Shown here: positions 1 through 28,432 of the stretch, piece after piece
Numbering within the stretch: position 1 is the first letter of the stretch
Layout of the letters: each line of letters starts with the position of its first letter
Virus record (IMG/VR): IMGVR_UViG_3300031885_002887
Location: 1-28,432 of that record
Length of the DNA stretch: 28,432 nucleotides
Strand: one strand, 5' to 3'
DNA from: a virus
The notes under the pieces: generated by a model
Told to the model about the DNA's origin: nothing
The model's input: the letters and a program-made list of their open reading frames with translations, nothing else
Database searches by the model: none
Made by a program: the position numbers and the translations under genes

Positions 1-1
1 C

Positions 2-90
2 GTCCATTATGTGGAGACAGTAGTTATGTTGAGTCGATCTCATTCTGTCCTGCAATTTGAAGGTTTTCGTCATGACGAACTCCGCATAAT
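2..90. repeat. RIT left terminal array (three ATTATG-type motifs)
   Basis: The outer inverted repeat GTCCATTATG is at 2-11. A second same-direction copy GTTATG is at 23-28, 17 bases from the first ATTATG (6-11). An oppositely oriented CATAAT is at 85-90, 79 bases from the first. This is probably a set of recombinase binding sites; the layout mirrors the right end. Confidence 0.7.
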
Positions 91-106
91 CTTCTGCGTT
101 GCCTGG

Positions 107-1117
107 TTACAGATTGCGCAGCCAGTCCATCAGCTGTTGGTTCGATTGCCACGAGGGCGTCCCGGGCTTTGGAGCCATTGGGGCTGCCTTTTCGAGGGCC
201 TGGCGCTTCATCTTGAGATCGGCGCTAGCGTAGATCGTGCAGGTCTTGACGTCGGCGTGCCCCAGGATGCCCTGTATGGCGGTCATGTCGTTACCCGACT
301 GAAGCAGGTGCATGGCCTTCGTGTGCCGCAGCACGTGGGGGCTGATCACCTCCGGCACACTGGATTGCTTCTGGTGAGCCTGCCTGCCGTACTTGGCGAT
401 GAGGTATCGCACACCCGATCGCGACAGACCCTGCCGCTGACGGTTGAAGAACAATGGTTCGTCGATGCGAGCCGGATCCTGCAGGCGATACTCGCGCATG
501 TGGTCCTCAAGAGCGCGTACAGTGTCGGCCATCAGTGGCACAACGCGCGTCTTGCGCCCCTTGCCCGTCAGCCGGACCTGCGCCGGCGTGTCCAGCCGCA
601 CGTCGCTGACGCGCAGATCGATGACCTCTTGCACGCGCGCGCCGGTGTCATACAGCACGCGAAGCAGCAGTGCATGCCTCCGGCCCTGAACAGTGGCGCA
701 GTCCGGCTGGGCCAAGAGGGTCGTCAGGTCCGCGGCTTCCAGATAGGCAACAGCTTTGCGTTCGTGCCTCTGGAACGGGATCGCCAAGACCTGTTGGCAC
801 TGCACCATGTGGTCGGGAGCCTCGCTCTGGAGGAAGCGGAAGAAGGCATGGATCGCCGCCAGCCGCTGATTGCGGGTACGACACGTGCAATGGCGCTGGG
901 TCTCGAGGTGGTTCAGGAACTCCAGGATGATCGCGACATTCAGTTGGTCCAGCCGGAGGCGGTCCGGCGACAGGCTGTGGCTCTCCTTGCAGTATCGCAG
1001 GAGCAGCGTGAACACGTCGCGATACGACGCGACAGTGTTGGGGCTGACGTTGCGATGGGCCGGGAGATAATCTCCGAGGAAGCGGGTCAAGTGTCGTGCG
1101 AAGTCGGTCGGTGTCAT
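107..1117 (-). CDS. ritC: Tyrosine recombinase, RIT third gene (RitC type)
   Basis: A 336-residue site-specific tyrosine recombinase acting on DNA. It has an N-terminal SAM-like core-binding domain (about residues 8-100) and a C-terminal catalytic domain (about 120-300). The catalytic set is visible: Arg161 in TGARVQE, Lys186 in GKGRK, His261 and Arg264 in HVLRHT, His287 in LGH, and the Tyr296 nucleophile in TIYASAD. The ATG at 1117 is preceded by GAAGGGA. It is the last of three recombinase genes, 12 bases after the second, so it is almost certainly cotranscribed with them. Its role in RIT movement is inferred; all three recombinases of such elements are generally kept intact, as here. It is not a convincing phage integrase because it lies inside the inverted repeats. 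Confidence 0.85.
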   Translation of the reverse strand: MTPTDFARHLTRFLGDYLPAHRNVSPNTVASYRDVFTLLLRYCKESHSLSPDRLRLDQLNVAIILEFLNHLETQRHCTCRTRNQRLAAIHAFFRFLQSEAPDHMVQCQQVLAIPFQRHERKAVAYLEAADLTTLLAQPDCATVQGRRHALLLRVLYDTGARVQEVIDLRVSDVRLDTPAQVRLTGKGRKTRVVPLMADTVRALEDHMREYRLQDPARIDEPLFFNRQRQGLSRSGVRYLIAKYGRQAHQKQSSVPEVISPHVLRHTKAMHLLQSGNDMTAIQGILGHADVKTCTIYASADLKMKRQALEKAAPMAPKPGTPSWQSNQQLMDWLRNL

Positions 1118-1129
1118 GAGAGATTCCCT

Positions 1130-2086
1130 TCAGGAACGAGTAGATTGTTGGAGGAACGATTCGAGCCGTGCGGTGATGTCGGGGAAGACGGCCGGTGTCA
1201 GGCGCAGGTATCGCTGCGTTCCCCGCAGGCTCTCATGGCCCAGATAGGCCACCAGCAACGGCAGCCGCGCGTTCAGGTCCTCGCCTTGGCGATACCATCG
1301 CTGAAGGCAGTGCACGGCGAATGTGTGCCGCAGATCATGGAGCCTGGGTCCCCGGCCGCGACCACCATGCGGAATGCCGCATTCTCGAAGTCCCCGGCGG
1401 AAGTAGAAGTAGATCGTTCGCTTGTCATACGACTGCCCCAGCGGATTGGGGAGCAGGACGGACTCGGGGCTTCCGAGGTTCATGGCCTTGACGTAGCGGC
1501 GCAGTCGCTCCGTGAGAGAAGCAGCCATGGGGACAAGACGGTCCTTGCGGAATTTGCCTTCCCGGATCGTCAGCACGCCGCGCTCCAGGTCAACGTCAGC
1601 GACGCGCAGCCGCAGCGCCTCGCCGACCCGCAGCCCGCAGCCGTACAGCAGACGGAACAACTCGGACATAACCAGTTGCCGTTCGGGGCTGCGAGAGTCG
1701 GGCCGCAACCGATCGACGGCCTCCAGGAGCTGGCGCACCTGGTGACGTGTGAAGATGTGCGGCATGTAGTCCAGGCGGACGATTCCGGTAAGCCTGGAGT
1801 CCGGAACATGGGCCCCGATGCCGCGACGGCGCAGGAAGATGGCGAACTGCCGGACCAGCAGCACGCGCGCCTTGTGTGTGCGGGGCCGCTCGTGCGGCTG
1901 CTTGGCGATGTATCGCTCGACTTGTTCACGCGAGAGTGCTCGATCAACGCATGGATGGATGCACAGCGAGCGGTCCAAGCGACGCAGCAGGGCCGCTCCC
2001 GTCACATATCGGCAGCCACAGGATCGCTTCTCCTGAATGAAGGCCGCGATCTCCGGGGCCAGTACACTGTCCATGATGTCACTCAT
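1130..2086 (-). CDS. ritB: Tyrosine recombinase, RIT second gene (RitB type)
   Basis: A 318-residue tyrosine recombinase with an intact catalytic set: Arg153 in CGLRVGE, Lys178 in REGKFRK, His250 and Arg253 in LHDLRHT, His284 in YLGHES and Tyr293 in TQRYLRL. The N-terminus (about 1-110) is the helical core-binding domain. I chose the ATG at 2086 rather than the upstream ATG at 2107 because GGAGGAGG sits 7 bases before it and it overlaps the end of the preceding recombinase gene by 8 bases, which suggests translational coupling. The insert between His-Arg and the final His (about residues 262-280) is longer than in simple XerC-type enzymes. Confidence 0.86.
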   Translation of the reverse strand: MSDIMDSVLAPEIAAFIQEKRSCGCRYVTGAALLRRLDRSLCIHPCVDRALSREQVERYIAKQPHERPRTHKARVLLVRQFAIFLRRRGIGAHVPDSRLTGIVRLDYMPHIFTRHQVRQLLEAVDRLRPDSRSPERQLVMSELFRLLYGCGLRVGEALRLRVADVDLERGVLTIREGKFRKDRLVPMAASLTERLRRYVKAMNLGSPESVLLPNPLGQSYDKRTIYFYFRRGLRECGIPHGGRGRGPRLHDLRHTFAVHCLQRWYRQGEDLNARLPLLVAYLGHESLRGTQRYLRLTPAVFPDITARLESFLQQSTRS

Positions 2087-3338
2087 GCAGCACCTCCTCC
2101 GGATCAAGCGCCGCGCGGCGAAGGTCGTTCACGTCGATGCGCAGATAGCGCCGCGTCGTCTCGGGCGCGAGGTGGCCTAGTGTGCCGGCAATCGTGTCGA
2201 TCGGCACCCCGGCCTCCAGAAGGCGGCTGGCAAGGGTGTGCCGCAGTGAATGCAGTCCGCGCCGTGACTGTGCCGACATCTGGATGCCGGCCCTGCGACG
2301 GTAGGAGGAGATAATCGAATGCAGATTGTTGTCCGGACCAAAGGGCTCAAAGGGAGCGTTGTGACGCACGAAGACGTGCCGGTCGCTCGTCATCGGCCGC
2401 CCATGGCGCAGGTAATCGATGATCGCCTCGCCGACCTCTTCGGCCAGTGGCAACTCCAGTGGCACCCCGGTCTTCGCCTGGACAACGTGGATGCAGTTGT
2501 GCTCCCAGTCCAGATGATCGAGGGTCAGGTCGCGGATGTCGCCGACGCGCAGCCCCAGCCGGGCGGCCAGGAGGAGGATGGCGTAGTCGCGCTTGCCCAG
2601 AGGGGAAGCGCGATCAACGACCGACAGGAGCGACTGCACATCCTGGGCCGTCCAGATCGTCGGCAGCCGTTCGCTGCCGTATACCCGAACCTTCGGCACA
2701 GCCTCGACAATCGCCCCGTCGACAGCGCCCTGGATGCACAGGTAGCGAAGGAAGGACCGCATGAGATAGACCACTCGGGCAAGGGTTCGGGGTCGAATCT
2801 GCGTCAGCAGGCCGACGTACGTCGACAAGATCGCCGCAGTGATGTCGCGTGCGGACGCCACGCCACGGGAGTCAAGGAAGCCGAGGAACCGTCGAATGTT
2901 GCCCTGGTTGACGCGGAGGCTCCGCGGTGCCAGCCGATGCTCGTTGCGGCAGAACTGCTCGTAACCATCGAGGAGATGCTCCCAGTACGCCGACAGCGAC
3001 ATCCTGCGGCCCCTGCCGCGCCGCCGCTGAAAGCAGCCGTGCAAAGCGACTTCGGTGAGCATGCGCATTGCCGCGCGAATGTGGCGTTGCGATGCCCGCA
3101 ACGCTTCGTCGCCAGCATCGGGCAAGCCACGATGCGTCAGATATCGTTCCACCGCCTCGACGGTGAACCTGCCTGCGGCATCGCTCTGCTGGACGAATCG
3201 GACGAAGGAGTTCCATATCCCACGGTAGTTGTGGATGGCCTTCGCACAGTAACCAAGCTGCTTCAAACGCTCCATCGTCTGCTCCACCAGCGTCTCCAAC
3301 GACTGGTCCGGCTGCTTACACCCGTTCTGATGTTCCAT
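2079..3338 (-). CDS. ritA: Tyrosine recombinase, RIT first gene (RitA type)
   Basis: A 419-residue tyrosine recombinase, the longest of the trio, as is usual for RitA. It has an extended N-terminus (about 1-110), a core-binding domain (about 115-210) and a catalytic domain (about 228-405). Catalytic residues are Arg264 in LGLRVGD, Lys289 in QAKTG, His363 and Arg366 in LHSLRHT, His389 in LGHL and Tyr398 in RRYLRI. I prefer the ATG at 3338, with GGAG upstream, over a GTG ten codons earlier. It is first in the three-gene unit, so its promoter should lie between here and the right end of the element (3339-3488), which also carries the subterminal motifs. That arrangement would let recombinase binding repress transcription, but this is inference. 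Confidence 0.86.
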   Translation of the reverse strand: MEHQNGCKQPDQSLETLVEQTMERLKQLGYCAKAIHNYRGIWNSFVRFVQQSDAAGRFTVEAVERYLTHRGLPDAGDEALRASQRHIRAAMRMLTEVALHGCFQRRRGRGRRMSLSAYWEHLLDGYEQFCRNEHRLAPRSLRVNQGNIRRFLGFLDSRGVASARDITAAILSTYVGLLTQIRPRTLARVVYLMRSFLRYLCIQGAVDGAIVEAVPKVRVYGSERLPTIWTAQDVQSLLSVVDRASPLGKRDYAILLLAARLGLRVGDIRDLTLDHLDWEHNCIHVVQAKTGVPLELPLAEEVGEAIIDYLRHGRPMTSDRHVFVRHNAPFEPFGPDNNLHSIISSYRRRAGIQMSAQSRRGLHSLRHTLASRLLEAGVPIDTIAGTLGHLAPETTRRYLRIDVNDLRRAALDPEEVLHE

Positions 3339-3400
3339 GACATGGTCTCCAGGAAAGCGGGCCGCCACCGTGGCCGCCCAGGAGGACCATTGTCGCCGAG

Positions 3401-3488
3401 ATTATGTGCAGTGTTTTGCCATCAAATGCCCGCCATTCCGATGAATCCCTCGTCAACTGCGCATAATCACCTACTGCGCATAATGGAC
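3401..3488. repeat. RIT right terminal array (three ATTATG-type motifs)
   Basis: The outer inverted repeat CATAATGGAC is at 3479-3488. A second same-direction CATAAT is at 3462-3467, exactly 17 bases from the first. An oppositely oriented ATTATG is at 3401-3406, 78 bases from the first. This mirrors the left end, where the spacings are 17 and 79. Confidence 0.7.
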
Positions 3489-3776
3489 CCCGCAGCTTAC
3501 GTTCACGCGGTGGCCTTTGGCCTCCAGCGTCCTGAGCACCTCGGCGACCTGCGCCAGGCCTTCCGGCCCGCGGAGGATGGGGCTTACAATCTCGCAGGCG
3601 TGCTCGCCGTGGTTGCTGCGAATCGAGCCGTCGCGTTCGGCCTTCCAGCCCTCCGGCAGGTACGGAACCTGGATTCCGTAGTGGTAGGAGCCAATCCGCA
3701 GGCCATCGTTCTGGAGGGCGCTCTCCGGCGCTGTCGTTTCTATCTCGATTCCAAATGTCATCTCGTTTGCGTTCAT
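3471..3776 (-). pseudogene. Amidoligase_2-like protein, 3' end cut off by the RIT element
   Basis: The 101-residue product opens with MTFGIEIETTAP, continues with DGSI, EIVSPIL and GLAQVAEVL, and ends NVSCGVHYAQ. This order matches the N-terminal half of the Amidoligase_2 family (ATP-grasp-like/glutamine synthetase-like COOH-NH2 ligases), where Glu residues near the start and a Cys-Gly-x-His-x-His motif belong to the active site. The last residues (from about Val-His) are read from the RIT inverted repeat, so the natural protein stops being encoded at the Cys-Gly of that motif. The ATG at 3776 has GAAGGAG upstream. Full-length relatives are about 250-350 residues, so this copy is presumably inactive. 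The missing part should lie beyond position 1. Phage amidoligases may modify peptides or cell wall; the substrate is unknown. Confidence 0.72.
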
Positions 3777-3798
3777 GTTTTTCTCCTTCGCTGTTGGT

Positions 3799-3843
3799 CA
3801 CATCAGGCCCGATTCATGCGAACATGCCAAGGGGAAAACATGC
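3799..3843 (-). promoter_or_regulatory. Leader block copy 1, upstream of amidoligase gene
   Basis: Read on the plus strand, CACATCAGGCC (3799-3809) and GCCAAGGG (3826-3833) are separated by 16 bases, followed by ACATGC (3838-3843). The same two words with the same 16-base gap lie upstream of the gene starting at 5567. It starts 23 bases before the amidoligase ATG. It may be an operator, promoter part or leader RNA motif; no clean sigma70 -10 box is seen. Confidence 0.5.
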
Positions 3844-3900
3844 TTAAATCAAGTATTTACAAGATGTTAGGTTGGGTAGCCTGGCGGGATTGGCCCATGC

Positions 3901-3920
3901 AAAAGCCGCTCCATTGCGGC
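3901..3920 (-). terminator. Intrinsic terminator, minus strand
   Basis: GCCGC (3905-3909) pairs with GCGGC (3916-3920) around a 6-base loop, and reading on the minus strand it is followed by TTTT. It sits downstream of the five-gene minus operon and just after a stronger hairpin at 3959-3982. Confidence 0.5.
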
Positions 3921-3958
3921 GCGTTGGGCGGGGTAAATCGGCTGGGTCCAAGAGAGAA

Positions 3959-3982
3959 CCCCGGTCCTGGGAAGGACCGGGG
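3959..3982 (-). terminator. Strong hairpin after the minus-strand operon
   Basis: CCCCGGTCC (3959-3967) pairs perfectly with GGACCGGGG (3974-3982), loop 6 bases. On the minus strand the tail is TTCTCTCTT, only partly T-rich. It lies 22 bases after the stop of the last operon gene, the expected place for a terminator. With the hairpin at 3901-3920 it forms a tandem pair. Confidence 0.55.
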
Positions 3983-4004
3983 TGGAGGAGGCGCTGAAGT
4001 GATG

Positions 4005-4187
4005 CTACTGCTGGCGGACGGGCCGGCGCAGCCGCGCCGCGCTACGGACGCGGATGGCCCGCTTGGTCTGCGTGTTGACCGCGTCCCAGCCGCCATAGGG
4101 ACTCTCGCCCGTAATGAGGATGGGCACGATCCTGCCGCTGACCTTCGCCGCGTAGACGCCGCCGATGGTGATCTCGTTCTTCTTCAT
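4005..4187 (-). CDS. Small conserved 'VYxAKV' protein
   Basis: A 60-residue basic protein, MKKNEITIGGVYAAKVSG..., ending in the Arg-rich stretch RVRSAARLRRPVR. Its opening (I-x-IG-x-VY-x-AKV-x-G, then a P-V/I-x-I strand) is the same pattern as residues 1-30 of the HARE-HTH protein three genes up the window, so the two share a small beta-rich module. I recall similar stand-alone peptides from Planctomycetota mobile regions, with no known function. It starts 3 bases after the preceding gene with AAAGGAGG upstream and is the last gene of the operon, directly before two terminator hairpins. The charged C-terminus could bind nucleic acid, but nothing shows this. Confidence 0.7.
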   Translation of the reverse strand: MKKNEITIGGVYAAKVSGRIVPILITGESPYGGWDAVNTQTKRAIRVRSAARLRRPVRQQ

Positions 4188-4190
4188 GGT

Positions 4191-4415
4191 CTACTTGACC
4201 TCCTTTCCGACGGGATGGCCGTAGGTCTTGCCGTCATCGGACGGGATGGCCGAGTCCTCGGCGACGATGTAGATGGTGGCGGCGTCGGCATCGATGCGCA
4301 GTCCATCCTCGGCATCGAGGCAGCCGGACATGGAACAGACATCCGGGAACACCAGCGCTATCTTATAGTCGCCGGGGAGGCATTGCAGTCTCTGGATCAG
4401 TTCGGCGGTCGTCAT
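4191..4415 (-). CDS. Hypothetical small acidic protein
   Basis: A 74-residue acidic protein beginning MTTAELIQRLQCLPGDYKI, then a hydrophobic IALVFPDV strand and a DADAATIYIVAED segment. The opening resembles many short phage proteins of the 'TTxELIxxLxxLPxDxxV' type, where an N-terminal helix precedes a beta sheet; I do not know a function for them. The start is set by AAGGAGG before the ATG, and it lies 3 bases from both neighbours, so it is translated as part of the operon. No membrane segment or metal motif is present. Confidence 0.65.
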   Translation of the reverse strand: MTTAELIQRLQCLPGDYKIALVFPDVCSMSGCLDAEDGLRIDADAATIYIVAEDSAIPSDDGKTYGHPVGKEVK

Positions 4416-4418
4416 GGC

Positions 4419-5018
4419 TTACTTGGCCTCCTTCCCGGCGGCGGTCAACTCGAAGTGGCCCCGCTCGGTCTTGCGGAACCGGCTCTCGCTGCCCTTGACG
4501 GCTATCTCGCGGATGATGGCCGCGTAGATGGTCGCCGCCGGCGTCTTGCCGCCGGTCTTCCACAGGCCCTTCTCCAGCATCCGCGCGACCATGTCGGCGG
4601 TGTTCATCGGCTCGCCGGCCTCGGCCAGGACTTGCGCCGCGGCATCCAGCCCGCCGGGCTTCCGCTCCTTGGCGGGCTTGTCGGCCTTGGGCTGGCCCTT
4701 CTTGCCGGTCTTGGCGCCGGGTTCAATGAGCGCCGTCACCGCGTATTCGGCCTGCGAGGACTTCTTCCGCTTGCCCGTTGCCTTCGCTTCCGGGGCGGTC
4801 AGGTCGCGCTCCTTGGGCGTGCGCCGGGCCTGCCACTGCTCGACCGTCTCGCCGTCGCCCTTGATGGAGTCCGTGCTGAACTTGACCGTCGCGCCGCTGG
4901 GCATGACGGCGCCCTCGTAGCGCCCGTGCCCCAGCGACTTGTCGATCCGCACCGGCAGGAACGTCCCGCCGACCTTCGCGCTGTACACCAGTCCGATTTG
5001 AATCTGCTTCTTTGCCAT
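4419..5018 (-). CDS. HARE-HTH domain protein with N-terminal VYxAKV module
   Basis: A 199-residue protein in three parts. Residues 1-55 are a small beta module (IQIGLVYSAKVGG...) like the 60-residue protein at the end of the operon. Residues about 56-118 are a low-complexity Lys/Ala/Pro-rich linker. Residues about 118-195 are a HARE-HTH winged-helix domain, recognised by AAQVLAEAGEPMNTADMV, then KGLWKTGGKTPAATIYAAI and SRFRKTERGHFELT. HARE-HTH domains occur in ASXL, HB1 and restriction-type proteins and are thought to read modified or particular DNA. The ATG at 5018 has AAGGAG upstream. As the only recognisable DNA-binding protein in the minus operon, it is a candidate regulator or DNA-modification sensor of the phage. 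Confidence 0.75.
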   Translation of the reverse strand: MAKKQIQIGLVYSAKVGGTFLPVRIDKSLGHGRYEGAVMPSGATVKFSTDSIKGDGETVEQWQARRTPKERDLTAPEAKATGKRKKSSQAEYAVTALIEPGAKTGKKGQPKADKPAKERKPGGLDAAAQVLAEAGEPMNTADMVARMLEKGLWKTGGKTPAATIYAAIIREIAVKGSESRFRKTERGHFELTAAGKEAK

Positions 5019-5038
5019 GGTGCTGCTCCTTGTGTTTG

Positions 5039-5051
5039 GTCCCTTAGGGAC
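5039..5051. other. Short palindrome in the operon gap
   Basis: GTCCC-TTA-GGGAC lies in the 39-base gap between two minus-strand genes, just before the ribosome binding site of the HARE-HTH gene. It could be an operator half-site or a small attenuating hairpin. Five base pairs is weak evidence. Confidence 0.25.
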
Positions 5052-5057
5052 GGTTGG

Positions 5058-5336
5058 TCACAGTCCCAGCTCTTCCGCGAGCCGGGTTTGCTGCTCGTAT
5101 CCGCCGAGCAACTCCACGAGCTGCTCGGAAAACCATTCGACCTCTTTGTTGACGGCGGGGTTTCGGGTGCTGACCGGCTGGAGGTACGAGATGATTGCTG
5201 CTACCGCGTGCGGGCTGACCTGCTCGCGTATGGCGTCGAACAGCCCGCTCTCGTCATTCTCCGGCACGGTCACGCGGACCTTCTTTCCCTTGACCTCGGC
5301 CTCGTATGTCTCCGGTCTTCTTCGTTGGCGCTTCAT
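5058..5336 (-). CDS. Hypothetical 92-residue protein
   Basis: The protein starts MKRQRRRPETYEAEVKGKKVRVTVPEND, a basic tail leading into a short beta hairpin, followed by mostly helical sequence (FDAIREQVSPHAVAAIISYLQ, then EVEWFSEQLVELLGG). It is soluble by composition, with no Cys pairs or known catalytic motif. The ATG at 5336 is preceded by CAGGAGACC and lies 15 bases after the upstream gene. I do not recognise the family. Position in the early-type minus operon suggests a host-takeover or regulatory role, but that rests on context only. Confidence 0.65.
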   Translation of the reverse strand: MKRQRRRPETYEAEVKGKKVRVTVPENDESGLFDAIREQVSPHAVAAIISYLQPVSTRNPAVNKEVEWFSEQLVELLGGYEQQTRLAEELGL

Positions 5337-5351
5337 GGTCGGTCTCCTGGG

Positions 5352-5567
5352 TTAGCGGCTCTTTACGATGCAAATCTGGAACGTGCTGCCGTCGGCGGTA
5401 TGGACTACGACGCCGCGGTTGTTGGTGAGGAGGCCCGCCTCCTCGAACGTCTGGACTCTGGCGATCTCCGGGGCGGCCTCGACGTAGAAGCCGCGCCCAG
5501 GGTCCAGCACCCGCGTGTCGTCCTGGAGCAGTTCGTACAGCATGGTTTCAAATTCGTTCTCGTTCAT
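5352..5567 (-). CDS. Hypothetical 71-residue protein, first gene of minus operon
   Basis: The protein begins MNENEFETMLYELLQDDTRV and ends FQICIVKSR; it is acidic at the front with a short beta-rich back half. The start at 5567 is chosen over longer in-frame starts because GAAGGAG lies 8 bases before it and the longer version would run through the conserved leader block. It is the promoter-proximal gene of the operon. Its upstream region shares two sequence words, in the same spacing, with that of the amidoligase gene, so both are probably under the same control. Function unknown. Confidence 0.65.
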   Translation of the reverse strand: MNENEFETMLYELLQDDTRVLDPGRGFYVEAAPEIARVQTFEEAGLLTNNRGVVVHTADGSTFQICIVKSR

Positions 5568-5700
5568 GGTCGTCTCCTTCGTGTTTTGCGTTTCGATGTT
5601 CATGACCACATCAGGCCATGGTTTTCCGACCCCGCCAAGGGAATCCCCGGAAACACATGCATATTTTCGCATACGACATGCTTCGAAGGGGCCAACACTT
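5568..5700. promoter_or_regulatory. Divergent control region between minus operon and late genes, with leader block copy 2
   Basis: This 133-base gap separates the minus-strand operon from the plus-strand terminase genes. It holds the second leader block: CACATCAGGCC at 5607-5617 and GCCAAGGG at 5634-5641, 16 bases apart as in copy 1. It also has an AT-richer patch at about 5655-5685 with repeated ATGC/GCAT words (CACATGCATA, TCGCATACGACATGC) that may bind a regulator. GAAGGGG about 9 bases before 5701 is the ribosome binding site for the first late gene. No confident -35/-10 pair is seen in either direction. Confidence 0.5.
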
Positions 5701-5961
5701 ATGACCGATAGTGAAGATTCCGCAAGAATTGTTCCACCGGTGGATACGCCCCCCGGCCAAGCCGGCGGACCCGGGGCGGTAAACCCCGCGGCGCTGACCG
5801 TCGCCCATCTCGCGCGGATGCTGGCCGTGCCGGAGGAAACCATCCGCCGGCACCTGGCGGCGGGCGCCCCGGCCGGCGCGGATGGCCGCGTACACCTGGT
5901 CCACTACGCCGCGTGGCTGAACAAGGAGCTGGCGTCTTTGGGGGAAAACGATGGCGATTGA
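5701..5961 (+). CDS. Small HTH protein, probable small-terminase-like DNA-binding protein
   Basis: An 86-residue protein with a Pro/Gly-rich front (1-30) and a helix-turn-helix-like part: LTVAHLARMLAVPEETIRRH, then AAGAPAGADGRVHLVHYAAW. This looks like MerR/excisionase-type HTH folds. It overlaps the large terminase gene by 11 bases and precedes it, the classical place of a small terminase subunit, which recognises phage DNA for packaging. The segment at residues 48-77 closely resembles residues 29-61 of the large terminase itself, so the two appear to share a duplicated DNA-reading module. It is shorter than typical small terminases, so the role is inferred from position. Confidence 0.6.
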   Translation: MTDSEDSARIVPPVDTPPGQAGGPGAVNPAALTVAHLARMLAVPEETIRRHLAAGAPAGADGRVHLVHYAAWLNKELASLGENDGD

Positions 5962-8224
5962 CCTGACCAAGCTGACGCAGAGCGAGCTGCTCCAGATCAT
6001 CAACAGCACGCCGCAGGGCGAGATGTTGACGCGGTCGCGCCTGCGCCGGCAGATGGACGCCGGGGCGTTGCGCTTCGGCGACGGCGCCAGCGTCCACCTG
6101 GTGCGGTACGTCCGCTGGATGGTGGATGAGATGGACAGGCCGCGCCCGGCGAAGGTGGACTATGCCGAGGCGCGTCGCCGCCAGGCCGAGAAGAACCGTG
6201 CCGCAACGAAGTCCATCCAGGACATAGCGCCCATCCCCCAGATCGAGGACTACCCGCGCCGCAAGGCGTGCGGGGCATCGTTCCGCATCTTCTGCGAGAT
6301 GTACTTCCCGGCCGCGTTCCACCGCGCCTGGTCCGACGACCATCTCCGCGTGATCGCCAAGATCGAGAAGGCCGTCCTGGAGGGTGGGCTGTTCGCATTC
6401 GCAATGCCGCGCGGGTCGGGTAAGACGACACTCGCCCGGTGTGCCGCGCTGTGGGCGGTCCTCTACGGCTACCGGCCGTTTGTCTGCCTGATCGGCGCGG
6501 CCGACGATCGCGCGAAGGAACTGCTTCTGCCCATCAAGAAGCACGCCCTGGAGAACCCGCTGCTGCTGGCGGACTTCCCGGAGGCGATCCATCCGCTGCG
6601 GGCGCTGGAGAATTCCTCGAAGCGTCAGCTCCAGCAGCACTGCCACGGGCGGCTGACGCACGTCCACTGGGGCCAGAACAAGTTGGTCTTCCCGACAGTC
6701 GAAGATGAGGATCTGCCGGCGGTGCTTCGTGACGAGGGCTTGGAGATGAGCCCATCATGCGGCTCGATCATCACCACGACCAGCCTGGACGCCAACATGC
6801 GCGGCCAGCAGCACACCCGCGTGGACGGCTCGATCATCCGCCCGTCGCTGGTCCTCCTGGACGACCCGCAGACCCGCGACTCGGCCCGGTCGGTGGACCA
6901 GACCCATAAGCGCCTGGAACTGCTCAACGGCGACGTCCTGGGCATGGCCGGGCCGGGCGAGCAGATCTCGGCGCTTATGACCTGCACGAAGATGTACGAG
7001 GGCGACCTGGCCGACACGGTCCTGGACCGTGATGAATACCCGGAGTGGGACAGCGAATGCACCCGCCTGGTGTATTCCTTCCCCACGAACGACAAGCTCT
7101 GGGAGGAGTACTTCGAGGTCCGCCGCAGCGAGGGCAAGGCAGCGGCGACCGAGCTCTACCGCCAGCGCCAGCTGGAAATGGACGCCGGGGCGAAGATCGC
7201 GTGGCAGGCCCGCTACGACGCCAAGAGCGGCGAAATCAGCGCGATCCAGCACGCGATGAACCTGCGGAAGAAGGTCGGGCCCGAGGCCTTCGCGGCCGAG
7301 TACCAGAACGAGCCATCGCTCCAGCAGACTTCCGATCAGGTCCTCACGGCCGACCAGGTGATGGAGAAGACCAGCGGCTACAAGCGCGGCGAAATCCCCC
7401 CGGCATGCACGAAGCTGACGATGTTCATCGACATCCACAAGGAGGTGCTGTTCTATGCGGTCTGCGCCTGGGAGGAGACGTTCACGGGCTACATCATAGA
7501 TTACGGCACGCTGCCCGACCAGCGGCGGTCTGTCTTCACGCTGGCCGACGCCACCCGGACATTGGGCAATGCGTTCCCCCGCGCGGGCACCGACGGCGCG
7601 ATCCATGCGGGACTGGAGCAACTCGTCTCGGCGTACCTGAACCGCGACTGGAGCCGTGGCGGGAGTTTGATGCGGATCGACCGTTTGCTGGTGGATATGG
7701 GCTACAAGCCGGGCATTGTCGCCGACGTGAAGCAGAAGGCCGGCGGCGCGGTGATGATGCTCGCCAAGGGCGTCGGCCTCCGCGCCAGCCGCAAGCCCAT
7801 CGCCGAGTACGCCCGCAGGCCCGGCGAGACCATCGGCTACTACTGGTACATCCCCAACGTCCGCAAGACCGGCCAGTTCCCGCACGTGCTGGTGGATGTG
7901 AACTACTGGAAGCGGTTCGTGCATGAAGGTTTTTCAACAGCCGCCGGCGACCGGGGCTGTATCAGCCTATTCGGCAGTGATGGCCGCCACCACGAACTGA
8001 TTGCCGAGCATGTGGCCCGCTCAGAGAAGTGGGTCGAGGTCATCGGCCCCGGCGGCGTGGTCCGCGAATGGACCCCGTGGCCGACGCGGCCCGACAACCA
8101 CTGGTTCGACTGCCTGGTCGGCTGCGCCGCGGCGGCCAGCATGGTGGGCATCAAGCCCGCCGGCGAAGCTGCACCTGTTCGACTGCGGAAGAAATACACG
8201 CAGGAAGACCTGCGGAGGAGATAG
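5951..8224 (+). CDS. Terminase large subunit (GpA-like), with N-terminal HTH-like module
   Basis: A 757-residue DNA packaging motor. Residues about 20-62 are an HTH-like module resembling the preceding small protein. The ATPase follows: Walker A PRGSGKTT at 153-160, Walker B LVLLDDP with Asp304-Asp305. The nuclease domain begins about 485: MFIDIHKE with Asp494, LLVDMGYK with Asp582, and DNHWFDCLVG near 728 supply the expected metal-binding acids. The layout and length fit phage terminase GpA-type large subunits (usually 550-700 residues), with the extra length at the N-terminus. It cuts concatemeric DNA and pumps it into the prohead through the portal encoded downstream. GGGGGA precedes the ATG, which overlaps the upstream gene. 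Confidence 0.9.
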   Translation: MAIDLTKLTQSELLQIINSTPQGEMLTRSRLRRQMDAGALRFGDGASVHLVRYVRWMVDEMDRPRPAKVDYAEARRRQAEKNRAATKSIQDIAPIPQIEDYPRRKACGASFRIFCEMYFPAAFHRAWSDDHLRVIAKIEKAVLEGGLFAFAMPRGSGKTTLARCAALWAVLYGYRPFVCLIGAADDRAKELLLPIKKHALENPLLLADFPEAIHPLRALENSSKRQLQQHCHGRLTHVHWGQNKLVFPTVEDEDLPAVLRDEGLEMSPSCGSIITTTSLDANMRGQQHTRVDGSIIRPSLVLLDDPQTRDSARSVDQTHKRLELLNGDVLGMAGPGEQISALMTCTKMYEGDLADTVLDRDEYPEWDSECTRLVYSFPTNDKLWEEYFEVRRSEGKAAATELYRQRQLEMDAGAKIAWQARYDAKSGEISAIQHAMNLRKKVGPEAFAAEYQNEPSLQQTSDQVLTADQVMEKTSGYKRGEIPPACTKLTMFIDIHKEVLFYAVCAWEETFTGYIIDYGTLPDQRRSVFTLADATRTLGNAFPRAGTDGAIHAGLEQLVSAYLNRDWSRGGSLMRIDRLLVDMGYKPGIVADVKQKAGGAVMMLAKGVGLRASRKPIAEYARRPGETIGYYWYIPNVRKTGQFPHVLVDVNYWKRFVHEGFSTAAGDRGCISLFGSDGRHHELIAEHVARSEKWVEVIGPGGVVREWTPWPTRPDNHWFDCLVGCAAAASMVGIKPAGEAAPVRLRKKYTQEDLRRR

Positions 8225-8226
8225 CC

Positions 8227-8418
8227 ATGAGCGATGGAACGGTTCGTAAAACTTGGGATCCCGCAGAAAGTAAGCGTGGCCTGGAATGCCGCTACTGCGG
8301 CTGCAAGCACTTCCGCGTCGTCTACACCCGCCCCACCTGGGGAGGCCGCATCATGCGCCGGCGGGAATGCCGGCACTGCGGAAAGAGGATGACGACGTGG
8401 GAGAAGACCGGAACGTAA
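8227..8418 (+). CDS. NrdR-like zinc ribbon protein
   Basis: A 63-residue protein with two Cys pairs, CRYCGC and CRHCGK, spaced by about 26 residues including RIMRRRECRHC and ending TTWEKTG. This is strikingly like the zinc ribbon of NrdR repressors (IRRRREC...TTxE) but has no ATP-cone domain, and it is also similar in size to phage Ogr/Delta activators. It follows the terminase gene by 2 bases. A role as a small DNA-binding transcription factor for late genes is plausible; sequence alone does not decide between Ogr-like activation and NrdR-like binding. Its stop lies only 8 bases from the end of the convergent AIPR gene, so the AIPR insertion point is immediately after it. Confidence 0.75.
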   Translation: MSDGTVRKTWDPAESKRGLECRYCGCKHFRVVYTRPTWGGRIMRRRECRHCGKRMTTWEKTGT

Positions 8419-8426
8419 GCCCATTT

Positions 8427-10151
8427 TCATGAAAGCAGTTCTTTCCCCAATGAACGGAGGTCTTGTTTGGTCTCTGGGTAAGCCAACTTCAGAAGCTGCT
8501 GATTCCCAAAGGGTGACTTGAAGAAGTTGTTGGCCGTCCACCGTTCAGGATCCGTCTTTCTGGCCTTCCGCCAGGCTTTCCAAACTGCTTTGACCAACTT
8601 GTGTATGACCGCACGTGCATGTTTGCCCATCGACCCATAGCTCTCGAACGCATCGAACGCATTACGGATGGATTCCAGAGAACAACGTGCTGTGACGCCT
8701 GACGTTGCAAAAAAACCTCGGCTCAAGAGCCAAAGTGTATTCCACCGAGCGTGTCCTTGCCTGCGACGGGTCTTGGCATCCGGGTAGCCGTAGTCTATAA
8801 GAAATCTGGACAGCCTGTAGGCCAAGTATATCTTCTTGAAACGGTGGGCCACTCTAGACTTTGACGGAAAGAGCACGCGATAGTGCTTCTCATCGAAGAC
8901 GCGCTCCATACCTTGCTTTATAAGCAGCACGCCGCCGCCAGTGTCATCAGACACGGCGGTAAGAATCAACCCCAAGTCTTTCAGCGATAGCCGCGAAAAG
9001 CCGTGAAAGCGCGGATCGTTGCGAACTTCCTTCCATTCGCCTCGCTTCCGCTCGTAGAACACCTTGAATTCCTGAAAAAGGTGCTGAAGTTCAACTTGTT
9101 CCGGCTCATTGGACGAGAAGTCGAACTTCAGGACCCGGTTCTGAGTGTTCACGCCGCGGATTACCTTCTGAAGCCAGGAATCGTCTTCCGGAGCTCCGTC
9201 GGTGCCCCTGACAATGGCTCTTACCGCTACCAAGGCGGGGGAGCGCATTCGCTTGGAAGCACCTATCGCATATAGCGTCTGAGCCCCGTTGATGACGCTG
9301 GGGTTCTGCAACGTTGCAATTCCGTTTTCCTCTGAGAACTTGTCGCAAACGATGGTCAAGCCGTTATGGAAGTACCAGAAGTCTTTCGGGTGTTTTTCGT
9401 AGGTTTCTCGAATTGCCCTGCCCACCTTGCCGGCAAGGTTGTAGCGGATGTTCCGAGCTACAAGGCGAGCCACGTCGGAACTACGAAAGTATTCCTGAAA
9501 ATCGCTCATCCTGGCGTTGAACAAATATGATCGAACGCCTCTCTCCCTGTCGGGATACTCCATCTTGTCGTTGATGTTCAATAGCAGCGGCTTTGGTGTC
9601 GGCGTCTGGCCTTTTCGGTAGCGGCTGTATATCCGCATGACATTGGGCGCGTACACGAAGTTCTCACGGGGAATCTGGTCGAACTCAGCCGGTTGCCGAC
9701 GGGTTGCGGTCGTCACCAACCGAAAGGCTTTCTTTTGGCTAGCCCAATTTCCTGCTTCAGCCAGTTGATCCACGGCCCGCCGGTAGCGATGCCGCAGGTC
9801 GTCTCTAACGGTGTCGATGAACCTGTCAAATAGATCGCCTCCATGGCGAAACGCCTCCACAACTTGGCAAAAGTCGGAATAGGCCTTTTTCCCAAGTTGG
9901 CCGCGGCCGACCTTCGCGGAGAACTTGGACTGGATCACGAAAACAGGCGGGATTTCGTTCGGACACCAAACGACGGCGTCCACTCCTCCATCCTTAACAT
10001 CATCGGTGAAATCCCATTTAGCATGTCGTCCGAACTCAGCCTCGATATACCAGTCCAGAAATGCTTGATGAATGCGTCCCTGATAATTCCGGTCAGCTCT
10101 TTCCGAGAGGCTTTCTAAGAACTCGCTCACAATTAGGTCGTGGTGCGCCAC
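8427..10151 (-). CDS. AIPR-family abortive phage infection protein
   Basis: The GTG start at 10151 is chosen because AGGAG lies 7 bases upstream; the product is 574 residues. The N-terminus carries a PD-(D/E)XK-like nuclease pattern: helix YQGRIHQAFLDW, then DGGVDAVVW (Asp58) and VIQSKF (Gln74, Lys76). The middle has the AIPR signature: FWYFHNGLTIVCD (about 258-270) and PSVINGAQTL (about 284-293). AIPR proteins are associated with abortive infection, where infected cells stop growth or die so that phage do not spread. The gene is antisense between terminase and portal, and its base composition is clearly less GC-rich than the neighbours, suggesting recent acquisition. It is likely expressed in the lysogen from its own promoter in 10182-10330, which I cannot pinpoint. 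Confidence 0.82.
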   Translation of the reverse strand: MAHHDLIVSEFLESLSERADRNYQGRIHQAFLDWYIEAEFGRHAKWDFTDDVKDGGVDAVVWCPNEIPPVFVIQSKFSAKVGRGQLGKKAYSDFCQVVEAFRHGGDLFDRFIDTVRDDLRHRYRRAVDQLAEAGNWASQKKAFRLVTTATRRQPAEFDQIPRENFVYAPNVMRIYSRYRKGQTPTPKPLLLNINDKMEYPDRERGVRSYLFNARMSDFQEYFRSSDVARLVARNIRYNLAGKVGRAIRETYEKHPKDFWYFHNGLTIVCDKFSEENGIATLQNPSVINGAQTLYAIGASKRMRSPALVAVRAIVRGTDGAPEDDSWLQKVIRGVNTQNRVLKFDFSSNEPEQVELQHLFQEFKVFYERKRGEWKEVRNDPRFHGFSRLSLKDLGLILTAVSDDTGGGVLLIKQGMERVFDEKHYRVLFPSKSRVAHRFKKIYLAYRLSRFLIDYGYPDAKTRRRQGHARWNTLWLLSRGFFATSGVTARCSLESIRNAFDAFESYGSMGKHARAVIHKLVKAVWKAWRKARKTDPERWTANNFFKSPFGNQQLLKLAYPETKQDLRSLGKELLS

Positions 10152-10227
10152 TCTTAATCTCCTGCGGGCTGCCAGGCCCACCGCTTCGGACAGTCAGCCT
10201 AAGTGAAATGTCCAATTCTGCCGGCAT
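10093..10227 (-). CDS. Possible 44-residue leader ORF before AIPR gene
   Basis: A short reading frame starts at an ATG (10227) with GGAGGT only 3 bases before it, and ends at 10093, overlapping the first 59 bases of the AIPR gene in another frame. The product, MPAELDISLRLTVRSGG..., has no recognised motif. The strong ribosome binding site suggests it may be translated, possibly to control AIPR translation by coupling. It may equally be chance. Confidence 0.3.
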   Translation of the reverse strand: MPAELDISLRLTVRSGGPGSPQEIKSGAPRPNCERVLRKPLGKS

Positions 10228-10396
10228 GATACCTCCACTTCAGAGCCAAGGCCAGCATCCATGTCTACGGACGTAACAATCTCACTCGAGCTCATGGAAT
10301 CCATTTTGAAGTAGCTCTAACCGCACGTAGACTCGGTGCAGACAACCAGGACGCGCGACGCACCGGCTGATCCCCGGGGCGCTGCGAAAAGATACG

Positions 10397-10437
10397 AGGC
10401 CGTTCGGGGCCGAACACCCGAGCGGCCTTTTCTTTTT
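10397..10437 (+). terminator. Strong intrinsic terminator on the plus strand
   Basis: AGGCCGTTCGGG (10397-10408) pairs with CCCGAGCGGCCT (10417-10428), 12 base pairs with one G-U, loop 8 bases, followed by TTTCTTTTT. No plus-strand gene ends just before it; the nearest is 2 kb upstream. It would stop packaging-operon transcripts that have read through the antisense AIPR gene, before the tRNA and head genes. Confidence 0.75.
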
Positions 10438-10461
10438 GCTCGCGTGCAATGGTTGTCAGAC

Positions 10462-10533
10462 AGCGGGATGGAGCAGCGGCAGCTCGGGTGGCCCATACCC
10501 ACCAGGTCGCCGGTTCGAATCCGGCTCCCGCGA
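10462..10533 (+). tRNA. tRNA(CAT), initiator-like
   Basis: A full cloverleaf can be drawn. The acceptor AGCGGGA pairs with TCCCGCG at six of seven positions, with 1:72 left unpaired (A-G). The D stem is GAGC/GCTC with loop AGCGGCA containing GG. The anticodon stem is GGTGG/CCACC with loop CCCATAC (anticodon CAT at 10494-10496), variable loop AGGTC, and T arm GCCGG-TTCGAAT-CCGGC. The unpaired 1:72 ends and A11-T24 pair are hallmarks of bacterial initiator tRNA, and the overall string resembles tRNA-fMet. Oddities: position 33 is C rather than the near-universal T, and the 29:41 pair is T-A rather than G-C. CCA is not encoded. It lies between the terminator and the head genes. Confidence 0.72.
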
Positions 10534-10547
10534 GTACGAGGTGAAGC

Positions 10548-10745
10548 ATGGCGGAAGACCCTGACATCATTGAGCAGAACGCGGCTGGACCCAAGCAGGT
10601 CAGCGCCGACGGCGTGACCGTTCAGCAGCACCCGCTGCCGGACCAGATCGCCGCGGACAAGTACCTGGCCGGCAAGCGGGCGATATCGCGGAATCCCGCC
10701 AAGGCGTTCATCCGGGTAAAGGTCGTCCCTCCAGGAACGGTGTAA
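10548..10745 (+). CDS. Small protein before portal (connector-like position)
   Basis: A 65-residue protein: an acidic disordered front, then DQIAADKYLAGKRAI and a C-terminal IRVKVVPPGTV. GAGGTG precedes the ATG. It ends 4 bases before the portal gene. In lambda-like genomes a short gene in this place (gpW) makes a head-tail joining protein; the helix plus beta ending would be compatible, but similarity to gpW is weak by eye. I recall similar 'AADKYL...PPG' peptides next to portals in other Planctomycetota phage regions. Confidence 0.65.
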   Translation: MAEDPDIIEQNAAGPKQVSADGVTVQQHPLPDQIAADKYLAGKRAISRNPAKAFIRVKVVPPGTV

Positions 10746-10749
10746 GCAT

Positions 10750-12234
10750 ATGGGTTGGTGGCCATTTACAAGACGGTCGAAACATACGGGCGCAGTTGCC
10801 CGAACGCTTGTGGTCCGCGCGAAGTTCGACTCGGCCCAGACCAACGCCGACAACAGGCGCCACTGGGCCAACGCTGACGGTCTGTCTGCCGACGCCGCAG
10901 CCAGCCCTGCTGTCCGCCGCACGCTTCGCAACCGAGCTCGCTACGAGGTGGCAAACAACAGCTACGCTCGCGGGATCGTCCTGACCCTGGCCAACGACGT
11001 GACCGGCACAGGGCCGCGTCTCCAGATGCTGACCGGTTCGACAGGGCTCACCGAGGGCGACTCGGGCAAGACCAATCAGATAATCGAACGCGAGTTCATG
11101 GCCTGGGCGAAGGCCGTGGACCTGCCCGGCAAGCTTCGCACCATGCGGATGGCCAGGGCGCAGGACGGCGAAGCGTTCGCGATGCTGTTCAGCAACGACA
11201 ATCTCAACTCGCCCGTCAAGCTGGACCTCAAGCTCATTGAGGCCGAGCAGGTCGCCACGCCGAGTGCGAAGCTGGGCGTCCTGGGGGCGGAACTGGCGGT
11301 GGACGGCATCGAGTTCGACCCGTTCGGCAACCCGGTTGCCTACCACATCCTCAAGTCGCATCCCGGCAGTGGCGCGAGGGCTTCCTTCCTGGACTTCGAG
11401 CGGGTGCGGGCCGACAGCGTGATCCACTGGTTCCGCACCGACCGGCCCGGCCAGCGCAGGGGCCTGCCGGACATCCTGCCGGCGCTGCCGCTGTTTGCGC
11501 AACTCCGGCGGTACACGCTGGCGGTGATCGGCGCGGCCGAGAGCGCCGCCAACATCGCCGTGCTTATGAAGACCAACGCCCCGGCCGGCGGCGAAGCGGC
11601 GGAGGTCGAGCCCATGACGGAGATGGAGTTCTCGCCCAACATGGCGGTCTTCACCCCGGAGGGTTGGGAGCCCAGCCAGATCAAGGCCGAGCAGCCCGCC
11701 ACCACTTACGACATGTTCAAGCGCGAGATCCTCAACGAGATCGCCCGCTGCCTGAACATGCCTTACAACATCGCCGCGTGTAATTCCTCGGGCTACAACT
11801 ACGCCTCGGGGCGGCTCGATCACCAGACCTACTACAAGAGCATCCGCGTCGAGCAATCGCACGTCGAGGCGGTCGTCCTGGACCGCATCCTCGACGCCTG
11901 GCTGGCCGAGGCGGCGAAGGTGTTTGGCTTGGGCCAGATCGCAGATGCATCGCACCAATGGTTCTGGGATGGCCACGAGCACGTGGACCCCGCCAAGGAG
12001 GCATCCGCCCAGGCCCAGCGCCTTGCCTCCAACACCACCACGCTAGCCAGCGAGTACGCCAATCAGGGCAAGGACTGGGAGACCGAGCTTCGCCAGAGGG
12101 CGAAGGAAGTGGCCCTGATGAAGGAACTGGGCCTGACCGTGGCGCAGACAGCGCCGGCCCATACGCCCCAGGAGCAAGTCAAGGAAGATGACGATGGCGA
12201 CGAACAAGACACCCGGCAATCAAAAGCCGCCTGA
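10750..12234 (+). CDS. Phage portal protein, lambda family
   Basis: A 494-residue portal, the dodecameric ring at the capsid vertex through which DNA enters and leaves. Family features of the lambda-type portal are visible: an early RTLRNRARYEVANNSYARGIV helix region (about 55-78), VTGTGPRLQM, EAEQV, GNPVAYHIL (about 195), DRPGQRRGLPDILPAL (about 232-247) and the GYNYASGRLDHQTYYKSI segment (about 348-365). The highly charged tail (QEQVKEDDDGDEQDTRQ) is typical. Length matches the family (about 480-530). It starts 4 bases after the preceding gene and its 3' end overlaps the protease-capsid gene by 41 bases. Confidence 0.9.
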   Translation: MGWWPFTRRSKHTGAVARTLVVRAKFDSAQTNADNRRHWANADGLSADAAASPAVRRTLRNRARYEVANNSYARGIVLTLANDVTGTGPRLQMLTGSTGLTEGDSGKTNQIIEREFMAWAKAVDLPGKLRTMRMARAQDGEAFAMLFSNDNLNSPVKLDLKLIEAEQVATPSAKLGVLGAELAVDGIEFDPFGNPVAYHILKSHPGSGARASFLDFERVRADSVIHWFRTDRPGQRRGLPDILPALPLFAQLRRYTLAVIGAAESAANIAVLMKTNAPAGGEAAEVEPMTEMEFSPNMAVFTPEGWEPSQIKAEQPATTYDMFKREILNEIARCLNMPYNIAACNSSGYNYASGRLDHQTYYKSIRVEQSHVEAVVLDRILDAWLAEAAKVFGLGQIADASHQWFWDGHEHVDPAKEASAQAQRLASNTTTLASEYANQGKDWETELRQRAKEVALMKELGLTVAQTAPAHTPQEQVKEDDDGDEQDTRQSKAA

Positions 12235-14269
12235 GCGGCCCGGCTTCGCCGAGGCTACGCAGGGCAGGCTGGAACTAACTGCCCAGATGGATATCACCGC
12301 CGGCGCCGACGCTGGCGATGGCAAGCCCGCGCTTCCCCGCTTCAGCATGGTCGCCTACACCGGCGGTCCCATGCGGGTTGCGGGCTGGCGCTACCCGGTG
12401 GTCGTGGACCTGGCCGGGCTGGCTGTCCCGCGGCAGAACGCCCCGATCCGCGAGTCGCACGGCGCTCGCGTCGGCCACGCCGAGAGCATCCGCGTCGAGG
12501 CCGGGCAGCTCATGGCGGCGGGCGTCATCTCCTGCACGGGCCAGGTCGCCCGCGAGGTGGTCGCCGACGCGAAGAACGGCTTTCCGTGGCAGGCGAGCAT
12601 CGGGGCCTCGGTCGAGCAGTTCGAGTTCATCAAGGAAGGTCAGTCCGCCCTGGTAAACGGCCGGGACTTCATCGGGCCCGTCAACGTCGTCCGCAAGGCG
12701 ACGCTGGGCGAGATTTCATTCGTCGATCTTGGAGCCGACGGGAACACGTCGGCCAATGTGGCCGCTTCGGCCAAGGAGAACATCAACATGGACGGTAACG
12801 AAAACACCACTCAGGACACCACCGCGACTGTCGAGGGCAAGGACGCCACCAAGGTCGAGGCAAAGGCGCAGACGGGCGCGGATGCCCCCGCGCCTTCGGT
12901 TCAGGCTTCGGCCGGCGCCGGCATCACCGCGACGTGCGTCGCCGATATGCGCGCCAGCGCCGCGGCTGAGCAGGAGCGGATCGTGGCCGTGCGCAAGGTT
13001 TGCGGCGACACCCACGCCGAGATCTGCGCCAAGGCCATCAAGGATGGCTGGGACGTCACCCGCACCGAATTGGAGGTCCTGCGGGCCGACAGGCCCAAGG
13101 CGCCGGCGGCGCACATCCCCGATCCCGGCGCGCCGGGAACCGGCTCGGTCCTCGAGGCCGCGTGCATGCTGACCGGCGGCGTCAAGGGCGACGTGGTGGT
13201 CGCCGCCTTCGGTGAAAAGTCCGTCGAGGCCGCCGACAAGCGGTTCAAGGGCGGCATCGGACTCCAGGAGCTGCTGTTGGAGGCCGCGTGGGCCAACGGC
13301 TACGACGGCCGGAACTTCCGCGACAGCCGCTCCGTGCTGCGGTTCGCGTTCGGCCATGCCGGCGGAATCCAGGCCGGCTGGTCCACCATCGACATCGGCG
13401 GCATCCTGTCCAACGTCGCCAACAAGTTCCTGCTGGAGGGATTCTTCAGCGTCGAGCGGACCTGGCGGAACATCTGCGCGGTGCGGAACGTCTCGGACTT
13501 CAAGACGGTCACCAGCTACCGGCTGATCGGCAAGGACCAGTACGAGATCGTCGCCCCCGGCGGCGAACTCAAGCACGGGACGCTGGGCAACGAGTCCTAC
13601 ACCAACAAGGCCGACACCTACGGCCTGCAGCTGGCCATCGACCGGCGCGACATCATCAACGACGACCTCGGCGCCATCACCACGGTCCCGCGGAAGCTTG
13701 GCCGTGGCAGCGGCCTGAAGATCAACGACGTGTTCTGGGGCATCTTCCTGAACAACGGCTCGTTCTTCACCGCCGGCAACAAGAACTACACCACCGGCGC
13801 CGACACGGTGCTGTCCATCGACGGGCTGACGAAGGTGGAAAAACTCTTCGCCGACCAGGTGGACTCCGATGGCAAGCCCATCGGCATCCAGCCGGCGGTC
13901 ATGCTGGTGCCGACGGCGCTGAGCGCCATGGCCACCATGCTCTTCAAGAGCCTGGAGATTCGCGACACCACGGCCAGCACCAAGTATCCCGTGGCCAACC
14001 CGCACCAGAACAAGTTCCGCGCCGAGGTCAGCCGTTACCTGTCGAACGCCAGCTACACCGGCAACAGCGAGAAGGCCTGGTATCTGCTGGCCGACCCGGC
14101 CGACCTGCCGGTCATCGAGGTGGCGTTCCTCAATGGCCAGGAGTCCCCGACCATCGAAACGGCGGATGCGGACTTCGGAACGCTCGGAATCAGAATGCGC
14201 GGCTACCACGACTTCGGCGCCTCCCTGCAGGATCCCAAGGGCGGCGCAAAGGCAAAAGGTGAGGCCTAA
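12194..14269 (+). CDS. Prohead protease fused to major capsid protein (Mu gpT-like)
   Basis: A single 691-residue protein covers two usual genes. Residues about 45-200 look like a prohead protease: His89 in RESHGARVG and Ser135 in PWQASIGAS are the probable catalytic pair, with GEISFVDLGADGN closing the domain. Residues about 200-300 are Ala/Thr/Lys-rich, scaffold-like (helices VADMRASAAAEQERIVAVR). Residues about 305-680 resemble the Mu-like major head subunit gpT: WSTIDIGGILSNVANKFL, NVSDFKTVTSYRL, then YTNKADTYGLQLAIDRRDI and a NPHQNKFRAEVSRYL segment. The ATG at 12194 has AAGGAAG 6 bases upstream; an ATG six bases earlier is less well spaced. The protease would free the capsid part by self-cleavage during head maturation. 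Confidence 0.82.
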   Translation: MATNKTPGNQKPPERPGFAEATQGRLELTAQMDITAGADAGDGKPALPRFSMVAYTGGPMRVAGWRYPVVVDLAGLAVPRQNAPIRESHGARVGHAESIRVEAGQLMAAGVISCTGQVAREVVADAKNGFPWQASIGASVEQFEFIKEGQSALVNGRDFIGPVNVVRKATLGEISFVDLGADGNTSANVAASAKENINMDGNENTTQDTTATVEGKDATKVEAKAQTGADAPAPSVQASAGAGITATCVADMRASAAAEQERIVAVRKVCGDTHAEICAKAIKDGWDVTRTELEVLRADRPKAPAAHIPDPGAPGTGSVLEAACMLTGGVKGDVVVAAFGEKSVEAADKRFKGGIGLQELLLEAAWANGYDGRNFRDSRSVLRFAFGHAGGIQAGWSTIDIGGILSNVANKFLLEGFFSVERTWRNICAVRNVSDFKTVTSYRLIGKDQYEIVAPGGELKHGTLGNESYTNKADTYGLQLAIDRRDIINDDLGAITTVPRKLGRGSGLKINDVFWGIFLNNGSFFTAGNKNYTTGADTVLSIDGLTKVEKLFADQVDSDGKPIGIQPAVMLVPTALSAMATMLFKSLEIRDTTASTKYPVANPHQNKFRAEVSRYLSNASYTGNSEKAWYLLADPADLPVIEVAFLNGQESPTIETADADFGTLGIRMRGYHDFGASLQDPKGGAKAKGEA

Positions 14270-14296
14270 GCCTCCATCTGACAGGAGATAACGAAC

Positions 14297-15010
14297 ATGG
14301 CACAGAACTATCAGGCAACATTCATTCAGGAAGGCTTGTCCATCGACTACACGCCCGGCTCGGCGGTTGCCGCCGGCCAGGTGGTGGTCCAGGGCAGCAT
14401 GATCGGCGCGGCGAAGACGCCCATCGCCGCAAACGCCCTGGGCGCTCTGGCGGTCCGGGGCATCTTCGACGTGGTCAAGGCCAACGAGCAGCAGGCGCTC
14501 GGCGCGGCCCTGTACTGGGACGCCGACGGCAACCCGTACAACGGCACGGCCGGCACGGGCTGCGCGACGACCACCAGCAGCGGCAACACCTTCATCGGCT
14601 TCGCCCAGGTAGCTGCCGGGGCCACGGACGAGGTTGTCCGCGTGCTGTGGAGCGGGCCGGTGGCCGTGACCAACACGGTGCATAACGCCCTGACTGCCCT
14701 CATCGCCGACCCCGGCAATGCGGGCGCCATCCCGGTGACCGACACGGGCCACTGCGAGATCGTCACGGCCGGAGCCGAGACCAGGACGCTGGCGGCCCCG
14801 ACGTACCTGGGCCAGATGCTCCTGCTGTCGATGAAGACCGACGGCGGGGATGCGGTTATCGCCGTGGCCACGGGCATCAACCAGACCGGCAACAACCGGA
14901 TCACCATGAACGACGCGGCCGACTCGATCCTGCTGGTCGCTGTCGCCAGCGGCACCAACATCCGCTGGCGCGTGGCCTACAACGACGGCTGCACGCTGAG
15001 CACGGTGTAA
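14297..15010 (+). CDS. DUF2190-like capsid decoration protein with extra C-terminal domain
   Basis: A 237-residue protein. The first half (about 1-115) fits DUF2190/head decoration proteins: MAQNYQATFIQEG, DYTPGSAVAAGQVVVQGSMIG, then ALAVRGIFDVVKA and QALGAALYWDADGN. These bind the outside of the capsid as cement. The second half (about 145-237) is a beta-rich domain (HCEIVTAGAETRTLAAPTYL, then NNRITMNDAADSILLVAV) of the sort found at the surface of other virion proteins. It follows the capsid gene with GGAG before the ATG. No cleavage signal or Cys is obvious. The capsid surface role is a confident inference from family and position; the C-terminal domain's ligand is unknown. Confidence 0.75.
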   Translation: MAQNYQATFIQEGLSIDYTPGSAVAAGQVVVQGSMIGAAKTPIAANALGALAVRGIFDVVKANEQQALGAALYWDADGNPYNGTAGTGCATTTSSGNTFIGFAQVAAGATDEVVRVLWSGPVAVTNTVHNALTALIADPGNAGAIPVTDTGHCEIVTAGAETRTLAAPTYLGQMLLLSMKTDGGDAVIAVATGINQTGNNRITMNDAADSILLVAVASGTNIRWRVAYNDGCTLSTV

Positions 15011-15040
15011 ACCGCGGCGGTCGGCACGGAGGCTTGGGCT

Positions 15041-15421
15041 ATGGGTGACCTTCTCCGGCAAGGAAGCCAGTGGCTGGCGGGCGTGCTCAAGCAGCACGCC
15101 TCCAGCCCGGTCACCTACAGCCGCCCGCCGGCTGACGACGAGGGCGAGACGCTCGAGTTGGAGATCGCCGCCACGCTGGGCAAGACCGACTACGAGAAGT
15201 CCGACCAGTACGGCCTGCCGGTGGGCGCCACGGCCAGCGATTTCCTGGTTTCGACGGCGGACCTCACGGCGACGTTCGGTGAGCCCCAGGCCGGCGACAG
15301 GATCGTCGCCGACAGTGCGGTGTATGAAGTGCTCGAACTGCCGGGCCAGGGCTGCTGGCGGCAGAGCGACGGGTTCGGCAACACAATGCGAATTCATACC
15401 AAGCAGATCGGAGATGAGTAA
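15041..15421 (+). CDS. Probable head-tail completion protein
   Basis: A 126-residue protein with GGAGG 9 bases before the ATG: a helical start (LLRQGSQWLAGVLKQHASS), then PVTYSRPPADDEGETLELEI and a beta-rich remainder (DFLVSTADLTATFGEPQAGD, then YEVLELPGQGCWRQSDGFG). This pattern, a small protein that measures 'V-Y-R' surfaces and follows the decoration gene, matches head-completion/stopper proteins in tailed phages (ATP-binding-sugar-like or gp16-type). I infer a stopper or connector role from order and size; the family is not recognised with certainty. Confidence 0.65.
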   Translation: MGDLLRQGSQWLAGVLKQHASSPVTYSRPPADDEGETLELEIAATLGKTDYEKSDQYGLPVGATASDFLVSTADLTATFGEPQAGDRIVADSAVYEVLELPGQGCWRQSDGFGNTMRIHTKQIGDE

Positions 15422-15423
15422 CC

Positions 15424-15657
15424 ATGTGCCCCAGCGAACAGTACGAGAACGTATGCAAGGGCGAATTCAGCGAATTGCACGTCAAGCTGGACCGCATGGA
15501 TGTGGCCATTCGCGGCAACGGCAAGCCGGGACTTAACACCCGCCTGGACCGGCTGGAGCAGGATGCCAAGCGGCAGGCCCGTTTGGTCTGGCTGATCGTA
15601 GGCGCGGCCGTGACGCTGGCGGGCACGTCGGCGTGGCACGCAGTATTTGGAGGCTAA
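15424..15657 (+). CDS. Small membrane protein, XhlA/holin-accessory-like
   Basis: A 77-residue protein: an amphipathic helical front (EFSELHVKLDRMDVAIRG, then LNTRLDRLEQDAKRQ) followed by one membrane segment (LVWLIVGAAVTLAGTSAWHAVF, about 54-75). The coiled helix with a single C-terminal membrane helix resembles XhlA-type haemolysin/holin partners. It is located among head genes rather than beside an endolysin, so a lysis role is uncertain; it might instead anchor another protein at the membrane. It starts 2 bases after the previous stop with GGAGATGAG upstream. Confidence 0.6.
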   Translation: MCPSEQYENVCKGEFSELHVKLDRMDVAIRGNGKPGLNTRLDRLEQDAKRQARLVWLIVGAAVTLAGTSAWHAVFGG

Positions 15658-15661
15658 GCAA

Positions 15662-16108
15662 GTGGCACTCGTAATCGACATCGCGGACGCGGTGGCCGGC
15701 CTGCTGAACGGCGACGACGCCGACTTCTCGCAGGACTTCGAGGCCCAGCGGCGGGTCCGGCCGAGCGTCGAGCTTGCGGACCTGACCGACCTGCGCGTGA
15801 CGGTCGTGCCGAAGGCAGTCGAAACCTCCACCGCCAGCCGGAGCCTCAGTCAGTACGACGTGCAGGTGGATGTCGGCATCCAGAAGAAGCTGCCTGCGGG
15901 CGCCGACGAGGACACCGAGGTGCCCGTGATGTGCGGCCTGGTCGAGGAGGTCGCGGACTTCCTGAAGGGCAAGCCGCTTGAGGGCGACGGCTGGCGGGCG
16001 TCCTGGGTCCGCCCGGCCGTCAACGAGCCGGTCTATTCGACTGAGCACCTGGCCGAGAAGCGGGTGTTCACGTCGGTCCTGACACTAACCTACCGGGTGA
16101 TGAAGTAG
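15662..16108 (+). CDS. Probable tail-completion/minor structural protein
   Basis: Starts at GTG 15662, chosen because GGAGG lies 9 bases before it; 148 residues. It opens ALVIDIADAVAGLLNGD and has alternating beta strands (LADLTDLRVTVVPKAVET, YDVQVDVGIQKKL) and a helix EVADFLKGKPL, ending FTSVLTLTYRVMK. This helix-plus-sheet pattern with a final strand is common to phage tail-terminator and head-tail-joining proteins, which are similar in size (about 130-150). Position between head and tail genes supports that. No specific family is recognised. Confidence 0.6.
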   Translation: MALVIDIADAVAGLLNGDDADFSQDFEAQRRVRPSVELADLTDLRVTVVPKAVETSTASRSLSQYDVQVDVGIQKKLPAGADEDTEVPVMCGLVEEVADFLKGKPLEGDGWRASWVRPAVNEPVYSTEHLAEKRVFTSVLTLTYRVMK

Positions 16109-16120
16109 CGAGGTATCGAG

Positions 16121-16609
16121 ATGACCTATCAGCGCAAATGGCTTCAGTCAACCGACGTGATGGTCTGTCAGACCACCGGCGCGGTCCTGGTTCGGGCCTT
16201 GTCCTCCTCGGCACAGGGCGACTTCGACCTGCTGGAGTTCCCGCTCTACCACACAGAGGGCATCGAGGATGTCGTCTGGGATGTGCGTTTCGCCCTGGCG
16301 GAGTTGACCGCCCCGGCCTTCGCCGCGCCGCTGCTTGCGGGCGACACGAGCGTCTCCTTCGCGGGCTTGTTTGCACGCGTGGACTATCGCGGCGTGCCCG
16401 GCGGGATCGAAGCCCTGACGGCAGACGGCATCGCCACGAAGATGTCCGAGGCCGACTCGCTGCTCAAATCCGGCCTGCTGCTGGTGCCCGCCAGCGCCGC
16501 GGCGCTGGCCAGGTTCATCCCCGGCAAGAAGTACATTCGCCGCTCGTCGCAGAAGGCCCGCGGCCATGAGGAATGGAGCGTCAATCATGACGAAATCATC
16601 GTTTGGTAG
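16121..16609 (+). CDS. Hypothetical structural-region protein
   Basis: A 162-residue protein, MTYQRKWLQSTDVMVCQTTG..., mainly beta at the front (LLEFPLYHTEGIEDVVWDVRF), then a helical AADSLLKSGLLLV-like part and a basic end (FIPGKKYIRRSSQKARGHEEW). Its last 23 bases overlap the start of the next gene in a different frame. There is no signal peptide and no membrane helix, so it differs from the three exported proteins that follow. Function unknown; by position it could be a tail-joining component. Confidence 0.55.
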   Translation: MTYQRKWLQSTDVMVCQTTGAVLVRALSSSAQGDFDLLEFPLYHTEGIEDVVWDVRFALAELTAPAFAAPLLAGDTSVSFAGLFARVDYRGVPGGIEALTADGIATKMSEADSLLKSGLLLVPASAAALARFIPGKKYIRRSSQKARGHEEWSVNHDEIIVW

Positions 16610-17360
16610 GTTTGCGGCAGTGGCCCTGGCCGCCGTCCTGCTGACGGCGACCGCCGCGTGGGCTTGCATGTTCATCGTTCCGCCCTACGCGGCCATCGAA
16701 TACAACGCTGACGAGGCCCTGGCGCTGCACGGGTCGGCGGAAGCCTTCGACAAGGCGACCCCGACGCATCTTCGCGACGTTATCGCCGGCGCCGCCGCAC
16801 ACTGGTTCAACAGCGACGTGGGCCAGATCGCCACGCTGCGGGGCTACGCCCACATCGGCGTCCAGGGCGCTACCCAGCAGCAGGCCAACGCCAATGTCCA
16901 GCTTATCCAGATCTGGGGCTGGCTGGACACCAACGGCAACGGGGCGGCCGACGCCGGGGACACGACCACGTCGTGGACAAAGCTGGTCGAACATACGCCC
17001 AGCGCCAACGGCGGCGACGGCTCCGGCGGCAACGTGGTCGGCTGGGATATCCCATACCCGCCAGCGCCGGCCATCGAGACATCCACCTGGCAAGGCGACC
17101 TGCTCCAGGGCCAGACCATCCAGATCAATCCTGGCGAGTCCTGGCTGCTGCTGATCCGGGTGGTGGACATCAGCGGCACCACGAACCTCATGGCGGCCGT
17201 CGGCGGTCTGGAGCGGTGGGACAACGGGGCCGAGGACGGCGTCGGCAGCGATGTCACCGACGAGCGGTATGTGGACGCCAAAGGCAACACGCCCGGCACC
17301 GCCGACGGGCGGATACAGGACAAGCACGTGACGTGGGTGTACCGCCCGCGCCTCAAGTAA
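16587..17360 (+). CDS. Exported protein with calcium-loop-like motif
   Basis: A 257-residue protein with a clear signal peptide (basic MTKSSFGR, hydrophobic FAAVALAAVLLTATAA, cleavage near AWA-Cys27). The mature part is beta-rich. Asp114-Thr-Asn-Gly-Asn-Gly to Asp125 (DTNGNGAADAGD) looks like a dockerin/EF-hand-type calcium loop, and a Gly-rich NGGDGSGG loop follows. I chose ATG 16587 (TGGAG upstream) because it puts the signal peptide at the N-terminus; a start 21 bases earlier would spoil it. It opens a run of three exported proteins inside the virion gene order. It may be a surface protein of the lysogen or a virion protein loaded outside the cytoplasm; neither is shown. Confidence 0.65.
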   Translation: MTKSSFGRFAAVALAAVLLTATAAWACMFIVPPYAAIEYNADEALALHGSAEAFDKATPTHLRDVIAGAAAHWFNSDVGQIATLRGYAHIGVQGATQQQANANVQLIQIWGWLDTNGNGAADAGDTTTSWTKLVEHTPSANGGDGSGGNVVGWDIPYPPAPAIETSTWQGDLLQGQTIQINPGESWLLLIRVVDISGTTNLMAAVGGLERWDNGAEDGVGSDVTDERYVDAKGNTPGTADGRIQDKHVTWVYRPRLK

Positions 17361-17378
17361 CAAGGAAGGGAAACCGAC

Positions 17379-18494
17379 ATGTTGAAGCGAGCAATGGTGA
17401 TGTTGATGTTGATGGCGATGGTGACGGCGACGGGGGCACTGGCGCAGACGGACAATACGGATAACAAGGCCCTGGCGGCCGCGGTCAAGCAGGCTTCCGC
17501 CGCCAAGGACACGGCGATTGCCCTGGCCAGGGCGACGGTACTGGAGGCGTCTGACGCCAAGGACGCCTTGTGGGCCGACAACGCCCGCACGATGGCCAAC
17601 CTGATGTGGAGGTCGGGCAAGCACGCCGAGGCCGCGACCTGGCTGGACGAAAAGGCCAAGTCCCTGGCCGCCGACACCGCCGACCTGGCGGGCGACGTGC
17701 GCGATCAGCGCAATAGCGCCCTGGTCGGCGGTTGCCTGGACCTCGTCAAGCTCGAAACCGACCATGCCGCCCGGGCCGGCCTGGCGCGGACGGCCCTGAC
17801 GGTGAGCGACACCAGCAACGGGGCGTTCCAGGCCCTGTACAACGCGCTGGCAGCGTCCGGGAAGTACGACGAGGCCCTCAAGGCGTGCCTCGACTACGCC
17901 GGCAAGGCCGCCACGGCCGAGGCGATGCGGTCTCGGCGACTGGCCCTGGTGATCCAGCTCAAGCGGACGAGCGACTTCAAGGCCGAGGCGACGGAGTACC
18001 TGAGGGTCGCCACCGACCCGGCGGGCGCTACCAAGGCCCTCGCGCACGCGCTGCCTACCGACGACGTGGCCTTGTGCTGCGGTCTGACGGCCCAGCAGGT
18101 GCTCGACGGCCGCAAGCTCGAACTCCGCAGGGTCGCCGGAAAGCTGAACTCGCAGATGTTGCTGGCGCTGGCCGACCAGCTCACCAAGGGCGGACCGGCC
18201 AGGCCCCTGGCCATCAGCGACGACGCCAGGAGCCTGGCCGACACTCTGGTCGGCTCGCCGCTGGCGTCGTTCCTCGTCCCGCTGCTCAAGGGCGAGTACC
18301 CGGCCGCCTTCCGGGAGGCATACGCCAGGGCCAAGGCCGCCGAGACCGACAGGGACTACGTCGCCTGGGTCAACGCGGCCGCCGGTGCGATCCGCTGCAT
18401 GGAGCAGCACTACAACGGCAAGGCGCTGGAGTTCGTCAAGTTCGTCAACGGCACCGTGCCAACCAACCCCGTCGCGGACCTGGTGAACCCATGA
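17379..18494 (+). CDS. Exported alpha-helical repeat (TPR-like) protein
   Basis: A 371-residue protein with a Met-rich signal peptide (MLKRAMVMLMLMAMVTATGALA-Gln). The rest is Ala/Leu/Asp-rich and helical in pairs of about 35-40 residues (NARTMANLMWRSGKHAEAAT, then GAFQALYNALAASGKYDEAL, and similar), the pattern of TPR-like repeats that scaffold protein-protein binding. A Cys pair (CC) and helix-capping Gly occur near 230. It follows the first exported gene by 18 bases and its stop overlaps the start of the third by 4 (ATGA), so the second and third are translationally coupled. I infer an extracytoplasmic binding partner of the neighbouring exported proteins. Confidence 0.65.
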   Translation: MLKRAMVMLMLMAMVTATGALAQTDNTDNKALAAAVKQASAAKDTAIALARATVLEASDAKDALWADNARTMANLMWRSGKHAEAATWLDEKAKSLAADTADLAGDVRDQRNSALVGGCLDLVKLETDHAARAGLARTALTVSDTSNGAFQALYNALAASGKYDEALKACLDYAGKAATAEAMRSRRLALVIQLKRTSDFKAEATEYLRVATDPAGATKALAHALPTDDVALCCGLTAQQVLDGRKLELRRVAGKLNSQMLLALADQLTKGGPARPLAISDDARSLADTLVGSPLASFLVPLLKGEYPAAFREAYARAKAAETDRDYVAWVNAAAGAIRCMEQHYNGKALEFVKFVNGTVPTNPVADLVNP

Positions 18495-19603
18495 ACAGAA
18501 TGGCAATCGCAATCGTGATGCTCTCGTGCGCGGCGTCTCTGGCGTCGGCCGCCGAGTGCCAGCGCCCGAAGGTGCCGGAGGATCTGGCAACTGTCTCGCT
18601 GGGCGCGGCGCTCAATGAGCGTGCGGCGGTGGCCGTCGTCGGCCCGAAGCCCTTCGGCGCTGACGAGTTGTACGGCGGGCGGGCTATCCGCCTGGTGCTC
18701 TCCTGCGAGGACGACCAGGCTCTGCGCGACCTGTTGACCCGCGAGGGGCTGACGCTCCGCAACGGAGGCGAGGCCCGCAAGCTGCCGGAGTTCTTCACGG
18801 CGATAGTCTGCAACTCCATGCAGGAGTTCAGCCGCGAGGACGCCGCCCTTGAGAAGATCGACTCGCCCTCCCCGCTAGGGGCCCCAAGGGCCGGTATCCG
18901 CGTGCTGCGGTTCGCAGACTATAGAGATGTGGCGCGATCGGCTGCAGCGGCGGACTATGCCGCCGACCACCCGGATGAGAAGTACATCGTCATCGCCGAG
19001 CCGGCTGGGCTGTCCGTCAATGCCCTCAAGGCATTGGCCGGGCCGAACATCGTCGCTGTGGTGGTTGGACACAACCACGCCGCCGAGGACAGGCCGGAAG
19101 ACTACGCCCAGGCCGCCGAGGAGGTCAAGCGGGTGGTCAAGGTGATCCGCATGGTCTCCGACGCCCCGGTGCTGCTGGCGGTCTCGGCCACTAACGAGTT
19201 CACCCACAAGGCCGAGAAGTCCTGGCCACAGGCCTTCGGCGACGATCTGGCGGGCTTTGACGGCTGGGCGGTGTACGGCCTGGCCCTGTTCCCGGCCATC
19301 CTTGAGGCCCCTGCCAACCCCCGCAAGCTCGTCCTGGAGCGGCTGGGGCTGGCGGCTCTCGGCGATCTTGGCGAAAGGCCCTGCGTGCTGATCGAGTTCA
19401 CGGGCACCCCCTACAGATATAAGCCAGCCGAAGCGGAGTACATCCGCAAGGTCTGGCGGGCCAAGGCCCCGCTGCTGCTGAAGGCGATGACCGGGCAGGA
19501 GTGGCGCGGCCTGGTGGTCTGGTCAAACAGCATCGAAGACGCCGCCCTCAAGGCCGAGGCGCTTCAAGCGGTCGCAGCAGCGCAGGCGGCACAGAAGCAA
19601 TAA
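18491..19603 (+). CDS. Exported protein with possible TIM-barrel fold
   Basis: A 370-residue protein with signal peptide (MNRMAIAIVMLSCAASLASA, cleavage before Ala-Glu-Cys). The mature region has repeated beta-alpha segments: KYIVIAEPAGLSVNALKAL, NIVAVVVGHNHAAED, VLLAVSATNEFTHKAEKSW, FDGWAVYGLALFP and PCVLIEFTGTPYRYKP. This resembles glycoside-hydrolase-type TIM barrels, with acidic residues at strand ends (Glu in IAEP, Glu in TNEF, Glu in IEFTG) as candidates. I cannot assign a GH family and the usual catalytic Asn-Glu pair is only approximately present. If it is a hydrolase, a phage copy could trim cell-surface glycan; this is conjecture. The ATGA overlap couples it to the helical repeat protein. 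Confidence 0.6.
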   Translation: MNRMAIAIVMLSCAASLASAAECQRPKVPEDLATVSLGAALNERAAVAVVGPKPFGADELYGGRAIRLVLSCEDDQALRDLLTREGLTLRNGGEARKLPEFFTAIVCNSMQEFSREDAALEKIDSPSPLGAPRAGIRVLRFADYRDVARSAAAADYAADHPDEKYIVIAEPAGLSVNALKALAGPNIVAVVVGHNHAAEDRPEDYAQAAEEVKRVVKVIRMVSDAPVLLAVSATNEFTHKAEKSWPQAFGDDLAGFDGWAVYGLALFPAILEAPANPRKLVLERLGLAALGDLGERPCVLIEFTGTPYRYKPAEAEYIRKVWRAKAPLLLKAMTGQEWRGLVVWSNSIEDAALKAEALQAVAAAQAAQKQ

Positions 19604-19649
19604 TTGGCAAGCATTGGCAATCATTGGCAAAGACCGTCCCCACGGGACG
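19603..19649. repeat. Three 10-bp-period iterons and a hairpin before the tail tube gene
   Basis: ATTGGCAA occurs at 19603-19610, 19613-19620 and 19623-19630, one helical turn apart, followed by hairpin CGTCCC-CAC-GGGACG (19635-19649). This sits in the 67-base gap between the exported cassette and the tail tube gene. It may be an operator for a protein that binds one face of the helix. Confidence 0.5.
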
Positions 19650-19670
19650 ACAGCACAGGAGACATAAGCA

Positions 19671-20471
19671 ATGTCAGGCGAAAACTTCGTACTCGGCAAG
19701 GACTGCAAGCTGTACTACGGCGAAACCCTCACCGCCACCCCGACCGGCGCGGAAGACTGGTCGGAGATCGACAACGCTAAGGATGTGAACCTCCAGCTCG
19801 ACAACGGCGAGGCCGACATCACCACGCGGGCCAACAGTGGCTGGAAGGCCACGGCGGCAACGCTGAAGGAGGCCAGCATCGAGACCGAGATGCTCTGGAA
19901 GCCCTCCGACCCGGCCTTCGCGGCGGTCCTGGACGCCTGGCTGAACAATAAGGAGATCGCCGTCGCCGCGATGAGCGGCGGCATGGCCATATCCGGCAGT
20001 CAGGGCCTGGCCGGCAACTGCGTGGTGACCAGCTTCAAGCGGAACGAGCCGCTGGAGGAGGCCGTCACGGTCAGCGTCACGCTCAAGCCGTCGAGCTTCA
20101 CCACGTGGCTTGTCATGCCTGCCGGCTCGATTGCCGCCACTGGCACGGTCACACTGAGCGGCCAGCCCGGCGACGCCAATATCGTCGTGATCGGCGATGG
20201 CGAGACCACGGTCACGTTCGAGTTCGACTCGGCCGCTGATCCCGGCGCCGTCGAGGCCGGCCACACCCGCGTCAAGATCGGCGTGGCGGCATCGAACACC
20301 ATCACGGCCCTGATCGATGCGATCAACGCATCGGCCCTGACGATCGGCGCGGCCGAGGGCACGGGCGACTCTGCCACTCTGACACACCAGACGCTGGGCG
20401 TCATCGGCAATGTCGCGATCACCAAGACCGGCGCGAATATCGCCGTCACCGGCATGGCCGGCGGCGTGTGA
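19671..20471 (+). CDS. Major tail tube protein with C-terminal extra domain
   Basis: A 266-residue protein. Residues about 1-150 match phage tail tube proteins: short beta strands LYYGETLTATPTG, then KDVNLQLDNGEADITTRAN and SIETEMLWKPSDPAFAAVLD, EEAVTVSVTLKPSSFT. These form the hexameric tube through which DNA passes. Residues about 155-266 add a beta domain (IVVIGDGETTVTFEFDSAAD, VKIGVAASNTITALIDAINA, LTHQTLGVIGNVAITKTG) like add-on domains seen on the outside of tails of other phages. A tube protein implies a long tail; sheath protein is absent in the window, so siphovirus morphology is more likely. GGAG precedes the ATG. Confidence 0.75.
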   Translation: MSGENFVLGKDCKLYYGETLTATPTGAEDWSEIDNAKDVNLQLDNGEADITTRANSGWKATAATLKEASIETEMLWKPSDPAFAAVLDAWLNNKEIAVAAMSGGMAISGSQGLAGNCVVTSFKRNEPLEEAVTVSVTLKPSSFTTWLVMPAGSIAATGTVTLSGQPGDANIVVIGDGETTVTFEFDSAADPGAVEAGHTRVKIGVAASNTITALIDAINASALTIGAAEGTGDSATLTHQTLGVIGNVAITKTGANIAVTGMAGGV

Positions 20472-20478
20472 CAACGCC

Positions 20479-20580
20479 AGTAGCCGGGAGCCGGTAGCCA
20501 GTAGCCAGTTGGGAAAAGGAAAGAGCTTAGCGGGTGCCTCTGGCTCCCAACCGGCTACGGGCTACAGGCTACCGGCTACC
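20479..20580. repeat. Large imperfect inverted repeat of heptamer GGCTACN units
   Basis: The left arm (20479-20514) and right arm (20535-20570 counted to the end at about 20580) match at roughly 31 of 36 positions when folded. Each arm is made of tandem 7-base units, GGCTACN on one strand and NGTAGCC on the other. The arms are separated by 20 bases. The element fills most of the gap between the tail tube and chaperone genes and would form a long hairpin in RNA or single-stranded DNA. Confidence 0.65.
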
Positions 20581-20599
20581 AAAGAAGGAGCGAAGCGAC

Positions 20600-21121
20600 A
20601 TGCGAACATTCAAGGACAACGCCGGCCTAACGTGGAGCCTGACGCTGAGCGTCTGGACGGTCAAGAAGGTCCGGGATCTGTTGGGCGTGGACCTGCTGGA
20701 CCTGGGCGGGGAGTCCGCGACCGGGCCTTCTGACAAAAAGCCCGGCCTGCTGTTTAGGCTGATCGCCGACCCAGTGCTGCTGGTGGATGTGCTGTACGTC
20801 GTTTGCAAGGACCAGGCCGACGAGGCCTCCGTCACCGACGAGCAGTTCGGCCGGGCCATGGGCGGCGACGCCATTGACGCGGCGACCAAAGCTTTCCTTG
20901 AGGAACTGGCGGATTTTACCCCGAGCCCGCGCGACCGGGCGCGGGCCAGGAAGGTGATCGCGACGACGTGGGCGATGATCGACAAGGCCCAGGACGTGCT
21001 GGACGCGAGGGCCGAGAAGGAACTGCCCGCGGCGGTCGAGACCCTTCTGGCAGAAATGTCGGCCCTTGGCAGCTCGTCTACGAGCTCGCCGGATTCGTCG
21101 GAATCGAGCCCGGCGGGCTGA
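20600..21121 (+). CDS. Tail assembly chaperone (gpG-like)
   Basis: A 173-residue protein: MRTFKDNAGLTWSLTLSVWTVKKVRDLLGVDL, then helical segments through LFRLIADPVLLVDVLYVVCKDQAD and a Ser-rich tail (LGSSSTSSPDSSESSPAG). It resembles siphovirus tail-assembly chaperones of the gpG type, which coat the tape measure during tail assembly. The ATG at 20600 has AAGGAG upstream; a longer version starting in the repeat element is rejected. A second reading frame (-1) opens before its end and continues to 21387. The low-complexity Ser tail is what a 0-frame extension beyond a frameshift site commonly looks like. Confidence 0.7.
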   Translation: MRTFKDNAGLTWSLTLSVWTVKKVRDLLGVDLLDLGGESATGPSDKKPGLLFRLIADPVLLVDVLYVVCKDQADEASVTDEQFGRAMGGDAIDAATKAFLEELADFTPSPRDRARARKVIATTWAMIDKAQDVLDARAEKELPAAVETLLAEMSALGSSSTSSPDSSESSPAG

Positions 21122-21387
21122 CAATCCGCGAGCTGCTGTGGATGGCGGAGGGCCGCAACCGGCGGCTGTGGGACCACACGGCGGCGATTGCGGCGGCGGC
21201 ATTGAGCAGCTTCCGCGACAAGATGATCGACCCGGCCAAATTGAACCCGTACCGCTCCGGCGGCAAGCGGTCAAAGGGTATCCCGCTGACGGCGGAGAAC
21301 ATCGACATTCTGAAGACAGTGTTTGCAAAGAACATAGGCAGCCCGGCAGGCAAGCCGGACCCAAACGCGAAGGAGCGCAGAACATGA
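21058..21387 (+). CDS. Second chaperone frame (gpT-like extension), possible -1 frameshift product
   Basis: In the -1 frame relative to the chaperone, the reading frame encodes WQLVYELAGFVGIEPGGLTI, RELLWMAEGRNRRLWDHTAA and then SFRDKMIDPAKLNPYRSGG. This 'ELxxLVGIxPGxLTxREL...MAEGR' pattern is conserved in the second tail-chaperone protein (G/GT pair). There is no good start codon before the conserved part; the first ATG (21142) would cut off the conserved front. Start given is approximate. A frameshift joining the 0-frame to this frame is therefore likely. I find no classical X-XXY-YYZ heptamer, so the site is unresolved. Confidence 0.6.
   Translation, partial: VGPWQLVYELAGFVGIEPGGLTIRELLWMAEGRNRRLWDHTAAIAAAALSSFRDKMIDPAKLNPYRSGGKRSKGIPLTAENIDILKTVFAKNIGSPAGKPDPNAKERRT
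21071..21086 (+). other. Stem-loop near the chaperone frame junction
   Basis: AGCTCG (21071-21076) and CGAGCT (21081-21086) pair perfectly around a TCTA loop, just after the point where the -1 frame becomes conserved. It could be a frameshift-stimulating hairpin. Confidence 0.35.
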
Positions 21388-21695
21388 GAAACGCATGGAG
21401 ATGGTTGATACTGGCGCTGGTGCTTATGCTGGCCATACTGACCGTGGCCGGCTGCGGCAACGTGACGCTGAAGGGCGACTCGATGACCGCCGCAGAGACC
21501 TCGACGCTGGATGCCTTCAACGCATCCCAGCGGGCCGGGGCTGACCCGAACATGCCCCATTGGGCGCAGGTCTATCTCGACGAGAACTTCAAGCAGTGGC
21601 GGTGCTTCGTCTGGTCGGCCAAGAAGGACGTGACCTGGGGGCCGAAGTTGCCGGAAGAGAAGACGGCGGCGCCGGCGACCAAGGCGGGCGGCTGA
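21384..21695 (+). CDS. Small lipoprotein
   Basis: A 103-residue protein starting MRNAWRWLILALVLMLAILTVAGC; the VAGC lipobox (Cys24) predicts lipid attachment and export. The mature part is short and soluble (TLKGDSMTAAETSTLDAFNA, then HWAQVYLDENFKQWRCFVWS). The start overlaps the preceding stop (ATGA, 4 bases). Size and lipobox recall outer-membrane spanin subunits (Rz1/o-spanin-like) or phage exclusion lipoproteins; no inner-membrane spanin partner with a clear coiled coil is next to it, although two membrane proteins follow. Function not certain. Confidence 0.6.
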   Translation: MRNAWRWLILALVLMLAILTVAGCGNVTLKGDSMTAAETSTLDAFNASQRAGADPNMPHWAQVYLDENFKQWRCFVWSAKKDVTWGPKLPEEKTAAPATKAGG

Positions 21696-21756
21696 GCGCT
21701 GCTGAAGCTGCTGGGGATGGACCCCGCGAACTGCGAGACACGGAAGGAGTTGACCC

Positions 21757-22104
21757 ATGTTGGAATTGACTGACAAGACCCAGGTGCTGTTGGACAAGGT
21801 GCCCACCGAGCAGCGGCAGGCGGCTGCCGCCCTCCTGGCCGAGTACGGCCTGCGATTCTTCGAACTGGCTCAGGAGGACGCCTGGCAGATGCTGCGCCGC
21901 CTGATGGCCGGCGACATCGAGGTTGTAGCCGAGCTGGACGCAAAGCTCTCCGACGACGCCTTCATCGCCAAGGTGAAGGCCAACACGGCCCGCTGGGAGA
22001 ACGTCGCCCAGTACAACAAGGTCCGCGAGGACCTCAAGAATGAAATCCTTCTGCGGTTGGCGCCGATCGTGCTGTCGGTGCTGGCTGCGATGGTGGGTCT
22101 TTGA
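21757..22104 (+). CDS. Small protein with C-terminal membrane helix
   Basis: A 115-residue protein: mostly charged helix (MLELTDKTQVLLDKVPTEQR, then KANTARWENVAQYNKVREDL) and a final membrane segment (ILLRLAPIVLSVLAAMVGL, about 97-115). GAAGGAG precedes the ATG after a 61-base gap. It could be a holin partner or a C-tail-anchored regulator. It precedes another two-helix membrane protein and follows the lipoprotein, so a lysis cassette is plausible, but no endolysin lies here. Confidence 0.6.
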   Translation: MLELTDKTQVLLDKVPTEQRQAAAALLAEYGLRFFELAQEDAWQMLRRLMAGDIEVVAELDAKLSDDAFIAKVKANTARWENVAQYNKVREDLKNEILLRLAPIVLSVLAAMVGL

Positions 22105-22126
22105 CAAGCCACAACAGGAGATTGCC

Positions 22127-22321
22127 ATGAACAAGGTACGAGAGTTCCTCAAGGGCAAGAAGGCGTACATCACCGCAGCCATCGGCCTGCTTGGCGCGGT
22201 GGCGGCCTGGGCCGACGGCCAGATCGGCGGCGTGGCCCTGCTGGCGGCAGTCTGGGCCGCAGCCCAGACCTGCTTCATCCGGGCCGGCATCAGCAATGAG
22301 GTAAGCAAGGCCCAGCAGTAG
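22127..22321 (+). CDS. Small holin-like membrane protein
   Basis: A 64-residue protein with a basic front (MNKVREFLKGKK), one membrane helix (AYITAAIGLLGAVAAWADG), a second hydrophobic stretch (GGVALLAAVWAAAQTCFI) and a short charged tail. Two short membrane helices and small size match class II holins. CAGGAG precedes the ATG at 22127. It follows the other membrane protein by 22 bases. Holin is an inference; I see no endolysin nearby. Confidence 0.6.
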   Translation: MNKVREFLKGKKAYITAAIGLLGAVAAWADGQIGGVALLAAVWAAAQTCFIRAGISNEVSKAQQ

Positions 22322-22323
22322 CC

Positions 22324-22767
22324 ATGCTCCGCATAAAGACAGTCAGCCTGGACATGTTCTTCGACACCGACCGCGTGAAGCGGGCGGCCGACACGGCCAC
22401 GCGCAAGGTCCTGTCCAAGGCCGGTGCCTTCATCCGCACGGCGGCCAAGTCGAGCATCCGCAAGCGCAAGGCAATCTCCGCGCCGGGCCAGCCCCCCAGT
22501 TCGCACACGGGCCTGCTGAAGCGGTTCATCTTCTTCGGCTACGACGCGGACCGCAGGACCGTGGTGGTCGGGCCGATGCGGCTGAACCAGAAGATCGGCG
22601 CCGCCCCCGAGGCCCTGGAGCATGGTGGGGCCTCCACGGTTGTCGCCGGCCCGCGAAACCGGCGCCGCAAACGCCGCATCCACATAAAGCCCAGGCCGTA
22701 CATGGGTCCGGCGATGCAGAAGGTAATGCCGAAGTTCCCAGGCCTGTGGGCAAATAGCGTGAAGTGA
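22324..22767 (+). CDS. HK97 gp10-like/tail completion protein
   Basis: A 147-residue basic protein: LRIKTVSLDMFFDTDRVKRA, then ATRKVLSKAGAFIRTAAKSS and IRKRKAISAPGQPPSSHTGLLKR (the 'PG-x-PP-x-x-HTG-x-L' turn), then HGG and a C-terminal RPYMGPAMQKVMPKFPGLW. That set is the signature of HK97 gp10-like/virion morphogenesis proteins, which help close the head-tail joint. It starts 2 bases after the holin-like gene. Such genes usually lie between head and tail tube genes; here it comes after the chaperone, which is unusual. Confidence 0.72.
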   Translation: MLRIKTVSLDMFFDTDRVKRAADTATRKVLSKAGAFIRTAAKSSIRKRKAISAPGQPPSSHTGLLKRFIFFGYDADRRTVVVGPMRLNQKIGAAPEALEHGGASTVVAGPRNRRRKRRIHIKPRPYMGPAMQKVMPKFPGLWANSVK

Positions 22768-22788
22768 TAGCAGAAGGTGGTCACCAGT

Positions 22789-23724
22789 CTACACACAATG
22801 ACTCAGAAGCCCGTCCACCTTCTCGAAGGCGAGATAGCGGTCCATGAACTGTCTGGTCCACTCGTCGGCGCGTTGTTCCATTACCGCCGCCGCAACATCC
22901 TCCAGCGTCCAGTGCTGGAAACTCTCCGCGTTCGTCAGGCAGGAGACATACGACCGGACCGCCTCCTGACATGCATCGTTGCCGGCCGGGCTGAGGAATA
23001 CAAAGAAGCCATCAGCAAAGCCACCGGCAAGCAGCAAGCTGCCTGCCAGGAGGTGGTCCCGCCAGATCTGCTGGAGTGGCATCTGGCGGACCTGGCTCAG
23101 GCCCGCCTGGGTAAAGCAGTCCATTTCTGCGGCGACGGCGTCGTAGCGGTCGCGATGCCTTGCCGGCTCGCCGACGAGATCCTCGTGATACTTCACCTCG
23201 ATGCCGACAAAGCCGGGGCGCCCGGCCGCGTCGGTGAAAGTGACGTACACGTCGAAAGCGGAGCTGTCACCCGTGAACCGCAGGTCGCCACGGCCTGGCG
23301 AGTGCTCGAACTCTATGCCGGTCACGTTATGGCACCTGCCGGCCGAGAGCTTGCGGAAGACCGCCGTAGCCAGGTCCAGGTGGCGGCTAAGGGGCGCGAA
23401 CAGGTTGAAGGCGAGCGGCTGGCTGGACAGCAGGTTGCTGAAGATACGCGGCTTGCCATAGAGCTTGCCCTGGCTTCGGACAGGGTCCAGCACCTCTTGG
23501 CGAACGACCTGGCGGATTTCATCGGTGAGGAAGTTGGCGAGCGTGTCCTTCGCCCACGGCATGGCCAGCGTGGAGCCGAGAGGCCGGTCCAGGTGCGTGC
23601 CGATAGGGTAGCCGCACTGCTGGCACCACAGGGCCTGGAGGATGCGGGCCTTCCGCTGGAACGGTCGCTTGTCGATGCGTTCGAGAGCGTTGTGTGTGCG
23701 GGCCAGTTCTGCGAGTTTGTTCAT
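22789..23724 (-). CDS. PD-(D/E)XK nuclease-like protein (PGN_0703-like)
   Basis: The ATG at 23724 (GGGGAG about 10 bases upstream) gives 311 residues; a TTG 11 codons earlier is less likely. The catalytic core is a PD-(D/E)XK fold: GRGDLRFTGDSSAFDVYVTF with Asp158, then PGFVGIEVKYHEDLVGE with Glu176 and Lys178. An acidic His-Asn start and basic N-terminal region (RPFQRKARILQALWCQQCG, about 20-38) precede it. This looks like the PGN_0703 class of restriction-type nucleases. It is antisense between two virion genes. I infer a defence or superinfection-exclusion gene expressed by the lysogen. No methylase is nearby, so if it cuts DNA it must discriminate in another way. Confidence 0.7.
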   Translation of the reverse strand: MNKLAELARTHNALERIDKRPFQRKARILQALWCQQCGYPIGTHLDRPLGSTLAMPWAKDTLANFLTDEIRQVVRQEVLDPVRSQGKLYGKPRIFSNLLSSQPLAFNLFAPLSRHLDLATAVFRKLSAGRCHNVTGIEFEHSPGRGDLRFTGDSSAFDVYVTFTDAAGRPGFVGIEVKYHEDLVGEPARHRDRYDAVAAEMDCFTQAGLSQVRQMPLQQIWRDHLLAGSLLLAGGFADGFFVFLSPAGNDACQEAVRSYVSCLTNAESFQHWTLEDVAAAVMEQRADEWTRQFMDRYLAFEKVDGLLSHCV

Positions 23725-23774
23725 TTTTGCGTTGTCTCCCCTGTTGGGCGTTGACAACAGGATAGGATCGAACC

Positions 23775-25751
23775 ATGTCAGACACCAGTGGAATCAAGGC
23801 CGGCAGGGCATACATCGAACTCGGCGTGGGCGACAAGCTCACATCCGGGCTAAAGCTCGCCCAGACCAGGCTCAAGGCGTTCGGGGCCGGCGTCCGCAAC
23901 GTGGGCCTCGGCGTGGCCGGCCTGGGAATGTCGATTGCGGCCCCGATGGTCGCCGCGGCCAAGAGCTTCGCCGACTCGGGTACGCAGCTATGGGATATGT
24001 CCAAGCGAACAGGTATCGCCGTCGAGGCCCTGTCGGAGTTGGACTACATGGCCGCCCAGACGGGTAGTTCTCTGGAAGGCGTCGAGCGCGGCGTCCGCAT
24101 CATGCAGAAATCGATCATGGGCGCCGCCGACGCCGCCGAGGGCACTACTGGCAAGCTCGACCACCTGGGCCTCTCGGCCGCGGACCTGGTCGGCAAGGCG
24201 CCAATCGAGCAGTTCGGCCTGATCGCCTCACGCATTCGCGCCATCAGGGACCCATCGATGAAGGCCGCCGCGGCCCTGGCAGTATTTGGTCGGTCCGGCA
24301 CAGAGTTGATTCCGATGCTCGACCAGTTCGAGAGGCTCCACGGCGAGGCCAAGGACTTCGGGATTATCAAGTCCACCAAGTCCGCCAAGCAGGCCAAGGA
24401 GTTTTCCGACGCCATGACGCTCATGGGCCGGGTTATCAAGACCGCATGGTACGCGGTCGGCGAGGCAATTACCCCGATCTTGCAGGACTTTGTGGGCCGG
24501 ATCACCGGCGCGGCAGTCATGGTCCGCGACTGGCTCAAGGCCAATCAGGGCCTCGTAGTGTCCGTCTTCCAGGTCGCGGCCGTCGCCGTCGCCGCTGGGA
24601 CTGGCCTGGCCGTCCTGGGCGTCGCGGTCCAGAAGCTCGGGATGGTCTTCGGCATCGCGGCTGTGGCGATCAAGGCCCTTGTGCCCGTCCTGGCCTTCCT
24701 GACCAGCCCGATAGGTGTTGCGATTGTCGCCGTCGGGGCGCTCGGCGCCGTGATCCTGGCCGAGACGGGGGCAGGCGGCAAGGCCCTGGATTGGCTGGGC
24801 GGCAAGTTCGCCACGCTCCAGAGTGAGGCGTCGGACAGCTATCAGGGCATCGCCGACGCCCTGGCGGCCGGCGAGATCGGCCTGGCCGCCAAGGTGCTCT
24901 GGACCACGCTCAAGATGTGGTGGACAAAGGGCGTATCCTGGATCTCCGCGATCTGGAATGACGCCATGCTGTGGGTCAAGGACACTTTTACCACGGCATG
25001 GGGCGGGCTGCGGAGCATCTTCAGCACGGTCGGCTACGGGCTCAAGGTCGCGTGGATTGAGACCACGGCGTTCCTGGCCGACACCTGGACGGGCTTCGTC
25101 AACGGTGTGCTCACGGCCTGGTACTGGGTGGGCAACAAGATCACCCACGCATGGAACTGGCTCAAAAGCCTGTGGGATGACAGCTTTGACGCCGAAGCCG
25201 CCAACGCCGCCGCCGACCAGGCATACGAGGCCACGAAGAAGGGTATCGACGCCGAGGCCGCGGCCCGCAAGAAGGCCATCGAGGACCAGCGTGCGGCGGA
25301 ACGGACTGCCGAGGCGAAGGACTATGACGACACCCTCCGCAAGATCGCCTTCGAGACGCAGGCCAGCCGACAGGCGCTCCAGAAAGAGCATGACGCGAAG
25401 ATCAAGGCCGCCGAGGCTGGCCTGGACGCGGCCCGCAAGGAATGGCAAGGCGCCCGCGGCGCCGCGAAGGAGGCCCGCCAAGCCAAAGAGGCCGGCTCCT
25501 GGGGCCCTCGCAAGACCGGGTCCGACGTCTTCGGCGGCTATAACGACCTCTGGCAGAAAATCCAAGGCGCCTCATCCGGGCTGAGCGACGCGATCAAGTC
25601 CTCCGTGACCGGCACGTTCAACGCCTCGGCCCTGTTCGGCATGGGCGCGGGAACCGCCGCCGACCGCACGGCCAAGGCCACGGAAGACACCGCGAAGAAC
25701 ACGAAGAAGTTGATCGGCTACATGGCCAACGGCGCGGCGGTCTTTATCTAG
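23775..25751 (+). CDS. Tape measure protein
   Basis: A 658-residue protein typical of tape measures: a helical opening (LTSGLKLAQTRLKAFGAGVR, then VGLGVAGLGMSIAAPMVAAAKSFADSGTQLWDMSKRTG repeats in spirit), the phage-tail signature DMSKRTGIAVEALSELDYMA, a hydrophobic membrane-inserting block (about 258-333, GVAVQKLGMVFGIAAVAIKA and later), Trp-rich helices (about 375-480) and a coiled-coil, charged C-terminal part (about 480-580). Length sets tail length; 658 residues suggests a fairly short siphovirus-type tail, about 100 nm by the usual rule of 1.5 Angstrom per residue (98.7 nm). AGGA precedes the ATG. Confidence 0.82.
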   Translation: MSDTSGIKAGRAYIELGVGDKLTSGLKLAQTRLKAFGAGVRNVGLGVAGLGMSIAAPMVAAAKSFADSGTQLWDMSKRTGIAVEALSELDYMAAQTGSSLEGVERGVRIMQKSIMGAADAAEGTTGKLDHLGLSAADLVGKAPIEQFGLIASRIRAIRDPSMKAAAALAVFGRSGTELIPMLDQFERLHGEAKDFGIIKSTKSAKQAKEFSDAMTLMGRVIKTAWYAVGEAITPILQDFVGRITGAAVMVRDWLKANQGLVVSVFQVAAVAVAAGTGLAVLGVAVQKLGMVFGIAAVAIKALVPVLAFLTSPIGVAIVAVGALGAVILAETGAGGKALDWLGGKFATLQSEASDSYQGIADALAAGEIGLAAKVLWTTLKMWWTKGVSWISAIWNDAMLWVKDTFTTAWGGLRSIFSTVGYGLKVAWIETTAFLADTWTGFVNGVLTAWYWVGNKITHAWNWLKSLWDDSFDAEAANAAADQAYEATKKGIDAEAAARKKAIEDQRAAERTAEAKDYDDTLRKIAFETQASRQALQKEHDAKIKAAEAGLDAARKEWQGARGAAKEARQAKEAGSWGPRKTGSDVFGGYNDLWQKIQGASSGLSDAIKSSVTGTFNASALFGMGAGTAADRTAKATEDTAKNTKKLIGYMANGAAVFI

Positions 25752-25760
25752 GAGTGACCA

Positions 25761-26588
25761 ATGGCGATAGTAGCCGCAAGGAAATATCTGGACGGGGCGA
25801 CGACCGATTCCGGCCAGGGAGCGACGACGACCGACCTTCAGACGACCGAGCTGCATTACGTCGTCACCGGGACCGACGATGAGGCCGCGGCGATCCAGGC
25901 GGTCCGCTCGGAGGCCCCGACGACGCAGAACTACATGGACCGCGGCGCGATCACTGTCGAGGCGACGGGGCCGACTACCTGGGATGCAACGGTCCAGTAC
26001 GCAATGACGCCCGCCACCGAACTGGAGGTGGGCGAGTCGAGCTACAGCTTCGACACCGGCGGCGGAACTCAGCACATCACGCAGGCCCTGTCCCACATCG
26101 CCTCTTACGCCCCGGCCGGCAAGACCGCTCCCGACTTCAAAGGGGCAATCGGCGTCACGACCGACAGCGTCGAGGGCGTGGACATCACCGTGCCGGTCTA
26201 CAACTTCAGCGAGACGCACATCCTGGCCAACTCGGTCGTCACGAATGCCTACAAGGGCAAGCTGGCCGCGCTAACCGGCCGGACCAACAACGCCGCGTTC
26301 AAGGGCTTTGCCGCGGGCGAGTGCCTGTTCCTGTCCGCCTCCGGCTCCAAGCGGGGCAAGGGCGACTGGGAGATCACCTTCCACTTCGCCGCCAGCCCGA
26401 ACAAGACGGGCCTGACCGTCGGCGACATCACCGGCATCGCCAAGAAGGGTTGGGAGTACCTGTGGGTCCGCTATGAGGACGCCGTGGATGCGACGGCCAA
26501 GGCTCTGGTGAAGAAGCCTCTGGCCGTCTACGTCGAGAAGGTCTACGAGGAAGGCAGCTTCTCCGATCTTGCCATTGGGACAACATGA
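25761..26588 (+). CDS. Hypothetical tail/baseplate protein
   Basis: A 275-residue protein, MAIVAARKYLDGATTDSGQG..., strongly beta by pattern (ELHYVVTGTDDEAAAIQAVR, ITVEATGPTTWDATVQYAM, YSFDTGGGTQHITQALSHIA, VEGVDITVPVYNFSETHI, DWEITFHFAASPN). It follows the tape measure by 9 bases with GGAG, where distal-tail proteins are encoded. It could be a distal tail (Dit-like) or tail-tip component; I recognise no diagnostic motif. Ends overlap the next gene by 4 (ATGA). Confidence 0.65.
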   Translation: MAIVAARKYLDGATTDSGQGATTTDLQTTELHYVVTGTDDEAAAIQAVRSEAPTTQNYMDRGAITVEATGPTTWDATVQYAMTPATELEVGESSYSFDTGGGTQHITQALSHIASYAPAGKTAPDFKGAIGVTTDSVEGVDITVPVYNFSETHILANSVVTNAYKGKLAALTGRTNNAAFKGFAAGECLFLSASGSKRGKGDWEITFHFAASPNKTGLTVGDITGIAKKGWEYLWVRYEDAVDATAKALVKKPLAVYVEKVYEEGSFSDLAIGTT

Positions 26589-26782
26589 CCGCGCCAGAAC
26601 TCAGAGCCAAGTTAAGGCTGACGCCGGCCCGCTGCGAGTGGGCGAGTCGGCACGTGCTCATGGCGGAATTGTGCGGCCAGGCCGACGATCCACTGCGCCA
26701 GTTTGCAGCGGATGCCCTGGCGGACCTGGAAGTTCTCCTTCGCGAGATCAGGCCGTTCTTGGAGGCAAGCCATCATGGGTGA
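26585..26782 (+). CDS. Small helical hypothetical protein
   Basis: A 65-residue protein (MTAPELRAKLRLTPARCEWA, then QFAADALADLEVLLREIRPF), helical and soluble. The ATG lies in a 4-base overlap with the previous stop and its own end overlaps the next gene by 8, so it is translated as part of the tail operon. No domain recognised; it may be a chaperone-like accessory for its neighbours. Confidence 0.55.
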   Translation: MTAPELRAKLRLTPARCEWASRHVLMAELCGQADDPLRQFAADALADLEVLLREIRPFLEASHHG

Positions 26783-27863
26783 CTCCCTGAAAAAGGTCCT
26801 GCCGGGCGATCCGCTCCGCATCCCGGCCGCGACATTCAACACGTTCATTGACGTCGCCCGCGACCACCTGGCCCACCGGCAGAATTCCGCGCGACAAGCG
26901 GGGCTGGCCCTGCCGCCGCCGGGCGTGATCCTGACCATCCGCAACGACAGCGGCTCTGACCGCGACCGCTTCGAGGTCCTGGGCCTCGACGAGCCGGTCT
27001 TTCCGCCCGAGGACAACACTGCCGATATGTCGCACGGGCCGGTTATGTCCGCCGTCACCCCAGTCGATCCCGACCACCTGGGCGCGTTCGTCGTGCTGCT
27101 GGAGCCGATAGCCAGCGGCACCATCGGTCGGGCCATCGTCCAGGGCGCCGTCTATGTCCAGGTGCAGATCGACGACCTCGACAAGGCCGACCGGGCGGAT
27201 ATCACTGACGGCGAAACCGGCTACCTGACAGCCGCCGAAAGCGGCTCAGCCAAAATCATCTGGTACGATGGCGAAGAGACAGGGACGCTCTGGTGCGTCT
27301 GCCTGCTCGGCGCCGGCGGGGGTTCTGCTGGCAGCACCGATGATTCGAGCGGATCATTCACCGCCCACTACTCCATGAGCCGGTATTTCACCGAGTGGCC
27401 CGAGGAGACGCCCGCCTTCTGGTCGTTGGGCGGCAGCCTCAATTCGTTCATCCAGATCGCGCTGGACGTGCGGAAGTGCCAATACGACTTGCCGACCGGC
27501 AACCATCCCGGCTGCACGCTCGCCAAGGCCAACCAGGGCTTCGCGGGCAACTGCCTGGCTTCGTGGGCCGGCGACGATGACACCTGGTTCGATCTGGGCT
27601 ACACGGCACACGACGCGGACGGCGATCTGATCGGCCAGGGCGTGGAGGCAATACCCTACTTTCACATTCAGGCCCGCGTCACCACGGCCGGCAGCCTGGA
27701 ACTAAGGACTGTAAACGACGGCGACTCGATGCTCAGTTGCGTGATCGCCGGGGCGGTCTGGCGCAAGAGCCATCCAGAAGCCCCTGGCACAATCGAATTC
27801 GGGGCCGGCGGCTGCCATGACGATGCCACCTGGGGCGACGGTGTGTGGGAGCCAGAAGAATGA
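26775..27863 (+). CDS. Probable tail-tip/fibre structural protein
   Basis: A 362-residue protein. It begins MGDSLKKVLPGDPLRIPAATFNTFIDVARDH, then a beta-rich middle (ILTIRNDSGSDRDRFEVLGL, then AFVVLLEPIASGTIGRAIVQG and VYVQVQIDDLDKADRADI), a Gly/Ser linker (GAGGGSAGSTDDSSGS, about 203-218), and a beta-rich end (YFTEWPEETPAFWSLGGSLN, GYTAHDADGDLIG, GVWEPEE). The N-terminal 'PGDPLxIPAxTxNxFIDxARDH' motif recurs in phage structural proteins of this group in my memory. The Gly/Ser hinge separating two beta domains suggests a tail-tip or host-contact protein. Start at 26775 is the first ATG with a usable GGAGG upstream; a longer start would add a Trp/Arg-rich non-matching stretch. Confidence 0.6.
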   Translation: MGDSLKKVLPGDPLRIPAATFNTFIDVARDHLAHRQNSARQAGLALPPPGVILTIRNDSGSDRDRFEVLGLDEPVFPPEDNTADMSHGPVMSAVTPVDPDHLGAFVVLLEPIASGTIGRAIVQGAVYVQVQIDDLDKADRADITDGETGYLTAAESGSAKIIWYDGEETGTLWCVCLLGAGGGSAGSTDDSSGSFTAHYSMSRYFTEWPEETPAFWSLGGSLNSFIQIALDVRKCQYDLPTGNHPGCTLAKANQGFAGNCLASWAGDDDTWFDLGYTAHDADGDLIGQGVEAIPYFHIQARVTTAGSLELRTVNDGDSMLSCVIAGAVWRKSHPEAPGTIEFGAGGCHDDATWGDGVWEPEE

Positions 27864-28417
27864 GCCCCGCCGACAAAAGATGGCCCGACATCCAGTTCGC
27901 GATCCTTCGCGGCCGGCCCGCTGTCAATCGGCACCTTCGCCGCTTCGGCCAGTCCGTCGCGTACTACCGCGAGTTCCCCGGCTCAGCCACCTGGCAGGGC
28001 ATCTTCGCCGTCCGCAACGGCATATTCCGATGGTTCCTGGACGAATGCTCTTTTGCCAAAACACCCTGGCTGGTCATGCTCGATGACGATATCGTTCTGA
28101 CGGCCGAGAGCGAGCCCTTCCTGGTCAGCCAGGCCGACGTGACTGGCCCCCGCGTTGTCGGTGCATCAGACGGTCAGGAAGTCCACCCGCACACCCTTTC
28201 GGCCGCAGCCGTCAAGCTCTCTCGCGTAGCCGTCACGGCGCTGGGCGAGTGCTGGCAACCGCCGGCCGACGGCAGCTGTGGCTGTCCGGCCTTCTTCAAC
28301 GCCTGCGTCCGGGCCGGCCTGAAACCCGTCAAGGCCGGCGCCGTCGGCCACCGGGTCCCCGTGACCGTCTTTCCCGGCCCAGTCTTCGTCCTGGACGCCG
28401 ACGTGCGGGGGCTGTGA
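27860..28417 (+). CDS. Glycosyltransferase-A-like protein with DDD motif
   Basis: A 185-residue protein, overlapping the previous stop by 4 bases (ATGA). KTPWLVMLDDDIVLTAES (Asp75-Asp77) is the classic nucleotide-sugar/metal-binding strand of GT-A (GT2-type) glycosyltransferases; the upstream RNGIFRWFLDECSFA and downstream GPRVVGASDGQEVH/ FFNACVRAGLKPV fit such a fold. It is shorter than typical GT2 enzymes (about 230-300), so it may be a minimal domain. It could glycosylate a phage tail protein or host surface polymer. Substrate unknown. The 15 bases after it to the window end show no supported gene. Confidence 0.6.
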   Translation: MSPADKRWPDIQFAILRGRPAVNRHLRRFGQSVAYYREFPGSATWQGIFAVRNGIFRWFLDECSFAKTPWLVMLDDDIVLTAESEPFLVSQADVTGPRVVGASDGQEVHPHTLSAAAVKLSRVAVTALGECWQPPADGSCGCPAFFNACVRAGLKPVKAGAVGHRVPVTVFPGPVFVLDADVRGL

Positions 28418-28432
28418 CGCGTGGTCGGCCAC

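Follow-up and report, generated by a model that had tools for sequence, protein, structure and literature searches.

An exported three-protein set between the head and tail genes of a planctomycete-type phage

Introduction

Why would a phage place genes for exported proteins in the midst of its virion gene run? The question is raised by IMG/VR record IMGVR_UViG_3300031885_002887, the 28,432 nucleotides of which are here called the window. A sequence-only reading had pointed to three consecutive proteins with signal peptides, lying between the head-joining genes and the tail tube, the last two coupled by ATGA. All of this was borne out (Table 1), with g146 and the major tail protein as the flanks, and the genes for these proteins, SP1 to SP3, are a predicted co-transcribed set between the head and tail genes of a planctomycete-type phage. 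Planctomycetota phages are nearly unstudied; the open literature searched yielded a single cultured example, in which phage release is chronic (PMC10945688). A conserved exported trio in a virion gene run offers a concrete way to study how these phages cope with the envelope of planctomycetes.

Table 1. The cassette and its neighbors in the window
Feature	Coordinates	Strand	Description
g146, left flank	15668..16108	+	Conserved neck/tail-completion-position gene; name from position; GTG start; no PHROG match
g162	16121..16609	+	Non-exported 162-aa ORF, fourth cassette member
SP1	16587..17360	+	257 aa; signal peptide, DxNxNG calcium-type loop, probable beta domain
SP2	17379..18494	+	371 aa; signal peptide, probable all-helical repeat protein
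SP3	18491..19603	+	370 aa; signal peptide, short stalk, (beta/alpha)8 clan GH-A-like barrel
Major tail protein, right flank	19671..20471	+	Pfam Phage_tail_2 PF06199 3.4e-6; phrog_1407 1.5e-16
Lipoprotein (VAGC lipobox)	21384..21695	+	Followed by g115 and short membrane protein g93

Layout and Export Signals

The genes are tightly packed. SP1 starts within the last codons of g162, 18 bp separate SP1 from SP2, and the SP2 and SP3 ORFs share the four bases ATGA, by which SP3 is, judged from the sequence, translationally coupled to SP2. The trio had been taken as one unit, and its linkage and co-occurrence uphold this, but the non-exported g162, which had been omitted, belongs as well; g162, SP1, SP2, and SP3 form a four-gene cassette. 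Every cassette locus extending over the g162 position has this gene, and the N-terminal segment of its product resembles ORFs at this site in two other loci (L022 and L086). A scan near the cassette detected no promoter-like site (0 versus 0.8 expected by chance), nor was a promoter or terminator of its own seen. Could the three be chance or miscalled ORFs? This was rejected, as each of them is conserved, keeps its signal, and has a dN/dS far below 1. Host DNA between prophages was likewise rejected, given that every relative has the same flanks.

Signal peptides were judged by our own hydropathy and cleavage heuristic at the called starts of 22 window genes. It flagged SP1, SP2, SP3, the downstream lipoprotein, and g93, and none of the TerL, portal, capsid, tail-tube, tape-measure, or g162 proteins. 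Among 32 homologues or counterparts of SP1 to SP3, it predicted an export signal in 30, the exceptions being the SP1 (long n-region) and SP3 (no positive charge) of the relative L013. The trio shares export signals, by this heuristic, with superinfection-exclusion lipoproteins; a signal peptide on each protein and the lack of PHROG matches set it apart from known head and tail virion proteins. An enrichment of export signals at the site over flanking genes (odds 1.7, p 0.011) is not relied on, because the heuristic took alternative starts and the loci are non-independent.

The Three Exported Proteins

SP1 to SP3 have no match in Pfam, PHROG, PADLOC, PDB sequences, or GenBank phages, and the claim that the system is undescribed stands for these collections. 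PADLOC models of anti-phage defense do not match them, and they contain no holin or peptidoglycan-degrading domain of the kind that makes up a lysis module.

SP1 is probably a beta domain. The calcium loop seen in the letters alone, DTNGNGAADAGD, is real: D114, N116, G117, G119, and D125 are invariant among homologues down to 28% identity. The window protein also has a single cysteine, Cys27, just after the predicted signal region. Most homologues have this residue directly after that region (AWA followed by C), with V in L188, and the lipobox is noncanonical; SP2 and SP3 have no lipobox cysteine. SP2 is probably an all-helical repeat protein, its Pfam matches to TPR_4 (E 0.29) and TPR_2 (E 0.36) both falling below the curated cutoff.

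For SP3, the suggestion of a TIM barrel gained support from an AlphaFold model (pLDDT 57, pTM 0.64) and its structural matches. All 50 VIA matches listed are GH-A-like glycosidases (Z 11.3 to 13.1, with alignments of about 216 to 251 residues at 3.6 to 4.5 A), including GH5/GH1/GH113/GH53-type barrels, though the pLDDT of the model is only 57. Foldseek against BFVD gave no match under 0.001, the best being a phage GH5-like protein at E 2.2e-3, and in searches for described GH families, Pfam matched none of them even at a limit of E 1, and the PDB gave no sequence relative. The stalk is short in the window, with one repeat-like unit; in that of L013, a Pro-rich 14-aa unit is repeated about 17 times.

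Is the barrel an enzyme? The idea of a barrel enzyme for glycan remodeling gained no support. The acid/base N-E motif after strand beta4 is absent, the window having G193-H194-N195-H196 and L013 having GHYH, and E302, which occupies the nucleophile position where strand beta7 ends, does not vary within the window clade or in L013 and is Gly in all three homologues from the planctomycete genome G390 (below). The acid/base position was judged from model strands, and a nearby E199 or D could in principle substitute there. It is thus doubtful that SP3 is an active glycan enzyme; loss of the canonical catalytic Glu argues for binding over hydrolysis, and SP3 is probably enzyme-dead.

Distribution and Divergence

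The trio co-occurs in relatives and recurs elsewhere in planctomycete prophages. All relatives reaching far enough carry g162-SP1-SP2-SP3 together. In the wider family, g146 homologues were found by tblastn in 134 of 174 loci, and about 100 loci that show both g146 and the tail protein lack the cassette. Related phages carry other exported cassettes or fibre-like ORFs at this junction, among them an exported papain-like protein with a thioredoxin-like protein, and a membrane ORF with a possible peptidase and an exported trypsin-like protein.

Searching with an SP1 profile turned up a third version, a distant one, in three prophages of one Planctomycetota genome, G390. Homologues of SP1 (hhalign 98.2%, E 4.4e-14) and SP3 (82.7%, E 9.5e-6) overlap there by ATGA. 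They lie at the tail end, the gene order differs from that of the window, and next to them are one or two ORFs for exported, possibly helical proteins. The G390 barrel apparently stays attached through an N-terminal membrane segment that is not cleaved. In another planctomycete genome, G001, three prophages carry a look-alike trio at the window's own site: a DxNGND-loop exported protein, a stalked GH-A-like barrel (best VIA Z 14.9), and an exported, possibly helical protein, all ATGA-coupled. BLASTP and hhalign, the latter with shallow alignments (Neff 1.1 to 2), found no homology between this trio and that of the window, so the likeness is one of architecture only, though alignments this shallow could miss a distant relationship. 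The SP1 query had no match in the genome contig collection and G390-type SP1 none in the viral contig collection; across 392 Planctomycetota genomes, profiles gave no copies outside phages, other than a weak match (G332, E 0.005) and those in the G390 prophages. Its recurrence in further prophages of planctomycetes gives the threesome the look of a phage envelope system not described so far.

How is the cassette evolving? Among close relatives, the dN/dS of the trio is 0.25 to 0.53, highest in SP2 (0.44 to 0.53), versus about 0.05 to 0.19 for tail and decoration proteins; that of g162 is virion-like (0.05 to 0.30). In most comparisons it is the helical protein that evolves fastest, as would be expected for a specificity part. 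It is 40 to 44% identical among the G001 prophages, where nearly all other shared genes are 69 to 95% identical (TerL and g77 of one prophage drop to 47 to 56%), and 26 to 59% identical among those of G390. It is not the fastest everywhere: between the window and L013, SP2 (62%) and SP3 (65%) are close.

Possible Roles of the Cassette

What might the exported proteins do? Tentatively, we favor an envelope-located, probably noncatalytic complex whose binding masks glycans or receptors at the surface, for exclusion or for protection of progeny. In this late cassette, g162 would stay in the cytoplasm, probably associated with virions, while SP1, SP2, and SP3 would be exported by the Sec pathway, ending up in the periplasm or on the outer surface. 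In that location, a calcium-stabilized SP1, possibly lipid-anchored in some versions, could assemble with SP2, as a helical scaffold and fast-changing part, and with SP3, as a stalked, probably noncatalytic glycan-binding barrel. The complex would most likely cover or sequester a surface glycan or receptor used by the phage's own adsorption proteins, thereby stopping kin phages from re-adsorbing and progeny from being lost on envelope debris. Such a system would resemble the single-gene superinfection-exclusion lipoproteins, but with three parts. In its favor are the signal peptides, the joint occurrence of the four genes and their absence from other family loci, the recurrence of the parts in G390, the look-alike trio of G001, the lost catalytic Glu, the fast divergence of the helical part, the higher dN/dS of the trio, and the other exported cassettes or fibre-like ORFs that neighboring phages have at the site.

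Several points sit uneasily with masking: no glycan-binding motif has been demonstrated, the SP1 cysteine is not universal, the G390 barrel is seemingly membrane-held, and SP2 is not always the fastest to change. With no promoter-like site near the cassette, expression in the lysogen, which exclusion needs, is unproven, and late expression fits progeny protection or egress equally. The same cassette type also occurs in three prophages of G001 and again of G390, and strong mutual exclusion would hinder such coexistence.

Egress is possible, if somewhat less probable: the exported trio may weaken or remodel the envelope late so that virions leave the planctomycete cell. The cassette has no independent promoter-like site within the late gene run, and no lysis gene is recognized in the window (g77 was tried as an XhlA-type holin and rejected, as Pfam gave no support), although the record is incomplete and lysis genes may lie outside it. 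The neighbors are suggestive as well. In L013 the trio directly precedes a lipoprotein and a g93 homologue, and in G390 it lies between tail genes and a recombinase (a serine recombinase downstream in L193), followed in L189 by a membrane ORF; membrane ORFs adjoin the trio only in L013 and L189. The exported protease-like sets at the same site in family phages also fit. However, all three proteins lack peptidase, amidase, and lysozyme domains, the barrel lacks canonical catalytic residues, and most family members manage without the trio.

What about g162? A rather unlikely reading is that the tripartite Sec-exported system works with this dedicated virion protein, either presenting the phage's own virions with an encoded partner or decoy at the cell surface or maturing in the periplasm into an appendage of the virion; we know of no tripartite exported phage system paired with a dedicated virion protein. 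The appendage taken by itself, in which the trio folds outside the cytoplasm and joins virions at lysis through g162 as a stalked glycan-binding fibre, is unlikely. It would account for g162 always preceding the trio and evolving like a virion protein, for the small non-exported ORF that also precedes the other two trio versions, and for the fibre-like ORFs at the site in related phages, and a stalk with a carbohydrate-enzyme fold would suit a receptor-binding tip. Yet the preceding ORFs of the three versions (g162, L151, and L188 types) have no sequence relation, a common domain having been sought and found no support, and the N terminus of the G390 barrel resembles a membrane anchor. To our knowledge, no tailed phage assembles a periplasm-matured virion appendage.

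Equally unlikely is lysogenic-conversion cargo, that is, surface proteins that aid the lysogen in adhesion, matrix formation, or defense against grazers and are unrelated to the phage cycle. Relaxed yet purifying selection on the trio, the different cargo at the site in other phages, and stalk repeats and Thr-rich linkers typical of surface proteins are consistent with it; translational coupling of the trio to g162, whose selection is virion-like, the failure to find a promoter-like site of its own, and the exclusively phage and prophage contexts in the genomes searched argue otherwise. Least probable is an active complex in which SP3 hydrolyzes a surface glycan and SP1 and SP2 position it, since the fold and the E302 conserved in the window clade and L013 are set against a missing acid/base motif and a Gly in the G390 homologues.

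Comparison with Known Systems

How does the cassette compare with what is known? SP3 has the predicted (beta/alpha)8 fold of GH-A barrels (GH5, GH1, GH53, GH113, and GH164), but it differs from these enzymes in having no Pfam GH match or acid/base motif, and in distant homologues that lack the nucleophile. The other exported cassettes at the site share the g146-to-tail protein junction, Sec export, and the phage family, but consist of different protein families, some with recognizable peptidase or thioredoxin domains. Phage morons and lysogenic-conversion genes are, like the cassette, accessory, variable, and found in some relatives only; the cassette differs in having no promoter or terminator of its own in view and in its coupling to a gene of virion type.

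Llp of T5 and Cor of phi80/N15 are superinfection-exclusion lipoproteins. Another is Ltp of phage TP-J34 (PMC3952083). Like the trio, these are phage encoded, exported, and surface acting (the trio's surface action is predicted), and some adjoin adsorption genes. They are single small proteins, however, with no sequence relation found to the three described here, which include a stalked barrel and a helical partner. If either exclusion or the pairing with a virion protein proves true, a multi-subunit class would join a field of mostly single small exclusion proteins, and a glycosidase-type fold would have been reused without its canonical catalytic residues.

The exported cassette

Between g146, a gene at the neck or tail-completion position, and the major tail protein gene, three consecutive open reading frames (ORFs) encode SP1 (an exported protein with a calcium-type loop), SP2 (exported and probably helical), and SP3 (an exported, stalked barrel). 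The sequence-only reading had described three consecutive signal-peptide proteins, the last two coupled by ATGA, and the ORFs, the overlap joining SP2 to SP3, and a simple export heuristic applied at the called starts all agree. Among 22 genes, the heuristic is positive only for the trio, one lipoprotein, and one membrane protein; it is also positive in 30 of 32 homologues or counterparts of the trio. SP1 starts within the end of g162, a nonexported 162-aa ORF. Among close relatives, dN/dS is 0.25 to 0.45 for SP1, 0.44 to 0.53 for SP2, and 0.28 to 0.39 for SP3, against 0.05 to 0.19 for g162 and the tail and decoration proteins. The trio genes are real and constrained, yet under looser selection than virion proteins.

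Locations of the cassette and of neighboring or comparable features
Feature	Locus	Position	Strand	Remark
SP1	window	16587-17360		signal peptide at start
SP2	window	17379-18494		signal peptide at start
SP3	window	18491-19603		signal peptide at start
Tyrosine recombinases	window	107-3368	-	left end
AIPR/AbiU-like gene	window	8427-10181	-
Lipoprotein, g115, g93	window	21384-22321		also in matching loci
p84	L068	11967-12218
GHSFGAQRV ORF	L180	rc 14405-14935
GHSFGAQRV ORF	L181	rc 13838-14395
Papain-like/thioredoxin-like pair	L043, L050, L051, L056, L060, L092, L093, L115, L121, L131			L125: first gene only
Membrane ORF, possible papain-type peptidase, exported trypsin-thioredoxin fusion	L089, L130			L061: last two genes

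Linkage and phage family

The trio is present in eight further viral contigs, seven close (83 to 94%) and one less so, L013 (62 to 79%), and g162 precedes it in every such contig long enough to cover it. The cassette is absent from about 100 other loci showing both g146 and the tail protein, where the junction measures about 0 to 4.6 kb. Does the unit travel? L013 matches the window at 77% (g162), 79% (SP1), 62% (SP2), and 65% (SP3) identity, versus 45% for g146, 53% for the tail protein, and 40% for the tape measure; cassette conservation equals or exceeds that of most of the backbone, with portal (62%) and capsid (64%) similar. Synonymous divergence from g162 to SP2 (0.56 to 0.59) is below that of most backbone genes (0.61 to 1.17). 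This high conservation and low divergence suggest that the cassette may move as a block.

On the plus strand, the 28.4-kb IMG/VR record carries terminase, portal, capsid-protease fusion, decoration protein, major tail protein, and tape measure genes (gene-family matches). A capsid profile search found 80 viral and 80 genome loci (59 to 97% identity); since the latter are nearly all in Planctomycetota assemblies, the window belongs to a planctomycete phage family. A row of three tyrosine recombinase genes, every one matching Pfam Phage_integrase (E 1e-25 to 1e-29), looks like a Recombinase-in-Trio (RIT) element. An AIPR/AbiU-like abortive-infection gene (Pfam AIPR 2e-30, PADLOC AbiU 8e-26), with a match in just one other of the loci compared, is inserted between terminase and portal, opposite to the surrounding genes. 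In many family members, the tail-protein region is followed by a gene for a lipoprotein; L013 has this and the short membrane protein g93 relocated to directly 3' of the trio.

Recurrence in other prophages

The trio recurs in three versions. In G390, another Planctomycetota genome, the SP1 profile matches at three places, each with an SP1 homologue (hhalign 98.2%, E 4.4e-14, 197 columns) joined by an ATGA overlap to a stalked barrel homologous to SP3 (hhalign 82.7%, E 9.5e-6, 99 columns; BLASTP 2e-4). They are preceded by one or two ORFs for exported and possibly helical proteins. Compared with the window, the gene order is reversed. SP2 has no detectable homologue at these loci, just a counterpart of similar size and kind. 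In two of the prophages (L188 and L193), the trio lies at the tail end; a g275 homologue lies upstream in L188, and in L193 a large serine recombinase follows. The best support for joint action of SP1 and SP3 is that their diverged forms adjoin at a different position. A synteny survey, proposed from sequence, has yielded co-occurrence in eight viral contigs and homologous neighbors in G390.

A look-alike version occupies the window's own site in a single Phycisphaerales genome, G001, where three prophages carry it. A nonexported ORF precedes three ATGA-coupled exported ORFs. The first encodes 197 aa and has a DVNGND loop, the second is a barrel on a stalk rich in repeats, and the third is possibly helical; sequence comparison detected no relation between them and the window trio. 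The best 50 structural matches of the barrel model (weak, pLDDT 46) are all clan GH-A (best Z 14.9). The same region carries an alpha/beta-hydrolase-like ORF (GHSFGAQRV), a possible envelope esterase.

The helical part changes fastest in both genomes. Between the three G001 prophages, it retains 40 to 44% identity versus 73 to 90% for the other two members and 69 to 95% for most virion genes; between those of G390, 26 to 59% versus 56 to 75% (SP1-type), 39 to 84% (barrel), and 75 to 82% (preceding ORF). SP2 also has the highest dN/dS of the trio in the window clade. Judged by these comparisons, the helical part looks like a specificity or arms-race component.

Other cargo at the junction

Elsewhere in the family, the g146-tail-protein junction carries different cargo, including peptidase-like cassettes and ORFs resembling fibers. 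In 10 of 11 loci, a papain-like protein that is exported (a Cys/His/Asn pattern, SCVQCS...HFQTL...NN, judged by eye) is linked to an exported, Pro-rich, membrane-anchored thioredoxin-like protein, possibly forming a secreted endolysin or envelope redox pair. Two loci, L089 and L130, instead have a membrane ORF with a possible papain-type peptidase and an exported trypsin-thioredoxin fusion at this junction, and L061 encodes the latter two. The 84-aa protein p84, found in L068 and 34 other loci, mostly at this junction and in many cases with a variable, Gly-rich "MGY-G" ORF next to it on the downstream side, is perhaps an adaptor for exchangeable fibers.

The barrel and a possible mechanism

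Is SP3 an enzyme? A TIM-barrel enzyme had been suggested, and the fold is supported: the predicted model (pLDDT 57, pTM 0.64, core 70 to 83) aligns best with GH5, GH1, GH113, GH53, and other clan GH-A enzymes. An enzymatic role is doubtful, given the loss of canonical catalytic residues. After strand beta4, GHNH (GHYH in L013) replaces the N-E motif, and E302 at strand beta7, kept in the window clade and L013, is Gly in the G390 homologues. A noncatalytic barrel is therefore favored, which may still bind glycans. Its stalk has one repeat unit in the window versus about 17 in L013.

What might such exported, coupled, and linked proteins do? SP1, SP2, and SP3 would join into one envelope complex, with SP3 extending outward on its stalk and SP2 determining specificity, and the complex would cover a surface structure used for adsorption. 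No internal promoter-like site was found for the cassette, making late expression likely. Since this timing fits egress or the protection of progeny no less well than it fits exclusion by a lysogen, masking of an adsorption structure is our best reading but a tentative one.

SP1, SP2, and SP3 had no match in Pfam, PHROGs, PADLOC, PDB sequences, or GenBank phages. Genes of this kind did not turn up for any planctomycete phage in the literature searched either, in keeping with the earlier proposal of an undescribed system. Undescribed in composition as far as these searches reach, the trio is, on the masking reading, a multipart form of a known activity.
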